Positions 1 to 64,000 of a DNA stretch of 64,000 bases are shown in pieces. Position numbers and translations under genes: made by a program. Within the stretch, counting starts at the first letter, position 1, and each line of letters begins with the position of its first letter. The notes under the pieces are model-generated. The model did not search any database and was not told where the DNA came from. It worked only from the letters and a program-made list of their open reading frames with translations. The DNA comes from Candidatus Borrarchaeum weybense (GTDB taxonomy: Archaea > Asgardarchaeota > Sifarchaeia > Borrarchaeales > Borrarchaeaceae): assembly GCA_019057385.1 (NCBI GenBank), contig JAHQJS010000007.1, positions 124,001 to 188,000 on the forward strand, in the 5' to 3' direction.

Positions 1-2
1 AT

Positions 3-158
3 ATTATCAAAAAAGCAAAGTTAAAGCCATATTCTGACATCCAGTCAGCTGTGAATGACGCAATTCAATTGATAAAGGTAAAGGGCAAACAGCCGAGAAT
101 TGTGATAATGCCATCAGGGAGTCTTACCATCCCATACCTAAATCTAAACAAAAAATAA
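3..158 (+). CDS. C-terminal end of an upstream gene, possibly LarA/DUF2088-like (5' partial)
   Basis: The reading frame is open from the window edge to a TAA at 156-158 and gives about 51 residues. The tail contains YSDIQSAVNDAIQLIKVKG and then a strand ending in MPSGSLTIP. This resembles the C-terminus of LarA-type (nickel-pincer lactate racemase, DUF2088) proteins, where a helix is followed by a strand and a short Gly/Thr/Pro motif. The match is short and from memory, so the family is tentative; that a gene ends here is more certain. It runs convergent to the glutamate synthase-like gene, with the IS-like element between them. Confidence 0.45.
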   Translation: MIKKAKLKPYSDIQSAVNDAIQLIKVKGKQPRIVIMPSGSLTIPYLNLNKK

Positions 159-227
159 GGTTAAAAAAAGTGTTTTCGGAATGAGGACATGATGTTTTTT
201 AATACTCATATAGGTATTTCATTATTA

Positions 228-618
228 TTACCTCAAGGAGACCCCCCAACTTGTTGGGGGGAGGAATTGAGGTCGAGCGTTGCTCACACAACCCTTTCTG
301 CGGAGACAGGGGTTGGTGTACCCAACCTCGGGTGGTGTTTTAATGACGGGTACTCGCAAGTCCCGCCGCTCCCAACACCAAGGGAGTAGGTTCTCTTCGC
401 CAAAGTTATCAGTCAGTACTATACGATGATCACTGAGAGTTTCCTCTCTGTTTAAACCACCGTTTACAGAGCAAGGGACTAGAGAAGCATCCCTTGGTGT
501 GTTCTTTAACTCTCCTGATAACGTAGATACCGCCATATATATGACCTCTCTTAGGCTAATCAACCAATTACTCTCGCTCCTCACGGAACAAGCCCCCTTA
601 CTTGGTAGGGGGTGATTG
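228..618 (-). mobile_element. Miniature IS200/IS605-like element with terminal hairpins and possible omega-RNA-like right end
   Basis: Read on the minus strand, the element starts with a C5/G5 hairpin (plus positions 593-612) followed by GGGCTTGTTCCGTGAG. It ends with a perfect 9-bp hairpin (242-261, arms CCCCCCAAC and GTTGGGGGG) preceded by TCAATTCCTCC and followed by TCTCCTTGAGG. Subterminal hairpins and this right-end layout are, as I recall them, typical of archaeal IS200/IS605 transposons, whose right end doubles as the TnpB guide RNA. The GC-rich inner part (about 262-400) is full of short inverted repeats, as in an omega RNA scaffold. No TnpA or TnpB coding sequence remains; a 118-codon open frame inside has no recognisable domain. 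It looks like a deletion derivative or MITE. Confidence 0.55.
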
Positions 619-623
619 ACTGA

Positions 624-3029
624 TCAGTGGTATTCAGGTTGGTATGATATAGGGTGTATTGGCAATCCACTAATTTGCGAAGCTTCTAGCGTTACAGGTG
701 AAAGATATGATTTTGCAAAGCCTCTAACTTCAGCCAAAGTGTATTTTCTGGTAGTTGAGAGTAATTGTCTGCCCTCAGTATCCAAAGCGTGGATATAATT
801 TACAATGCCGTCTGCTCCTTTGTATCGAGCAACTCCACAGAATGAACTTGCCATTGCAATACCATCTGCACCTAGGATTATTGCCTTTACGAGATGATCT
901 GATCTTACAAGTCCTCCTGCGATAACAAATGATGATTTATATTGTCGTTCACGGCAAAGATCTAAAAGTATTTTATAACCACCTACAAGACATTGGAGCG
1001 TTGAAAGACCAACTTCATTCATAACCAAACGCGGAGACATTCCAGTTCCGCCTTCTGAGCCGTCAATGGTTACGCATGCTACCTTCATTTCACTACACAC
1101 TTTAAAAGTGGCTGCGAGATCTGTATAGTCATAGGCACCAGTCTTAAAGAATACCCGTTTGTATCCAAGATCATCATAGAGTTCTTTAAATTTGTCTCTG
1201 AGTTCATCCATATGTAAAGCGATAATACCAGGGGCTGAGTGCCTTTCGTAGCCTTCTGGCCCGGCTGGAGCAATATCTGGATCAGGAAATAGAATATAGC
1301 CCTTTCCTTTAAGCATGCGGGCTTTGTTTCTATCAAAAATTCTGACTTCGCCTCCCATACCGGGTTTTGCTCCTTGACCTCCTTTTAATTCAAATCCCAA
1401 TGCATCATTGACGAATTTTGAGCCGTATTGTTCGCGTGCATGATCAATTACAATTGCTGGTACACCTGCGATCCAGTCTTCAATGTTTGCCTGAACTACC
1501 AGCCCTCCATGTTTAGAGTCCCAATGTTGTCCAAATTCATCAATTTCCTCGATTAATCTTGCTTTTCCGTGCATATTAAGCACATTTTCACCAATTGTCC
1601 TGATTATTCCACCGCGGGCTGCACCTTCTGAAAGTTCAGCTGAAACCCTGTCTGCGACCTTAGTAGAGCCTACTGCTGCAATTATTACTGGAATTTTACA
1701 TTTAATTCCACCAAGAATTTCAAAGAGACTTGCATCTTGGTATATAGGTTCCCTACCAAGTTCTAACTTTTTCTTATAGCCTCCCCTCCATCTAGGCTTG
1801 ATTTGGAAGTCATCGATTGACGGCAATCGCTTTACCGAGCCGAAAGTCGCCCTGCCAAACTTCACCCTGGGATCAATATCCCCACAATAGTCAGCAGCAC
1901 CGGTATCAGCATAATATCCGATAATACATTCACCACAACCAGAGCATACCTCACACATTCCACTCGATCGTTTGGTCCTTGTATCTCCTTGATTTAATGG
2001 CATTGAAGGAAACATAGCGTAATAATCAAGCATAGAAAGTAGCGGTTCTCTTGAAAGTCTTTTCTTATCAGATAACGTCTTAATTTGCTTTATATTTGCT
2101 GATTCCTCAATTATTTCATCTAATACATTAAAAAGACGCTCTCCAGTAGAGTTTCTGATAATGACAGTACTATAAAGTGATTTACTCCCGACCGAACCTA
2201 CCGACACGTCCGCCAGCGATGCTGTGAAATCCTGGCATATTTTACAATAATTATTGATGGCTAAGTTCAACGATAAATCCTCTAAGTCCATCTCAGAGGT
2301 TGAACCGTCATTCTTTCTGTATTCTAATTTCCCTTTCTTGATTTGCATAGCCTGTATTTCTGAAGGCAAGCCAAGGACTCCTGGATTACCGAAAATTCGA
2401 TTATAGAGAAAAGATTCCATACAGAAAAGACCCACAACACCATGAAGGCTTTTCGAATTGAAAATCTCACCATTTTGGAGTTGTAGTTTGCGAACGGCTC
2501 TTAAATGACACGGTAGACCGACAAAAAGGACCTTATCATAAAGTTTGGTGGCTTCAATTAAGCTCGGGATTGGTGTACTTGTCGTATATTTAGAGCCAGC
2601 AAAATCTACTACAGTGTTATCTTCTGTTACTATTTCTGTAATTGGGTGCCAGAAAGAATCTCTTTTTGTTAATACTGCAGCATCTATAACTCCTTTTGAA
2701 AGAAGCTCTTCGACTAATTTGGTTATAATACCGCCATCTTGAGCAAACTCGGGGCGCTTGTTCAATCTAACCGATCGGATTTTCATTATTGGCCCAATTT
2801 CTGTTTGATCTGCTTTTTGAAAAAGACTTCCTATATTCTCGTATCCTATATTAATCTGAGGACACATTGTGAAACAATGACCACATCCTGTACAATCATC
2901 TAAGTCTTCTACATACGGAACTCCGCTATCTATCTGAACTATACTACAAACTGCAGCACATGTGCCACATTGAGTGCAGAATCCACGGTCAATTACCAAA
3001 TTTTTCAGATCTTCGAAATAAAAAGTCAT
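624..3029 (-). CDS. FrhB-glutamate synthase fusion (FMN/Fe-S, possibly F420H2-dependent glutamate synthase)
   Basis: 801 residues. Two ferredoxin motifs stand at the N-terminus (Cys18/21/24/28 and Cys46/49/52/56). An FrhB/FdhB-type domain, the F420-, flavin- and Fe-S-binding fold, follows to about residue 330. A Cys-rich linker comes next (CEVCSGCGEC, about 345-360). The rest, from about 420, is the FMN TIM-barrel of glutamate synthase (GltB domain 2), with the landmark LKGGQGAKPGMGGEV and the glycine-rich VTIDGSEGGTGMSPR stretch. There is no glutaminase domain. The expected reaction is 2-oxoglutarate plus glutamine or ammonia to glutamate, with electrons from F420H2 or ferredoxin through the FrhB part. 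An N-methylglutamate-synthase-like role is possible given the methylamine genes. Start ATG follows GGGGAG. Ends in TGA; next to glutamate dehydrogenase on the same strand. Confidence 0.8.
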   Translation of the reverse strand: MTFYFEDLKNLVIDRGFCTQCGTCAAVCSIVQIDSGVPYVEDLDDCTGCGHCFTMCPQINIGYENIGSLFQKADQTEIGPIMKIRSVRLNKRPEFAQDGGIITKLVEELLSKGVIDAAVLTKRDSFWHPITEIVTEDNTVVDFAGSKYTTSTPIPSLIEATKLYDKVLFVGLPCHLRAVRKLQLQNGEIFNSKSLHGVVGLFCMESFLYNRIFGNPGVLGLPSEIQAMQIKKGKLEYRKNDGSTSEMDLEDLSLNLAINNYCKICQDFTASLADVSVGSVGSKSLYSTVIIRNSTGERLFNVLDEIIEESANIKQIKTLSDKKRLSREPLLSMLDYYAMFPSMPLNQGDTRTKRSSGMCEVCSGCGECIIGYYADTGAADYCGDIDPRVKFGRATFGSVKRLPSIDDFQIKPRWRGGYKKKLELGREPIYQDASLFEILGGIKCKIPVIIAAVGSTKVADRVSAELSEGAARGGIIRTIGENVLNMHGKARLIEEIDEFGQHWDSKHGGLVVQANIEDWIAGVPAIVIDHAREQYGSKFVNDALGFELKGGQGAKPGMGGEVRIFDRNKARMLKGKGYILFPDPDIAPAGPEGYERHSAPGIIALHMDELRDKFKELYDDLGYKRVFFKTGAYDYTDLAATFKVCSEMKVACVTIDGSEGGTGMSPRLVMNEVGLSTLQCLVGGYKILLDLCRERQYKSSFVIAGGLVRSDHLVKAIILGADGIAMASSFCGVARYKGADGIVNYIHALDTEGRQLLSTTRKYTLAEVRGFAKSYLSPVTLEASQISGLPIHPISYQPEYH

Positions 3030-3189
3030 GAAGATTTCTCCCCTTTCCCTATTATCATAATGATTACGGGTGTACTGTTGTACAGTATTTACATTTGTAA
3101 AAAAAGTATAAAAATCTTTTTAGTCGATTTCGCACTTCAAACATTGAAGAAAAAAAAGAAAAGTACTGAATCTTGCCTTTAAACTAAGA

Positions 3190-3212
3190 AATTTTACTTA
3201 AGGTAATTTTTT
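3190..3212 (-). promoter_or_regulatory. Near-palindrome TTACCTTAAGTAA, possible promoter upstream of the glutamate synthase-like gene
   Basis: On the minus strand this reads AAATTACCTTAAGTAAAA. It is an archaeal TATA-like box with an A-rich BRE-like flank, and closely matches the motifs before phzF (20780) and pylB (13271). It lies about 165 bases before the start codon, in the 293-base gap to the glutamate dehydrogenase gene. I see no other gene in this gap. Confidence 0.3.
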
Positions 3213-3322
3213 TCAACCAAAAAATTCTTATGGTGTATATAATTCGCTTTTCTTACAGCAACAAACTGTGCATTCAAATCGTTTTGCAAAGATTTTAAAA
3301 AAAAAGAAAAGGTGATTATATC

Positions 3323-4576
3323 TTAGGGAAAGAGCCCTCTCGTCTTAATTGCATCAGCAACACGATCTATTGCAAAAACTTGTGAAGCAGTTCTCATACT
3401 AATCTCTTTTTCTTTAGAAACTTTTAAGGCATCTCTAAATCCTTGTTGCATAATTTTTTCCAGGCGTGTCAACACTTCCTCTTCAGTCCATAGCCAACCA
3501 GTCAGACTCTGACTCCACTCGAAGTAACTGACGGTGACGCCTCCAGCATTGGCTAGAATATCCGGAACTAGAAAAACATCGCGATCATATAATATTTTAT
3601 CTGCTTCTGAACTGGTAGGACCGTTTGCTATTTCTATGACGATTTTTGCATTTATATTTGTAGCATTTTCCTTTGTTATTACATTTTCAAGGGCTGCTGG
3701 CATTAATACATCGCATTCAAGTTCTAAGAGTTCAGAATTGGAAATTGTTTCGCATCCCTCACAATCGACAACCGATCCAGTTTTCTGTTTGTGTTCCATA
3801 ACTTTGTTTGGATTAAAGCCTTCTTTGTTATATACCGCTCCCTTAGAGTCGGAGACAGCAATGACTTTACTACCTATCTCATGCAAAAAAAATGCTGCTA
3901 CTGATCCTGCATTTCCGAATCCTTGGATTGCACATGTTACATTACTTGGAGACATATTAAAATGCTTCAGCGCTTCAAATAAAACGAATGTTGCGCCACG
4001 TCCGGTGGCGATATTTCGTCCTAAAGAGCCTCCTATATTCAGTGGCTTGCCAGTAACAACTCCTGGGACGCTGTATCCTTTCATCATGCTGTAGGTGTCC
4101 ATTATCCAGGCCATTTCCCGAGAACCCGTGTATACATCGGGTGCTGGAATGTCCTGTTCTGGACCTATAATTGGGAGAATCCCTACTGTATATCGCCGCG
4201 TCATGCGTCTGAGTTCATTTTCAGACATTTCCTTTGGATTGCAAACTACTCCTCCTTTCCCCCCTCCGAAGGGTATACCGACTAGAGCGCATTTCCATGT
4301 CATTAACATGCTCAAAGCAATTACTTCATCAAGTGATACATTTGGATGATATCGTATGCCACCTTTTGCTGGTCCTCTCGCAGTTGAATATTGAGATCTA
4401 TATCCTGTGAATACTTCAGTTGTTCCATCATCCAAACAAATCGGTACAGAAACTGTCAATACACGTTCTGGTTTTTTCAGCATTTTGTGAATTGACGGAT
4501 CAAGTTCCAAGACTTTTGAGGCATTATCTAATTGAGTTAATGAATTTTCAAAAAAGCTTAGAGTTTTTTCAGGCAT
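3323..4576 (-). CDS. gdhA: Glutamate dehydrogenase
   Basis: 417 residues, the usual length for the hexameric Glu/Leu/Phe/Val dehydrogenase family. It catalyses reversible oxidative deamination of glutamate to 2-oxoglutarate and ammonia in the cytoplasm. Visible landmarks are GPAKGGIRYHPNV, the substrate-site lysine region MTWKCALVGIPFGGGKGG, the catalytic PAPDV segment, and the dinucleotide-binding loop GFGNAGSVAA (about residue 215-225). The last is followed by VSDSKG, which fits NAD(H) or dual use. Start ATG follows GGGTGAG. It sits between the glutamate synthase-like gene and a class III aminotransferase on the same strand, forming a glutamate-centred cluster. Ends in TAA. Confidence 0.93.
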   Translation of the reverse strand: MPEKTLSFFENSLTQLDNASKVLELDPSIHKMLKKPERVLTVSVPICLDDGTTEVFTGYRSQYSTARGPAKGGIRYHPNVSLDEVIALSMLMTWKCALVGIPFGGGKGGVVCNPKEMSENELRRMTRRYTVGILPIIGPEQDIPAPDVYTGSREMAWIMDTYSMMKGYSVPGVVTGKPLNIGGSLGRNIATGRGATFVLFEALKHFNMSPSNVTCAIQGFGNAGSVAAFFLHEIGSKVIAVSDSKGAVYNKEGFNPNKVMEHKQKTGSVVDCEGCETISNSELLELECDVLMPAALENVITKENATNINAKIVIEIANGPTSSEADKILYDRDVFLVPDILANAGGVTVSYFEWSQSLTGWLWTEEEVLTRLEKIMQQGFRDALKVSKEKEISMRTASQVFAIDRVADAIKTRGLFP

Positions 4577-4729
4577 GTTCTCACCCTATTTAATCAATAA
4601 GACAGTAAAATGATTGATTTCACTTCTAATACAAAAGTATTTTGTTATGGGATGATTGATTTTCAAAAAAAACTATGAATTGAACTTCAAATAGTAATAA
4701 AAGAGAAAAAAAGAGAAAAAAAGTTAGTA

Positions 4730-6085
4730 TTACCAGCCAGCGAATCTCGCAATTTTTTCATCAGATATTTTGCCTTCTTCAACGTCCTTAATAGACTGGT
4801 TAATTATATCAACTGCTTTGTCACAATGTTCTTTGTTAATTATAAGCGGAGGTGTGATCTCTATTGTATTTGAGTGAACACCCACGTAGATTAAAATTAA
4901 TCCAAGTTCCCATGCTCGATACATGACTTTAGCGCATTCTAATGAAGCTGGTTCTTTTGTTTTTTGATCTCTAACTAACTCGACACCAATAATCAATCCT
5001 TTTCCACGAACGTCTCCAATCAAACTACGTTCTTCTTGAATTTCACTTAGTCTTTTAATCAGATAATCTCCCATTTCTGCTGCATTCTGTGCGAGATTTT
5101 CTTCTTTAATGACTTCCAAAGTAGCAAGAGAAGCTGCTACTGACACAGGATGTCCACCTGTAGTCAAGAGATGTCCTGCAACCAAAGAATCTAATATTTC
5201 TGACGGAGCAACACATGCGCTTAATGGCATCCCGTTTGCCATAGGTTTGGCCATTGTTATAATATCTGGTTCGATATCAAAGCATTCAATGCCAAACATC
5301 TTTCCAGTTCTACCAAATCCATGTTTTACTTCATCAACTGCGAATAAAATACTGTGTTTCTCACAGAGTTCTTTAAGTCCTTTCAGGAATTCGGGTGGAG
5401 GAGGAATATCACCACCGTCAGATTGGATTGGTTCGATTAGTAGGCATGATGTGTCTTCGGGTGGACAAATCGTTGTCATTACCTGATTTTCTATGAAATC
5501 AACACATTGAAGACCACATGCTGGGCATTCAAGATCTTTTCCGAAAGGGCATCTGTAGCAATAGGCATAAGGAACTTTGACGACATTTGGTAAGCCTACG
5601 ATCTCTGTTTGAGCAGTGTGCCCAGATAAAGTATAAGCGCCCATGGTTTGTCCGTGATAAGCCGCCATAAAACTCATAATGCGTCTTCTTTTTGTAGCAT
5701 ATGGGACTAGTTTATAAATGGTTTCATTCGCGTCAGAACCAGATAACCCGAACCAGACTTTTTTTGCCCAGTCACCAGGCGTGATCTGGATCAATTTTTC
5801 CGCTAATTCGACTACCACTGGATTACTATGCAAAGTAAAGCAATGATGACTTAGTTTTTCGACCTGATCTTGGACTGCTTTTACTATTTTTGGATGTCTG
5901 TAGCCGGCTATAGCAACTGCAGCGCCTGCATTGAAGTCTAAATATTCATTCCCATCAGAGTCGTATAAATACACACCTTTTCCTGATTCAATGGAAAGTG
6001 GATAAAACCGAATATGAATTGAAGATCCAATGACCTTTTCATCTCTATCAATCACGTCAAAAGATTTTGTAACATTTTTTTCCAT
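4730..6085 (-). CDS. Class III (GabT/ornithine-type) aminotransferase, paralog 1
   Basis: About 451 residues; a PLP-dependent fold-type I aminotransferase of the 4-aminobutyrate/acetylornithine group. Seen: SGSDANE (phosphate-binding region), AYHGQTMGA, the cofactor Asp in LFAVDEVKHGFGRTG, and the Schiff-base Lys in MAKPMANGMPLS. An archaeal-type Cys-rich insert (YAYCYRCPFG then CPACGLQC) follows residue 180; the two paralogs at 22360 and 23893 carry equivalent inserts. Substrate cannot be read from sequence: GABA, other omega-amino acids, or racemase-type activity on branched amino acids are known in this family. The first ATG with a well-placed AGGTGA is at 6085; a GTG nine bases upstream lies inside that ribosome site. 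Confidence 0.85.
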   Translation of the reverse strand: MEKNVTKSFDVIDRDEKVIGSSIHIRFYPLSIESGKGVYLYDSDGNEYLDFNAGAAVAIAGYRHPKIVKAVQDQVEKLSHHCFTLHSNPVVVELAEKLIQITPGDWAKKVWFGLSGSDANETIYKLVPYATKRRRIMSFMAAYHGQTMGAYTLSGHTAQTEIVGLPNVVKVPYAYCYRCPFGKDLECPACGLQCVDFIENQVMTTICPPEDTSCLLIEPIQSDGGDIPPPPEFLKGLKELCEKHSILFAVDEVKHGFGRTGKMFGIECFDIEPDIITMAKPMANGMPLSACVAPSEILDSLVAGHLLTTGGHPVSVAASLATLEVIKEENLAQNAAEMGDYLIKRLSEIQEERSLIGDVRGKGLIIGVELVRDQKTKEPASLECAKVMYRAWELGLILIYVGVHSNTIEITPPLIINKEHCDKAVDIINQSIKDVEEGKISDEKIARFAGW

Positions 6086-6359
6086 TGTATTCACCTAAAT
6101 CTCTTCAATATCCATTGGAAATACTCATCTATTTATTCCCTATATAAAAAACTATGGCTTCCCATGTGTTCTCAGAAACGTGATATTGTTTTCTATTTGC
6201 AACTTAAAGGGTTAAACTTAAATTTCATTAATACTGTTTGATTTCAATACTTTGTATTCTACAACAATTGAAGATGCAAAAATTTTATTGATGTTAACTG
6301 AAATCCTCTCTAAGAAGCAAAAAGTAGTAGTTTTGTGTTGAGAACAGGTGACATTTCGT

Positions 6360-7160
6360 ATGAGCGGCGAAAATCTTATTGATGATGAAAAATTTATGCA
6401 AGAAGCATTTAGAATTATAGAAATTGCTGAAGAGCGTGATATAATCTTAAGGTTGCTAGGTTCGATCGCCTTTCGTATTCATTGTCCTAAGTATGCACCT
6501 CTACTGCATCACGGAGCTGAGGTCCACCGATCAATTACAGATATCGACTATATGGCTTATAACAAACACAAAACCCCTATACGAAAGTTAATGTACGACC
6601 TAAGATTTCGTGAGATTTTTGCAGATCCAATCGTCAGTCGGATAGTTTTTCAAAGTCCAAAATACAAGAATTTAAAAGTCGATTTTTTTCTTGAAAGACT
6701 CCGTTTCTGTCACATAATTGACTTTGATAGGAAGAAAAAACGCTTGGAAATTGATAAACCCACCATTCCCTTAGAAGAAATGCTGTTGGAAAAAATGCAA
6801 ATAGTTGAGATCAATGAGAAGGATATCAAAGATACGATTATGCTTGTATGTGAACACGATATCGAAGATGATGCAGAAAAAAATACAGAAATTATTGATG
6901 GAGGTTTTATTGCTAGGATACTGGCTGACGATTGGGGATTTTGGTATACTGTTACAACAAATCTAAATAAAACTAAAGTATGGGTACCAAAATACAGTAA
7001 TGCACTATCAGAAGAAGATCAATCTTTTGCGATAGATAGAATTAATGAACTTTTAGAGCGAATTGATCTGGAAGAAAAGACCAAAAGATGGCAAAAACGC
7101 GCAAAAACTGGCACAAAAAAACGATGGTACGAAGAAGTCCAAAGTTTAGATGTTGATTAG
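6360..7160 (+). CDS. Nucleotidyltransferase-fold protein of unknown function
   Basis: 266 residues. The N-terminal half has the minimal nucleotidyltransferase pattern: LLGSIAFRIH (Gly-Ser helix), then SITDIDYMAY (D-x-D pair) and a third acidic strand, LKVDFFLER. The C-terminal third is highly charged and probably helical. Similar short proteins are often annotated as AbiEii-like or 'nucleotidyltransferase family', but I see no partner antitoxin. The real target is unknown. ATG at 6360 is preferred over an in-frame GTG at 6348 because that GTG is part of the AGGTGA ribosome site. Ends in TAG; reading through would add about 46 residues overlapping the convergent neighbour. Confidence 0.65.
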   Translation: MSGENLIDDEKFMQEAFRIIEIAEERDIILRLLGSIAFRIHCPKYAPLLHHGAEVHRSITDIDYMAYNKHKTPIRKLMYDLRFREIFADPIVSRIVFQSPKYKNLKVDFFLERLRFCHIIDFDRKKKRLEIDKPTIPLEEMLLEKMQIVEINEKDIKDTIMLVCEHDIEDDAEKNTEIIDGGFIARILADDWGFWYTVTTNLNKTKVWVPKYSNALSEEDQSFAIDRINELLERIDLEEKTKRWQKRAKTGTKKRWYEEVQSLDVD

Positions 7161-7168
7161 AATTCTTA

Positions 7169-8128
7169 TTATCCCTCTGAAAACATCCATTTGCATTTTT
7201 TGGGTTTTTTATCTAGAACTAAGATTACTCCGCGAACAACTCCTTCTCCATACTCACTGCCAGGGTTCAAGCAGATAGTTCTTCCGATACGTGTATATCC
7301 CTTGCTTTCGTGAATATGACCATGTAAACCGTATAAAGGTTGGTATTTCTCAATAGCGGCGCGTACTGCTTTGCATCCTACAGGAATCATTTCTGGCTCG
7401 CCTCCTGCTGTCAATACAGGTTTCATGTTTTTATCTAAGAGAGGCGCATAGTCAATGACGGCGTCAAAAGGCGGGCAATGAAAATTGAAAATACAGTTTT
7501 CCATATCATTAACATGTGAAGTCATAGCTTCAATTTTCTGTTCAATTTCTTCTTCTGGAACATCACGTTCACAATGCCACGGAGTAATATTTGCAAATCC
7601 AGTGGAAATCATTTCGTGATATTCGTCTATCTGAATGTTCTTACCTTCTGGAACAATTATTATATCTGATTTCTTCAAAATATCGTCAATAAAATAAGCA
7701 TCATCGTTACCAGGGTTTATGATACACTTGATATTTGTTCCAGCTAATCGTTCTTCAGTTAACACAACCCATTCTTCTAAACGTGCACGAATAAGTTTCT
7801 CAAATAATTCTTTAATTTTGGATCTGTCTTGTCTGAATTCGGATAGTTCATTTTCATTCGTATAATAAAAGTAGGCTCCAATTAGTTTGATATTTTTTTC
7901 TAAGGCTTCAAGTTCCTCTTTAGTTTTCAAAACAAGATCTGAACCTAAATATTCTGCCTCGTGTGAGCCATCATCTTGTTCAACTATCGGAATGATCATT
8001 TTTCCTGTAATATCTCCTCCTAGAACAAGGACATCGGCCTTATACGCCTTTCCAGCATTAATAAACTTACGAAAACAAACGTCACTTCCATGAATATCAG
8101 TTGTGAAAAAGAGTTGAGTTTTTGCCAT
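7169..8128 (-). CDS. Calcineurin-like metallophosphoesterase, paralog 1
   Basis: 319 residues with the whole two-metal signature of the family: TTDIHGSD at the N-terminus, LGGDITGK, NPGNDDA, FHCPP and LHGHIHES near the C-terminus, followed by NPGSEYGEG. Such proteins hydrolyse phosphomono- or diesters with Mn or Fe; the substrate cannot be told. An insert of about 60 residues after the GGD motif is shared with the paralog at 32546-33523, so the two form a subfamily. Convergent with the nucleotidyltransferase-like gene, only 8 bases apart. Confidence 0.85.
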   Translation of the reverse strand: MAKTQLFFTTDIHGSDVCFRKFINAGKAYKADVLVLGGDITGKMIIPIVEQDDGSHEAEYLGSDLVLKTKEELEALEKNIKLIGAYFYYTNENELSEFRQDRSKIKELFEKLIRARLEEWVVLTEERLAGTNIKCIINPGNDDAYFIDDILKKSDIIIVPEGKNIQIDEYHEMISTGFANITPWHCERDVPEEEIEQKIEAMTSHVNDMENCIFNFHCPPFDAVIDYAPLLDKNMKPVLTAGGEPEMIPVGCKAVRAAIEKYQPLYGLHGHIHESKGYTRIGRTICLNPGSEYGEGVVRGVILVLDKKPKKCKWMFSEG

Positions 8129-8308
8129 TTTGGTTCTACATCCAAATTTCGCTCAGTGCTAATCGTTCTAGTATAGACAGGATGTCGTAGTAGTAAAAAA
8201 CGAACACAATAAAACTCTTTTGGTTAAGAAAAATAGTTTTTTTTAATTCTTGTTATAAGAAAAAGAAAAAAGGGGTAAGAAGGTAGAGCATTGTTGAAAT
8301 TGTTGAGT

Positions 8309-9976
8309 TTACTCTGGAGGCAATTCTTTATGTGCTAGATGGATTGGTAGACCTTTAGATTGCCAATACGCACGTGCTATGAAGTACCATACAGGTCCTA
8401 TAATCAATGTTATAACCATGCCAATAATATACTCCACAGATACGAAGAATGCAATTGCTCCTGGTGTCAGGGACGCAACAATGACCCAGATTGAAACAAA
8501 TAGGGATAATATCCCGAAGAGACTTATCAAGGGGATTGGTCCGATCATTTTCTTCGCTAGAGGTGGCGCGGCATCAAAGATGTCTTTTCTTCTATAGGGG
8601 AACCATATCGCAGCAATGGATAGAATGAATACTCCTATAAACCAGCCCAACATTGAGTATAGCAGAAACGCAAACACTCCTGTGAAGAACGTCAGGAAAT
8701 TCGCAAATTGAGCAGTTATGAACATTATAAGTATTGCCCAAACTGGATTTCCACGTTTGTCTAGGTCTGCTATTTTACTTGGTAGAAGACGGTCGAAACT
8801 CCATGCAAAGATGTTTCTTGTGTACAAGAATGGAATTACTATACCGCAAGAGCCCACACAAACCATGCATACAGCGAGATTTACCAGTCCAATGATCCAC
8901 ACGTTGGTTGTAGTGAATGCAATCAAATAACTAGGCATTGAATACGCCCAGGTGAATTCATACCAACCAGGATAGCCTAGAGTTGCCAAGAACGATGATG
9001 CGTTGATGAAATCGAAGCCAAAGACAAGATATGTAATGTAGTAAATTGGCCAAACGAGAATACCGAAGATCACAACCGCACCTATCATTGCATAGAGATG
9101 TGTTCTAGTTCCTTTAACTTCACCTGCGCACCAAGCGTTACCGCTGTAGCCTAAGGTTCCTAAAAAGATATGCAGCGTTCCTAAGAATGTTGCAAGGAAT
9201 ATTGGAGTTGCTATGAAGCCATTCGGGACCTGTGCTAGAGCAGCAGTCTCAACAGCAGCTACTGTAGTTCCAGATCTCGCGTCAAAACCAGCTACGAAAC
9301 CAGTGTGTCCTGCGCCTAAAATCGTTGCAAAATAGGCGATAATAGCAACAACAGTTACTGCAAAGATAACATAAGAGGCGCGAATGACCCATTTAGACCC
9401 CCCATAGACTACCAGAGTTCCAATCGAAATAAGAACAAAGGTTATTGCAAATCCAACAAAAGGATCATACATTAGCGCCGCCATATTTATCCAATATGTA
9501 GCTTGTGATGCACTTGGTGCAACTACTGCCAACGCAGAGAACCATGGAGCAAGCCCATAAATAGGCACCCAGCCCACTACAGAGCCAATCCATGACCAAA
9601 GCACCGCAGAGAAATAAAAGTTAACAAGAAATCCCACCGAAGGATGAATTGTCCTTCCAACGAATACATATTCACCGCCTGTACGTGGCATTGACATTGT
9701 AAATAAACCATACATAACTGCAATTGCTAAACTAGCTGGTATAACCAACAAAGCACTTATTGGTAGTTGTGCGCCAGGGAATAGACCTGCAGCAAATGGT
9801 AGTTCAATGAATGCAAACAGAAATCCCATGAAAACGACGTTCATCAGCACTGCTTCAACACCTGAAATGTTTTTTACTAAGCCCGATGCTGTTCTAAGAA
9901 AAACTTTATCTTCGCCCAATTGTTTTTTCTCCATTTGATTTTTAGACTTAAGTTCAGTTTCTAAGCTATTAGTCAA
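8309..9976 (-). CDS. APC-superfamily amino-acid/amine permease
   Basis: 555 residues with about 12-14 hydrophobic segments. The N-terminal segment VMYGLFTMSMPRTGGEYVFVGR carries the characteristic unwound-helix and PRTGG(E/D)YV signature of amino acid-polyamine-organocation permeases. The protein is longer than most APC members, through extended loops. Likely role: uptake of an amino acid or amine across the cytoplasmic membrane. It lies beside glutamate metabolism and the pyl operon, so a methylated-amine or gamma-glutamyl substrate is possible but not shown. The start is uncertain: TTG at 9976 or ATG at 9934, neither with a clear ribosome site. Ends in TAA. Confidence 0.85.
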   Translation of the reverse strand: MTNSLETELKSKNQMEKKQLGEDKVFLRTASGLVKNISGVEAVLMNVVFMGFLFAFIELPFAAGLFPGAQLPISALLVIPASLAIAVMYGLFTMSMPRTGGEYVFVGRTIHPSVGFLVNFYFSAVLWSWIGSVVGWVPIYGLAPWFSALAVVAPSASQATYWINMAALMYDPFVGFAITFVLISIGTLVVYGGSKWVIRASYVIFAVTVVAIIAYFATILGAGHTGFVAGFDARSGTTVAAVETAALAQVPNGFIATPIFLATFLGTLHIFLGTLGYSGNAWCAGEVKGTRTHLYAMIGAVVIFGILVWPIYYITYLVFGFDFINASSFLATLGYPGWYEFTWAYSMPSYLIAFTTTNVWIIGLVNLAVCMVCVGSCGIVIPFLYTRNIFAWSFDRLLPSKIADLDKRGNPVWAILIMFITAQFANFLTFFTGVFAFLLYSMLGWFIGVFILSIAAIWFPYRRKDIFDAAPPLAKKMIGPIPLISLFGILSLFVSIWVIVASLTPGAIAFFVSVEYIIGMVITLIIGPVWYFIARAYWQSKGLPIHLAHKELPPE

Positions 9977-10108
9977 TAAGTAATATATAAATTCTTACAT
10001 TTCTGTCATGCCCAATATTTCAAATACAATCTAAACGCTTTACAAAATTAATTATAACTTATACTTAGCAAATAATAAAAATTGCAAAAATATTAATCGA
10101 TTATCTGA

Positions 10109-10927
10109 TTAAAATGTGGCATCTAAAGCCATAGTAGCTACTCCTAACTCAAGCGAGTCGTGAATTAAATTTTTACTTGTGAGTTTTTTGAGTGCCTTAC
10201 TAGTTAGACCTAGCGGGATCCCAGGAGCAACAACAAATGTATCTTCTTTTATCATATCTTCAGAAATAATGTCTGGCACTGGAGTTGCATCAACTATCAA
10301 ATTTGCATACCGCAATCCTTCTTTGATTGAGTGAACAATATGAACGCGATCTTTAAATTTACGTTTGGCATATCCAATCTTTACTTTATCAATATCATAT
10401 AGAACCACATTAGCGCATCTATCAAGTAATTCAATCGTAGCAGCTTGTCCTACGGGACCATATCCTATGATAAAAACAGTTTTACTTTTTATTCCCTTCG
10501 CTGCGAGATCCAATGCTGCGATATAAGCCTTTCCTGTACATGCAGAATTTTCAGAAACATAACGAGTTCTGAGATTAACTGCAATAAAATGATTATCATC
10601 CGCAGCGAATAAAACGTCTGCTTGTTTAGATATCGCTTCAGCGAAACCTCCAACGTCTTTTTTCTTGGTTATATAGGTATCTAAACCGATATGGGTTAAT
10701 ATGGCTAATATTGCATCAGTAAAACCTAGTATTGTGCCTTTTCCAGCAGTTATAGGTATTATTGCTGCAGTTTTCTTACTTAAAACTGAGGTGATATCAT
10801 TTCTAATGTTAAGAGTATGTTTTGCAATTCCTAATAAAGAATGTTCAGTTTTTTTAATCAGCTCTTGTTCATAGTTTTGTAAATCTATTGGGATATTTTT
10901 CACTTGTTCAGGAGTGAGGCGTGTCAT
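10109..10927 (-). CDS. pylD: Pyrrolysine synthase, PylD
   Basis: 272 residues, similar in length to Methanosarcina PylD (about 260). PylD is the NAD-dependent dehydrogenase that oxidises 3-methylornithyl-lysine and closes the pyrroline ring, the last step of pyrrolysine synthesis. Family landmarks are visible: the N-terminal IPITAGKGTILGFTDAI stretch, FAADDNHFIAVN, CTGKAYIAALD, the Rossmann loop VFIIGYGPVGQAA and a C-terminal VVAPGIPLGL. It is the third gene of a pylB-pylC-pylD run, starting 26 bases after pylC. ATG start; TAA stop. Confidence 0.93.
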   Translation of the reverse strand: MTRLTPEQVKNIPIDLQNYEQELIKKTEHSLLGIAKHTLNIRNDITSVLSKKTAAIIPITAGKGTILGFTDAILAILTHIGLDTYITKKKDVGGFAEAISKQADVLFAADDNHFIAVNLRTRYVSENSACTGKAYIAALDLAAKGIKSKTVFIIGYGPVGQAATIELLDRCANVVLYDIDKVKIGYAKRKFKDRVHIVHSIKEGLRYANLIVDATPVPDIISEDMIKEDTFVVAPGIPLGLTSKALKKLTSKNLIHDSLELGVATMALDATF

Positions 10928-10953
10928 ATTCTTCCACTTATTTAATTAGGCTT

Positions 10954-12108
10954 TTAGTCAATATAGTTTGTAAGTTTAAACTCTGACATAATTTCACTAA
11001 TTACCGCAACCATTTTCTTTTTTGCCTCTTCTAGAGTTTTATCTCTGACAATTAGTGTTGCAACACGTTTTCCATCAGCATTATTGTTGCTAAAAAAGTT
11101 CGTAATGGCCTCATCTGCACCGAAAAATCCTAGTTTATGTGTTAGATTTTTAGCATCGGTCAGAATATGCTCGCCCTGAACCTTCAATGAATGGTCAACA
11201 ATGCAAACATGTTGATATACGACTCCCTTTTCAAAACCAACTTTATTCGATGACAAAGTGTTTTCAAGGAACATATTTGCAAGTTCCTTGACGATATTTA
11301 TGCCAGTAGAGTGAAAAACGACAGTAGGTGTTTGACTGGGTAATCTTGCATTTATTTCATTAGTTTTTAGTGAGTTAGAAGGAGAAACTATACTTTGCAC
11401 GTCTGTAAGTCCATGCAAGTTAAGACCTTTTGCGATTTTCAAACCAGTTTCGATAAATTTATTCTTAACATGATTCGAAAGAACTGTTGGCGCTGTTACT
11501 CTTTTACATCCATAAGATTCATCAAATTCCAAATCTGTAACTTGAAATGGTATCGAGTTTCCATTCTTTGCAAGAACTTCTAAAGAAACCGCAAGTCCTT
11601 CGACAAATTCTTCCACGATAACTTCGTGATCAATTTGTCTTACTTCATTTATAATGTGAGGTAATTGTGATGGTGTTGACACCTTAAAGATACTAATACT
11701 GCCACTCAAACGAGCAGGTTTTACTATTAGAGGAAATGTTGCATCAGGCCAAGGCTTCGGAACAGCAACGTGTTGACTTGTTAAAAAGTTTTTGGAGCGA
11801 GTCTTATTAGATGTTACCCAAAAAGCGTTAGTGTCTTGTAAAAAGTGTATCAGTCCCTTGCACGTCTTTTCCAGAAAAACAAGCGTTTTCATATTTTCAG
11901 TAGTTGGTAAAACTGCATCTACTGTTTTACAAATCTTCTTAAAGAGATTTTCTTGCTTTATCACGTCAAAAACATAATTTTCATCAACAATAGTAGAGGC
12001 AGGAGTATTAGGTTCTCTATCAATTAATATTGTAGTTATATCCGCCTTTTTCGCAAGATAGGCTGCTTCAAGTCCCTGTAAACGTCCACCTATCAAGGCT
12101 AACCTCAA
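10954..12108 (-). CDS. pylC: 3-methylornithine-L-lysine ligase, PylC
   Basis: 384 residues from the start chosen here. PylC is an ATP-grasp ligase that joins 3-methylornithine to the epsilon-amino group of lysine. The N-terminus reads LALIGGRLQGLEAAYLAKKA, matching the start of known PylC. Downstream come the ATP-grasp elements: FPLIVKPARLSGS, the acidic VIVEEFVEGLAVSLEV and the metal-binding EINARLPSQTPT segment. The TTG at 12108 is preferred because GAGGT lies about 8 bases upstream and overlaps the TGA of pylB. A longer frame from 12153 would overlap pylB and add 15 residues not found in the family. Ends in TAA. Confidence 0.93.
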   Translation of the reverse strand: MRLALIGGRLQGLEAAYLAKKADITTILIDREPNTPASTIVDENYVFDVIKQENLFKKICKTVDAVLPTTENMKTLVFLEKTCKGLIHFLQDTNAFWVTSNKTRSKNFLTSQHVAVPKPWPDATFPLIVKPARLSGSISIFKVSTPSQLPHIINEVRQIDHEVIVEEFVEGLAVSLEVLAKNGNSIPFQVTDLEFDESYGCKRVTAPTVLSNHVKNKFIETGLKIAKGLNLHGLTDVQSIVSPSNSLKTNEINARLPSQTPTVVFHSTGINIVKELANMFLENTLSSNKVGFEKGVVYQHVCIVDHSLKVQGEHILTDAKNLTHKLGFFGADEAITNFFSNNNADGKRVATLIVRDKTLEEAKKKMVAVISEIMSEFKLTNYID

Positions 12109-12118
12109 AATGATGACC

Positions 12119-13210
12119 TCAAGATAATCGTTTTCTTTGTTGGATGAATTCAATGTATTGATGTGTAGATGCTAGTTTTAATCCTATACTGTCTAAGTAC
12201 GGTTTAATAGTTTGAATGCTTCTAATTCCTTGATTAATTCCCAGATTAGCTGCTGCTACACCCAATAATCCTGATGTTTTTGGGATGAGGGAGGTGATCA
12301 CATTAGCCCCCACCAATAGACGTAATTGAAGCCCCTTTAAACCATCAATATCGAAAGAAGCCGGAATAAGTTTGTCTGGGCAAATTAAACGCAGAAGTGC
12401 AATAGACTTCATTTCCTCCAAGATTGGAGGCGAGATGTTTTGCTCCATTGGAGTTCCTTGTTGCGGTACAAATCCCATTACACGTACTTGATCTGCTCCA
12501 ATATCCTTGATGGTGAAAAACGAATTAATTCGATCTTCTTCTGATTCTCCTACACCTAGAAGAATACCCTCTTCTATTAATAAGCCCATTTCCTTAGCGA
12601 AAATTTTTGATTTCATCCGTTCGTCATAATCTTGATTAATACGCAATTTTGCGAAAAGTGCACGATTGTGTGTTTCTTGGTAAAGAGCATACCATTCTGC
12701 AATTTCAGCAATTTTCCTTAAAACATGTTTAGGGACAACTCCAGGAGAGACCATTAGTGGTAATTCTGTAGCCTCTTTCACAGTAGATAAAGCAGAAAGC
12801 AAACCTGAATAATTTGGCTTGAAAAAAAGTGGATCCTCTCCTGATGTCATATCGATTAAATGCACACCAGATTCTTTCAATTTTTCTGCTTGACTAATAA
12901 TTTCCTCAGGAGTTTTTCTGTAGCGTAGACATTTAGAATTTAGCTTCCTAAAATAGCAGAAACTGCAAGAATTTTTGCAATATGTTGTAAAATAGATGAA
13001 TCCATAAGCAAATACTTTATTTTCAAAATATCTTACACGGAGTTCATTAGCTGCAGAAAACAATGCAAAGATATCATTTGGATGGCTTGTTTTTAGTAAA
13101 TAAAGAGCATTCCGTCTATTCAGTTCTTCACCGTTTAATACTTCTCTTAAAATTTCATAGATCTTTGGGTCCTTTGGATTTGATTCAAAGGAGCTGAAAA
13201 AACTTTCCAT
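12119..13210 (-). CDS. pylB: 3-methylornithine synthase, PylB (radical SAM)
   Basis: 363 residues. PylB converts lysine to (3R)-3-methylornithine by radical SAM chemistry, the first step of pyrrolysine synthesis. The Fe-S ligands Cys78, Cys82 and Cys85 are in TTYCKNSCSFCYFRK, the usual CX3CX2C. Further landmarks are LIDMTSGEDPLFF, QETHNRALFAKLR and VRVMGFVPQQGTPM, all characteristic of PylB and the BioB/HydE-like subgroup. First of the pylBCD run; its TGA overlaps the pylC ribosome site, which implies translational coupling. The FluG-type amidohydrolase gene ends 101 bases upstream on the same strand. Confidence 0.95.
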   Translation of the reverse strand: MESFFSSFESNPKDPKIYEILREVLNGEELNRRNALYLLKTSHPNDIFALFSAANELRVRYFENKVFAYGFIYFTTYCKNSCSFCYFRKLNSKCLRYRKTPEEIISQAEKLKESGVHLIDMTSGEDPLFFKPNYSGLLSALSTVKEATELPLMVSPGVVPKHVLRKIAEIAEWYALYQETHNRALFAKLRINQDYDERMKSKIFAKEMGLLIEEGILLGVGESEEDRINSFFTIKDIGADQVRVMGFVPQQGTPMEQNISPPILEEMKSIALLRLICPDKLIPASFDIDGLKGLQLRLLVGANVITSLIPKTSGLLGVAAANLGINQGIRSIQTIKPYLDSIGLKLASTHQYIEFIQQRKRLS

Positions 13211-13270
13211 TTGAAGCCATCCTTAATGAGGAAGAAGATAAAAGGTTTTTTCTAGACTTTTATTAAATGC

Positions 13271-13285
13271 CACTTAAAGTAATTT
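13271..13285 (-). promoter_or_regulatory. Possible archaeal promoter of the pylBCD operon
   Basis: On the minus strand AAATTACTTTAAGTG lies about 62-75 bases before the pylB ATG. It has an A-rich BRE-like part followed by a TATA-like CTTTAAGT. The same near-palindrome precedes phzF and the glutamate synthase-like gene, so it may be a general promoter element or a shared operator. Confidence 0.35.
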
Positions 13286-13311
13286 ACTCGGGATTACAAA
13301 AAAAGAAGTTT

Positions 13312-14571
13312 TTAGAGTTTATATATGCGCCTTGTGTTTTCTGATAAGATAAGCTTCGCGAATTTATACGCCTCATCTTCATTGATAGCCCCAAATTCGA
13401 TAAATTGTGATAGTACACGAGCTAATGCCTTTTTCGCAATTTTTGCTCCTAACCAATAAAGTTCAGGGGTATTAAATGCATCGCTACCAATCATAACTTT
13501 TGTTAGGGGTGCAAATTCTAAGGTTCTCATTAAATTCGTTGTAGATCCAGCACTCGTAAATGGAAACATCACTGATAATTCAAGATAGACGTTAGGGAGT
13601 ATATTCAGCAGATTTGTAGCCTCAGAGACATAGGGAAACCCTGCATGCGCTAAGATAATCTTTGCATGTCTTATTTTTTTGTCTCTTAAGAACTTAAATA
13701 GGCAAACTGGATTACATTGATCCACCAGTGTATCCACATCTCCAATGCCAGTATGAAACTGAAAGGGAAGATCTAATTTGATACATTTCTCCACTGTTCG
13801 CCATATCAGAAAATCACGAAGATTTTTTAGTCCCCATCGCTCAACTTCTGGAGATTTATCCTGATGATACTTGATAAAATCGTTTCTAGCATCAGACTCA
13901 TCTGGATTTCTTATGTTTAGCCCAGTACGATATGCAACAATCGATTTAAATCCGCGAGAATTGTATTTAGTAATTGCTGTATTCATTTCATTATCATAGT
14001 TAACAAGAAATTCATCAAAATCTGAAGAAACAAGAAGTGCATTCTTAATCAGATTTTCAATTCGACTAAATCGTACAACTTGGATAGGTACTAATTGTTC
14101 GAATTCTGACCATTCTATTGTTTTAAGAGGTTTATCCACGGCGATCTCAGAAAACCCATCATCAATAATCAGCGCCTCAAGGCGTGCATCTGTAAACAAC
14201 TCGATTAAATAGCTTCTAAAATCTACTGCTTTTTGATTTCTTATGTTAATTATAGTATCTAAATCATCAGCACAATTAAAAAACTGTGCAAGTTCATGTA
14301 ACATCTGTCTGTAAAAAAGAGCATGTTTCGCATGGTATTGAAGTTCCTGTAAAGTTTGTGCGACTCTATATTTTTGATCCAGTTCAACTTTTTCCTTATT
14401 TGAAGCTTTGTTGTATTCTTCAAGAATTGATGTCGGAATTAAAAAATCTGGATAAAAAGATCCGAAATTTATGTCTTGGGCGAAATTTTCTGCAGTAAGA
14501 GTCTTGCTTATATCTTCTCTAAAAACATGACAATGTGTATCAATAACGGGATATTCAGATAAATCCAGCAA
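13312..14571 (-). CDS. Amidohydrolase (FluG/NodGS-type amidohydrolase-2 family)
   Basis: 419 residues. Metal-binding signatures of the amidohydrolase superfamily are visible: VIDTHCHVF at the N-terminus, FQFHTGIGD (third His), IILAHAGFPY (fourth His) and MIGSDAF (final Asp). This family forms the N-terminal half of FluG/NodGS proteins, whose C-terminal half is a glutamine-synthetase-like domain; here two such synthetases are encoded separately in the window. A role in hydrolysing gamma-glutamyl amides or related amides is therefore plausible but inferred. TTG start after a GAGGG site. It ends 101 bases before pylB on the same strand, so it may be transcribed into the pyl operon. Ends in TAA. 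Confidence 0.75.
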   Translation of the reverse strand: MLDLSEYPVIDTHCHVFREDISKTLTAENFAQDINFGSFYPDFLIPTSILEEYNKASNKEKVELDQKYRVAQTLQELQYHAKHALFYRQMLHELAQFFNCADDLDTIINIRNQKAVDFRSYLIELFTDARLEALIIDDGFSEIAVDKPLKTIEWSEFEQLVPIQVVRFSRIENLIKNALLVSSDFDEFLVNYDNEMNTAITKYNSRGFKSIVAYRTGLNIRNPDESDARNDFIKYHQDKSPEVERWGLKNLRDFLIWRTVEKCIKLDLPFQFHTGIGDVDTLVDQCNPVCLFKFLRDKKIRHAKIILAHAGFPYVSEATNLLNILPNVYLELSVMFPFTSAGSTTNLMRTLEFAPLTKVMIGSDAFNTPELYWLGAKIAKKALARVLSQFIEFGAINEDEAYKFAKLILSENTRRIYKL

Positions 14572-14769
14572 AAGAAACCCTCTCTATTGTTAGGTAAAAA
14601 AACATAACAAGTTGGTTCTTTTTAAAAAATATTCGGTCGATTAACATTCTGCCTTTAGAAGCAATTATTCTATTTTTAACTTAGGAAAAAAAGAAGTGAG
14701 ATTGTAGAGAAAAAACTCTTAAGTTGTTGTGTTGCACTCTATGAGGTCTCCATCGTTGTATTTTCAGTA

Positions 14770-15309
14770 CTATGCAAAACTATCTATGATTTCATTCGTA
14801 GAATTTATTTTTGCGTTATAGATATCCTCAAGATATTTTAGACCTTGTTCGTGTTCTTCTTTAGTGAATGTTCCTGTCCCATCAGAAGCAATTACGATTT
14901 TGTATCCTCTAAAGAATGCACCAGCCGCAGTATGGCGATCACATATATTAGTATGCATCCCAGTTATGATTACGGTATCAGAATGCAGATCTCGCAATAA
15001 TGAATCGAGTCCGGTCTCAAAAAATCCGCTATATGTCCTCTTTTCAATGATATAATCGTTTGGTGTTGGATCAAGCTCGGGAATGACTTCTGCACCCTTT
15101 GAACCTTTCATTGCATGTGGACCCCATTTTTTTAGTTCACTGTCATACTGAAGATGCGCATCATTGCAGTAAACTACTGGCAAATCATGTTCTCTTGCAG
15201 CATTGAGAAGCTTTTGTATCGAAGGGATGATTTCTTGAGCTGTATCGCATCTTAATTCACCAGTTACAAAATCATTTAGCATGTCTATAACTAAAATGGC
15301 GGGTTTCAT
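14770..15309 (-). CDS. pncA: Isochorismatase-fold cysteine hydrolase, probable nicotinamidase
   Basis: 179 residues. The catalytic triad of the family is present: Asp9 (LVIDMLNDFV), Lys90 (IIEKRTYSGF) and Cys123 (TNICDRHTAAG). Nicotinamidase converts nicotinamide to nicotinate, the substrate of the product of the adjacent divergent gene at 15510. The fold alone does not separate nicotinamidase from other amide hydrolases; the neighbourhood supports it. It has a strong AAGGAGGT site before the ATG. It ends in TAG followed one codon later by TGA, so readthrough would add only two residues. Confidence 0.7.
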   Translation of the reverse strand: MKPAILVIDMLNDFVTGELRCDTAQEIIPSIQKLLNAAREHDLPVVYCNDAHLQYDSELKKWGPHAMKGSKGAEVIPELDPTPNDYIIEKRTYSGFFETGLDSLLRDLHSDTVIITGMHTNICDRHTAAGAFFRGYKIVIASDGTGTFTKEEHEQGLKYLEDIYNAKINSTNEIIDSFA

Positions 15310-15509
15310 TTCTCTTTAAATACCTCCTTTTTATTTAGAGAAGTAAATGTCATTATATGCTATTAGCTACATCGCTAGAGGCAAAAAATGGTGAAAAATC
15401 GAAAAATATGGCAAAAAATACCGCAATCAATGTTCGCATTAAATATAAATATATAATTCTTATCACGGTAAGCAAATCAATTTATTGTATCTTCCTTGAG
15501 TGGAAAACT

Positions 15510-16721
15510 ATGAGACGATTCAATTATTGTGATGAAAACGAAATACTTGATGGACGAGCAACTGATGCGTATTTTTTGAGGACTTTTGAAGTTCTTAAGG
15601 CTAAACGTATTGACAAAAGGGTAGTTATGGAAGCCATGATTAAAGGCTTTCCTGATAAAGACTACAACTTCGGTGTTTTTTCGGGAATTCAAGAAGTTAT
15701 CAATTTGTTAAGTTATGTCGCTGAGAATGTAGCAGAATCTAACTCTTTAAATGTCTGGGCAATGCAAGATGGTGAGATATTCTTTCCAAATGAACCTGTT
15801 CTTCGAATTGAAGGAAGATATACTGATTTCGGCATATATGAAACCGCCATTTTAGGGTTCATTTCTTATGCTTCTGGTATTGCAACAAAAGCTGTTAGGT
15901 CTCGAATTGTTGCCAATGACAAACTTGTTTTTAGTTTTGGGACCAGAAGACTTCATCCAAGTGTAGCACCAGTAATAGAACGCGCTTGTTATGCTGGAGG
16001 ATTTGATGCTGTGTCCAGTATTGTTGGAGCAGAATATATGGGTAAGAACGCAGTAGGGACAATGCCACATGCATTAATGTTACTTTTTGGCAACTCAGCG
16101 GATGCGTTTCATGCTTTTAATGAGGTATTACCAAAAGAAGTCCCAAGAATTGCTCTCGTTGATACATACGGATCCCCAAAGGAAGAAACATTACTTGCCC
16201 TCGAATGCATGGGTCCAAACCTTTATGGCGTACGGGTTGATAGTGGAAATCTACTCAAAGTTGGAAAGGAATTGCGCTGGGAGTTGGATATTCGAGGAAG
16301 AGAAGATGTAAAATTATTTGCGAGTGGTGGATTAGACGAGTATGAAGTTAAGAGACTTGCAGAGGTTTACGATGGATTTGGTATAGGCACTAAAGTAGCC
16401 AATGCTCCCGTTATGGATTTTGCATTGAAAATCGTAGAAGTAGATGGAATACCAAGAGCAAAAGTAGGAAATTATAGTGGAGCAAAGGATGTTTATCGAT
16501 TGAAAAACGAATTTCGCGACCTCGTTGTTCCCAAGGGTAAGGAAATAACAAATGGGTATAAACCTTTACTTCACCAAGTCATAAGAGATGGGAAGGTAAT
16601 AAAAGCCTTTGAATCCGTAGATGATGCCAGAGAAAGAGTGCTTTCTCAGATTAAGAGGCTTCCTGACGATTTAAAAAGCTTGTACAAAAAAGATGGCGAT
16701 AGAGTAAAGTTTTTTTCATAG
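15510..16721 (+). CDS. pncB: Nicotinate phosphoribosyltransferase
   Basis: 403 residues. It forms nicotinate mononucleotide from nicotinate and PRPP in NAD salvage. Landmarks: FSFGTRRLHPSVAP (the phosphorylated-His-region equivalent), VGTMPHALMLLFG, VDTYGSPKEE, GVRVDSGNL, LFASGGLDEYEV and FGIGTKVANA, the usual path of PRPP-binding residues. ATG at 15510 is chosen. An open frame reaches back to 15357, but those 51 residues are low-complexity and do not belong to the family. Divergent from the nicotinamidase-like gene and convergent with the NAD-kinase-like gene, making a compact NAD block. Ends in TAG; readthrough would add about 41 residues. Confidence 0.9.
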   Translation: MRRFNYCDENEILDGRATDAYFLRTFEVLKAKRIDKRVVMEAMIKGFPDKDYNFGVFSGIQEVINLLSYVAENVAESNSLNVWAMQDGEIFFPNEPVLRIEGRYTDFGIYETAILGFISYASGIATKAVRSRIVANDKLVFSFGTRRLHPSVAPVIERACYAGGFDAVSSIVGAEYMGKNAVGTMPHALMLLFGNSADAFHAFNEVLPKEVPRIALVDTYGSPKEETLLALECMGPNLYGVRVDSGNLLKVGKELRWELDIRGREDVKLFASGGLDEYEVKRLAEVYDGFGIGTKVANAPVMDFALKIVEVDGIPRAKVGNYSGAKDVYRLKNEFRDLVVPKGKEITNGYKPLLHQVIRDGKVIKAFESVDDARERVLSQIKRLPDDLKSLYKKDGDRVKFFS

Positions 16722-16831
16722 CTATATTCTTTTTTGGGAACAACAATGTTGGGACAAATTATGTTTCAAAATTCACGAGAGAACTGTATACCTTCTTCTT
16801 GTATAGGTTTTAAAGCAAAGTTAAACGAGAT

Positions 16832-17878
16832 TTATTTGATGAGATAGATGTATTGACGTGTATCTCTTAATGAACTAGTTTTTATGATTAGATCATTTTT
16901 CAGTAGATAGTTTATACTAGATCGAACAGTTCTGGCAGGGAGCATAGTCATTTCGATAATCTCTTTTTGTGTTAAGCGACCTTCATATTTAAGAAGTGTG
17001 TGAATAAATTTAGCTGAAGGTGGAGCTGTTTTAGGCATTAAATCTATTGTTTCGTATTTCTTTCGTAATTTTTGAAAGATCTTTGAATTAACTTCCCTTT
17101 CGAGTCGAATGAAGTGTGCTGGAACTTCAGCCTTTGTTATGTTTATGATATCAGCATTCAAATCAACTCTTATTCTTCCATCAACAATTGCCTGACATTT
17201 TGATGAACTAGAGATATCTTTGATTGTTATCGTGCTCAAATTATTTACAATGAATGGTTTATGTGTTTGTTTTAAAGAACAAATAGGCACAATTACGAAT
17301 ACATTTGCCCCTTCCGATACAATAGGTCCTCCAGCTGAAAGTGCATAACCCGTTGATCCAGAGGGTGTTGAAATGATCACTCCATCAGCAGAATCACGCC
17401 ATATCAACTCGTCATCAATTATTAAAGCATATCTAATAACTGTAGCACTCATTTTGGCATTTACTGTCAATTCGTTAAGAGAGAATGGCAGATATTCACC
17501 ATTTATTTCTATAGCCAATCGTGTGCGTTCTTCTACAAAATAATTCTCTTTTTCGATCTCTAGTATGCTTTTTTCGAAGTTTTTGATATCAGTTTCTGCT
17601 AAGAACCCAATATCCCCGAAACTGACACCTAACACAGGAAGTTGGTTTCTATCTAACTCTCTAAAAGTTTTGAGTATGGTTGCAGCCCCTCCAATAGATA
17701 AAACCAAATCTGCTGTCATTTGACTTAATGGGTGTTCATCAAGGTCGATATTTAGTAATTTTGGGAGTCCTTCTTCTAATTCAATACTATGCTTCCTTTT
17801 TCTTAGAAATGCAATAATATCTTTAACATAATCGAGAATAAGAGCCTCATTCGAAGCACAGCTAATCCCAAATTTCAT
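16832..17878 (-). CDS. NAD-kinase-like protein with altered GGDGT motif and C-terminal winged helix
   Basis: 348 residues. Residues 1-260 follow the NAD kinase fold: the NE motif at Asn135-Glu136 (SLNELTV), VIISTPSGSTGYALSAGGP and the surrounding strands. The catalytic motif GGDGT is replaced by Gly63-Gly-Ala-Ala-Thr67, so the Asp normally used as catalytic base is missing. Residues about 265-348 add a winged helix-turn-helix (GRLTQKEIIEMTMLPARTVR, then a wing), absent from ordinary NAD kinases. This suggests either a divergent kinase or, more interestingly, a transcription factor that senses NAD(H) or NADP(H). It faces pncB tail to tail. ATG start, TAA stop. Confidence 0.75.
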   Translation of the reverse strand: MKFGISCASNEALILDYVKDIIAFLRKRKHSIELEEGLPKLLNIDLDEHPLSQMTADLVLSIGGAATILKTFRELDRNQLPVLGVSFGDIGFLAETDIKNFEKSILEIEKENYFVEERTRLAIEINGEYLPFSLNELTVNAKMSATVIRYALIIDDELIWRDSADGVIISTPSGSTGYALSAGGPIVSEGANVFVIVPICSLKQTHKPFIVNNLSTITIKDISSSSKCQAIVDGRIRVDLNADIINITKAEVPAHFIRLEREVNSKIFQKLRKKYETIDLMPKTAPPSAKFIHTLLKYEGRLTQKEIIEMTMLPARTVRSSINYLLKNDLIIKTSSLRDTRQYIYLIK

Positions 17879-17932
17879 AATATAATTCTATGATATATCA
17901 TTTTAAAAAGAGTTGCCTTTATTGACTGTTGC

Positions 17933-18436
17933 TTAAGCAATTGTAATGTTTTCAAAAGCTATATTTCTGGCTTCAATAGCTGTATGAGAGAGATATTCAT
18001 CAAGCCAGGATGAAGCCACCAGCACTTTTACAATTGAATATCCATATTTTTTAGCGAAGTTGATATAATCATCAAGAGTGATTTTCTCACCTTTTTCAAC
18101 CTTGTAGAATGTCTCTTTTTCAAAGTCTAGCATGATCTTCGTGGCTTCCTCTTCGGATAATAAATCGGTTGAATGTTCATTTAAAATTTTTTGTGTCCTT
18201 CTTCCTTGACTTATATTGAGAATCCTTTGCTTAACTAATTCCTGCTGTTCGTTTTCGGGTTCTGGTTTAAGGTGTAGATAAATTTGTTTGCATTGCCGTT
18301 GGATGATTTCTTCAACTGTATTGGTAAAAAGGACTATCATCTTTTCTAACCCCTCTACATAAACCTTAACTAATCCGGAAAGATTTGGATATGCATCGTA
18401 GATCATTTTCTTTAAATATTGAATCTGAGAAATCAT
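17933..18436 (-). CDS. Conserved-looking hypothetical protein
   Basis: 167 residues, predicted mainly helical and charged, with no family I recognise. The C-terminal half (KITLDDYINFAKKYGYSIVK) looks like a compact helical domain. ATG at 18436 is preferred because GGTGA lies a few bases upstream; an earlier ATG at 18448 would put that site inside the coding region. It lies 54 bases upstream of the NAD-kinase-like gene on the same strand, so the two may be co-transcribed. An accessory role in NAD regulation is a guess. Ends in TAA. Confidence 0.55.
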   Translation of the reverse strand: MISQIQYLKKMIYDAYPNLSGLVKVYVEGLEKMIVLFTNTVEEIIQRQCKQIYLHLKPEPENEQQELVKQRILNISQGRRTQKILNEHSTDLLSEEEATKIMLDFEKETFYKVEKGEKITLDDYINFAKKYGYSIVKVLVASSWLDEYLSHTAIEARNIAFENITIA

Positions 18437-18592
18437 TAAAATCACCATAAGAAGCTCTCGTTCTTCAGGGCAGGGTTACTTAGTTGCTTCTCATCACTAA
18501 TTGTTTTGAGAGCAGTATCTTGTGTTAAAAAAACTATATAAAGTCATCATTTTTTTAAAAAGCAGCCAATAGATAAAAACGATCATAGTGAG

Positions 18593-19420
18593 CTAGATAT
18601 CTAATCGCCATCCGTTTAAATAACTTAGGCTACGACTAATACGCTTTATATTCTTGAAGTTTTCTTTTAACAGTATCAGTCGTTCAATTCCCACTCCAAT
18701 GCCAGCCCATGGTTCATAAACATTCCAATTTTTGTCTAGTGGATGAGGACCTATGGCGGCAGATGCTATTTCAACTCCTTCAATTGAGACGTCGATTGTT
18801 GTTCCATAAACTAACGAATCAACTTGATGTACCTTATATTCCTTTAACCCAACATTTTTCATAATTAGATCAATCATATAATTGATTCGTTTTTCAGGCT
18901 CTAATATGTCTCCATATTCAACAAGATTCATCATTGTGAATTCTTCAAGATGTTGTTGTCCTGTAGTTTCCTTTCTGAAACATTGTCCGATCTCGAATAT
19001 TTTCACTGGATTTACGAACTTCCTTAGTTGACTCATTAAATGATAAAGACCTGGAGCCAACATGGGACGTAGACAACGTGATTCATCGAGCCAAAAAATT
19101 TGTTTCCAAAGAGAATGGTTCTCTTTAATTTCCATACGTTTGATAAAACTCTTTGAAATGATCACTGGTGTCAATACCTCAACAAATCCTTCAGAAATTG
19201 CAGCTTTTTCAAGTGCTTGCTCAATGCGTTTCAATTCGGGTTTTTTAAACATTAAAAAATTCATTAGGTTTTCACGGTGATATTTTTCAAGTGATGTTGA
19301 TATTTCCTGAAAACGCTTGTCACGTTCGCTTTTCGTTTCAAAACTAAGTAAAAAAAATTCATCAGGAGCATCTAATTCCTTTAACCGTTGTTGTTGTGTT
19401 TTTGAAAAAATAAATGCCAT
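18593..19420 (-). CDS. pylSc: Pyrrolysyl-tRNA synthetase catalytic domain, PylSc
   Basis: 275 residues, the class II catalytic core only. It charges tRNA-Pyl with pyrrolysine. Motif 2 lies in CFRKETTG, motif 3 in GVGIERL. Pocket residues match M. mazei PylRS: Tyr126 (Y306), Asn165 (N346), Tyr205 (Y384) and Trp238 (W417). The equivalent of Cys348 is Val167, which alters the floor of the pocket. The tRNA-binding N-domain is a separate gene 20 bases upstream, as in bacteria and some non-methanosarcinal archaea. Its own stop codon is TAG (18593-18595), the codon its product helps decode. Readthrough would add 31 residues before TAG-TGA. ATG start. Confidence 0.96.
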   Translation of the reverse strand: MAFIFSKTQQQRLKELDAPDEFFLLSFETKSERDKRFQEISTSLEKYHRENLMNFLMFKKPELKRIEQALEKAAISEGFVEVLTPVIISKSFIKRMEIKENHSLWKQIFWLDESRCLRPMLAPGLYHLMSQLRKFVNPVKIFEIGQCFRKETTGQQHLEEFTMMNLVEYGDILEPEKRINYMIDLIMKNVGLKEYKVHQVDSLVYGTTIDVSIEGVEIASAAIGPHPLDKNWNVYEPWAGIGVGIERLILLKENFKNIKRISRSLSYLNGWRLDI

Positions 19421-19440
19421 TTGATTCTCTCTCTTAAAAA

Positions 19441-19725
19441 TTATTTAAATTTGCGTAAGAATTTAGAGAGCCTCCAGTTTTGAATGTCACATGTCTTGCA
19501 AATCTTTCTAGCCCATCCTCTTCTTAACCATCGTGCAGCGCGGCTTCTTCTTGAATTTCGTGTTAAAATAGACTTATTACAAACTGTCTCTATTTTAAGA
19601 TAAGATCCTGCTATTGAAACATTCTTAACTCCATGAAGTGTTCCGCTTCTTGAAGTCCACAATTTGATCTTTTGTAAGAGTTCATTGAGAGGTGGTCGCT
19701 TTTCTCGAGCTAATTTTATAGTCAA
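19441..19725 (-). CDS. pylSn: Pyrrolysyl-tRNA synthetase N-terminal tRNA-binding protein, PylSn
   Basis: 94 residues, matching the N-terminal domain of methanosarcinal PylRS. WTSRSGTLHGVKN corresponds to the family's WMSRTGTIHKIK, and NSRRSRAARWLRRG to the conserved basic helix. Zinc ligands are all in place: His31, Cys49, Cys76 and Cys79. It binds the variable-loop/T-loop face of tRNA-Pyl and aids charging by PylSc. The start is TTG at 19725 with GGAGG seven bases upstream. That site lies within 11 bases of the tRNA 3' end, so tRNA-Pyl, pylSn and pylSc probably form one transcript. TAA stop. Confidence 0.96.
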   Translation of the reverse strand: MTIKLAREKRPPLNELLQKIKLWTSRSGTLHGVKNVSIAGSYLKIETVCNKSILTRNSRRSRAARWLRRGWARKICKTCDIQNWRLSKFLRKFK

Positions 19726-19743
19726 AAACTTTCCTCCAACAAG

Positions 19744-19811
19744 CGAAGGCCCCGGGAGTTGAACCCGGCTACAAGGGCTTAGGACCCCTGCGGTCTTTCC
19801 GACCGGCCTCC
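19744..19811 (-). tRNA. pylT: tRNA-Pyl (anticodon CUA)
   Basis: A 68-nt cloverleaf can be drawn. Acceptor stem GGAGGCC pairs with GGCCTTC (one G-U). The D stem GGTC/GACC has a 5-nt loop. The anticodon stem is 6 bp, CAGGGG/CCCTTG (one G-U), with loop TCCTAAG giving anticodon CTA. The variable loop is 3 nt (TAG), the T stem CCGGG/CCCGG, and the discriminator G73. CCA is not encoded. The 6-bp anticodon stem, 3-nt variable loop and small D-loop are hallmarks of tRNA-Pyl. Unusual points: position 33 is C instead of the near-universal U, and there is no nucleotide between acceptor and D stems if the D stem has 4 bp, as in Methanomassiliicoccales tRNA-Pyl. Confidence 0.93.
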
Positions 19812-19864
19812 ATAATAATTAATACTGCCTCTAAGTCCCCTTCATTAGAGAAAGGTATTGTTAT

Positions 19865-20755
19865 TCACAGAAATTCTCCTTTAGCGATCATTTGCACTTG
19901 GCCCCCTACATATACGTTTATTTTCTTGTTTTCTGTTTCTTCTGCGTTTAAGAATAGCAATGAGGGTCTTCCTATCTCATATCCTTGTTCTGCTCTGATA
20001 TCAATTTTGTTCTGTCCGTAATATCGATGTTTTACTAGATATGCAGCTAAGCAGCCTGCAGCACTTCCTGTGGCAGGATCTTCAGGAACGCCGTAATAAT
20101 AGGCAAACATCCTGACATGAACGTGATTTTCTTCGTACTGAGTCTCGGGGCAAAAGACATGTACAGCTTTAGCTTGTGTTTTTTTAATCAAACGGAAATA
20201 TTCCTCCGTATTGACATTAATTCGTTTTATTGACTTAAGTGTCCGTATTGGAACTATAATGAATGGAACTCCAGTCGACACTTCTTGGATGGGAAATCGA
20301 TTATCTATTTCGTTACTGTCGATATTAAGGACTGTTGATAGTGCATTAATAGACAATTCTGATCCAAAAGTCGGTTCCTTTTGTTTCATCACTAAATTGT
20401 CCAATTCTCCATTTTTATAATGGAGATCGATAGGAATTTGACCAACTTTCAGATTCAAATTCACTAATTCAATAGGTTGCTTGATGATCTCTCTTTGGAT
20501 AATATAGGCAGTGCCTAAAGTAGGATGTCCTGCAAACGGCACCTCACTTGCAGGTGTGAATATTCTTACATCATAACCATTGTTTTCAGGTATATCTGAT
20601 AAAATGAATGTCGTCTCTGAAAAATGCATTTCTTTTGCGATAAGCTGCATCTCTTCATCAGAAAACTTATATCCATCCCTAAAAACCGCTAATTGGTTTC
20701 CTGTGTACTTTTTCTCTGCAAAGACATCTACAATATAGAATTGGTGTCCTTTCAT
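19865..20755 (-). CDS. PhzF-family epimerase/isomerase
   Basis: 296 residues. The two-lobed diaminopimelate-epimerase-like fold of PhzF shows in QFYIVDVFAEKKYTGNQLAVF, FSETTFIL (catalytic Glu), TPASEVPFAGHPTLGTAYI and the C-terminal PATGSAAGCLAAYL. Members isomerise small carboxylates; the substrate here is unknown. It lies 53 bases upstream of tRNA-Pyl on the same strand, so tRNA-Pyl may depend on its transcript. Start ATG follows GGAGAGGA. TGA stop. Confidence 0.88.
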   Translation of the reverse strand: MKGHQFYIVDVFAEKKYTGNQLAVFRDGYKFSDEEMQLIAKEMHFSETTFILSDIPENNGYDVRIFTPASEVPFAGHPTLGTAYIIQREIIKQPIELVNLNLKVGQIPIDLHYKNGELDNLVMKQKEPTFGSELSINALSTVLNIDSNEIDNRFPIQEVSTGVPFIIVPIRTLKSIKRINVNTEEYFRLIKKTQAKAVHVFCPETQYEENHVHVRMFAYYYGVPEDPATGSAAGCLAAYLVKHRYYGQNKIDIRAEQGYEIGRPSLLFLNAEETENKKINVYVGGQVQMIAKGEFL

Positions 20756-20779
20756 TTTGATCCTCTCCTATTCGAATTT

Positions 20780-20792
20780 TTACTTAAAGTAA
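20780..20792 (-). promoter_or_regulatory. Probable promoter of phzF (and perhaps tRNA-Pyl/pylSn/pylSc)
   Basis: The minus strand reads AAAAATTACTTTAAGTAA, ending about 25 bases before the phzF ATG, with GGAGAGGA between. Spacing fits an archaeal BRE/TATA box with a very short leader. The core is nearly palindromic and recurs before pylB and the glutamate synthase-like gene. Confidence 0.4.
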
Positions 20793-20810
20793 TTTTTATA
20801 TATTTCATAA

Positions 20811-20848
20811 ATATGAGGTAACGTTCAATATATGAGGTAACGTCCAAT
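20811..20848. repeat. Two tandem 19-bp repeats in a divergent intergenic region
   Basis: ATATGAGGTAACGTTCAAT (20811-20829) is followed directly by a copy with one T-to-C change (20830-20848). The pair lies between phzF and the GT-C gene, 23 bases before the latter's ATG. The position suits an operator. Confidence 0.6.
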
Positions 20849-20870
20849 TACGAAGAATAGTGTATCAAAA

Positions 20871-22328
20871 ATGTGGCACTCTATTAAATCGTTTCATAAC
20901 GCATTACTCAAAAGCATTCGCTTCAAACTTTTCATAGCCGTTTATATTATATACCAACTCGGAATTGGATGGGGCGTCCATCAAATGGACGAATGGGCTC
21001 ATTACATAATGATCATCGCCCTCGTTGAAGATAACACCTTTATAGTTACCAAGTATGTACACTATATTTATTTTACAGTTGGTTTTTATGAGGGAAATTA
21101 TTATGTCGCCAAAGCACCAGGATTAAGTTTTTTGGGAATTCCAATTTATATGCTTCTAAAAATTCTAGATGGATATGTGAGTTTTCCGAATCATTATCAA
21201 TATATTTTGATCTCTTTCGTAGCAGTAATTTCAGCCTTAACAGTTGTTTTGGTACATGATGTCTGCCGCTTGCTAAATTGTAGTGAAAGAACAAGTATAT
21301 TAACTGCTATTCTTAGTGCATTTGGTATAGCTTGGACTCACTCTAAGAGATTTGAGGATGGGTCGGTATCTCCGTTTTTTTTACTTATGGGCATTTATCT
21401 GTTAATGAAAGTAACCCGTAACCAGCTGCCAGAGAAGGAAGAAATGAAGTATCTTGCTTTTGCTGGTGTTTCAATAGGATATGCCCTTTTGGTAGAATAT
21501 ACAAATGTTATCCTGTTAGTACCCATTATTTCATATGTAATTTTCACATACAAAGCTAAAATATTTGGACACAAATTAAGGCAAGTTCTTTGCCTTTTTT
21601 CACCAATCGTCGCAATGGGATTAGTTATTCTTGGTCTCAATCAAATATTGTTTGATTCTCCGTTCTCAACTGCATATACATACCATACTTTTGGACCAGC
21701 CACTGAGTTTTCAATCACATATATTCCACAGGGTCTTTTTAAGTTCTTGATTTATAGTGATCTTGGAGGCGGCAGTTTGTTTTTCTATCAACCGCTAATT
21801 TTCTTTACCTCCACCTTTGGTTTTTTCAAAATGTATAAATTGTTTAAAAGAGAAACACTGCTCTTTATAGCATCAATTCTGTTGAACATCTTGTTTTTTT
21901 CGATGCGTGTAGATTTAGGCGGGGGATTTCATTACATTGGCCCTGGATACATTCATCCTGTTTTGCCATTGCTTATCATTCCCACTGCCCTAACTATTGA
22001 AACATTTAATGCAAAAAGCGTTTCTATTTTTCGAAGAAGAATCTTCTGGTCAGTATATCTTGGATTATTCGCTTTTAGTGTTGTGGTTATTGGAGCATGT
22101 GTATTGGCGTATAACTTCACGATTTTAAATCTTCCTATTGCATATATTGGGGCATTTGAATTATTGAAAAGCGGATACCTTGATCCGAGGCTTTTGAAAC
22201 ATAGATTTCTTCCATCTATTCTTGTTGGTATATTGTTATATGTAGTTTTTTGGGATCGTCGAGGTACTCTAAAAAGCAGATTACGAAAGATGTTTGGCAT
22301 TAAAAAAAAGAAGAATGAACTCTCATAA
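20871..22328 (+). CDS. Polytopic membrane protein, GT-C glycosyltransferase-like
   Basis: 485 residues with about 11-12 hydrophobic helices. The first extracytoplasmic loop carries an acidic pair (HQMDEWAHY). A second loop has GNYYVAKAPGLSFLGIP, close to the Y-x-x-K-x-P-G-x-S/P pattern of PMT/ArnT-type GT-C transferases that use lipid-linked sugars. It would act at the outer face of the membrane in surface glycosylation. Acceptor and donor are unknown. ATG start at 20871, just downstream of the 19-bp tandem repeats. The C-terminus is basic (KKKKNELS). TAA stop; convergent with the aminotransferase at 22360. Confidence 0.65.
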   Translation: MWHSIKSFHNALLKSIRFKLFIAVYIIYQLGIGWGVHQMDEWAHYIMIIALVEDNTFIVTKYVHYIYFTVGFYEGNYYVAKAPGLSFLGIPIYMLLKILDGYVSFPNHYQYILISFVAVISALTVVLVHDVCRLLNCSERTSILTAILSAFGIAWTHSKRFEDGSVSPFFLLMGIYLLMKVTRNQLPEKEEMKYLAFAGVSIGYALLVEYTNVILLVPIISYVIFTYKAKIFGHKLRQVLCLFSPIVAMGLVILGLNQILFDSPFSTAYTYHTFGPATEFSITYIPQGLFKFLIYSDLGGGSLFFYQPLIFFTSTFGFFKMYKLFKRETLLFIASILLNILFFSMRVDLGGGFHYIGPGYIHPVLPLLIIPTALTIETFNAKSVSIFRRRIFWSVYLGLFAFSVVVIGACVLAYNFTILNLPIAYIGAFELLKSGYLDPRLLKHRFLPSILVGILLYVVFWDRRGTLKSRLRKMFGIKKKKNELS

Positions 22329-22359
22329 CCGTATGATACTTCTTTAAATATGAGAGAGC

Positions 22360-23766
22360 TTAAGTAGTTTTTTCAATCTCTTTTACAACCTCTGAAAATA
22401 TTTCTAACCCTTTTTCAAGTAATTCTTTTGTTATAGTCAAGGCAGGGATAAAACGTGCAACATTTATCCAGTGACCTCCCTTCCAAACGATTACACCACG
22501 TTCAAAGCACTTTGCAACGATTTTCTTCAGAAGATCTTCAGCAGGCTTTTTACTATCTTTGTTCTTAACAAATTCTACCCCTAAAAATAGCCCTTTGCCA
22601 CGAACATCACCAATGCAATTAACTTCATCTTGTAGATCTTTTAGCAATTTAAGCGCATAATCGCCAAGTTCTGCGGATCTTTTTAGAAGTTGAGTTTCTT
22701 CTGTGAATTTAATGGCCGCAGCACCTGCAGCACATCCAAGAACATTTCCTCTAAATGTTCCCATGTGCCCACCTGGACCCCACGCCTCATCGAACTCTTT
22801 TTTATACATCATCCCTGCTATTGGGATTCCAATTCCTCCAAGTGATTTCGCCATAGTAATAGCATCTGGTGTAACATCGAAGTGTTCGCAACTCCACCAA
22901 TATGTACCAGTACGTCCGAATCCGGCTTGAACTTCATCACAAACAAATAGAATATCGTTTTCTTTGCAGAGTCTTGCTAAACCCTGAATAAACTCCTTTG
23001 GTGGAATTAGTATACCGCTTTCGCCTTGGATTGGTTCCACAATCATGCCTGCTGGTTGAACGAGACCTGAGTAAGGATCCTTAAAGAGATGTTCGATATA
23101 TCTCAAACATTCCATATCACATTCTTCTGCTGATTCTTTTCCAAAGGGACAACGATAACAATATGGGTATGGAGCATGAACAATGCCTGGAATTAAGGGC
23201 AAGTAGTTCTCTTTGTAACTTTTCTTTGCTGTGGCTGCTAAAGATCCAGATGTTTGCCCATGATATCCACCTTCAAATGTAATTATTCTATAGCCCTTCT
23301 TGTTTACTTTAGCTAGTTTTATGGCTGCTTCCACGGCATCAGAACCCGATGGACCACCAAAAATTATCTTTGAATTGCCTTTCATAGATCCTGGCGCAAT
23401 TCTTGAAAGTGCTTCTAAAATGTCAATACGGGCTTTGGTTGGAATATCTAATGTATGTATAATCTTATCAGCCTGTTTTTTAACTACTTCTAAAACATAG
23501 GGGTTTTGATAACCTACATTGCATACAGAAACACCAGCTGAAAAGTCAACATAGACATTTCCATCAACATCCATTAATGTTGCGCCTTTTGCAGCCTCCA
23601 GAGCAAATGTATAAGTCAGTGGATAACTAACTACATTAGCATCAAGGAGTTCTTGTTTTTCTAAAATCGCACGAGATTTCGGTCCTGGGATTTCTGTTAT
23701 GACTTTTGGAGCTCCTTGAAAATGAAGTTCTTTAAATTCATCTTCTATAATATTATTTCCCTCCAT
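22360..23766 (-). CDS. Class III aminotransferase, paralog 2
   Basis: 468 residues; the same family as the genes at 4730 and 23893. Seen: GGPSGSDAVEAAIKLAK, GGYHGQTSGSLAAT, the Cys-rich insert YPYCYRCPFG followed by CDMEC, the cofactor Asp in FVCDEVQAGFGRTG, and the Schiff-base Lys in MAKSLGGIGIPIAG. The insert with its CYRCP core is a mark of the archaeal subgroup. Substrate unknown (GABA, ornithine or other omega-amino acid). Start ATG at 23766 has no good ribosome site upstream; a GGAGGG overlaps its second and third codons, so the true start is uncertain. TAA stop; 126 bases downstream of paralog 3 on the same strand. Confidence 0.85.
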   Translation of the reverse strand: MEGNNIIEDEFKELHFQGAPKVITEIPGPKSRAILEKQELLDANVVSYPLTYTFALEAAKGATLMDVDGNVYVDFSAGVSVCNVGYQNPYVLEVVKKQADKIIHTLDIPTKARIDILEALSRIAPGSMKGNSKIIFGGPSGSDAVEAAIKLAKVNKKGYRIITFEGGYHGQTSGSLAATAKKSYKENYLPLIPGIVHAPYPYCYRCPFGKESAEECDMECLRYIEHLFKDPYSGLVQPAGMIVEPIQGESGILIPPKEFIQGLARLCKENDILFVCDEVQAGFGRTGTYWWSCEHFDVTPDAITMAKSLGGIGIPIAGMMYKKEFDEAWGPGGHMGTFRGNVLGCAAGAAAIKFTEETQLLKRSAELGDYALKLLKDLQDEVNCIGDVRGKGLFLGVEFVKNKDSKKPAEDLLKKIVAKCFERGVIVWKGGHWINVARFIPALTITKELLEKGLEIFSEVVKEIEKTT

Positions 23767-23892
23767 GAGCGATTCATTCTATTAATTCAGTTGAAGAGTT
23801 TGTACACATAGTATATAGTATTTAAAAAATAATTCGTTGCGTTTGGAAATAAAAAAAATATGAATTTGTGAAAAAGATGAATGAATAGTAAC

Positions 23893-25236
23893 CTATCTGT
23901 TGTTCACATCACGCAGAACTTCTTCTAATATATTGAGTCCAATATCCAAAAGTTCTTCTGTAATAACTAGGGGTGGCGCGATTCGAATCGTAGAAACCCC
24001 TGCACTAATTATGGCCAGTCCTTTTTTGAAACACTGAAAAATAATTTCTTTTACTTTCTCCTTTGCTGGTTTTTTGGTCTTTCTGTCTTTAACAAGTTCG
24101 ATGCCTATCATCAATCCTTTTCCTCTTACGTCGCCGATTAGTTCATACTTTTCTTTCATTTCATTAAGTCGTTTTAATGTGTGTCCGCCTAATTTAGCCG
24201 CATTATCGAGCAAGTTTTCTTCTTCGATGATATCGAAGGTTGCAATTGCAGCAGCACAAGACACGGGATTACCTCCAAAGGTTGATGCATGAGCACCGGG
24301 CTCCCAATCCATGACATCCTCTTTAGCAATAACTGCTCCAAGTGGCAATCCTGAGGCAATACCTTTAGCAATTGCAATAATCTCCGGTGTAACGTTCCAA
24401 TGCTCAATAGCAAACATTTTACCAGTGCGGGCCATGCCAGATTGAACTTCATCAGAAATGAGTAGCATGTGATATTTAGCCGCTAATTTTCTTAATCGCT
24501 GAAAATAGCCTTCAGGTGGAACTATATATCCTCCTTCACCTTGTATTGGTTCAAATATGAAACCGAGCGTTTCTTCAGGTGGCAAATAGGTTTCAAAAAC
24601 CATTTCGTCGATGAAATCAACGCAATAAAAGTTGCACTCAGGGTATGTTTGTTTGTAAGGACACCGGTAACAGTAGGGATAAGGCACATGAGTGACCCCA
24701 GGGACAAGAGGGAAGAAATATCTTCTCTGAACAACTTTTGATCCTGTTACACTAAGTGCGCCCATCGTTCTCCCATGAAATGCTTTAGTGAAAGCAATAA
24801 TTTGAGGTTTTCTAGTATGCCATTTAGCGACTTTAAGAGATGCTTCAACAGCTTCTGCACCGCTATTCGTGAAAAATATCTTTTTAGGAAAACTCCCAGG
24901 AGTATTATTGTACAGTTTTTGTGCAAGTTCTACGCTTTTTTGGTAATAGAAGTCAGTATTGGAGTAATGAATAAGTTTTGTAGCTTGATGTGTAATCGCA
25001 TTCACTACCTTTGGATGCGAGTGCCCAACATTACATACACAGATTCCTGCGTTAAAATCGATATAAATATTTTCGTCAACATCTTTTATTAGACATCCCT
25101 CAGCGGATTCAGCAACGAGGGGATAAAATCGTGCATAAGACGGCGAGATGTATTTATCATCAAGTTCCAGCAACTTTTTTGCCTTAGGACCAGGTGGTGT
25201 TACCTTGATATTTGGAATAGTTATGTTCTCTATCAA
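23893..25236 (-). CDS. Class III aminotransferase, paralog 3
   Basis: 447 residues. Landmarks: FTNSGAEAVEASLKVAK, AFHGRTMGALSVTGSK, the Cys insert YPYCYRCPY followed by CNFYC, the cofactor Asp in LLISDEVQSGMARTGKMF, and the Schiff-base Lys in IAKGIASGLPLG. This copy looks closest to standard GABA/acetylornithine aminotransferases. TTG start at 25236 with GAGGTGA about 7 bases upstream. It is probably co-transcribed with paralog 2 and divergent from the glutamine-synthetase-like/mtbC/mtbB run. It ends in TAG; readthrough would add about 36 residues. Confidence 0.87.
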   Translation of the reverse strand: MIENITIPNIKVTPPGPKAKKLLELDDKYISPSYARFYPLVAESAEGCLIKDVDENIYIDFNAGICVCNVGHSHPKVVNAITHQATKLIHYSNTDFYYQKSVELAQKLYNNTPGSFPKKIFFTNSGAEAVEASLKVAKWHTRKPQIIAFTKAFHGRTMGALSVTGSKVVQRRYFFPLVPGVTHVPYPYCYRCPYKQTYPECNFYCVDFIDEMVFETYLPPEETLGFIFEPIQGEGGYIVPPEGYFQRLRKLAAKYHMLLISDEVQSGMARTGKMFAIEHWNVTPEIIAIAKGIASGLPLGAVIAKEDVMDWEPGAHASTFGGNPVSCAAAIATFDIIEEENLLDNAAKLGGHTLKRLNEMKEKYELIGDVRGKGLMIGIELVKDRKTKKPAKEKVKEIIFQCFKKGLAIISAGVSTIRIAPPLVITEELLDIGLNILEEVLRDVNNR

Positions 25237-25403
25237 CTCCAGTCACCTCAAATGATTATTACACAAACACATTAAAAAAACCATAGGATTTCATTTCGAA
25301 CGAAAAGAAGTGGTTTTAGCACTCGATTTTTCGAAAAATGAAGTCTATTCGATATAGAAATTTTTATCTATTCTTGTGAATACACTTGAATTTGATTTCC
25401 ACA

Positions 25404-25420
25404 TGCGAATTTTTAAATAT
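25404..25420 (+). promoter_or_regulatory. Possible promoter of the GS-like/mtbC/mtbB run
   Basis: TGCGAATTTTTAAATAT combines a BRE-like purine part with a strong archaeal TATA box, 110 bases before the ATG at 25531. It is the best TATA candidate in the 294-base divergent gap. Confidence 0.4.
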
Positions 25421-25530
25421 CCTATTTGTAAAGAAACGAACTACATTTACGATTTGGCAAGGGTATTATAAGCAGCATAGTTAAGTCCTGTAAATTTGGC
25501 TTAGAAATTTGGTAGAAGGTGTCATTTAAA

Positions 25531-26889
25531 ATGGCGAATGAAGCCAAGATAATGGAGACAATTGAGAGGGAAAGAATCAAAATAATTCGATTTGTATGGA
25601 TTGGCAATGATGGAGTCATTCGAGCAAAAGCCTCGACAGCGAAACATCTAAAATCACATGTCAAAAGGGGAATCGGGATAGCTAAAGGCATTCAGTCATT
25701 TAATGCATTAGACCATCTAGTACTCGATGGTTCCTTTGGTGCTCCAGCAAAAGAATTTCAAATTTATCCGGATCTACAGACATTTAAGATATTACCTTAT
25801 GCAAAACATTCTGCTCGTTTTATATGTGAATTACTGAATCCCGATTTTGAGCCTTCAGCAACGGACGCTCGCGCATTTTTACGCCGAATCATTTATCAAG
25901 CAAAAGAAATGGGCTTTCTTCCTATGGCGGCTGGGGAATTAGAATATTATCTTACCAAACGGGATGATAGTGGCAATATGATTCAACAAAATAACGAGAA
26001 ATATGGAACGACTACCCAGTACGACTTAGCAAATGATGTAATACAAGATTGGCTAGATACGTTTGAAAAAATGGGACTCGACATAGAACGTGTTATCTCT
26101 GAATACGGCGGTGCACAATACGAAATAACGATAAGATATACAGATGCACTAACTGCTGCCGACAATGTTTTAACGTTCAAAGATGCAGCTAAAGGAGTAG
26201 CTTTGAATCATGGATATTCAACAACTTTCTTGCCCATGCCATTTCCTGGAGGGGCAGGATCGGGAATGCATTTTCACATCAGTTTATGGGATCTCAATGG
26301 GAAGAATAATCTCTTCTATTCAGAAAGTGATGAATATTTCCTCTCTGACACGGCAAAATATTTCGTTGGTGGAATAATGGCTCATCTAAAAGGTTTATGT
26401 GCTGTATGTGCACCAAATCCAAACAGTTACAAGCGTCTTTTACCGCATTCATGGGCACCAGCACATTGTATATGGGGCGTTGATAATCGAGCTGCTGCCA
26501 TAAGAATTCCCACACGTGCAGAAGGAGATGAGGCAGAACCAACGCGAATAGAATTTCGTGTGCCTGATGGCACAGCGAATCCGTACTTCGCTTTAGGTAC
26601 AACCTTGGCTTGTGGCTTAGAAGGAATCAAAAATAAAATAGATCCGCCAGAACCAGCTCATATAGAACCTGGCGACCTGGTGGATGATGATCTTGAAAAG
26701 AAAGGCATTGAGTACTTGCCAAGAACTCTGGGCGAAGCACTTGCAGAATTTAAAAAGGATGCTTTCTTTAAGGAAATTATGGGTGATTTCGGTTTTAATG
26801 AGTTCTATAAGGTCAGAATGTCTGAGTGGAGAGAGTATTGCAGTGTTGTTACTGAATGGGAATTAAAAAACTATCGCGATACGTTTTAA
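25531..26889 (+). CDS. Glutamine-synthetase family protein, possible gamma-glutamyl(methyl)amine synthetase
   Basis: 452 residues of the GlnA fold. Metal and ATP-site motifs are intact: AAGELEYYL, GSGMHFHISLWD, NSYKRLLPHSWAP and TRIEFRVPDGTANPYFA. The region where true glutamine synthetases have the ammonium-site D-G-S-S loop reads LDHLVLDGSFGAPAKE here, unlike standard GlnA. This fits the subgroup that joins glutamate to amines (PuuA, gamma-glutamylmethylamide synthetase). It stands 18 bases before mtbC and upstream of mtbB, so methylamine released from dimethylamine is a natural candidate substrate; this is inference. ATG at 25531 has AAGGTG nine bases upstream. TAA stop. Confidence 0.8.
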   Translation: MANEAKIMETIERERIKIIRFVWIGNDGVIRAKASTAKHLKSHVKRGIGIAKGIQSFNALDHLVLDGSFGAPAKEFQIYPDLQTFKILPYAKHSARFICELLNPDFEPSATDARAFLRRIIYQAKEMGFLPMAAGELEYYLTKRDDSGNMIQQNNEKYGTTTQYDLANDVIQDWLDTFEKMGLDIERVISEYGGAQYEITIRYTDALTAADNVLTFKDAAKGVALNHGYSTTFLPMPFPGGAGSGMHFHISLWDLNGKNNLFYSESDEYFLSDTAKYFVGGIMAHLKGLCAVCAPNPNSYKRLLPHSWAPAHCIWGVDNRAAAIRIPTRAEGDEAEPTRIEFRVPDGTANPYFALGTTLACGLEGIKNKIDPPEPAHIEPGDLVDDDLEKKGIEYLPRTLGEALAEFKKDAFFKEIMGDFGFNEFYKVRMSEWREYCSVVTEWELKNYRDTF

Positions 26890-26907
26890 TCCAAAGGAGG
26901 GAATAAT

Positions 26908-27555
26908 CTGAGCAATGAACAATTGTTTGAAGGTATTAAAAATTCCATAATTGACCTAGATAGAGAAGAGTGCCTTAGATTAGCACAAGAAGCTCTTGAT
27001 GCTGGAATTAATCCACTTGAAGTTATTGAGAATGGACTAAAGAAAGGAATTCAGATTGTTGGAACGAAGTATGAAGAAGGTGAGTTGTTTATAGTAGATT
27101 TGATGATGGCAGCATCAGCTATGAAAGCTGCAGTCGAACTCCTTGAGCCCCATATTTCGTCAGAAATGAAAGAAAAGGCTAGTGCTGGGAAGATTATTAT
27201 TGGAACAGTTGAGGGCGACATTCATGATATAGGAAAGACCATTGTGTCAACCTTATTAGCTGCCAATGGTTTCGAAGTAATCGATTTAGGTTCAGAAGTA
27301 CCTGCCTCAAAATTTATAGAAAAGATCAAGGAACTCAAACCAGATATCGTTGGAATGTCTGCGCTCCTAACAACTACGATGCCAAAAATGCAGGAAGTTA
27401 TTGAAGCGCTCGAAAAAGAAGACTTGCGTGATGCAGTAAAGGTTATGATAGGAGGGGCTCCTGTTACAAAGGAATTTGCAGCAAAGATTGGTGCAGATGG
27501 CTATGCTAAGGATGCGGAAGAAGCTATAAAATGGGCTAAAGAGCTTGCCTCTTAA
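26908..27555 (+). CDS. mtbC: Dimethylamine corrinoid protein, MtbC
   Basis: 215 residues from a CTG start. A helical cap (residues 1-90) is followed by a B12-binding Rossmann domain. The cobalt-ligating DxHxxG motif is present as GDIHDIGKT, with the later GSEVP, MSALLTTTMPKM and GGAPV stretches typical of MtmC/MtbC/MttC. It carries methyl groups from MtbB to a methyl-accepting partner not in the window. The CTG at 26908 is chosen: AAAGGAGG ends about 7 bases upstream, and the residues SNEQLFEGIKNSI then align with the N-termini of family members. The next in-frame start (TTG 26923) is too far from the site. TAA stop. Confidence 0.92.
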   Translation: MSNEQLFEGIKNSIIDLDREECLRLAQEALDAGINPLEVIENGLKKGIQIVGTKYEEGELFIVDLMMAASAMKAAVELLEPHISSEMKEKASAGKIIIGTVEGDIHDIGKTIVSTLLAANGFEVIDLGSEVPASKFIEKIKELKPDIVGMSALLTTTMPKMQEVIEALEKEDLRDAVKVMIGGAPVTKEFAAKIGADGYAKDAEEAIKWAKELAS

Positions 27556-27755
27556 ATAGCAATAAACTGTAGGTATTTCTCTATTTTTATTTTTCTTTGG
27601 TCGTTTTTCGAAGGATTCTTGCGTTTTTTTAATCACTTATCCAATATTTTCATTTCTCTAGAATTTCAGAGGAAAGATTTTTTAGGGGATTCTGCTTTTA
27701 CAGATGTTTAAAAAATTGATTACAACAGAGAATCTTCTAGCTAGGAGGTCAACTT

Positions 27756-29159
27756 TTGACCGAATTCACAATGCGTACTGGTACGGGAAAACCGTTATAC
27801 ATGTCTAAAGAACAAATTCGGTCAGACCTCGAAGACGGTGCAAACTGGGCTGCAACAAAAGCAAAGATACCAGAACTGTCAGCTAATGAAATAGATCATA
27901 TCCTTGATATACTCGTGAGACCAGGAAGACAAATTGGAGTTGAACAAGGAAAAGAAATTGTTTTAACTACAGATGGCGGCACCACAAGATATACAGGTAT
28001 TTGCAGATACTCAGCTATGCCTGTATCAAGAGAACAGGCTGTAATAATCGGAGAACGTTTCATTGGTTTCGATACGTTTGAAATTGGACACGCTGACTAC
28101 AGTTTTAGACCAGTAAAAACAATTGCTATGGATGAGGCAACAGTAATCGAGAATACAGAACTTAACAGTGTGATTCCAGTATTCTATGGAGCAATGCCTA
28201 ACCTAGGAATCTATTTCCAATCGCAAGGTGGGAAATGGCCATCTCCTACAGATTTCATGAACGAAGGTAAGATTGACGAGGCAAGGGCGGTTCAAGAGTC
28301 TGCTGCAGAAGATATGACTAATGACATAGTCTACGTAGCAAAAATCTTCGCGGAGACTGGTCTTGACGGTCTTGATATAGATACTACTGCTGCTGCTGGT
28401 GATGCAGATTTCTATGGAACTTTAAAAGCCATTGAGATAATAAAAAAGGAAACTAATTTAGCACTAGAGGTTGGCATGGCTGGCGAAAAAGTATTTGGAT
28501 TACATGCAGATCTTAAATATGATGGTGAACGATTAGCAGGTATGTGGCCACATCAACAAAGTTTGATGGTAGAAAAGGCAGGTGGAGATCTCTTTGGTGC
28601 TGTCATTAATACAGACACAGGTAAATCTTGTCCGTGGAATTTAGCCCGTTCGATAACTTTTGTTAAGGAGGTTATGAAGACAGTCAGTATTCCGGTGCAT
28701 CCTAACATGGGAATGGGTGTCGGTGGAATCCCTATGTGCGAAGTTATTCCAATGGATGTCGTCACTCGATCTGGTGTTGCAATGGTAGAACTTACTAATT
28801 GTGATGGCGTATAGGTAGGAACAGGAGACCCTGTTGGTATGGATTTGGCTTATCGGATGAGCATTGGAATGGGAGGCATCGGCACAGCAGGTGATATAGT
28901 AGCACGCCTTCAAATGACTAAGAGAATGAAACTTGACGCTGCCAAGGAATTTGTTGCTAAAAAATTAGGTGTTGATCAATTCACGCTTCACGATACTCTT
29001 CAAATGAGAGATCTTCGCGATGAACTTGAGCTTGGTTCTGTTACCGCACTTCCAGGAAAGGCCAAAGGTATTGAGGCAAAAGCTAGAATCGCAGATCTGT
29101 TTGATATTAAAATCAATTCTGTGGAAAGGCTTAAGAAGAAACTTTCTTTAGACTTTTAG
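27756..29159 (+). CDS. mtbB: Dimethylamine:corrinoid methyltransferase, MtbB, with in-frame UAG (pyrrolysine)
   Basis: 467 residues if the TAG at 28812-28814 is read as pyrrolysine at position 353. It moves a methyl group from dimethylamine to MtbC. Family landmarks: FYGAMPNLGIYF, DIDTTAAAGDADFYGT, GMAGEKVFGLHADL, WPHQQSLMVEKAGG, SCPWNLARS and HPNMGMGVGGIPM. Around the UAG the sequence NCDGV-Pyl-VGTGDPVGM matches M. barkeri MtbB (VDGI-Pyl-IGVGDPLGM), and homology continues to the C-terminus. TTG start with AGGAGGT eight bases upstream. The terminal stop is also TAG; reading it too would add only 9 residues before TGA. Confidence 0.96.
28812..28814 (+). other. UAG sense codon (pyrrolysine 353 of MtbB)
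   Basis: Family homology runs unbroken across this TAG, and the window encodes all five Pyl proteins (PylB, C, D, Sn, Sc) and tRNA-Pyl. Five bases downstream a 6-bp hairpin, AACAGG/CCTGTT with loop AGAC (28820-28835), could act like the proposed PYLIS element. The codons for GTGDP by themselves may explain it. Confidence 0.93.
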
Positions 29160-29163
29160 CATA

Positions 29164-29248
29164 GTGCTGGCAACGAAATCAACTGAAAGATCGGCAAGGC
29201 TTGATTGGGTTGATTTCAGATGGGCTCACCCCCGCAAGGGGTCAGCAC
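29164..29248 (+). ncRNA. Structured GC-rich element downstream of mtbB (unknown RNA or repeat remnant)
   Basis: The 85 bases fold on paper into a closed structure. The outer stem is GTGCTG (29164) with CAGCAC (29243). Inside is a 9-bp perfect arm, GAAATCAAC (29175) with GTTGATTTC (29209), carrying an upper stem ATCGGC/GCTTGAT with one bulge. A C4/G4 hairpin with loop CGCAA lies at 29230-29241. It is clearly richer in GC than its surroundings. Candidates: a 3'-UTR RNA of mtbB, a guide RNA, or a fragment of an insertion sequence. The strand is unknown; plus is listed only because it follows mtbB. Confidence 0.4.
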
Positions 29249-29292
29249 ATTTATTATTTCTGCCTATTTTTGAATAAAAAGATAGAAAAAAA

Positions 29293-29541
29293 TTAAATCG
29301 CTTTTCTGCGCTTTAAAATAACAATTGCACCAATTAATGAGACTGCAACTCCTGATCCTATCGCTCCAAAGAGATACAAATTTATGTTGGAAAATAAGGC
29401 CGTTTGTGTTTCACCTTCTACATAACTCGTGGTCGATGAACCAATGTTTACTCCCCCTTCTCCTTCTCCCTTTCCTTTTACCCTTTTGAAATTTTCTAAA
29501 TCGGCATTTCGGCAATTTGTTCTATGCTGAAAAAGAATCAT
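29293..29541 (-). pseudogene. C-terminal membrane-anchor fragment of a surface protein
   Basis: 82 codons. The last 35 residues form one strong transmembrane helix followed by a short basic tail (GAIVILKRRKAI), the usual C-terminal anchor of archaeal surface proteins. The Gly/Ser-rich stretch before it resembles a spacer. There is no signal peptide and the N-terminal part has no recognisable fold, so this is probably the leftover 3' end of a larger gene. A genuine small single-pass protein cannot be excluded. TAA stop. Confidence 0.4.
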
Positions 29542-29608
29542 TTAAAAACTCCAACGGCACTGATCTGTGATTTATACAAGAAGTCAAAAGAAATAGGAAG
29601 GTGGTACT

Positions 29609-30685
29609 TTGTCAAAATTATTCGAACCCTATGATTTCTGTGGTATTAAACTAAAAAACAGATTTATTCGATCAGCAACCAGTGAAAATTTGGCTAAAAA
29701 TAGATTACCTACTGAACAATTGTTTAAATTATACAAAGAACTTGCTCGTGGTGAAATAGGGTTAATCATTACAAGTGCAATGCGACCTGATCGAACTTGG
29801 ACAAGAGGACCGCAACAAAAGAATATGGTTATTGATAGTGATGATTCGATTCCTAATTTTAGAGAATTGACTAATCTTATGCATTCCTTTGGTTCTAAAG
29901 TCGCATTACAGTTAGGTTCATTTTTCGTTTTTAACGGCGAATCTGTTGCCCCCTCTGCTATACCATATACTTGGATTCCTGGTGTTACGCCCAGGGCTTT
30001 AACAATTCAAGAAATTAGAGAAATAGTTGAAATTTATGGTACTGCTGGAGCACGGGCTAAAAAGGCGGATTTTGATGCAGTTCAGATTCATGCAGCACAT
30101 GGATATCCTCTTTCTAGATTTCTCTCACCACGTTTCAATAAAAGAACGGATGAATATGGAGGTAGCCCTAAAAATAGAGCACGCATTATAATAGAGATAG
30201 CAACTGAAATAAAAAAAAGAGCAGGAAGCGATTTTCCGGTTTTTGTTAAAATGGGCGTGGTAGATTTCTGTGAGGGAGGATTGACAAAAGAAGATGGAGT
30301 AGAGGTCGCAAAAGCTTTATCTCAAAATGGTGTCTCCGCAATTGAAACTTCTGCCGGGACACCTGGTTCAGAAATGAATGCCCTTGGTGCAACAAACAAT
30401 TCTCGATGGACAGAAGGTTATTTATTGGATTATGCAGCGGCAATAAAAGCAGAAGTAGATGTACCAGTTATTTTAGTCGGTGGGCTTCGTGATTTAAGCA
30501 TGATGGAAGATATTATCTCCCAAGGAAAAGCTGACTTAGTTGCAATGAGTAGACCATTTATCATTGAGCCTCATCTCATCAAAAGATGGAAGGAGGATGG
30601 AGATCAAGAGCCCTCACATTGCATATCGTGCAATGGATGTATGGATCTCTATATGGATGGAGAAATTGTAGAATGTATCATTTAA
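29609..30685 (+). CDS. Old Yellow Enzyme-type flavin oxidoreductase with 4Fe-4S motif, short form
   Basis: 358 residues. The FMN TIM-barrel of the 2,4-dienoyl-CoA reductase/trimethylamine dehydrogenase branch: KNRFIRSATSENLA, the active-site QIHAAHGYPLSRFLSPRFNKRTDEYGG, PVFVKMG and a C-terminal VAMSRPFI. The end carries Cys motifs spaced CX2CX2CX11C (HCISCNGCMD ... EC), the 4Fe-4S pattern of trimethylamine dehydrogenase. The FAD/ADP domains that normally follow are absent; the protein ends four residues after the last stretch. Electrons must therefore go to a separate partner. It is downstream of mtbB on the same strand, so a methylamine-related role is possible. TTG start after GGAAGGTGG; TAA stop followed by TAG. 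Confidence 0.85.
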   Translation: MSKLFEPYDFCGIKLKNRFIRSATSENLAKNRLPTEQLFKLYKELARGEIGLIITSAMRPDRTWTRGPQQKNMVIDSDDSIPNFRELTNLMHSFGSKVALQLGSFFVFNGESVAPSAIPYTWIPGVTPRALTIQEIREIVEIYGTAGARAKKADFDAVQIHAAHGYPLSRFLSPRFNKRTDEYGGSPKNRARIIIEIATEIKKRAGSDFPVFVKMGVVDFCEGGLTKEDGVEVAKALSQNGVSAIETSAGTPGSEMNALGATNNSRWTEGYLLDYAAAIKAEVDVPVILVGGLRDLSMMEDIISQGKADLVAMSRPFIIEPHLIKRWKEDGDQEPSHCISCNGCMDLYMDGEIVECII

Positions 30686-30851
30686 TAGTGTTTATTAATC
30701 AGCTTCATTAGAATTTTTTACTTCTTTTCTTCTCATGGCTTGATTTGTCTATAAACACTGCATAAAGCAAAAATCAGCTAAATGTAAAAAGATAAAAGAC
30801 TGAAATATCATCCTTCTAAAAAAAACTAATATTTCTAGGATGTGAGTATAA

Positions 30852-32525
30852 GTGGATAATTCAGATATGGAAAAACAATTCTCTATCAAAAGAATAGTAC
30901 TCTCAATTCTGGCAATCCTCTTTACTGCTTTCGTGACTTATAATATGACCGTTCCTTTGTACAACTATTGGGCACCAGCGATTTTTGCAGCATTCCTTCT
31001 GATTATAATTAACAGAATCCATCTACTCAGATATCTGAATTTTCTGTTCCGAGTAAGAATGAGATCTAGACCTTCTACGGTTGGTGTTATATTTGTCCTG
31101 ATTTTCATACTTGCTTCTAGTTCCTCAGCAATTACTTGGCAATATAACTTCTATGTCGCGAACAGATTTGTTGACGAACTTGGATTAGAACTCTCAGATG
31201 TTGAAACACCGTTCACACAAGGAATAACGCCAGATGCTGTTCGTTTGGTTGACAGAGATTTAGCTTATACTATAGCCCAAAAGCACAAGGCAACTTTTAC
31301 TGCAAGCGCAGTACTCGGGTACGAACAGATCGGTGTGTATCAAGGACATGAAGCTTGGTATGTGCCCGTCATCGAGGAGACCCTGAATTCTATGAGAGTG
31401 AGAGCAGTTGGTTTTATCATAATAGACGTTAATAAGCCATTTCAGCAACCGACAATAATCAAGTATAATCAAGAAGCAACAGTTATGCCAGATTTGTTAT
31501 GGTATCGAAATCCTGATTATAAACTTTACAATCAAGATCAAAATAGGTATTATGGCAGAAATTATTACACAGAAATCGACGGCGAAATTCGTGTTATTGT
31601 GTTGTCCCATAACGGTTTTCTATATCCCCATGATGCAAAGGTTCATGTATTAAGTTTAGATGGCAAAGTAATCGAAGAACTCTCACCTAATGAAGCATAT
31701 CTTAAAGGTATTCCACAGGTCTTGGACGAAGAGAACTACATCGAGTTCTACGAGAATGCTTTCAGTGGATTTCTAATGAAAGATAAAAGTCTGGATATGT
31801 GGGCAGGATATCTAAGTGAAAAGGATACGTTTGAACCTAGTGAAATCCTTCGTTATCTTCACGACCAACAAACAGGCACAACAATTGCCATAACAACAAC
31901 TCACCCAACTAGCAATCCTTCAACAATGCACGGAATGTTCATTTGGCGTGGTACAAACGTTACTTATCACAATTTACGAAGGGCAAGCTTTATCAGCGCC
32001 GATGAAGCTCAACGAGAAGGAACAAAAATTCCTCAATTAACAATCTTTAGGAGTCTTTCTGCTTCAATGAGACTTCTTTATCCCATTAAATATTCAGACG
32101 GCACAGTCAAACTTGCATGGTTTATCCCCTATACCCAATCAGACCGACTTGTAGCCCTCGCTATCGTAGACCCAGTGGATACTTCGCACATTGGCTATGC
32201 AACGAAAGAGGAAGCGACAGGTGGTGAAGGTCTTGCTCGTTTAGCGATGTCTCGCTTTTCAGGAGTATCAGTATCTGGTGGATCTGGAAATGAGATTCAT
32301 GGTAAGATAAAAGAAAGATCGACTTGGATAGAGGATGGAAACCAAGTAATCTTGTTTAAAGTAGATGACAAAGTGAGAAACGACATTTATGTCATGGCTA
32401 AAGCGAATCAACTTAGTGCACAAGACTTCCATGAACTTATAAGGAAAGATACTGGTGACAGTCTACATGTAACAGCTACATTTAGTGACTCTGAACAGGT
32501 CTGGATAATCACTGGACTTCTCTAA
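30852..32525 (+). CDS. Membrane protein with large extracytoplasmic domain, unknown function
   Basis: 557 residues. Three hydrophobic segments lie in the first 100 residues (about 13-33, 38-55 and 76-96), followed by some 450 soluble residues rich in beta-strand-like sequence. An NRYYGRNYYTEIDGEIRV block and the HGMFIWRGTNVTYHN block contain many aromatics. I recognise no enzyme motif. By topology the large domain should face outside. GTG start at 30852 or ATG at 30867. TAA stop. It is convergent with the phosphoesterase at 32546 and has no obvious operon partner; 166 bases separate it from the Old Yellow Enzyme gene. Confidence 0.7.
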   Translation: MDNSDMEKQFSIKRIVLSILAILFTAFVTYNMTVPLYNYWAPAIFAAFLLIIINRIHLLRYLNFLFRVRMRSRPSTVGVIFVLIFILASSSSAITWQYNFYVANRFVDELGLELSDVETPFTQGITPDAVRLVDRDLAYTIAQKHKATFTASAVLGYEQIGVYQGHEAWYVPVIEETLNSMRVRAVGFIIIDVNKPFQQPTIIKYNQEATVMPDLLWYRNPDYKLYNQDQNRYYGRNYYTEIDGEIRVIVLSHNGFLYPHDAKVHVLSLDGKVIEELSPNEAYLKGIPQVLDEENYIEFYENAFSGFLMKDKSLDMWAGYLSEKDTFEPSEILRYLHDQQTGTTIAITTTHPTSNPSTMHGMFIWRGTNVTYHNLRRASFISADEAQREGTKIPQLTIFRSLSASMRLLYPIKYSDGTVKLAWFIPYTQSDRLVALAIVDPVDTSHIGYATKEEATGGEGLARLAMSRFSGVSVSGGSGNEIHGKIKERSTWIEDGNQVILFKVDDKVRNDIYVMAKANQLSAQDFHELIRKDTGDSLHVTATFSDSEQVWIITGLL

Positions 32526-32545
32526 AAACCATAAATTGATCTATG

Positions 32546-33523
32546 TCAAAACAGCAAGCGTTTTATACCTGTGTCTTCAACAAGCTTAAACTTTTCTATT
32601 TTTTCTTTACTTAATTCTATTAAATAGGCTTTTAGTGCCCCTATATTATATTCTGAACCTGGATTCACGCACAACGTTTTTCCGATGTATGTAAATCCAC
32701 CAGATTCGTGAATATGGCCGTGAAGAGTTAATTTTGGTTGATATTTTTCAATGACTTCTCTTACAGCTTTACTCCCAACTGCAGAATAAAAAGGAGCGCC
32801 AAGAAGATGAACCACGCGTTTTTTCTTATCAAGTTTTGGAGCTGTATCAAGACCTGAATTAAAAGGTGGCGCATGTATTGCAGCTACGACATGATCAAAA
32901 TCATTGACAGTTTCAAATTTCTGTTCCAGCTTTTTCTTTAATTCTTTCTCTGATAGTTCTCTTAGGGAATTCCAAGGAGTCGGATTTACATAATTAAAAC
33001 TGATTAATTTATGGTAGACGTCTAAATCGATTTCTTTATCTGGATACACAACAAAATCATCATTTCGTAATACTTCATCGATTTTTTTGGAATCATCATT
33101 ACCAGGGATTATTATAATTTTAGGTTTATTTTCAAATGAAGTATTCTTGGCTATTTCTATCCATTCTAGCACTTGTGCAGCGTCTAGGTCCTCAAAAATT
33201 TTACGTTGATATGTAAGATCTTTTATTATTCTTTTAAAATCTTTAGTATCTGTAATTAAAGGTAATAATCCAAAATACTTAGCCCGTTCTAACAATTCAT
33301 TTAATTCTTGCTTTGATGTCACATTGTAATTCTTACCTAAAAGAGTAGCTTGATATAAATTGGATTTTGCATCATGTATAATTGGTAAAATTTCTTTTGC
33401 GGAAAGATCTCCACCCATTATGGCGATATTTACCTTGTATACTTTAATCGCATTCAAAAATTTAAGCCAAACTAGTTTACTACCATGAATATCTGAAGCA
33501 AACAAAATTCTAATTATTGACAA
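32546..33523 (-). CDS. Calcineurin-like metallophosphoesterase, paralog 2
   Basis: 325 residues; a clear paralog of the gene at 7169. Metal-site motifs: FASDIHGSKLVW, MGGDLSAKEI, IPGNDDSKK, IHAPPFNSGLD, LHGHIHESGG, then NPGSEYNIG. The shared insert after the GGD motif (about residues 50-110) and the same His-containing ends define a lineage-specific pair. Substrate unknown. TGA stop. It stands alone between two convergent or unrelated genes. Confidence 0.85.
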   Translation of the reverse strand: MSIIRILFASDIHGSKLVWLKFLNAIKVYKVNIAIMGGDLSAKEILPIIHDAKSNLYQATLLGKNYNVTSKQELNELLERAKYFGLLPLITDTKDFKRIIKDLTYQRKIFEDLDAAQVLEWIEIAKNTSFENKPKIIIIPGNDDSKKIDEVLRNDDFVVYPDKEIDLDVYHKLISFNYVNPTPWNSLRELSEKELKKKLEQKFETVNDFDHVVAAIHAPPFNSGLDTAPKLDKKKRVVHLLGAPFYSAVGSKAVREVIEKYQPKLTLHGHIHESGGFTYIGKTLCVNPGSEYNIGALKAYLIELSKEKIEKFKLVEDTGIKRLLF

Positions 33524-33730
33524 TCTTCATACGTTCCTTTTCTGGGAAGATAAATCAATTTAGCATGGAATTGATTGGTTATCACTTTGGTTTTGTTGTG
33601 AATTTATCTGTTTAATTCTGCATAAAAAAACAGATTTTTATCGATTTTAATTCTTCTTAAGCTTTATGATACAAACAAAGTGAAGTAATAGTTGATTATA
33701 GCAAAATCAAGTTATTTCTGAAGAATAAAT

Positions 33731-34828
33731 TCATGTAGTTAACAGATTATGAATTATCTGATACCAGTCCAGAAGTCCTTGAATTTCAACATATTCTTCA
33801 GGGCCATGCCAATTTTTGCCCCGAGGTCCAAATTCTACCACTTGTACACCTGTTGGGGCATAAAACACTGCATCGGAACTCCCTGTCGCGATGTACAGCT
33901 CTGGCTTTTCGCCTACCACCTTTTCAGTCTCTTTAACGAGCGTCTGAACCAATTCAGAATTAGGATCTGTATATACTGGAGGAACCCTTGAGGTTGTTTC
34001 TCTAAGAATTTCACAATCAATATCTTTCATAGATTTCTCGAAAGCTACGAGAATTTCCTCTTCAGATACTGTAGCAGGTCTCCTAACATCAACTTTCAAT
34101 TCACATAATTCAGGAATTTGATTGATTTTTGTGCCGCCGCGAATAATAGACGGCGTAACAGTCGTTGCCTCTTTCCCCAGTGTTTCGTAATCGAATAACT
34201 CTTGAGATGTTAAGTTAGTAATAAACTTTGCAGCGCAAAGGATTGCATTTTTTCCTTCCCATGGTCTGCTTCCATGACCTGGAATTCCATGAAATGTTAA
34301 TTTTTGCGAAAAAATGGCTTTAGAGCCATAACATATCCTATTTCCATCCATAGGTTCGCCAAAAATACACCAGTCCGCAGGATATTTCGATACCAGAGCG
34401 CCAGTACCATTTTCACCACTCACTTCTTCATCAGAAACAAATTCAAAAATAGCTTTTTTAGTCAGGATACTCTCATTTTTGAGGAGTTTAATGATCAAAG
34501 ACACCATAACTGCCGCAGCAGCTTTTGCATCTGCTGAACCGCGTCCGTAAACTTTTCCATCTTTTACAGTTCCTTTGCATCTTGATTTTTCGCTCTCAGG
34601 AACAACGTCCAGATGTGTGTTTATTACAACTCGTTGAGAACCCTGTCCAACTTCAACAACAAGATTTTTAAGTCCACCAGATTCGAACAGCGATGTGTTA
34701 ACATCTTCTTTAGCAAGAGTTACGTTTATGTACTCCATTGCCTTGTTTGGTCCTTCTGGGTATTTATAGGAAGGAATTTCAATTAAATTGAGCAGATAAC
34801 CAACAATTTCATCACTTAACTGTTCCAT
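33731..34828 (-). CDS. M20-family metallopeptidase (ArgE/DapE/CPG2 type)
   Basis: 365 residues. Two-zinc M20 amidohydrolase: VVINTHLDVVPES with the first His and Asp, GRGSADAKAA (bridging Asp), EFVSDEEVSGENG with the catalytic Glu pair, CIFGEPM, the dimerisation-domain HGIPGHGSRPWEG, and a final EFGPRGKNWHGPEEYV with the last His. Members remove acyl groups or glutamyl/peptidyl units from amino compounds. It lies 54 bases after the second glutamine-synthetase-like gene on the same strand. Hydrolysis of a gamma-glutamyl or N-acyl intermediate made by that enzyme is a reasonable idea but not shown. TGA stop. Confidence 0.87.
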   Translation of the reverse strand: MEQLSDEIVGYLLNLIEIPSYKYPEGPNKAMEYINVTLAKEDVNTSLFESGGLKNLVVEVGQGSQRVVINTHLDVVPESEKSRCKGTVKDGKVYGRGSADAKAAAAVMVSLIIKLLKNESILTKKAIFEFVSDEEVSGENGTGALVSKYPADWCIFGEPMDGNRICYGSKAIFSQKLTFHGIPGHGSRPWEGKNAILCAAKFITNLTSQELFDYETLGKEATTVTPSIIRGGTKINQIPELCELKVDVRRPATVSEEEILVAFEKSMKDIDCEILRETTSRVPPVYTDPNSELVQTLVKETEKVVGEKPELYIATGSSDAVFYAPTGVQVVEFGPRGKNWHGPEEYVEIQGLLDWYQIIHNLLTT

Positions 34829-34882
34829 AATATCCCTCTGTTATCTTGAAAATCTTAATTAGTGCAAAAAAGAGCTGAAAAG

Positions 34883-36250
34883 TTAAAAAGCTCTCATATA
34901 CATCCGACGTTCCCAATCTGTAACATGTTCACGATAAGTAATCCATTCTGTCATCTTCACTTTGATAAACTCTTCAAAGATAGTCGTGCCAAAGGTCTCT
35001 TTGATTACAGTGTCTTTCTTAAGGTCCTCTAACGCTTCAAAAAGTGTCCTCGGAAGCATTTTTGCGCCCTGACGGGCGAGTTCTTCATCACTTAAGGCAC
35101 TGACATCTTTCTGAATAGGTTCTGGAGGTTCGATTTTTTCTTCAATACCCTTTAATCCACATGCTAGTATTGCTGCAAGGACTAAATATGCATTACATGC
35201 AGGGTCTGGACTTCTAAATTCAAGACGCGTATCTTGTTCCTTCGCATCTAACGGAATACGAATTAAGGTAGATCTGTTATTAAATCCCCAGGTGTTGTTT
35301 ATGGGTGCCCATACATTAGGTAAAAGACGTTTGTAAGAGTTTACAGTACATGCACCGACTGCAGTGATGGCTTTAGCATGCTTTAGAAGGCCGCCGATGT
35401 AATAGTACATCATTTCGGATAAATTATGTCCTTTCGGATCATTTGGCTCGTAAAACAAATTTTGACCGTCTAAATCGTAAATTGAGATATGTACATGCAT
35501 ACCTGAACCAAATAGATGCTGAAATGGTTTAGGTAGGAAAGTTGCTCGATAGCCAAACTGTCTTGCAAGTTCACGTGCAACATTCATGAAGGTAATTTGA
35601 TTGTCTGCAGCTTCTACAGGGGAATAGTGGTTGATATTAACTTCCATCTGTGCAGGACCTCCTTCTTTTGTTACTACGGTAGCATCAATTCCCATCTGAG
35701 CAAGCGTTTTACAATAGGTTCGATAGTACTCCTCCCATTCATCCTGCCCTGACATCGCAAAAATCATTCCATGTCCTTCCTTTTCTGCGTAATTTGCAGG
35801 TGCGTAGGAGCCGTCTTCGTATTCTTCAAGAACATAATATTCTGTTTCAAATCCTATCTGTGGAAAATATCCTAGTTCGTTGTAGCGTTTAATAAGTCTT
35901 TTAAGCATTAATCGTGGGCAGCATTCCCACTCCTTACCGTCATGAGTATATAAGTCACAGAAGACTTTAGCCGATTTTGAGGCGTATGGTAATACTGTAA
36001 ATGTATCAAAATCCGCTTTGATCGTAAAATCTTCTGATTGTGCGCCATATTTATTGCCGAAGGCAAATTGATCAAAAGAAGTGAAGTCCATCGTCCCCAT
36101 GTTCATTTTTAGCCCGTGGTCTAATGCTTTTTCAATAGCCTGCAATATTGCGGCGCGTCCCCTCATGATACCGTTTAAATCACAAAATTGGAATCTAACA
36201 CTTTCGATATTTTTTTCTCTTATAATCTCAAGCACTGTATCTTTGCCCAT
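34883..36250 (-). CDS. Glutamine-synthetase family protein, paralog 2 (possible gamma-glutamylamine synthetase)
   Basis: 455 residues of the GlnA fold. Present: IGFETEYYVLEE, GGPAQMEVNINH, GSGMHVHISIYD, NSYKRLLPNVWAP and TRLEFRSPDPACNAYLV, the metal, ATP and glutamate sites. The ammonium-site loop of true GlnA is replaced by GTMDFTSFDQFAFG, as in amine-accepting relatives. The C-terminal adenylylation segment of bacterial GlnA is not evident. It is about as long as the copy at 25531 but clearly diverged from it, suggesting different amine substrates or one true glutamine synthetase. It leads the M20 peptidase gene. ATG start; TAA stop. Confidence 0.8.
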   Translation of the reverse strand: MGKDTVLEIIREKNIESVRFQFCDLNGIMRGRAAILQAIEKALDHGLKMNMGTMDFTSFDQFAFGNKYGAQSEDFTIKADFDTFTVLPYASKSAKVFCDLYTHDGKEWECCPRLMLKRLIKRYNELGYFPQIGFETEYYVLEEYEDGSYAPANYAEKEGHGMIFAMSGQDEWEEYYRTYCKTLAQMGIDATVVTKEGGPAQMEVNINHYSPVEAADNQITFMNVARELARQFGYRATFLPKPFQHLFGSGMHVHISIYDLDGQNLFYEPNDPKGHNLSEMMYYYIGGLLKHAKAITAVGACTVNSYKRLLPNVWAPINNTWGFNNRSTLIRIPLDAKEQDTRLEFRSPDPACNAYLVLAAILACGLKGIEEKIEPPEPIQKDVSALSDEELARQGAKMLPRTLFEALEDLKKDTVIKETFGTTIFEEFIKVKMTEWITYREHVTDWERRMYMRAF

Positions 36251-36353
36251 GCTTACAACCCCATCTTAGTATAAGTTGTAACCGATTCTTAGATTCTTTT
36301 TAGTATCAAAATAAAGTGCTTAATAAGTGTATTTAATACACTCATCCATTTGT

Positions 36354-37223
36354 CTAATGCTGTTCGAAGAACTCGTAGATAAGATTGTTGACAGTATCTG
36401 GTTGATCAGCACTAATTAAATGCCCAGTATTGAGTATCTCAATCTGGATATCAAGAACGTTTTTTGCAAGTTCCTTGACTTTTGCAGGATCACCCACCAA
36501 ATTGTCTTTTTTGCCAAGAATCAACAGAACGGGGATACTTATACTTTGAAGCTGCTCAGGCGTAAATGGTATAGGAGCCGCTACTCTTGGCGTAGTTCCG
36601 CTCATTACCAAGCCAAACCACTCACCACATGCTTCCAATACTCTGGGGTTATCTCCGAGAGCCCACCGGAGCATATCCTCCGGAGAAAACTGTGTATCGG
36701 GCGACGCAGATTGCTCGATTTTTTGAATCGTGCTATCCGTGGCTGGTGTAACACCCATCGGGCCTAATAAAACAAGTTTCTTCACACGTTCAGGGGAATA
36801 AAGAGCATAATTTGTTGCAATGAATCCTCCATTCGAGGCACCAATGACACAAGCATTTTCTATTCCAAGTTTATCGGATATTTCTGTATACAATTTACTC
36901 AAGGCTTTGCCATCATTCGGGAAACTATCCAGATCATTTAAGACACTTTTCCCTACCTCTCCAAGGTTATCAATAGCATAGGTTAGATAGAACTTGCTTA
37001 ACCCTTCAATATTATAAAGCCATGATGAAGCAGACATTCCTGCGGCGTGAAGTAGCAAGACTGGAGGGGCATCTTTTGGTCCGCTAATAATGATATGCAC
37101 TTTTCCATAAGACGTATTTACAAAAGTGCTCTCATAAGGAACTGGCCATTGTTTAAGTCTTGCGTCATACATCGCCATGAGTCTTACTTCAAAATCAGGA
37201 GAATTGTAGATGGTTTTTGTCAT
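36354..37223 (-). CDS. Alpha/beta-fold hydrolase
   Basis: 289 residues. Catalytic triad: nucleophile Ser in VIGASNGGFIA, Asp in ILGKKDNLVG and His in NTGHLISAD; oxyanion region VLLLHAAGMSASSW. It is typical of soluble esterase/epoxide-hydrolase-like enzymes with a small cap, substrate unknown. ATG start with GAAGGT seven bases upstream. It ends in TAG, with TGA three codons on. It precedes the second glutamine-synthetase-like gene by 103 bases on the same strand. Confidence 0.85.
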   Translation of the reverse strand: MTKTIYNSPDFEVRLMAMYDARLKQWPVPYESTFVNTSYGKVHIIISGPKDAPPVLLLHAAGMSASSWLYNIEGLSKFYLTYAIDNLGEVGKSVLNDLDSFPNDGKALSKLYTEISDKLGIENACVIGASNGGFIATNYALYSPERVKKLVLLGPMGVTPATDSTIQKIEQSASPDTQFSPEDMLRWALGDNPRVLEACGEWFGLVMSGTTPRVAAPIPFTPEQLQSISIPVLLILGKKDNLVGDPAKVKELAKNVLDIQIEILNTGHLISADQPDTVNNLIYEFFEQH

Positions 37224-37381
37224 AATTTTACCTTCTGTAGACTTTGAATAGATGTAGAAATCTGATATATATCACATCTCCGCCATACAGCTACTAGAAT
37301 ATAAATAATTTTAGGTTGGTTTAAAAAACCAGAGGGGCTATTTGTATATGATCTAAGACAAGTATTTCAATAAAGACAGAC

Positions 37382-37942
37382 TTACTCTTCCTTAAATTTA
37401 ATAAGTGCTTCGCAGTAGGGATCTCCTTTAGAATATGATTTCGTAAACTTGAAAGTTAGTTTAGGATTAATTTCCTTTAATGCCTCTTGAGCAGGCTCTT
37501 CGTGGGCAGGCTGACATATAGTAAGCTCAGGCTTTATCCCAAACTCCTTATATCTTGCCCGCCACCCACAACTGCTTAATCTGATAACGGCTCTTTCTCT
37601 GCTTTCCTCGATTAATTCATACTCAGTCTCAGGGCCACTCTGCAATGTACCAACAACAGTGTGTAACTTAGCTGCGTCTATTGCATTCTCTACGGGTAGA
37701 TCGAACATTTCTTTAACTCGATGATGCAAATTCTTAACACTTTCACCCATTACCCTTATGACAATCTCTTTATACTTTTCCCAGCCCATGACGGGTGCAA
37801 AGACTCCTTCTCCCTTACCTAGAAGAGGAACAACAGTCTTCGATCCTCTTAGCAATGCAAAATTGAGCAGGGTTTTAGCGGTTATTGCCCAACACTTCTC
37901 AGGCGGGATCTTTTCCAATAACTCTTTAGATGTTTGCTTCAT
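37382..37942 (-). CDS. ATC-hydrolase-like protein, paralog 1 of 5
   Basis: 186 residues. First of a local family sharing an N-terminal LLEKIPPEKCWAITAKTL helix, a central AIDAAKLHTVV helix after a proline, a Cys in RLSSCGW, C-x-P-A-H (CQPAHEE) and a C-terminal SKGDPYCEALIKF. The Cys layout resembles L-2-amino-thiazoline-4-carboxylate hydrolase-like proteins (PF14196), where these Cys bind cofactor or act in catalysis; the match is from memory. Soluble and small. Tail end of a five-member, same-strand array (37382-41094), 31 bases after paralog 2. ATG start; TAA stop. Confidence 0.6.
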   Translation of the reverse strand: MKQTSKELLEKIPPEKCWAITAKTLLNFALLRGSKTVVPLLGKGEGVFAPVMGWEKYKEIVIRVMGESVKNLHHRVKEMFDLPVENAIDAAKLHTVVGTLQSGPETEYELIEESRERAVIRLSSCGWRARYKEFGIKPELTICQPAHEEPAQEALKEINPKLTFKFTKSYSKGDPYCEALIKFKEE

Positions 37943-37973
37943 TTCTGTTTCACTCTTTGAACTGTTTGAAGGT

Positions 37974-38528
37974 TTATTCTTCCTTAAACTCGATGATGTC
38001 TTCGCAGTAGAAATCTCCTCTTGGTATTGTCTTCGCGAGTTTGTAACTTATATTGGGACTAATTGCCTTGAGTCCATCTTCCCGAAATGTTTGACAGGCT
38101 GGGTCGCAAGCTCTATGCTCAGGATCTACCTCTAACTCTTCATAAATCTCCCAGACTGTCGGACACTTTGTCACTCTGATACTGGCTCGTTCTTGGGTAG
38201 CTTCAATTATTTTAAACTTGCACTCAGGACCTGCCAGTAAAGTTACAGCAACTATGACTAATTTAGCAGCACCTACGGCATCCTCTACTGGTATGTTGTA
38301 AGTCTCTTTAACATATGGAAACATCTGCTTACCACCGTCACTATATATCTTATCGTTTATCTCCTTCCACTTTTCCGCACCCATGACCGGTGCGATGATC
38401 CCTTCCCCCCTACCTAAAATAGCTGCGATGATTTTATCCCCTCTCAGAATTGTGAATCTCCAGAGAGTTTTAGCGGTTATTGCCCAACACTTCTCAGCTG
38501 GCATCATCTCCAAAAACTCTTCAACCAT
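37974..38528 (-). CDS. ATC-hydrolase-like protein, paralog 2 of 5
   Basis: 184 residues. It shares EMMPAEKCWAITAKTL, RGEGIIAPVMGAEKW, PVEDAVGAAKLV, VTKCPTVWEIY, CDPACQTF and RGDFYCEDIIEF with its neighbours. This is the family pattern of three Cys positions, in the TKC, CxxAC and GDxYC contexts. It differs from paralog 1 across about half its residues, so the duplication is not recent. Function uncertain, as for paralog 1. ATG after GGTGAA; TAA stop. The toxin-antitoxin pair lies upstream, separated by about 200 bases without a gene. Confidence 0.6.
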   Translation of the reverse strand: MVEEFLEMMPAEKCWAITAKTLWRFTILRGDKIIAAILGRGEGIIAPVMGAEKWKEINDKIYSDGGKQMFPYVKETYNIPVEDAVGAAKLVIVAVTLLAGPECKFKIIEATQERASIRVTKCPTVWEIYEELEVDPEHRACDPACQTFREDGLKAISPNISYKLAKTIPRGDFYCEDIIEFKEE

Positions 38529-38725
38529 TCAACTTCACCATTTCTCGAACTTTCATTTATCCTTTGAAGAGTATTTGTATATACTCTTGTACTTTTTATA
38601 CTTTCAATTAAAATTGAATTGAGAAAACTACAGCGTTATGGGTGTAGAAGAATACAATAACTATCTAAAAGAATGCATTTTACAGGTAGCTAAGCAAGAA
38701 AGCCCACTGCTTTAGCTGTGAGTAG

Positions 38726-39076
38726 TTACTGAGTGCTCCAAAATCCTCTTTCGAGGCGAATCACTTTTCCCATAATTTTTGAAGGATCTATGCGCTTCAA
38801 GAACTGTTCAAGAATTTGACCTGCATGAGCGTCTGTTGCAGGATGAATCATAACTACAATGATACCCAAGTGATCTTTTCTCGAAGGATACAAAAAATCT
38901 CTGTCGTGAGTGATTAAGATGAATCCTTTAGAGGTAGCATACTCTAATAGCTCGCTATTCTTCGATCCAAGAAGTCTTAGCGTCTTTACTGACTCTACAA
39001 TGAGGCCTTGTTTTTTGAGCCGTTGTAAAGTCTTATGAGACACATCTTCATCCAGAAGAAATTTAAGGGGCAACAA
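38726..39076 (-). CDS. DUF5615 PIN-like toxin
   Basis: 116 residues. Short PIN-like fold: KFLLDEDVSHKTLQRLKKQG at the N-terminus and ILITHDRDFL with the second acidic pair, as in DUF5615 proteins that pair with DUF433 antitoxins. Expected to be an RNase toxin. TTG at 39076 is chosen: GGAGAGGAG lies about 10 bases upstream and the product then begins close to the family start. It overlaps the antitoxin end by 14 bases, the usual coupling. A longer frame to 39121 exists but adds atypical residues. TAA stop. Confidence 0.8.
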   Translation of the reverse strand: MLPLKFLLDEDVSHKTLQRLKKQGLIVESVKTLRLLGSKNSELLEYATSKGFILITHDRDFLYPSRKDHLGIIVVMIHPATDAHAGQILEQFLKRIDPSKIMGKVIRLERGFWSTQ

Positions 39077-39296
39077 AAGGGGAAATCTCCTCTCCTTCAA
39101 CGAATTGTCTAGCAAATGCAATGCAAGCCTTCACATCATCTTCTTTGATATGAGGATATTCTTCCAGAATTTCAGGAATTGTTAAACCATGCTCCAGCAT
39201 TTCAAGAATGATGTATACTGGAATTCGGGTTCCTCGGATGCATGGTTTGCCATGTTGGATCTCTGGATCAATCGAAATTCTTTTTTCAAGATCCAT
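39063..39296 (-). CDS. DUF433 antitoxin
   Basis: 77 residues. Classic DUF433: RISIDPEIQHGKPCIRGTRI, then VYIILEMLEHGLTIPEILEEYP and DDVKACIAFARQF, a small winged-helix-like domain that binds its own promoter and neutralises the DUF5615 PIN toxin encoded next. ATG start. The pair is embedded between ATC-hydrolase-like paralogs, so it probably inserted into that array. TAA stop. Confidence 0.9.
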   Translation of the reverse strand: MDLEKRISIDPEIQHGKPCIRGTRIPVYIILEMLEHGLTIPEILEEYPHIKEDDVKACIAFARQFVEGEEISPFVAP

Positions 39297-39433
39297 TTCG
39301 ATACCTCCGTTTATCTATCTTAAATATCATCTCGGACGAGTTTGATATATTCTTCTTTGTTGCTAATCTTATCAACTTTTCGCATCTACACGTAATAATC
39401 CTTTCATATAATTTCTTTCTTGTTTACCATCCT

Positions 39434-39916
39434 TTATTCTTCTATCTTGTATACATATTCACAATAAGAATCCCCAGCACACATTCCTTTAGGTCGTTCA
39501 ACAGTAGCCTTTGGATTTATCGTCTTAACAACAATATTAAAGAAGATTAAGACCCAATCGCTGATATCTTTGGGATCTGTTTTCCATGCACACCCAATAG
39601 GGACTCTAACTCTACAGAATGTTTTAGACTGCTCAAGTTGAGTATATCCTTCTGTCCCAATGAGCTCATTAAAGATGACAAACCACTTATATATTGCGTT
39701 CATATCGTTGTCCTCTATTTTAAAGACATCTTTAAGGGTAGTGGTCATATTCTTTACTCTATCTTCCCTTTTCCAGATTTTTTCATAAAATTCAAGTGCT
39801 GCAGCTGCACCATCTTTCTCGCGGATCTCATACATAACTCCTTTGAATAAGGTTGTCAGCATTCCCCGAATAAATTTGTATTTGAGTTCCCAAGGAATCG
39901 CCAGTGTCTTAGCCAT
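39434..39916 (-). CDS. Divergent ATC-hydrolase-like protein, paralog 3 of 5
   Basis: 160 residues, shorter and much diverged. It keeps the C-terminal family signature (INPKATVERPKGMCAGDSYCEYVYKIEE), with Lys/Pro-rich strand and GDSYC, but lacks the CWAITAKTL start; it opens instead with LAIPWELKYKFIRGMLTTL. It probably has the same fold with a different ligand. ATG at 39916; TAA stop. Located 36 bases downstream of paralog 4 on the same strand, so part of the same transcript. Confidence 0.55.
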   Translation of the reverse strand: MAKTLAIPWELKYKFIRGMLTTLFKGVMYEIREKDGAAAALEFYEKIWKREDRVKNMTTTLKDVFKIEDNDMNAIYKWFVIFNELIGTEGYTQLEQSKTFCRVRVPIGCAWKTDPKDISDWVLIFFNIVVKTINPKATVERPKGMCAGDSYCEYVYKIEE

Positions 39917-39952
39917 ATTCTCATTTACCTCTAAAATTTGATTCGAAAAAGT

Positions 39953-40513
39953 TTACTCTTCCTTAAACTCGTAGACTCCCTCGCAGTACGGATCTCCTCT
40001 TAGTCGTGACTTAGTGAGTGTGTAAATTATCTTAGATTTAATTGCCTTGTGTCCCTCTTCACCCACTGTTTGATGGCCAGCCTCGCAAGGGATAAAAGCA
40101 GGGTCAGCCTCATGTTCTTTATAGTTCTCCCAGAGCGCACACTTAGTCCATCTGACTACGGCTCTTTCTGGGGTTGCCTCGACTAATGTATACGTGGTCT
40201 CAGGGCCAAACATTAATACTGCAACGATAATGACTAATTTAGCTGCATCTATTGCGTCCTTTACTGGTATGTTGAATGTTTCCTTAACCATGGGAAACAT
40301 CATCTTAGCACCATCACCAAATATCTTCACGCCTATCTCTATCCACTTTTCCTCGCTCCAAAGAGGCGAGATGAACCCCTCACTCCTCCCCAAATCAGGA
40401 GCGATGATAGCCTCCCCTCTCATTACTAAGAAATCGGTAAGAGCTTTAGCAGTTATTGTCCAGCACTTCTCAACTGGAATCTTCTGCAATAACTCTTTTG
40501 ATGTCTCCCCCAT
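39953..40513 (-). CDS. ATC-hydrolase-like protein, paralog 4 of 5
   Basis: 186 residues. Same pattern: LLQKIPVEKCWTITAKAL, RSEGFISPLWSEEKW, PVKDAIDAAKLVIIV, WTKCALWENY, CEAGHQTV and RGDPYCEGVYEF. ATG at 40513 is preferred because AGGTGA stands just upstream; a GTG at 40522 is part of that site. TAA stop. It begins 29 bases after the end of paralog 5. Confidence 0.6.
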   Translation of the reverse strand: MGETSKELLQKIPVEKCWTITAKALTDFLVMRGEAIIAPDLGRSEGFISPLWSEEKWIEIGVKIFGDGAKMMFPMVKETFNIPVKDAIDAAKLVIIVAVLMFGPETTYTLVEATPERAVVRWTKCALWENYKEHEADPAFIPCEAGHQTVGEEGHKAIKSKIIYTLTKSRLRGDPYCEGVYEFKEE

Positions 40514-40542
40514 CCATTTCACCTTTCGAGCTATCTAAAGAT

Positions 40543-41094
40543 CTACTCGTCCTTAAATTCGTAGATGTCTTCGCAGTATGGGTCTCCTTTTGGCATTGCT
40601 TTCGTAAGTTTATGGGTTATCTTAGGATTGATAGCCTTGAGTCCTCCTTGAACCCATGTTTCATGGACAGGATAGCAGGACATAACTTCGTGATTTACTT
40701 CCTGTTCTTTCCACCTATTCATCCAAGGACACTTGGTAGTTCTAACTATGGTTTTGTCTTTGCTTTTTTGGACTATTTCACGCTCCCACTCATCGCCGAA
40801 CGCTAAACTTGCAACGACCGAGACTATTTTAGCCGCTCCTATTGCATCATCCACTGGTATATTGAACATTTCTTTAAACAATGGATATAAACGCATTCCT
40901 CCTTCTTCACCCCAGGCCTTATTTGTTAACTCTTGAAACCTTTCTGCACCTAAAACAGGCGAGATAATCCCTTCACCCTTACCCATTTCGGTCGCAACCC
41001 GTTTCTCCCCTCTCAATAATGCAAATGTTTCAAGAATTTTGGCGGTTATTGCCCATCGCTTCTCAGGTGGAATCTTCTCCAATAACTCCCCCAT
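40543..41094 (-). CDS. ATC-hydrolase-like protein, paralog 5 of 5
   Basis: 183 residues and probably the first gene of the array. LLEKIPPEKRWAITAKIL (the usual Cys before Trp is Arg here), GKGEGIISPVLGAERF, PVDDAIGAAKIV, RTTKCPWMNRW, CYPVHETW and KGDPYCEDIYEF. ATG with GGTGAAC upstream. It ends in TAG, and readthrough would meet another TAG after three codons. Loss of the N-terminal Cys in one copy suggests that residue is not essential or that this copy has changed role. Confidence 0.6.
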   Translation of the reverse strand: MGELLEKIPPEKRWAITAKILETFALLRGEKRVATEMGKGEGIISPVLGAERFQELTNKAWGEEGGMRLYPLFKEMFNIPVDDAIGAAKIVSVVASLAFGDEWEREIVQKSKDKTIVRTTKCPWMNRWKEQEVNHEVMSCYPVHETWVQGGLKAINPKITHKLTKAMPKGDPYCEDIYEFKDE

Positions 41095-41385
41095 TAAAGT
41101 TCACCATTTTTTTAGTTAGTTTTCGCAAGTTTTCTGAAAAGTATATATGTGTACACTTCTCTTTTTTATATTTGACTTGAAATACACAAAATGTACTTAT
41201 TTGAATAGTGACTTTTCTAGTAAAAGAATCATTAAAACCAAAAAATTTTGTTGAATTTCTCTTTTAGAAGGTTCATAGCGTCTTCAAGATGTTGAATAAA
41301 ATCTTGACTTGCATAAAAAGTCAATTTCACGCAACTTAATATCATCCCAGAACACTATCTAAATGTTTCATTTTGTAATAATTTC
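41095..41385. other. Intergenic, no gene seen
   Basis: AT-rich. It presumably holds the leader of the ATC-hydrolase-like array; a TATA-like run (TATATATGTG, and TTTTTTATATTTG further on) lies about 45-80 bases before paralog 5. Nothing else is recognisable until the methyltransferase remnant. Confidence 0.4.
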
Positions 41386-41487
41386 TGGGAAGATGACTTA
41401 AGACTCTACATGAAATATGTAGCAAGAATGAATCTCTTGTTGGGGATTGTTAAGTCACTAATGCGTAGAAGAAGAGGAGGACACTAA
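41386..41487 (+). pseudogene. 3' remnant of a duplicated isoprenylcysteine methyltransferase gene
   Basis: 34 codons ending in TAA give WEDDLRLYMKYVARMNLLLG and a basic tail. This parallels the C-terminus of the intact gene just downstream (FGDDYKHYMQKVPRMNLVVG and a basic tail). The catalytic membrane part is missing, so this is the leftover of a tandem copy. Confidence 0.7.
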
Positions 41488-41489
41488 AT

Positions 41490-41987
41490 ATGAAACAAAC
41501 AAGTAAGATGGGTTTTCTGTTCTTCATCGCTAGTATTTTATCAGTTCTGGCGTTCCCCTGCAATCCACTGATTATATTCAAGGTTATTGACCCAAATAAT
41601 ATTGAAGTATTATTGTATGTTGGCTGGATATTCATTGCAGTCAGTATAACTCTGATATCTCTGTCTTACTATTCTATTTTCTTCCGCAAATTAAATGTCT
41701 TAATTGATAGTGGAATTTACGCAATTGTTCGACATCCCATGTATCTGGGTTGGATTTTAGGGATATTTGTTGCCACCATTTTCTTGTATCAACATTGGAT
41801 ATTTGTGATTATTGGAATTCCTGGAATAGCCAGTCTCTACTTAATCTCAAGACAAGAAGAACAGCGCAACATTGGAAGGTTTGGTGATGACTACAAACAC
41901 TATATGCAAAAGGTACCAAGAATGAATCTTGTGGTGGGAATTATTAGGCAGGTACGACGTAGAAAAAAGAATGAAAATGACAGATAA
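41490..41987 (+). CDS. Isoprenylcysteine carboxyl methyltransferase-family membrane protein
   Basis: 165 residues with four hydrophobic segments. The family signature is complete: GIYAIVRHPMYLGWILG followed, after a membrane hairpin, by RQEEQRNIGRFGDDYKHYM, which supplies the SAM-binding Arg/His/Glu residues of ICMT and PEMT-like methyltransferases. In archaea the substrate is unknown; lipids or prenylated molecules are candidates. ATG start just after the remnant of a second copy. TAA followed by TAG. Confidence 0.82.
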   Translation: MKQTSKMGFLFFIASILSVLAFPCNPLIIFKVIDPNNIEVLLYVGWIFIAVSITLISLSYYSIFFRKLNVLIDSGIYAIVRHPMYLGWILGIFVATIFLYQHWIFVIIGIPGIASLYLISRQEEQRNIGRFGDDYKHYMQKVPRMNLVVGIIRQVRRRKKNENDR

Positions 41988-42215
41988 TAGAGTCCGGAGT
42001 TCATTGGAAACAGCGATATTAATGAATGGGTGAAGGAAGTTTACACCAATCTCTTTTATGATTTCATTTCATGAACCTAAGTAGACGTTATATTCGCCTC
42101 TAAACTTGTCTATTATTTATCGATTACTTTCACCGATCTCTCTGTCATCCCTTTTATTATCGTTTTTTATAATATTAATTATTCAATTGTTGTTGAACAA
42201 AAGGTGAAAATAGAA

Positions 42216-42368
42216 ATGGTAGTAGAAGCATGTGAAATTCAGCATATGTTTTGTCCACAATGTGGAGACCCGTTATATCTTAGAGTTTGGGTAAATAAAG
42301 AACAAAGACTGAAGAAAGTTTTTGTCTGTTCCTCATGTCCCTATGTGAAAGATAAGAGTACCATTTAA
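42216..42368 (+). CDS. Small zinc-ribbon protein
   Basis: 50 residues. Two CX2C knuckles (FCPQCGDPL and VCSSCPYVK), 24 residues apart, form a zinc ribbon of the kind at the N-terminus of RNA polymerase subunit RPA12/TFS. ATG with AAGGTGA nine bases upstream; TAA stop. It stands alone between the methyltransferase and the next hypothetical gene. The 265 bases after it hold no gene I can support. Confidence 0.6.
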   Translation: MVVEACEIQHMFCPQCGDPLYLRVWVNKEQRLKKVFVCSSCPYVKDKSTI

Positions 42369-42633
42369 CTTATACAACGAGAAGCCCTATCTGTTAGTGG
42401 GGTAGTTCTTGAATATCTTGAACTACTTCATCTGCGTTTCCAATAGTCCTTAAATCGTCTCCGTTTAATTTCTCTAATATCTTACTCATTTTTTGGTCAT
42501 TCTCAATAGAAATTCAAAATGTCACAATATCACTTTTTATAAAACAAGTCAATTAGGTTAATTTCAATATAACTTAATTGAGGGGATTGAAATAGAAACC
42601 GAAACTCTCTATCCAGAAGGATTAGTAAAGTTA

Positions 42634-43671
42634 TTGTCTCCTTTTGTGCAGGATAAATTAAATGAAACTCAAGAATTGCTAGACGAATTGCAATCAATAA
42701 TTCGTCCAACTACTCCTCCTCATCTAAGGGATGCTTATGCAAGGATCAGCAAAACATACGACACTGTTATTGATCTAAAAGATAAATATCTCTCCCAAAT
42801 TCACGAAACAATAAAGTACATACCAGAATTAGAAGCCATAAAAGCGTTTCTTATGAACCAGGATCTTAGATCTGACAAAATTTTCTTCGATAATAAATTT
42901 AATGAAGCACAGCAAGCTGTGAATCGATCAAAGTTATTGATAGATCAAGTTATTGATGAAATTACTACTTCTAAAGGAATTGAATGGATTATGTATGCTG
43001 ATAGGTTCCTCATAGGTGCTGAATCGTTTTTAGAGATGGCCCGTTTACAAAATGTTTCAGCATATCGTCAAATTGTCGATAGTTATGCTTCAAGCTATTG
43101 TATCCATCTTTTTGAGAGATTTCTTGAACTTGCAAAAAACGATCAAACAGGAGTTCAACTTCGTAGAAAAAAGCAGCCTCTCATTAATATTGCTCACTCC
43201 TTGATAAAGCATGTTGAAGCAAGTGCGAGTAATATGAATCTCTCAAAAACTATATTTCAAAATAGAGAGAAGGAAGACCTGCGTGTTGATTTAGTTTACG
43301 TAATGTTGCCCTCTATGCACAGCTATATTACTGAAAAAGCTTATTTTCATGCAATTAATACAAGTATAGATTCGTACAATAAGCTTATTTACATTAAAAC
43401 CTTAAGTGACAAGAAAACGTCAACACAAATAGTAAATGAAAACAAGATTAAACAAAGTCAATTCGTGGGTTTAATTTATGCACTTCATGATGAGGGAGGG
43501 AATTTTTGGGGGATCCTACCCCTTTATTCTTATGAAGTGGCAGAATTGAAAGCTAAAACATACTTTCAAGCAAATAAACTGTTGGCATCTGGTGTTTTAT
43601 CAAGTACCATATTTATTGAGACGCTAAAGCAACATTTATTAGACACTGAAAGCTCAGTTTATTATGCCTAA
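42634..43671 (+). CDS. Hypothetical helical protein
   Basis: 345 residues, predicted mostly alpha-helical, with a coiled-coil-like first 100 residues (LNETQELLDELQSI). The C-terminal part, from about residue 220, looks globular. No family recognised. The TTG at 42634 is nominal: the frame is open back to 42562, upstream codons read like protein, and GAGGGG at 42580 would suit a non-AUG start near 42586-42592. TAA stop. It faces another helical hypothetical gene tail to tail, so the two may belong to one functional locus. Confidence 0.6.
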   Translation: MSPFVQDKLNETQELLDELQSIIRPTTPPHLRDAYARISKTYDTVIDLKDKYLSQIHETIKYIPELEAIKAFLMNQDLRSDKIFFDNKFNEAQQAVNRSKLLIDQVIDEITTSKGIEWIMYADRFLIGAESFLEMARLQNVSAYRQIVDSYASSYCIHLFERFLELAKNDQTGVQLRRKKQPLINIAHSLIKHVEASASNMNLSKTIFQNREKEDLRVDLVYVMLPSMHSYITEKAYFHAINTSIDSYNKLIYIKTLSDKKTSTQIVNENKIKQSQFVGLIYALHDEGGNFWGILPLYSYEVAELKAKTYFQANKLLASGVLSSTIFIETLKQHLLDTESSVYYA

Positions 43672-43696
43672 CCTTTTAAAAAAAGAAAAAGTGTTT

Positions 43697-45037
43697 TTAG
43701 AATCTAAAGCCTTGTAATATCTTTGCTAAGATCTTTGCAGCTTCTTTTAGGCCTGAGCCAAAATTGGCAGTTTGCCTAGTCATCTTATGGACTACTGCAA
43801 GTTTTGAAGGATCTATTTTTTTAACTAACGCTGCAGCATCAGTGGTTTTTAAGAGTTTTGAGCCAATATCAACCGATGACACTCCTGGTAATACCCATTT
43901 TGCTATTGCTGGGATTTTACCTTTTTGAAGTGTTGTACCCAATTTGCTGAGTATTTTTGGATCTATCTTCATTTGACTAAGAAGTTCGCTGCTTACTGAA
44001 CCTAATTGAGTTAATGCTGGAGTTAATTCTTCAAGTCTTTGAACGGGAATGCTTGCAAGTTTTCCCTCGATTTGAGTGAAAATCGAATCAGTTACATCTG
44101 CAACTTTTGTTAAATTTTCATGAATTCTATCGAGGGATTGTCCTCCAATTTTTTCACGAAGCGTTTGAGAGATATTCACATAAATAGACTCAGCTTCTGG
44201 AATAATTGATTTTAATTGATATGCAGCTTCTGGCAGAATTGTTCCTGCATTCTTTGCTTCTTTAATCAGGCTTTGGACGGAATCTGAAATCTCTTTGAAC
44301 GAATTGATTAGTAAAGGACTAATCTGCTGAGTCATTTGGTCAATGCTCGCATTAATTTGACCAAATAACGTGTCTATATTTTGGAGGTTAAGTCCTTCTG
44401 GAATTTTCAGGTCTCTGGCAATTTTTTCGACTGTTGATGCAATCTCTTGTGATTGAGTAGCTATACGTTTGGTAAGATTTGTGTCTAGAAGTTCAGAAAG
44501 TTCTTTTGGGATACCTTTCAATATGAATTGGGTCTGAGAGGACAAATATTGCAGAAATGGGACTATTTTCGGATCAACTATACCTTTTCGAATATTTGTC
44601 CGTATTAATCTGGATAGTCTATAATTTGATAGACGCAGTAAATAGAAAATACTCCATCCACACCACCAACCGCCCCAAGGTCGCCAAATTAAGAATATCC
44701 ATGGGAAATAGTGATCATCTCGTCGTCGATAACCGAAATTTGTTGTATAAACAACCCTCGTTAATAGAGATATTAGTTGATTCAGCGTCCAGTACAAATA
44801 AGAAACTAAATTAGCATCTTTTGGTAATTGTTGGGACATCCAACCAAGATATTCTGCAAAGGCTTCGATTTGGTTGATGATTTGTTCATTTACTTTTCCT
44901 CGTAAAAAATTAGTCATACTTCTTGTGCGATCAGTTAATGTTTGGAGTGTTCTAAGAGCTGAATGTGTGATACCTTGATGATAGAGTTCTGAATAGTTCT
45001 TTGATAAACTGTTAATAAGATCATTCCACTCTTTCAT
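43697..45037 (-). CDS. Hypothetical coiled-coil protein with Trp-rich membrane-like segment
   Basis: 446 residues. Helical N-terminus, then a strikingly Trp-rich hydrophobic segment (YFPWIFLIWRPWGGWWCGWS, about residue 115-140), then long amphipathic helices with Gln/Ser/Ile repeats resembling phasin-like or chemoreceptor-like bundles. No known domain. ATG at 45037 follows GAGGAGA and is only one base after the stop of the CBS gene (TGAAATG), so translation is coupled. TAA stop. It may be a membrane-associated partner of the CBS protein. Confidence 0.65.
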   Translation of the reverse strand: MKEWNDLINSLSKNYSELYHQGITHSALRTLQTLTDRTRSMTNFLRGKVNEQIINQIEAFAEYLGWMSQQLPKDANLVSYLYWTLNQLISLLTRVVYTTNFGYRRRDDHYFPWIFLIWRPWGGWWCGWSIFYLLRLSNYRLSRLIRTNIRKGIVDPKIVPFLQYLSSQTQFILKGIPKELSELLDTNLTKRIATQSQEIASTVEKIARDLKIPEGLNLQNIDTLFGQINASIDQMTQQISPLLINSFKEISDSVQSLIKEAKNAGTILPEAAYQLKSIIPEAESIYVNISQTLREKIGGQSLDRIHENLTKVADVTDSIFTQIEGKLASIPVQRLEELTPALTQLGSVSSELLSQMKIDPKILSKLGTTLQKGKIPAIAKWVLPGVSSVDIGSKLLKTTDAAALVKKIDPSKLAVVHKMTRQTANFGSGLKEAAKILAKILQGFRF

Positions 45038-45038
45038 T

Positions 45039-45470
45039 TCATTTCTCCTCGATAGCTTTTGAGGCAGATAGTTCAAATTCTTTTAAGGCTAAAAGACAAT
45101 CATTAATTGTAAGTACTCCCAGGAGTTTTTGATCATTTTTTTGTACAATCGGAATAATAGGCACTTTACGGTCAATCAATGTCTGTGTAGCAGTCATCAC
45201 ATCAGTTTCTTCAGAGAGAGGATCGGTTTTTTCCATAATTTGCTTTATTGTAACTTGACTGGGATCCTCTTCTACAGCAATTACTTTTCTGATGATATCA
45301 GATTCCATAACTATACCGCTTAGCTTGTGTTCTTCAGAAATAACAACTAAATCGGTTATATCTCGTGTCTTCATTAGTTTTGCTGCTTCAAGCACGCTCA
45401 TTGTTTCATTTACTGCTTCATATTCGTCATGAATAGGAAGTTCAGAAACTAAAGGTAGTTTTTTTTGCAT
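45039..45470 (-). CDS. Tandem CBS-domain protein
   Basis: 143 residues forming one CBS pair: SVLEAAKLMKTRDITDLVVI with GIVMESDIIRKVI, then DVMTATQTLIDRKVPIIPIV with GVLTINDCLLAL. Such modules bind adenine nucleotides and regulate partners. ATG at 45470 has GAGGGA six bases upstream; a longer frame to 45521 is not needed. Translationally coupled to the coiled-coil gene. TGA stop. Confidence 0.85.
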   Translation of the reverse strand: MQKKLPLVSELPIHDEYEAVNETMSVLEAAKLMKTRDITDLVVISEEHKLSGIVMESDIIRKVIAVEEDPSQVTIKQIMEKTDPLSEETDVMTATQTLIDRKVPIIPIVQKNDQKLLGVLTINDCLLALKEFELSASKAIEEK

Positions 45471-45648
45471 AGTTTGTCCCTCGTTGCACTTCAAGGAAAA
45501 ATGTCTCAAATATTTATTCAATTAACTCTTTCAACTAATCAATGGACATTTAAAAATATAAAACTATTGAATTTGATATTGATAAAAATTGAACTCCTAG
45601 GCGTTTTTAAAGTTTATTTGAATATTATAAGGGTATTACTTCAAATGT

Positions 45649-46113
45649 CTATTTACGAACTCTTACAATTTGCCCCTGATTTGCTTTCTGTAATTCTTCC
45701 GGAGAAATTTTTACTAGTGAGTGTTCAGATCCTCCACTTGTGTAAACAACTTCATTTTCTATTACTCTTGGATCTATCAGAAATATTGCTTGATATCCAA
45801 ATGAAGGAACACCACCACAAGGAAATCCTGTTTTTTCTAAAATCTCTTCTGGTTTAGCGGTTCTGGGTCTTTCGATATTTAAAGCTTTAGCTACACGTGA
45901 CGTACTAACTCTATTCTCTCCTTTGACAATAGCGACTATCAGATTTCCTTGAAAGTCAACCATGCAAATGTTTTTAACAAACTCTTCTCTCTCAGCCTTT
46001 GCAGCTTTTGCAGCTTCTTCTACTGAATGACAGGATTTTTCAAAGTGAAGATGTGCACACTTAATATCTTTATCTCGTATAAAGGCTTTCATTTTTTCTT
46101 CAAATTCATTCAT
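45649..46113 (-). CDS. YbaK/ProX-type aminoacyl-tRNA editing domain protein
   Basis: 154 residues. Family features: a KNICMVDFQGNLIVAIVKGENRV core containing the catalytic-region Lys, the helix RVAKALNIERPRTAKPEEI, the glycine-rich CGGVPSFGYQAIFLID and the final YTSGGSEHSLVKISPEEL. These stand-alone proteins hydrolyse mischarged tRNAs such as Ala- or Cys-tRNA-Pro; exact specificity is unknown. ATG start. It ends in TAG, with TAA eight codons later. Confidence 0.88.
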   Translation of the reverse strand: MNEFEEKMKAFIRDKDIKCAHLHFEKSCHSVEEAAKAAKAEREEFVKNICMVDFQGNLIVAIVKGENRVSTSRVAKALNIERPRTAKPEEILEKTGFPCGGVPSFGYQAIFLIDPRVIENEVVYTSGGSEHSLVKISPEELQKANQGQIVRVRK

Positions 46114-46199
46114 GCTTCAAAAATAGTATTAGTAGCCTTAAATAAAGGCTTTGATTCTATACTATAACTCTTTTTTTAGATTTACATTGAATCCAATTG

Positions 46200-46886
46200 C
46201 TAGCTTAAACTTTTTCCGCAGTTCGGACAGAAGATCATATCATCTTCAAGTGGAAAATCACAAGATGGACAAGTGTTCATTTTTATTACAGGTTTTAAAC
46301 CTGATTCAATTTCAACTCCACAATTCGGACAGTATATCACATCATCTTCCAATTTAAAACCACAATTCTGACATTTTTTCGCTTCCATTGGATGAACTTC
46401 CCCAACATCAGCCACAGGGGGACTAGTCTCAATACCAGGTTGCATAACCGGTTCCATAGTAGGTTGCATAACCGGTTCCATAACAGGAATTGGGGTAGTC
46501 GAAACTTGACCTTCAGAAGGTAGTCCTTTTACTTTTTCTTGACAATATCTTACAACCTGTTGTGCACTCTTGCCCATTAAATACTTCTCATCCGCTCGTA
46601 TAGGATTTCCTTTAAGATATATTTTCTGCAAGTTTGTTAGATATTCTAAGCCTTTTAGTTCTGTTATTTCATTAAAACGAAGATCCAATACTCTTAGTTG
46701 AGCTAGGTTCTCTAAACCGCGAATCTCCTTTATTTTGTTATGGTCAATAATCAACTCTTGAAGATTTGTAAAATTACCTAAGCCCTGAATCTCAGAAATG
46801 GCCTGTAATTTCTTAAAACGGATTTCTAACTTGCCTTTTTTAACTTCATAGTTGTTTCCTCTAACAGTAACATAACCATTTGTCAT
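46200..46886 (-). CDS. Leucine-rich-repeat protein with two C-terminal zinc ribbons
   Basis: 228 residues. An N-terminal VTVRGNNYEVKKGKLEI cap is followed by about four SDS22-type LRRs (22-residue period, LQELIIDHNKIKEIRGLENL) and a YLMGKSAQQVVRYCQEK cap. Next is a Pro/Met repeat linker (EPVMQP twice), then two zinc ribbons (CQNCGFKL..CPNCGVEI and CPSCDFPL..CPNCGKSL). The LRR module is the same unit that is repeated four times in the protein at 54862. A protein-interaction adaptor is likely. ATG start; TAG stop with TAA six codons on. Confidence 0.85.
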   Translation of the reverse strand: MTNGYVTVRGNNYEVKKGKLEIRFKKLQAISEIQGLGNFTNLQELIIDHNKIKEIRGLENLAQLRVLDLRFNEITELKGLEYLTNLQKIYLKGNPIRADEKYLMGKSAQQVVRYCQEKVKGLPSEGQVSTTPIPVMEPVMQPTMEPVMQPGIETSPPVADVGEVHPMEAKKCQNCGFKLEDDVIYCPNCGVEIESGLKPVIKMNTCPSCDFPLEDDMIFCPNCGKSLS

Positions 46887-46935
46887 ATTCAGTTCATCAC
46901 CGTTTTTTTCTTTTATTTTTGAGAGGTAAACTCAT

Positions 46936-47133
46936 ATGGCTTTTCAGTGTTTAATTATTTCTGTTAACAGAAAATCTCTATTAAGAACTTGTCAAACGAC
47001 TATAAAAATGATATCAGCAAGATTTATATTGAATGAATGTATGCAAATCCATTCTTGTGTAATAGCGAATCTTATGAGAGAGTATCCGACTTTGGAAGGA
47101 GATATAATTCAAACAATGTCTAAGTTTCACTAA
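46936..47133 (+). CDS. Possible small hypothetical protein
   Basis: 65 codons with GAGAGGT eight bases before the ATG and a TAA stop. The C-terminal part (MQIHSCVIANLMREYPTLEG) looks protein-like, but there is no known family. It is the only coding candidate in the 325-base gap between the LRR gene and the MFS gene; the rest shows nothing but AT-rich sequence. Confidence 0.3.
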   Translation: MAFQCLIISVNRKSLLRTCQTTIKMISARFILNECMQIHSCVIANLMREYPTLEGDIIQTMSKFH

Positions 47134-47211
47134 AGAATTGACTCAGAAAGATTTAAATTACTAGAGTTTTTTTCATCGATTACTTTACAGTATTAAGCAA
47201 AATTCTTGAGT

Positions 47212-48447
47212 ATGGAAGAATGCAATTTGTCCAAATACATTGAACGAAAGCTTTTAACAGGTTGCTCCGTTGTCCATATAGTAAATGATGGATCAGAAGT
47301 TGTAATAGCTGCATTATTACCGCTTATAGCACAAGAATTCTTGCTTAGTTATTTTCAAATTGGTGTACTCTTAGCTTCATATCTGTTAATTCTGGGCATT
47401 TTTCAGATTGCTTTTGGCTACCTTTCAGAAAAATTCTCTGAAAAAATCTTATTGAGTTTTGGTTTAGGCATAGTAATGGTTTCCTCTTTTCTAATTAGTC
47501 AAACTCAAATTTTCTCCGCATTGTTCGCCTTTAATTGTATGGCAGGCATTGGAGCAAGTACATTCCACCCTGCAAATTTTACTTTGGTGTCACGAGTTTA
47601 TGAGGGAAACGTCCAACGAGATAAAGTGATGGGGGTCATTGCAGGAGTTGGAGATCTCGGAGTTTTGATTGCATTCTTTTCAAATGGGTTTATTGGTCAA
47701 TTCTTCGGATGGAGACTGGCTTTTCTGATTTGGGGAGTCTTAGCAGCTCTGGCTATTATTATTCACTCAATCCTCTCTAGAAACTCATCATATGTATGCT
47801 CGACTAATGATTCTTCAAATACTCATTCCAAGTCAGATGAAAACAAACCATCGAGTTATTCCTCAAAGGTAAAATGGGGTCTAGTTCTCATACTAGCGCT
47901 TAACTTCTGTATTGGCGCAGCGTATCGTACATATCTTGCATTTACACCACTCTTTCTCACAACCACAAAAGGCTTTAGTACAGCAATTGCAGACTCGATA
48001 ATGAGTATAATGATTGCCGTAGGAGTCATTTCAATCTCGTTAAGCGGTTTTATATTTAAAAAGTATGGAAAGCGAAGAATTGAACTACTTACACTGCTTG
48101 TATTAGGTGTTGTTTCGATTTTATTTGCTTTCGTTCAATTAACTGTAGCGATAATCATTCTTCTTCTGATGGTAGGATTTAGCTTATACATAATGTACCC
48201 GATTGTGCTAACCTTAGTAGCAGATTTAACACATTTTGAAAAACGTGGTCGAAGCTATGGTTATTTTATGAGTATAAGTTGGATTGGAGGCGCGTTTTCA
48301 TCTTTCTTGAATGGGATTCTTTCTGAGATTTTCGGATTGTTTATTATTTATATTGTCGTTGCCGTTATCATGCTTCTCTGTATAGGTTTGGTTGCTTTTA
48401 GTAGTGCAGACCTTTGGTCAAAAAAGTTAAATGATGTCGATAACTGA
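47212..48447 (+). CDS. Major facilitator superfamily transporter
   Basis: 411 residues, 12 transmembrane helices in two halves. It has VHIVNDGSEVVIAALLPLIA at the start, typical of fosmidomycin-resistance/sugar-type MFS proteins, and a Ser-rich cytoplasmic loop near residue 195-220. Substrate unknown. ATG at 47212 is taken as start; an in-frame TTG lies two codons upstream and the ribosome site is weak. TGA stop. Confidence 0.85.
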   Translation: MEECNLSKYIERKLLTGCSVVHIVNDGSEVVIAALLPLIAQEFLLSYFQIGVLLASYLLILGIFQIAFGYLSEKFSEKILLSFGLGIVMVSSFLISQTQIFSALFAFNCMAGIGASTFHPANFTLVSRVYEGNVQRDKVMGVIAGVGDLGVLIAFFSNGFIGQFFGWRLAFLIWGVLAALAIIIHSILSRNSSYVCSTNDSSNTHSKSDENKPSSYSSKVKWGLVLILALNFCIGAAYRTYLAFTPLFLTTTKGFSTAIADSIMSIMIAVGVISISLSGFIFKKYGKRRIELLTLLVLGVVSILFAFVQLTVAIIILLLMVGFSLYIMYPIVLTLVADLTHFEKRGRSYGYFMSISWIGGAFSSFLNGILSEIFGLFIIYIVVAVIMLLCIGLVAFSSADLWSKKLNDVDN

Positions 48448-48657
48448 TATTTTGAAAATCATGCATTCTTCGTGAGGTAATTGTAGATCTCGCAATTTTT
48501 TTCCTTTATTTTAAAGTTTATGCGAAAATGTTTTATTTCTGAAGCTAGGATATAATATTTGCAGTTAGTTACAGTTAAATTTGTATATCGGAGCGTAATA
48601 CACTGCGAAATTTTCAAAATATTAAAATCTAGTGATATGGTGGAGAGTTGTTTCATA

Positions 48658-49233
48658 ATGTCTTTCGTGGAGGAGTTCTTTAAAAGGGGAAATACATATT
48701 TCAAGCAAAGAAAATACCAACAAGCGATAGATGAATATACTAAAGCACTAGAAAATGATCCGAACAATTTTTATCTTTTGTACAATATGGGCGTCACTTG
48801 TTTTGAGTTATCTCAGTACACGAGAGCAATTGAATTCTACAGACGTGCATTGAGTATCAATCCAAGCTCAATAAAACTATGGAACAATTTGGGTGCTGCG
48901 TATGATGAATTAGGTCAACGCGAGACAGCAATAGAATGCTACAGTAAAACAATACAATTAAACCCAGAAGACGATATCGCATGGTACAACCTTGGCGTCG
49001 CTTATGAAAGGCGTGGAGAAAGCGACAAAGCAGTTCAATCTTATCAAAGAATTGTTGAAATCACGCCTCATGATGAAAATGCTTGGTTATTCTTGGGATG
49101 GGCTTATGGAAGAATGGGCTATTTTCGTCAAGAAATAGAATGTTATGAAACGGTGTTGATGCTAAATCCTAATCATCAACGTGCTAAAAGAGATTTAGAA
49201 CTTGCGCAAAAGAGGACACCTTTAATATTTTAA
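48658..49233 (+). CDS. Tetratricopeptide-repeat protein
   Basis: 191 residues made of about five TPR units: YFKQRKYQQAIDEYTKALEN, then CFELSQYTRAIEFYRRALSI, AYDELGQRETAIECYSKTIQ, AYERRGESDKAVQSYQRIVE and a last unit ending NPNHQRAKRDLEL. Protein-protein interaction scaffold; partner unknown. ATG at 48658 is chosen because the TPR begins at once; the frame is open to 48559 but those residues do not fit. TAA stop. Confidence 0.88.
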   Translation: MSFVEEFFKRGNTYFKQRKYQQAIDEYTKALENDPNNFYLLYNMGVTCFELSQYTRAIEFYRRALSINPSSIKLWNNLGAAYDELGQRETAIECYSKTIQLNPEDDIAWYNLGVAYERRGESDKAVQSYQRIVEITPHDENAWLFLGWAYGRMGYFRQEIECYETVLMLNPNHQRAKRDLELAQKRTPLIF

Positions 49234-49527
49234 TTAAATAGCAAGGTCCATTTCCAATCTCAATTCCAAATAATTTTTCTTCTTAATTTTGTTTAACTCT
49301 TATTTGAAACTAGATGCTATGCCATTCTTTAATTGTTGATTTTTGAACACATTTCATATGTATGCTCTTTCTGTTTTTTAGCAACTTTTTGATAAGTTAT
49401 TTAAAATGTTTCTTAAAATCATTATTAATCTCTTTGAAGTGTTGAGACTTGTGGTTTTAAAAAGAATAAGTCATAAAAATGTAAAGAAAGCTTAAAATCC
49501 AAATCAGCTTAAATTTTTCAGCTTAAT

Positions 49528-50511
49528 ATGGGTGTTTTTCAAATGGAGATTAAAGAGATAAAAATTAATGAACTTAATCCTGAAAAATTCATAGATGAGA
49601 AAATACAAGAGATATCCTCAACAGTTGGAGATGGAATCGCTATTAATGCATTATCTGGCGGTGTTGACTCATCAACAGTCACTATGTTAGGGCATAAAGC
49701 TTTAGGAAGTCGGCTCAGAACTTACTTCATAGAGAATGGTTTAATGAGAGACGATGAACCTCAACAAGTGGTATCCCTATTTAAGAATCTAGGAGTCCAC
49801 GTAGAAATTATAGACGCAAAAGAAACTTTCTTCAAAGCATTGAAAGGAATAATAGATCCAGAAGAGAAGAGGGATAAAGGCATTACAAAAACTTTTTACA
49901 AGGATGTTTTCGGGAAATTAGTAAAGGAAAGCGGAGCAAAATTCTTACTTCAAGGAACCATTTACACCGATATAGAAGAAACTGTTGCGGGGATAAAGAG
50001 GCAACATAATGTACTTGAACAACTTGGAATAGATACAGAAGAGCAATATGGCTATAAAGTTATTGAACCTTTGCTTGAACTTAGAAAAGATACGGTGAGA
50101 GTTGTTGCTAAACATCTGGGACTTCCAGAATCAACGTACAACAGAATGCCTTTCCCAGGACCTGCCTTAGCGGCAAGAGTAATAGGGGAAGTAACACCTG
50201 AGAGAATTGAAATTGTTAGGAAAGCAACAACAATAGTAGAAGAAGAATTAGCAAACATAGACGCCTTTCAATATATGGCAATACTCCATGAAGACAGAGT
50301 TACTGGAATAAGGAGCGGAAAGAGAGAGTTTGGTCGACAAATTGAAATTAGATGTTGGGATAGTGTCGATGCAACAGTTGCTACACCAACATGTTTAAAC
50401 TTCGAAACGCTGGAGAAACTAGCTGATAGGATCACAAGAGAAGTTCCTGGCGTGGTAAGTGTAACTTACAATATTGCAAAGAAACCACCTTCCACAATGG
50501 AAGTTGTTTAG
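49528..50511 (+). CDS. guaAB: GMP synthase subunit B (ATP pyrophosphatase)
   Basis: 327 residues. The stand-alone synthetase subunit of the split archaeal GMP synthase, which aminates XMP. P-loop-like PP motif ALSGGVDSSTVTMLG, LLQGTIYTDI, the RMPFPGPALAARV loop and the C-terminal dimerisation end PGVVSVTYNIAKKPPSTMEVV are all present. The glutamine amidotransferase subunit is not adjacent. ATG at 49528 or 49543. It ends in TAG; readthrough would add about 16 residues. The 294 bases upstream are AT-rich with no gene. Confidence 0.95.
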   Translation: MGVFQMEIKEIKINELNPEKFIDEKIQEISSTVGDGIAINALSGGVDSSTVTMLGHKALGSRLRTYFIENGLMRDDEPQQVVSLFKNLGVHVEIIDAKETFFKALKGIIDPEEKRDKGITKTFYKDVFGKLVKESGAKFLLQGTIYTDIEETVAGIKRQHNVLEQLGIDTEEQYGYKVIEPLLELRKDTVRVVAKHLGLPESTYNRMPFPGPALAARVIGEVTPERIEIVRKATTIVEEELANIDAFQYMAILHEDRVTGIRSGKREFGRQIEIRCWDSVDATVATPTCLNFETLEKLADRITREVPGVVSVTYNIAKKPPSTMEVV

Positions 50512-50740
50512 ACGTCTCCTTTTCTTTTTAAGCGTCAAGCAAGTCCTCATTTTTTACCATAACTTTTTAAAAACAGGTAATTTTCCTTCAAAATTTTCTA
50601 ACGCAAAAAATATCACATTTTATCACGTTTTTGTGATCATCAGTTTCTTTTTTGGTGAAAAGTTTATAATCATCAACGTAGATACTATATTTGAATATCA
50701 AAAAAACAATATATGGATTTGTACAAAAATTAGGGGCGTA

Positions 50741-50800
50741 TTTATCATTATAGTTTAATACACAAGCCGGTTTATCATTATAGTTTAATACAAAAACTGG
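50741..50800. repeat. Two tandem 30-bp repeats upstream of atpC
   Basis: A 30-bp unit starting TTTATCATTATAGTTTAATA occurs twice in tandem (50741-50770 and 50771-50800), with three differences near the end. It finishes 8 bases before the atpC ATG. It may carry a duplicated promoter or operator. Confidence 0.7.
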
Positions 50801-50808
50801 GGATTCTA

Positions 50809-51894
50809 ATGTCGCTCTGGACATACGGTTACCTCAATGCGAGGCTTAGAGGTCTCCTAAGTTTTATGACCAGAGCGGACACCATTCATAATTTGCTACA
50901 AGCGGCTACAGTTAACGAATTAATAGATATTATTAATTTAACTTCTTATAAAAAATATTTTGAAGCCTTGGATGAGATTTCAATCGATCAAATTGAAATA
51001 GCATTAAAAACACACTTTTCTGATATATGTAATTCGCTTCATAGGGGTTTAAGGGGGAAGCTTGCCTATACTTTTAATGCTATATTGGCAAAGTTTAATA
51101 GTCCGAATTTAAAAACAATCTTGAGAGGTATACACGCCGACCTTGATAGAGATGACATTCTTAAATATATTTTCCCTATTAAAGGCTCATTTCCAAGAAT
51201 AGCATCAAATGGATGCTTTTCGGAAAGTTTTACTCCACTTGCTAAAGAAAATACAATTAAAGATGCTCTAGAAAACATTAGAAACCCCGAACTAAGAAAT
51301 AAACTTTTAGAAGCATATTCTGAATATCAGGCCTCAGATAATCTGCTTTTTTTAGAATTATCTATTGATAATTTTGTATACAGCCAACTTTGGAAAACTG
51401 TATGCAAGTGGAAGTCTAATAAGTTATTCAGAATTAATCCAAAATTTCATATTAAGAATTTAGTGGGAGAAGAAATTGATTTAATGAATATTTTAGTAAT
51501 TTTACGATGTATTTCGCAAGGTATCGACCCACAACAATTTATTATTCCAATTTATTATAGGATCTGCAAAATTGTTCCTATTATCTTAAAACAAGATAGT
51601 ATAGATAAGGTTTCACAGATTTTTTCACAATGCCCATTTTATGAGTACCTTTTTGCGGATTTTGCAGATAAAGAGCTTTTTGAAGTGATTTCAACGTTAG
51701 AAGTCACTTTACCAAGGCATCATGTGCGTTTGTGCAGGGATTGCTTTAATGAGCATCCCTATAATGTTGCTTTACTCTATTGTTTTCTTATCGTGAAATT
51801 TTATGAGATTTACGATCTTAGGTTAGTTCTTGCTGGCAAATTAGAAGAAATGAGTCCTACGAAAATTCAAAATCATTTGATACTCTATACTTAA
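50809..51894 (+). CDS. atpC: A-type ATP synthase subunit C (AC39/V-ATPase d-like)
   Basis: 361 residues, helical. It opens with WTYGYLNARLRGLLSFMTRAD, the conserved start of archaeal subunit C, followed by repeated three-helix units (AAKFNSPNLKTILRGIHAD-like segments) ending in LRLVLAGKLEEMSP. It links the central stalk to the membrane ring. It is followed 22 bases later by subunit K. The other A-ATPase genes, usually in one operon, are not in the window. TAA stop. Confidence 0.85.
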   Translation: MSLWTYGYLNARLRGLLSFMTRADTIHNLLQAATVNELIDIINLTSYKKYFEALDEISIDQIEIALKTHFSDICNSLHRGLRGKLAYTFNAILAKFNSPNLKTILRGIHADLDRDDILKYIFPIKGSFPRIASNGCFSESFTPLAKENTIKDALENIRNPELRNKLLEAYSEYQASDNLLFLELSIDNFVYSQLWKTVCKWKSNKLFRINPKFHIKNLVGEEIDLMNILVILRCISQGIDPQQFIIPIYYRICKIVPIILKQDSIDKVSQIFSQCPFYEYLFADFADKELFEVISTLEVTLPRHHVRLCRDCFNEHPYNVALLYCFLIVKFYEIYDLRLVLAGKLEEMSPTKIQNHLILYT

Positions 51895-51916
51895 AGAAGA
51901 GGAGGTGAACTGAAAT

Positions 51917-52231
51917 ATGAAAAAATCTAAATTCGTGATCCTTTCGTTTCTTTCAGTCTTTTTGCTAATTCAGCGTGCCGTTGCTGAGAATGAAATCATC
52001 CATACAATTCCTGAAAACGGACTCATTGCTATAGGTGTTGGAGTTCTTCTCGGTCTGGCTGGTCTTGGGGCCGCCTTAGGTATGGGTATGGCTAGTTCTG
52101 CAGCGTGTGGAGCGATTGCTGAAAAACCAGAAATATACGGAAGAACCATGCTCTTTATTGTTTTCATTGAGGCCATTGCAATTTATGCCTTTGTTATTGC
52201 ACTAATGATGGCAACTACAATAATAGGCTAA
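51917..52231 (+). CDS. atpK: A-type ATP synthase subunit K (membrane rotor, proteolipid)
   Basis: 104 residues. An N-terminal signal-like hydrophobic segment (1-23, ending AVAEN) is followed by one helical hairpin: ENGLIAIGVGVLLGLAGLGAALG and a second helix with the ion-binding Glu in LFIVFIEAIAIYAFVIAL. A GAIAEKPE loop lies between. Ring-forming rotor subunit; the ion (H+ or Na+) cannot be fixed from sequence alone. GGAGGTG site before the ATG. TAA stop. Confidence 0.93.
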   Translation: MKKSKFVILSFLSVFLLIQRAVAENEIIHTIPENGLIAIGVGVLLGLAGLGAALGMGMASSAACGAIAEKPEIYGRTMLFIVFIEAIAIYAFVIALMMATTIIG

Positions 52232-52335
52232 AAACAATATTTCCAACAAACTAATAGTCAGTTTAAAGGTTTTTTGATGCGTTAACTGAATAATTTTTTC
52301 CATAATGATTTGAATTTAACCTATGGGGTGATATC

Positions 52336-52656
52336 GTGAGAGAAAACTCAATCAATACTATTAAAGAAAAAATAGAATGTTTCAAAAACCTTAGCTTAGC
52401 AATTACTGTCCCGAGTTTTGTGATAATAGGTCTTGTAGTAGATTACTACTATGGGATAATGTGCAATTATATATTGTGCGGCACTGGTGTGCTCTCTGGT
52501 ACATTAATCGGGATATTCCTTACCTTTATAGAAGTAATTGCTTGGTATAATCATCCTAATACATCTCCCAGAAAAATTCCAGCACATAGGCTCTCAAAAC
52601 TCATTAAAGATAGCACTTGGGTTAATCAACCGGTTAAGACACAAGAAATAAACTAG
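52336..52656 (+). CDS. Small two-helix membrane protein, unknown
   Basis: 106 residues with two membrane helices (about 20-40 and 45-70) and a basic C-terminal tail. It follows atpC-atpK on the same strand, so it may assist A-ATPase assembly in the manner of AtpI; this is only positional. GTG start after GGGGTGA. It ends in TAG (52654-52656), and the frame then stays open for 62 more codons to TAA at 52840-52842, a candidate for readthrough. Confidence 0.55.
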   Translation: MRENSINTIKEKIECFKNLSLAITVPSFVIIGLVVDYYYGIMCNYILCGTGVLSGTLIGIFLTFIEVIAWYNHPNTSPRKIPAHRLSKLIKDSTWVNQPVKTQEIN

Positions 52657-52923
52657 AACTATAATCTCATCAAAGAAATTCAAGTTCACAGCAAAACATG
52701 TTATTTAATTCTACCTGAAATGGAGATGATGTCTCTAATGTGTTTAAGTAAAATACATTTATACAGTATTTTTTTCATAATTACTGCTAAGTTGCCAACA
52801 CGAAAGGAATTCAGGGAATTTTGTATACCAATCGAGCCTTAATCATTAAAAGATATTGTGTTTTTACCGGAATGTTCCTGATTCGATAATAAAATGAAAG
52901 AAAGAGGAGGTGGAAAAAAAATA

Positions 52924-53151
52924 CTGGTCGAAATTCCTAAACTGAAGTATTTAAAGACTTTCATAATTTCAGAAAATAAAATCTTACGTTTTCTTCAGAA
53001 GGATGAAAAATACTACATTGAAATAATCGGGAAGGGATATATAGTTCAATATTTAGCAGGTAAAACTCTAATAATGGCAGAAAAACGCTATAAAGATGTT
53101 ATCAAAAAGATAAATGCAGGATGGAGTTCTCTTGAACCATTTTGGTTTTAG
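52924..53151 (+). CDS. Small hypothetical protein upstream of hdrA, probable CTG start
   Basis: 75 residues, basic and beta-rich (KYYIEIIGKGYIVQYLAGKT). An upstream ATG at 52894 would encode RGGG from what looks like the ribosome site itself (GAGGAGGTG at 52905-52913), so the CTG at 52924 is the likelier start. It overlaps the hdrA-like gene. It ends in TAG, with TAA two codons later. No family recognised. Confidence 0.45.
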   Translation: MVEIPKLKYLKTFIISENKILRFLQKDEKYYIEIIGKGYIVQYLAGKTLIMAEKRYKDVIKKINAGWSSLEPFWF

Positions 53152-54535
53152 ACATAATAAAAGAATAGGTTTATCAAAGGTTCTTGTGTGTGGAGGAGGA
53201 ATAGCTGGAATTATCGCTTCGCTTCGTGTGGCAGAGTATGGAGTGGAATGTTATCTAGTTGAAAAAGAGGCGAGTATAGGCGGCCACATGATCCAATACC
53301 CAAAAGTTTTTCCAACTCTTGATTGTTCGCAATGTATCTTAACTCCTAAGCTAGGAGATATTCACGATGCAGAAAATATTCAACTTTTAACCTTATCAGA
53401 AATAGAGGACATCTCTGGAACACCTGGAAATTGGAAAGTAAAGATAAGACAAAAGCCGCGGTTTGTTGATATTCAAAAATGTATTGGCTGCGGAGAGTGC
53501 TTTAACGTATGTCCTATTGAAGTGCCTAGTGAATTTAACCAAGGACTAGGGACAAGAAAAGCAATATACCGACCGTTTCTTCAGGCAGTTCCCAACGTTG
53601 CGGTGATCGACGCAAACGCATGTACCGATTGTGGACTTTGTGAAACAGTATGTCCTTCGAATGCAATAATTAGAGATGATGAAGAAAAAACTATAGAAAT
53701 AGATATCGCTGCAATAATCCTAACAACGGGTTTTGATCTTTATGATCCAAGAATTTTGGGTAGATATCTTTATGGAAAAAATCCAAACGTCCTTACATCT
53801 CTCCAAATGGAGCGAATGCTGGATATAACAGGGCCCACAGGCAGCCGAGTTATTCGCCCAAGTGATGGGAAAGATGTTAAGAAAGTCGCCTATGTGCTTT
53901 GTTGTGGATCAAGGAATGCTGAAGCAGGAGCAAATAAGGACGAGGGTGTTCCATATTGTTCTACTGTATGTTGTCTCTATGCTCTGAAACAAGCTATACT
54001 CCTCAGAAAGTTCGAGATTGAGATTTGGCTTTATTACCTTGATATTCGAGCACCAGGGACTCGATATGAAGATTTTTATCACCATGCACAGGAATTAGGA
54101 GTGAATTTCATCAAAGGCAGAGTTTCTGAAATTATGCCGACACTAAATGGCGATAAACTCCTAGTTCGAGCAGAAGATTTGCACATTAACTGCATAATAG
54201 AAAATGAAGTTGATCTTGCGGTTTTATGTCCACCAGTCTTACCAAGCGAAGGTACGAAGGAGTTGGCACAGAAATTGAAGGTTCCACTAAACGAGTATAA
54301 ATTCATTTTAGAGAGCCATCCGAAATTGGATCCACTTGCAACAAAACGAGAAGGAATTTTCGCAGCAGGTATGGCTACTGGACCAAAAGATATACAAACT
54401 ACAGTTTCCGAAGCAGAAGGAGCCGCAATAAAAGCCATTAATTTTGTACGCGCAAAAGCTATAATAGCTGAGAAAGAAAAAGCCGCAATACATGTTAACC
54501 ATCTTATAAAAGCAAAAAAGGAGAGCGTCGTATAA
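53114..54535 (+). CDS. hdrA: HdrA-like FAD/iron-sulfur electron-bifurcation subunit
   Basis: Up to 473 residues. KVLVCGGGIAGIIASLRVAE is the FAD-binding loop. DCSQCILTPKLGDI marks the HdrA-specific cluster site. Two ferredoxin clusters follow, CIGCGECFNVCP and CTDCGLCETVCP, and then CCGSRNAEAGANKDEGVPYCSTVC with conserved HdrA cysteines. It is shorter than full methanogen HdrA (about 650), lacking the N-terminal extension. HdrB/C and hydrogenase or formate partners are absent here, so its electron acceptor is unknown. Start is ATG 53114 or, better by ribosome site, TTG 53132; both overlap the preceding gene. TAA stop. Confidence 0.88.
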   Translation: MQDGVLLNHFGFRHNKRIGLSKVLVCGGGIAGIIASLRVAEYGVECYLVEKEASIGGHMIQYPKVFPTLDCSQCILTPKLGDIHDAENIQLLTLSEIEDISGTPGNWKVKIRQKPRFVDIQKCIGCGECFNVCPIEVPSEFNQGLGTRKAIYRPFLQAVPNVAVIDANACTDCGLCETVCPSNAIIRDDEEKTIEIDIAAIILTTGFDLYDPRILGRYLYGKNPNVLTSLQMERMLDITGPTGSRVIRPSDGKDVKKVAYVLCCGSRNAEAGANKDEGVPYCSTVCCLYALKQAILLRKFEIEIWLYYLDIRAPGTRYEDFYHHAQELGVNFIKGRVSEIMPTLNGDKLLVRAEDLHINCIIENEVDLAVLCPPVLPSEGTKELAQKLKVPLNEYKFILESHPKLDPLATKREGIFAAGMATGPKDIQTTVSEAEGAAIKAINFVRAKAIIAEKEKAAIHVNHLIKAKKESVV

Positions 54536-54537
54536 AA

Positions 54538-54753
54538 ATGGGTTATTGGGGTTTTTTTGGAAAAGGAAAATTAAAGACATCAAAAAAACCATCCAAAAAA
54601 CTTGTGAGACTTGCAACCACCGTCTATGAGACGGCTTTGTGCGCAAAACGTGACACATTAGAAGGATCTCAAATGGACGACTGCTCTTGGCTTAGTTATC
54701 TAATTGAAAGGGGTCTAGAAAAAATCGAACATTGGAAGGAACTCTGGAAATAA
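54538..54753 (+). CDS. Small hypothetical protein coupled to hdrA
   Basis: 71 residues, Lys-rich N-terminus and a helical C-terminus (SWLSYLIERGLEKIEHWKEL). The ATG lies two bases after the hdrA stop, implying co-translation. Two Cys (ALCAKR, DDCSW) are present, but no cluster motif. It could be a subunit or regulator of the HdrA complex; unknown. TAA stop. Confidence 0.55.
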   Translation: MGYWGFFGKGKLKTSKKPSKKLVRLATTVYETALCAKRDTLEGSQMDDCSWLSYLIERGLEKIEHWKELWK

Positions 54754-54861
54754 GTAAGCATTTAATGAAGGGTATCCTCTTTAAAGGATAAGAGGAAAGA
54801 ATAAACAAAGAGGAGAACACCTCTTTAAGTCATTAATCACGAAAAGAATGAGGAATGCCAT

Positions 54862-57294
54862 ATGGCAGATAATTTTGTGACGCTTAGAGGCGAAAAGTAT
54901 TATGTAAAAAAAGGCGAACTTGACCTTCGAGATAAAGAAATTGTTGATCTCACCAAGGTCAAGGGACTAAAGCACCTTACTAACCTCAAAAAACTAGATC
55001 TTAGTCAGAATCAGATTAAAGAGATCAAAGGGTTGGAACACCTTACGAATCTCCAAGAATTGTATCTTGGTAGTAATCAGATAAGAGAGATTAGTGGATT
55101 GAAGACACTCTCTCAATTAAAACTACTGTGGCTTAATTATAATAAAATAAAAGAGATCAAGGGATTGGAATTTCTTAAGCGTCTACGAATGCTATATCTT
55201 TGTTGTAATCAGATAAGAGAGATTAAAGGATTGGAGTATCTTAGAAATCTTCAAAGACTCTCACTTTGGGCAAATAAAATAGATGAGATCGAAGGACTGG
55301 AGTATCTTGTCAACTTAAAAGTACTGGATCTTAGTCGTAACCTGATAAAAGAGATCAAGGGATTGGAGCATCTCGAAAATATCCAGGAAATAGACCTTGA
55401 TGGTAATCCGATAAGAAACGATGAACTACCTTTACTGAAGAAGAGTGCGCAGGAAGTCGTAAGATACTGCCAAGATAAAAAATGTGACAAAATAAATTTG
55501 CCATTTGTGACAGTTAAAGGAAGAAAGTATTCTGTCATATACGGCAACTTAAACCTTAGTAAGATAGGGCTAGCTGATATTACGGAAATCAGGGGGTTGA
55601 AGGCTCTCACTGAACTAAAGGTACTAGATCTTAGCCGTAATGATATAAAAGGACTTAGAGGGTTAGAAGCACTCGCTCAACTAGAAATACTAGATCTCAG
55701 TAGTAATCAGTTAGAATTGATCACAGGATTGGAAGATCTAACTAATTTACAGAAATTAGTCCTTCGTAATAATCAGATAGAAGAGATTAAAGGACTGGAG
55801 CATCTCTCGCAACTCCAAGAACTATATCTTAATGGAAATCAAATAAAGGAAATAAAACGATTGGGTGACCTTACCTGCCTACAAATATTGGATCTTAGTA
55901 ATAATCAGATAGAAGAGATTAAAGGACTGGAGCATCTCTCTAACCTACAAGCATTATATATCGGAAAAAATCAAATAAAAGAGATCAAAGGATTGGAGTT
56001 ACTTTCTAACCTCGAAGTACTGGATATAAGTCGAAATCAGATAGAAGAAATCAGGGGGTTAGAAAATCTCTCCAACCTAGTAATAGTGGAACTTGGAGGC
56101 AATCCAATAGGCAATGCCGAACGTGTATACGCTTTTGGGATGTCCCCATGGGAGATTGTGGAGTATTGCCAAGTAAAAGCAGGTCAAGTTGAAGCAGAAG
56201 AAGCATTTGTGACAGTTAGGGGGGAAAAGCACTATGTCAAGCATGGTACACTAGACCTTCATGCCAAAGGAATTACTGATACCGCCGAAATCAGAGGATT
56301 AGAACAACTTACGAATCTCCAAAACTTGGGTCTTGGTGGTAATCAGATCAAAGAAATTAGAGGATTGGAAACCCTCAAAACCCTAAAAAGACTGGCATTA
56401 TGGTCCAATCAGATAGATGAAATCAAGGGTTTGGATTTCCTTACTGAGTTAGAAGTACTAGATCTCAGCCGTAATAAAATAAAAGAGATTAAGGGTTTGG
56501 AAACGCTCATTAACCTAAAGACGCTAGACCTCAGGAATAATCAGATAGGAGAGATCAAAGGACTGGAGCCTTTAACTAATTTGAAAGTATTATTTCTTTT
56601 TAATAATCGGATAGAAGAGGTTAAAGGATTGGAACATTTCATTAATCTAAAACATTTAAACCTTTTTCTCAATCCGATAAAATTTGGCGAGAGACCTATA
56701 TTAGATAAAAACGCTCAAGAAATTGTAAAATACTGTCAAGATAAAAAAGAGGAAAAATTAGAATTTGTAAAGGTCAAAGAGGAAAAATATTATGTCATAT
56801 ATAGTACACTAGACCTTCACGGCATAGGTCTCACTGGTATCGACGAGATCGAGGGTTTGGAGCAACTGGATCATATTAAAAATCTAAATCTTTGTTGTAA
56901 TCAAATAACAGAGATTAAGGGATTAGATCACCTCTTCAACCTAGAAACATTATATCTTGATCATAACCTGATTGAAGAGATTAAAGGCTTATATACACTC
57001 TCTAATCTTCGAAGTTTATCCCTTAGTGGCAACCAAATAAAAGAAATTGAGGGATTGGGGAAACTCACGAAGCTCACAACGTTATATCTCGATCGTAATC
57101 AGATAGAAGAACTCAAGGGATTGGAACACCTCGAAAATTTGCAAAAGTTGCATCTATTTGGTAACCCTATACTAGACCGCGATGTGATGGAGTTATTAAC
57201 GCATAAAGATGCAGAGTTTGACGCGCAGGAACTTGTAAGATATTGCCAAGAAAAAGAAAGCGTGGCTAAAATAATCGGAGCTGATTCTAATTGA
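54862..57294 (+). CDS. Giant SDS22-type leucine-rich-repeat protein with four repeated modules
   Basis: 810 residues, almost wholly LRR with a 22-residue period (LTNLKKLDLSQNQIKEIKGL type, more than 25 repeats). It divides into four modules near residues 1-205, 208-445, 450-625 and 630-800. Each opens with a V-(T/K)-(V/L)-x-G/E-x-K-Y-x-V cap and closes with a GNPI...SAQE(V/I)V(R/K)YCQ cap. No signal peptide or membrane segment, so cytoplasmic. The fold is a long curved binding surface; SDS22-like proteins bind phosphatase or GTPase regulators in eukaryotes. The same module is used once in the gene at 46200. TGA stop. Confidence 0.93.
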   Translation: MADNFVTLRGEKYYVKKGELDLRDKEIVDLTKVKGLKHLTNLKKLDLSQNQIKEIKGLEHLTNLQELYLGSNQIREISGLKTLSQLKLLWLNYNKIKEIKGLEFLKRLRMLYLCCNQIREIKGLEYLRNLQRLSLWANKIDEIEGLEYLVNLKVLDLSRNLIKEIKGLEHLENIQEIDLDGNPIRNDELPLLKKSAQEVVRYCQDKKCDKINLPFVTVKGRKYSVIYGNLNLSKIGLADITEIRGLKALTELKVLDLSRNDIKGLRGLEALAQLEILDLSSNQLELITGLEDLTNLQKLVLRNNQIEEIKGLEHLSQLQELYLNGNQIKEIKRLGDLTCLQILDLSNNQIEEIKGLEHLSNLQALYIGKNQIKEIKGLELLSNLEVLDISRNQIEEIRGLENLSNLVIVELGGNPIGNAERVYAFGMSPWEIVEYCQVKAGQVEAEEAFVTVRGEKHYVKHGTLDLHAKGITDTAEIRGLEQLTNLQNLGLGGNQIKEIRGLETLKTLKRLALWSNQIDEIKGLDFLTELEVLDLSRNKIKEIKGLETLINLKTLDLRNNQIGEIKGLEPLTNLKVLFLFNNRIEEVKGLEHFINLKHLNLFLNPIKFGERPILDKNAQEIVKYCQDKKEEKLEFVKVKEEKYYVIYSTLDLHGIGLTGIDEIEGLEQLDHIKNLNLCCNQITEIKGLDHLFNLETLYLDHNLIEEIKGLYTLSNLRSLSLSGNQIKEIEGLGKLTKLTTLYLDRNQIEELKGLEHLENLQKLHLFGNPILDRDVMELLTHKDAEFDAQELVRYCQEKESVAKIIGADSN

Positions 57295-57542
57295 TTGTTC
57301 ACGTCTTCATATTGTCAATATAAACGCCTTATCACTCTTAGGTGGCTCTACGCATAAGTATACAAAGTAGAGTTTTAAACGGCGATCATTTTTTTTAAAT
57401 TGTCTAGAATAGTTTGAATAATAAAAGAGCGGTCTATTTCAGTCTTTAAAAAATTGTTTAAGTTATTCAACCAAAACCCTTAAATAATTAAATATAATTA
57501 GCCAACTCATTAAATATAATTATTATTTCTCAGTGATAAAGA

Positions 57543-58295
57543 ATGGAGCCTTTATATTTCTTCATATTTCTTACAACTATCTCATTTTTATGCGAATATG
57601 TAGATTCCTCTTTAGGCATGGGTTATGGGACAACGCTTACACCTCTCCTTCTATTTATGGATTTTGAGCCATTGCATATTGTTCCAGCTGTTCTCTTATC
57701 AGAATTTGCAACAGGTTTTACTGCAGGGTTTTTACACAACAAGTTAGGGAATTGTGACTTTAAAAAGAACTCAGAAGATTCACAAGTAACATTAGTTCTC
57801 GCTTCATGTAGTATTGCGGGTACGATAATCGCCGTCATGCTTGCATTGACTCTCTCTAAACTCTTTGTGAGTATGTATATTGGAATATTAGTGCTTTCAA
57901 TGGGTCTCTTGATTATTGCAAACATTTCTTGGATTTTTTCGTGGAAAAAAATTGTGGGGATTGGTGTTCTTGCAGCCTTTAACAAAGGAATAAGTGGCGG
58001 AGGATATGGGCCACTGGTTACAGGTGGACAAGTTATCTCTGGACGAAATTGTAAAAATTCGATAGGTAGCACTTCTGTCGCAGAAGGTCTAGTTTGCTTA
58101 GTTGGTATCCTTCTTTATGCATTTACTATTTCAATAAATTTTGTTCTCGCAATACCTCTATTGATAGGCGCCCTTTTCTCTACTCCTGTTGCCTCAATTA
58201 CAGTGAAAAAAATTAATGTAGAAAAATTAAAACGCGTTATTGGCATTGTAGTAGTAACTCTTGGTATTTTCACTTTATTAAAAGTTCTTCTCTAA
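57543..58295 (+). CDS. TauE/SafE-family anion exporter
   Basis: 250 residues with about 7-8 transmembrane helices in two repeats. Signatures: DSSLGMGYGTTLTPLLLFM and the second-half counterpart NKGISGGGYGPLVTGGQVISG, characteristic of TauE/SafE (DUF81) permeases for sulfite, sulfoacetate or other sulfur-containing anions. Substrate unknown here. ATG start; TAA stop. Monocistronic. Confidence 0.88.
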   Translation: MEPLYFFIFLTTISFLCEYVDSSLGMGYGTTLTPLLLFMDFEPLHIVPAVLLSEFATGFTAGFLHNKLGNCDFKKNSEDSQVTLVLASCSIAGTIIAVMLALTLSKLFVSMYIGILVLSMGLLIIANISWIFSWKKIVGIGVLAAFNKGISGGGYGPLVTGGQVISGRNCKNSIGSTSVAEGLVCLVGILLYAFTISINFVLAIPLLIGALFSTPVASITVKKINVEKLKRVIGIVVVTLGIFTLLKVLL

Positions 58296-58518
58296 ATTGG
58301 ATTTGAGATCTTAGTTTGCTAATTTAAGAACTAGAAAGTCGTAACATAAACCAGTAGTTCACTTCTAGGTACGTTATTTTTGAATTTCGAAAAGAAAGAA
58401 GATACTAAATTCCTGGGGTGGTTAACAGTTATTGATTTTATATACAAAATAGACAACTATAGACAGTTCTTTCACGGGCAAGGGTTTCCACAGTGGCACG
58501 TGAGAGGCGTGGTGTCTC

Positions 58519-60312
58519 TTGACACTCTTATATAGATCAATAATAACTTCGGAGGAATCAATAACATCGATTTCAAGAAACCCGGTATCCTTGAAGTATG
58601 AATCCAGAACTTCTAAGGATACATTAAACGAATGGGATACTCTAGGCGCTTTTCAATACGAATCATCTCCGGGCTGGAATGTATACCCCCTTAATAAAAG
58701 TCGCCATCTTTTGGGAACTGGACAAGATACTTTTACGATACGATACCGTGATACACAACCAGATGGAAATCCTCCTACTATTCTTATTGACGTTGTTGAA
58801 GTGAGGACATTTTCTGATCCCGCCTCTTATGACTTAGATCTGTATTACGTCTTCAAATGGGCTGAAACTGGGAATGAAAAGAATATAAGCATTTATGATG
58901 TGAGGTACGGAAATCAAGATATAGAATTGTGTATTAAAGATTTTGATGGTAATCAATGGGTGTCTATGCCGCCTAATGCTACTTCTATTGAGGCTGCTTA
59001 TACAAATCATACATATATTATTAATACTAACCTCGGAAGTTATATTAGCGGGACTAACGAAATTTGGATAAGATATAATGAGATAGATAGTTCAAGCTCA
59101 GCATCATTAAACGTAGACTACTTAGGAGTGAATATTCATTGTGTTACAGGAATAAACCAACAAGCAGATATTGTATACGATTTTGAGGATTTCCCGGGCG
59201 ATAGGATAGCAGTCACGCAAATCAGGGTTCATGATTCTTCATTCGTAAATGATTCATCCGCGAACATTGAAGTACAACTTTTTGATTATGCAAATTATCA
59301 GTGGGTTTCCTGTTTTAATATAAATGAAACCATCGAAACCTCTCATACAGCCACTTTTTCCTCATTTCCTAGTAATTTCATCAGCAGTAACCCTGGAAAT
59401 ATTCAAATTCGTTACGTATTCAATGGTAATATGCCTGTCATCGTGAATGTGGATTATTTACAAGTTGATATTACTTCCACAAGCCAGAATGGGGGAGGTG
59501 GAGGAGGAGGCATAGATGGTGGTGATGACAGTGGTGACAGTGGAAGTGGAGGGAATGGAGGAGGAACAAGCCAACAAACTCTTATCTCGTCTATCGTTTA
59601 TCCCGAAGAAATAGAAAAATACTGCGACGCTGAGGTTGACGTGATTCTAACCGACGAGGAAGGTTCTTTTGTAAGCAATGCAAATGTTACGCTTACCATT
59701 GAAAACATCACAGAACCTCTTTCTATGATTGAAAAAGATGATTATTACACGATTCTAATTGATACTGACAATCTTGACACTGGAAATTACAACTTTACAG
59801 TTTATGCAATAAGATCTGGATATAAAGATTTTATCTCATCCGCATTTCCATTTAGAATTATTGTTTCTTATCCGTTTTTAACTGCGATTCAGCACCCTTC
59901 ATATTTCTTACAATTGATGGAAAATCCAACCTCTTTGTTATTAGATCCGACATTCTATATTATACCTTCTCTAATTTTGTTTGGAATAACACTTCAAGTC
60001 ACGACTTTTGCGCAAATCAACCCGAAGAAACTTCATTCAATTTATATATTTACATCTGGAGGCCATGGCATTTATTACAGATCCTTCGGCAGAGAAGGAG
60101 TTGATAGTCCATTAATGAGTGCTGCGCTATCGGGAATTGTAAATCTTGTCATGGAAGCAACTCAAAGCGAAAAGCCAACTCACACAATAGATCAAAAAAC
60201 CTTTGATATATTTCTAGAATATGGACGCGTTCTTACGGTAGCTCTCTTTGTTGAAAAAGGAACTTTGAATAAAAGAAAAATACGAAATGCAGAAAAAAGA
60301 TTGGTAGAATAG
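58519..60312 (+). CDS. Surface protein with C-terminal membrane helix and longin/roadblock-like cytoplasmic domain (N-terminally short)
   Basis: 597 residues. Repeated beta-sandwich-like segments (residues 50-320), a Gly/Asp/Ser-rich linker (about 330-350), an Ig-like domain (YPEEIEKYCDAEVDVILTDE onward), then a membrane helix (FYIIPSLILFGITLQVTTFA, about 480-500). A cytoplasmic domain follows: SIYIFTSGGHGIYYRSFG, LMSAALSGIVNLVMEA and FLEYGRVLTVALFVEK. That pattern is like archaeal longin/roadblock domains that serve small GTPases. Unlike the paralog at 61217 it has no signal peptide, so its 5' end seems lost. TTG start. It ends in TAG, and the next gene follows in the same frame. Confidence 0.7.
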   Translation: MTLLYRSIITSEESITSISRNPVSLKYESRTSKDTLNEWDTLGAFQYESSPGWNVYPLNKSRHLLGTGQDTFTIRYRDTQPDGNPPTILIDVVEVRTFSDPASYDLDLYYVFKWAETGNEKNISIYDVRYGNQDIELCIKDFDGNQWVSMPPNATSIEAAYTNHTYIINTNLGSYISGTNEIWIRYNEIDSSSSASLNVDYLGVNIHCVTGINQQADIVYDFEDFPGDRIAVTQIRVHDSSFVNDSSANIEVQLFDYANYQWVSCFNINETIETSHTATFSSFPSNFISSNPGNIQIRYVFNGNMPVIVNVDYLQVDITSTSQNGGGGGGGIDGGDDSGDSGSGGNGGGTSQQTLISSIVYPEEIEKYCDAEVDVILTDEEGSFVSNANVTLTIENITEPLSMIEKDDYYTILIDTDNLDTGNYNFTVYAIRSGYKDFISSAFPFRIIVSYPFLTAIQHPSYFLQLMENPTSLLLDPTFYIIPSLILFGITLQVTTFAQINPKKLHSIYIFTSGGHGIYYRSFGREGVDSPLMSAALSGIVNLVMEATQSEKPTHTIDQKTFDIFLEYGRVLTVALFVEKGTLNKRKIRNAEKRLVE

Positions 60313-60318
60313 ATTGAA

Positions 60319-60792
60319 ATGAAGTATGAGAACATTCTCATGAACTGGAATGGTGATTTAAGTTTCTTTTATGAGTTGGATCAACTTGTGTTTGATACCT
60401 TTGACTTTAGAGTGACAAAAGACTTGACGAAACTGATATTTGATGCCGCAAAGGTGCAAGAAAGTATTGTAGAATTATACGCGAGCCAGGAGAAGTATCA
60501 AATTTGTGGTGCTGCCTTATGGAAAGCCTACGACTTACACGCTAAAATCAACAGTCCGCGCAAGCGCTTTGTCTTAGAGAGTTGGCAGGCACTTGAGAAG
60601 GCATTTCTCGTAGATCATATTCCGCCTAAAACTGAGTTACAGCATCAGTTATTAAATCTATTTTTTGCCATACTGGATTTGGTAAAAACTCCTTGGCTGC
60701 TTAAAATTCTTTTTAAAATTCGGGGTTTGATATATCCTGAGGTTTCAAAGGAGCTATATTACTTCATCCCTCCAGAAAAGATATTGAAATAA
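60319..60792 (+). CDS. Hypothetical helical protein, in frame with the preceding gene across a UAG
   Basis: 157 residues, predicted helical, with many aromatics (DLSFFYELDQLVFDTFDF) and a hydrophobic segment LLNLFFAILDLVKTPWLL. No family recognised. Its ATG lies six bases after the TAG of the surface-protein gene and is in the same frame, with no stop between. It may be translated separately or, if UAG is decoded, as a C-terminal extension. TAA stop. Confidence 0.55.
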   Translation: MKYENILMNWNGDLSFFYELDQLVFDTFDFRVTKDLTKLIFDAAKVQESIVELYASQEKYQICGAALWKAYDLHAKINSPRKRFVLESWQALEKAFLVDHIPPKTELQHQLLNLFFAILDLVKTPWLLKILFKIRGLIYPEVSKELYYFIPPEKILK

Positions 60793-61216
60793 ACAGATAA
60801 AGGCATATAAGAAGGTTTTAGTTCAGTTATTTGGAAAGAAGTAAATTTAGGTATTCAATACAAATGCGTTTAAAGATTTCTTTTAGACATAAAAGTAGTA
60901 AAATCGCATTTTACAATTTTTTAATTTCATCTACAATATCTAGTTGTGTTGATTTGCGGAGAGTTTTACTATAACGCTAAAATATAGTATCTATTTATTG
61001 ACATATAGAAGAATTGCTTAAAAATGCGCGCACCCAATTAAAACCTATATCTTGAAAATGAAATAATTACACCAAAATTGATTTTAGGCAGTTTTTCGTG
61101 GTATTTACTGAATAACCTAAAAATTTAAAAAATATGTTGTGCACTCGGCATTACTTCATAATCCTTTCATTTAATCTTAAAAAGCAGAATCGGAGTCTAG
61201 TAAGAGGGACAATACG
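60793..61216. other. Intergenic, no gene seen
   Basis: 424 AT-rich bases. TATA-like runs (AAATTTAAAAAATATG near 61120) could be the promoter of the next gene, whose ribosome site is weak. No RNA gene or repeat recognised. Confidence 0.4.
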
Positions 61217-64000
61217 TTGAAGTCGTTCCGTAGGATATGTCTCACAGCAACTGTTCTAGTTGTTTTATTTTTACTGATAGGACTCCCTAATAATGCTGCT
61301 AATTATTCATCTGATACTACTCGTACACTTACAATGCAACCTAACGTTTCGCTAGATCAAACTGCTGACAGTTATGGTCAAGGAGAACTCTCTACTTTTC
61401 AAACATCGCCAGATCATCTAAAAGTGCAAAGTAGCCAATTAACCGTTGGGATACAATCTGGTACTACGAGTGTAACTCTCTTTGATTATGACGACGAATA
61501 TCAGCTGATTGACTCTCAATATATTAATACAGAGACAGCAACAGGCAAAACATTTACACAAGGTTCAGATGGCGGCGAAGATGAATCAGAGACAATCACG
61601 TATGATGGTAATTACGATTATAATTACCCTCTAGTATCCACTACTTTACAGGAAGTTCTTTACGAAACAAATGTAACTGGTACGACCACAGGGGTTACTG
61701 GCGCAACACTCGATGCTGCTGATGCTTCATTTGAAACGCTAAATGAAGACACTACTTATGGTTCAATACCAACAGAAATTGGTGAGCTTCATACAACTGA
61801 AGATCAAATAATATATTACACTTGGTTTGATGATGGAGATGTCCTTGGTGTAAAACCAGGTAAGAGAATGCACATAACTTCATGGGACACAACAACTATT
61901 TCTGGAACAATTACATCTGTCGAACTTTATGTGAAGTATAGTGTAGAATCAGGTTGTGGCAATTCTAATTATATTGAATATAATTCAACTACCTTCGATT
62001 GGAAAAGTACAGGTATGAAACCGGTGGATGGACAAGTCAATTTTGTAAATTCATCAACTTTAGTGGGTATCGATACTATTAATAAACTTCAGAACATAAA
62101 TGTTAGGTTCTTGAATAACGATTCAGGCAGCAAAGAATATATAAATTTTGAGAAAATTTGGATAGTCGTAACGGTTTCATCTCCAGTATACAGATTAAAT
62201 GTAATGCAAGAAATTACTGGAGTTTCCCCCACAGCAGGCACGAATAAAATATGTATTTATGGCAAAAGAGGTGGTACTGAAAATATTACTGTACAAGTCT
62301 ATAATACGGATGCACAATGGGAAACTATTACACAAATCAATTCTGCCTCAGCAGGTTGGTATAATACCACGATAAATTCTTCAACACAAATCATAGATGA
62401 CAGTTATATCTTCATACGCTATTTAGATACAGTGTCAGCTTCGGATTTTGCTCAAGATAGTGCTGAAATTGATGCTGCCTTATTTGAATCGACTGGAGCG
62501 GCGCTAGATCTTTATTATACTTTTTCATGGGCGGGTGATGAAGCTTTAGCGGATGTAGCAAATATTAGTGTGTATGATGTAAGTAAAGGCGACCAAGATA
62601 TGAGAGCGTATATCCGGGACTTTCAAAATGGTCTGTGGATTTTATTAAACGTTGATATAGATTCTACGGTTTCAAACCATAGCGACATTATAAGCACTAA
62701 TCCTGAGTATTATCTTGAGGATGGTACTGGTGCGATTTGGGTTCGCTATGTACAAACATCTAGCGGCAGTACAGCAACTTTGGATGTAGATTATCTAGAA
62801 GTAAATGTTCATAGTTCATCTACCACAGGTGCTGCTCCTCTTGGTGACTGGGAAATTGATATGGTCTATAATATTCAAGATTTTACAGGTGATAGGTCAT
62901 CAGTCACTCAAATTACTGTTGTTGATTACTCAAATGTAACTAACCTTGGAGATATTGTAGAAGCGAAGATATATGATTACACAAATACTCGATGGGTTAC
63001 CTGCTTTTTAATTGGGGAAGACAATGAAACACAACATAGTGAAACTTTTTCCTCATCAGCAAGTAATTATATCAGTAGTAATCCTGGAGATATTCAAATT
63101 CGTTATATACTCAGCAGCGGTAGTAGCCTCAGTTACAGTTTGAATTATTTAGAAGTGATAGTTGAAACCGGCGATGATGGAGGCGGTGGTGATGGCAGTA
63201 ACGGTGGCGGCGGTGGTGGAGGCGGAGACAGTGGTGGAACCACAATCATAAGGACACTAAGTGCACAAATCACCTATAATGAGGAAACAGAAAAATATGT
63301 CCCAGCTGAAATCGATGTGACTTTAGCCGATGACGAAGGAACATTTGTAAGCAACGCAAGTGTTACTCTCACATTCGGTAACGAAATAGAGTCTTATGAG
63401 TTGGAAGAAAAAGAGGGACAATACAGACTACTCCTTGAAACAGATACGCTCGACACAGGTAATTATACTTTTACAATTTCGGCTAAAAAAACAGGATTTA
63501 GAGACTTTCTCTCCTCAGCGTTTCCGTTTAATATCGTAGTGAAATATCCCTTTGCAACTGCTGTCCAATATCCTGATTATTGGCCAGAATATAGATCACA
63601 AGCAATAGAGAACCCCCTTTCTGTACTGATAGACCCCTCGCTCTATGTTCTTCCTGCCATCGCTTCAATTCTAATTACCCTTCAGGTCACAACGTTTGCA
63701 GCAATCGATCCACGAAAACTTCGTTCAATTTATATATTTACAAATGAGGGTCAAGGTCTCCATTACAGAACCTTTTTCGAAGAAAAAGGAGGCGTCGATA
63801 GCCAATTAATGAGTGCCGCGCTGTCTGGAATTGTAAGTCTCGTAATGGAAGCCACCCGTAGTGAGAAACCCCTGCGGACAATCGATATAGAAACCTTTGA
63901 AATTTTCTTGGAATATGGGCAATATGTTACTATAGCCACTTTTGTTGGCAAACGAATCTTTTACAAAAGGAAAATACGCAGAGAGCAAAAACAATTGATA
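61217..64000 (+). CDS. Large surface protein with signal peptide, membrane helix and longin/roadblock-like C-terminus (3' partial)
   Basis: At least 928 codons without a stop, cut by the window edge. TTG start; signal peptide (about 1-28, ICLTATVLVVLFLLIGLPNN). Several beta-sandwich-like modules follow, each containing a WYNT/ALYY...NISVYDV and VDYLEVNVH-type strand pattern, then a Gly-rich linker and an Ig-like domain. A membrane helix (YVLPAIASILITLQVTTFAA) precedes the cytoplasmic domain SIYIFTNEGQGLHYRTFF ... LMSAALSGIVSLVMEA. The C-terminal half matches the protein at 58519 throughout, and by that comparison only a few residues are missing. Probably an envelope protein that links the outside to a cytoplasmic GTPase-type system. 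Confidence 0.75.
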   Translation, partial: MKSFRRICLTATVLVVLFLLIGLPNNAANYSSDTTRTLTMQPNVSLDQTADSYGQGELSTFQTSPDHLKVQSSQLTVGIQSGTTSVTLFDYDDEYQLIDSQYINTETATGKTFTQGSDGGEDESETITYDGNYDYNYPLVSTTLQEVLYETNVTGTTTGVTGATLDAADASFETLNEDTTYGSIPTEIGELHTTEDQIIYYTWFDDGDVLGVKPGKRMHITSWDTTTISGTITSVELYVKYSVESGCGNSNYIEYNSTTFDWKSTGMKPVDGQVNFVNSSTLVGIDTINKLQNINVRFLNNDSGSKEYINFEKIWIVVTVSSPVYRLNVMQEITGVSPTAGTNKICIYGKRGGTENITVQVYNTDAQWETITQINSASAGWYNTTINSSTQIIDDSYIFIRYLDTVSASDFAQDSAEIDAALFESTGAALDLYYTFSWAGDEALADVANISVYDVSKGDQDMRAYIRDFQNGLWILLNVDIDSTVSNHSDIISTNPEYYLEDGTGAIWVRYVQTSSGSTATLDVDYLEVNVHSSSTTGAAPLGDWEIDMVYNIQDFTGDRSSVTQITVVDYSNVTNLGDIVEAKIYDYTNTRWVTCFLIGEDNETQHSETFSSSASNYISSNPGDIQIRYILSSGSSLSYSLNYLEVIVETGDDGGGGDGSNGGGGGGGGDSGGTTIIRTLSAQITYNEETEKYVPAEIDVTLADDEGTFVSNASVTLTFGNEIESYELEEKEGQYRLLLETDTLDTGNYTFTISAKKTGFRDFLSSAFPFNIVVKYPFATAVQYPDYWPEYRSQAIENPLSVLIDPSLYVLPAIASILITLQVTTFAAIDPRKLRSIYIFTNEGQGLHYRTFFEEKGGVDSQLMSAALSGIVSLVMEATRSEKPLRTIDIETFEIFLEYGQYVTIATFVGKRIFYKRKIRREQKQLI

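Follow-up and report, generated by a model that had tools for sequence, protein, structure and literature searches.

The tRNA-Pyl gene (pylT) of the Borrarchaeum-type Asgard archaeon studied here encodes C instead of U at position 33, directly before the CUA anticodon, and a second species of the genus keeps the same base. We propose that the C33 loop weakens the decoding of UAG by a tRNA that still works and thereby protects UAG stop codons, a reading to which we would assign a probability of roughly one half. Asgard archaea are relatives of the ancestors of eukaryotic cells, and pyrrolysine (Pyl), the 22nd amino acid, is read at UAG. A Pyl system has already been published for the Sifarchaeia (Borrarchaeota) by Sun et al. 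in 2021 (PMC9723677), and the available text of that description leaves open how the UAGs for Pyl are distinguished from those for termination. The tRNA reported here is a variant of a known tRNA within this system, and its C33 is a testable link to that question. Because the change is natural, specific to a lineage and located where the anticodon loop is most conserved, it makes for a concrete and simple test, and an amber-decoding tRNA that naturally has C33 would be useful for genetic code expansion work.

The tRNA-Pyl gene and its anticodon loop

The host genome comprises 4.18 Mb in 8 contigs, of which a stretch of 64,000 nucleotides, the window, holds the features collected in Table 1. 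ARAGORN calls a tRNA-Pyl(CTA) at 19743-19811 (-), and the gene matches a covariance model built from other tRNA-Pyl genes, without its own sequence, at 65.5 bits (E 3e-12); the M. barkeri and D. hafniense sequences were used solely in the alignment and among the sequences of the model. The cloverleaf is the minimum-free-energy fold (z -3.75) of an RNA that reads, from 5' to 3', GGAGGCC, GGUC GGAAA GACC, G, CAGGGG UCCUAAG CCCUUG, UAG, CCGGG UUCAACU CCCGG, GGCCUUC and G73, with a 6-bp anticodon stem, a 3-nt variable loop, a short 5-nt D loop and no encoded CCA. The G73 discriminator and the G1:C72 pair are both present, as are the T-stem pair G51:C63 and A37, identity elements of M. barkeri tRNA-Pyl (PMC7609411). 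U33, a listed though contested identity element of the same tRNA, is absent, both Borrarchaeum species having C33. Since base 33 of tRNA-Pyl receives no contact from D. hafniense PylRS (PMC7609411), U33 is not treated here as defining for tRNA-Pyl.

The anticodon loop runs U32 C33 C34 U35 A36 A37 G38, with U32 at 19784, C33 at 19783 (G on the plus strand), the anticodon at 19780-19782, A37 at 19779 and G38 at 19778. An earlier, sequence-only reading had claimed a C33 tRNA-Pyl, and this observation is confirmed in two species; the range it gave for inspection, 19775-19782, stops one base short of the residue, and it passed over U32 and G38, which also deviate from the usual Pyl loop CUCUAAA. 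U32 and G38 can form a wobble pair, and RNAfold does pair them, predicting a loop of 5 nt. Restoration of U33 by a shift of the anticodon loop was considered and rejected, as no alternative pairing was found. The missing linker between the acceptor and D stems, also claimed earlier, is 0 nt given a 4-bp D stem and is conserved in both species, while a D stem of only 3 bp, in which G8 would serve as the linker, is a possible alternative. With a 4-bp D stem, then, the 1-nt linker of PylSn-type tRNAs is absent from the Borrarchaeum tRNA; because it is also absent in Methanomethylophilaceae tRNA-Pyl, it is not defining for tRNA-Pyl overall.

All 14 other tRNA-Pyl genes found have U33, namely eight from Methanomethylophilaceae or other Thermoplasmata (L023-L030), one from a genome of the phylum of Methanomethylicus (L065) and five from genomes of a Desulfobacterota search (L069, L070, L071, L073 and L095); in Methanomethylicus itself, neither of two search methods found a tRNA-Pyl. 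The Borrarchaeum tRNA shares with those of the PylSn type (Methanosarcina, Desulfitobacterium, L065 and the Desulfobacterota-search five) the CUA anticodon, the 6-bp anticodon stem, the 3-nt variable loop, G73, G1:C72 and, except for L065, A37; however, the latter have U33 and a 1-nt linker, whereas it has C33, U32, G38 and no linker. In the Methanomethylophilaceae tRNAs, the D stem likewise follows the acceptor stem directly, but they differ in having U33, a 5-bp anticodon stem and a longer variable region, and the two genomes of this family that were checked (G061 and G062) lack PylSn. The combination of a missing linker with PylSn, which the earlier reading had singled out, therefore stands, the other no-linker tRNAs found being of the Methanomethylophilaceae type and the other PylSn-type ones having the 1-nt linker. 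The L065 tRNA shares its anticodon stem with Borrarchaeum but has the loop CUCUAUC, in which U37 and C38 replace A37 and A38.

The host genome is a single metagenome-derived assembly, which might suggest a sequencing or assembly error at base 33. However, the separate assembly of its nearest named match, Candidatus Borrarchaeum yapensis, has C, not T, at this position, and the claim survives the comparison with relatives. Its tRNA-Pyl has an identical anticodon loop and differs at 3 of 68 nt, two in or beside the D loop and a third in the anticodon stem, where G:U becomes G:C with pairing kept, while the pylSc genes of the two species differ at 41% of fourfold sites and their products at 18% of residues (about 81% identical). 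Because the loop is identical in spite of this divergence, an error is rejected, its likelihood being next to nil, and C33 is therefore real and long-lasting, within one genus.

Further, tRNA-Pyl is the sole non-U33 tRNA among those of the host chromosome that ARAGORN could place, intron-bearing ones being placed less surely. DNA and covariance-model searches of the host genome (150 of 165 candidates scored) found this one tRNA-Pyl only, and thus no second copy with U33. Neither tRNA-Pyl nor PylS was found in two other congeners, G001 (76% complete) and G002 (69% complete), which probably reflects incompleteness, since G001 carries mtbB with an in-frame UAG. A separate observation concerns a 179-kb contig binned with the host genome, a T4-like phage contig (Gp23, Gp20, S77 protease) whose tRNAs have C33 in Pro(UGG) and Thr(UGU) and A33 in Glu(UUC), and which also encodes RtcB and a Thoeris-inhibitor-like Tad3 domain.

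The pyrrolysine genes and mtbB

Table 1. Coordinates of the Pyl genes, their target gene and neighbouring features in the window.
Feature	Position	Strand	Basis
pylD	10109..10927	-	TIGR03911, 244 bits (cut-off 150)
pylC	10954..12153	-	TIGR03909, 325 bits (cut-off 248)
pylB, methylornithine synthase	12119..13210	-	TIGR03910, 415 bits (cut-off 348)
NAD kinase, between pylSc and pylBCD	16832-17878	-	
pylSc, PylRS catalytic protein, separate gene	18593..19420	-	TIGR02367, 281 bits (cut-off 178)
pylSn, PylRS N-terminal tRNA-binding protein, separate gene right after pylT	19441..19725	-	TIGR03912, 104 bits (cut-off 51)
pylT, tRNA-Pyl (CUA)	19744..19811	-	ARAGORN; covariance model; fold; relatives
mtbC-type corrinoid protein	26923..27555	+	TIGR02370, 242 bits (cut-off 215)
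mtbB, dimethylamine methyltransferase	27756..29159	+	Halves on either side of the UAG match TIGR02368
Structured RNA block of 86 nt (probable), directly 3' of the mtbB UAG stop	29163..29248	+	Conservation in congeners

Judged by its gene content, the Borrarchaeum Pyl system looks functional, because it comprises pylT-pylSn-pylSc, pylB, pylC, pylD and an mtbB with a conserved in-frame UAG; the tRNA gene adjoins the pylS genes, and mtbB provides a UAG-containing target in the same genome. The pylSc product aligns over nearly its whole length with D. hafniense PylSc in the PDB (E 4e-74), the conserved catalytic blocks being present. The in-frame UAG for Pyl in mtbB is codon 353 (28812-28814), and the gene's own stop is a UAG as well (29157-29159, +). 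The internal UAG is kept in G001 and the UAG stop in both G001 and G002, hence in three genomes with the host. MtbB is 96% identical to that of G001 before the internal UAG and 94% after it, and on both sides the changes fall mostly at third codon positions.

This arrangement agrees with that of the Sifarchaeia in the available text of the 2021 description, where pylT lies upstream of pylS, pylBCD lies about 6 kb off with an NAD kinase between, the tRNA has no encoded CCA and mtbB is the only Pyl gene (PMC9723677). The same text presents the tRNA as a classic cloverleaf, without mention of C33, U32, G38 or the missing linker, and is silent on the UAG stop of mtbB and the RNA block 3' of it. 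It also reports other Asgard archaea with tRNA-Pyl genes but without PylS, a precedent for regarding pylT as a relic in decay or as an RNA that does not decode. In the host, however, the cloverleaf is intact, the stem change is compensating, the pyl set is complete, and mtbB keeps its in-frame UAG within a protein strongly conserved on both sides, all of which makes a relic very improbable.

Frequent UAG stops and the proposed effect of C33

The sequence-only reading had also held that UAG is a common stop in this genome, and this is borne out: UAG ends 78 of 389 sampled, mechanically called ORFs in 564 kb of chromosome (20.1%, close to the 23% background share of the triplet), and the available text of PMC9723677 gives 21% for the Sifarchaeia. 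Selection against UAG readthrough was considered and rejected, as a second in-frame stop is no commoner after UAG than after UAA or UGA (within 10 codons at 49%, 53% and 50%, respectively). Some housekeeping neighbours share one open frame with only a UAG between them, for example the NuoD-like and NuoH-like genes at L135:4982-7117 (-), which readthrough would fuse. Taken together, the absence of an excess of backup stops, the UAG between in-frame genes and an mtbB that itself ends in UAG thus give no sign of guarding against readthrough. Candidates for further in-frame UAG genes, taken as long open frames to either side of the codon, are not commoner for UAG than for UAA or UGA (14, 14 and 17). 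Five longer UAG candidates were checked, and three of them look like separate neighbouring genes because their two sides belong to different protein families, while the other two may be either separate genes or read-through ones. Elsewhere in the window (58519-60792, +), a 597-aa ORF is followed by UAG and then, still in frame, by a second ORF of 157 aa without a Pfam match, so that this UAG may or may not be read through.

The loop sequence, its conservation, the intact Pyl gene set and the dual use of UAG are directly established, and from them the following scheme may be drawn. In the Borrarchaeum lineage, the anticodon loop would have changed from CUCUAAA to UCCUAAG, with the tRNA still working. 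PylRS (PylSn and PylSc) ignores the anticodon; therefore, C33 should affect the ribosome step and charging little. C33 would be unable to form the N3-H to phosphate contact on which a normal U-turn relies, and a U32:G38 pair may make the loop tighter. Decoding of UAG would then be weaker than with U33, yet sufficient for some full-length MtbB, and the release factor would prevail over so weak a decoder at the many UAG stops.

Several precedents bear on this scheme. Amber readthrough in E. coli falls when U33 of M. barkeri tRNA-Pyl is mutated (PMC11467909, PMC7609411), U33C in yeast tRNA-Gln gives a phenotype of poor decoding (PMC3664417), and G33 lowers decoding by Candida tRNA-Ser(CAG) (PMC1991585, PMC11415595). 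The Candida tRNA also serves a reassigned codon without U33, which curbs its decoding, but it has G and not C at position 33, reads a sense codon and belongs to a eukaryote, and no shared origin with the Borrarchaeum tRNA-Pyl is implied. On balance, our analysis favours a lower decoding efficiency; that selection kept C33 for weaker decoding is less certain than the weaker decoding itself. The chain from C33 through weaker decoding to protected termination is plausible, fitting both the precedents and the absence of backup stops, and C33 may help explain how UAG still serves as a normal stop codon for roughly one gene in five. The interpretation offered by the sequence-only reading is, overall, partly supported.

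In some older suppression assays, the effects of C33 were mild. A serious, if tentative, alternative is that C33 is simply tolerated, the tRNA decoding UAG about as well as one with U33 and the stops being protected otherwise, by expression of the pyl genes only with methylamines, by codon context or by low Pyl-tRNA. Functional initiator tRNAs with C33 exist, as in mammals (PMC8080527), conditional expression was proposed by the 2021 authors in the available text (PMC9723677), and the conserved RNA block 3' of the mtbB UAG would also suit this alternative. Moreover, frequent UAG stops do not require C33, since Pyl-using bacteria also have many of them, according to the available part of the same source, and among the tRNA-Pyl genes collected here the bacterial ones carry U33. 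Against mere tolerance, positions 32, 33 and 38 jointly differ from those of every other tRNA-Pyl found, and elsewhere a loop of the U33 type persists, both across phyla and among the remaining readable tRNAs of the host. C33 could nonetheless be a neutral fixed change, since the independent tRNA sequences are only two, both from one genus.

C-to-U editing of tRNA exists in archaea, where CDAT8 converts C8 to U8 in Methanopyrus tRNAs, and a comparable post-transcriptional conversion of C33, yielding U33 or a U-like base, would make the loop normal again. However, a search for the PF00383 fold in the host and B. yapensis genomes found no CDAT8-type deaminase-THUMP fusion, and U32 and G38 would stay odd even after editing. 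Editing of C33 is decidedly unlikely, because the sole PF00383 deaminase that the search of these genomes turned up is short, resembles dCMP deaminase and has no THUMP domain.

A conserved block after mtbB

The 86-nt block that directly follows the UAG stop of mtbB is 98% identical in G001 and 95% in G002, while the sequence beyond it is unalignable and mtbB itself differs from that of G001 at 30% of fourfold sites. A contig of B. yapensis ends in the block, whose 3' half is present there and matches at 43 of 43 bases. The block can fold into an inner stem of 9 bp, a stem that closes the structure and a small hairpin; with its flanks, it folds only moderately better than shuffles (z -2.2), the differences among copies being too few for a covariation test. 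A search of 55 other Asgard genomes did not find it, and a model of it (R2) matches only the known copies of the genus. A repeat or mobile element was rejected, as the block is single-copy in the genome and its exact pattern is absent from viral contigs; an H/ACA RNA, a SECIS or a known riboswitch was likewise rejected, there being no Rfam match and no clear match by eye.

The block is probably a structured RNA and, as a candidate cis element, may serve in regulation, in stability or as a UAG-handling signal. SECIS elements in archaea act from the 3' UTR, and a SECIS-like, two-part separation can be envisaged, in which a U-turn-weakened tRNA-Pyl would leave UAG as a stop by default and the block would raise internal Pyl insertion or secure final termination. 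We regard such a division of labour as unlikely, though if the block does take part, it would be a site-specific pyrrolysine signal of a kind not established before. Finally, the window also contains a HEARO RNA (Rfam RF02033, 134 bits) at 386-620 (-), which adjoins an 801-aa ORF.
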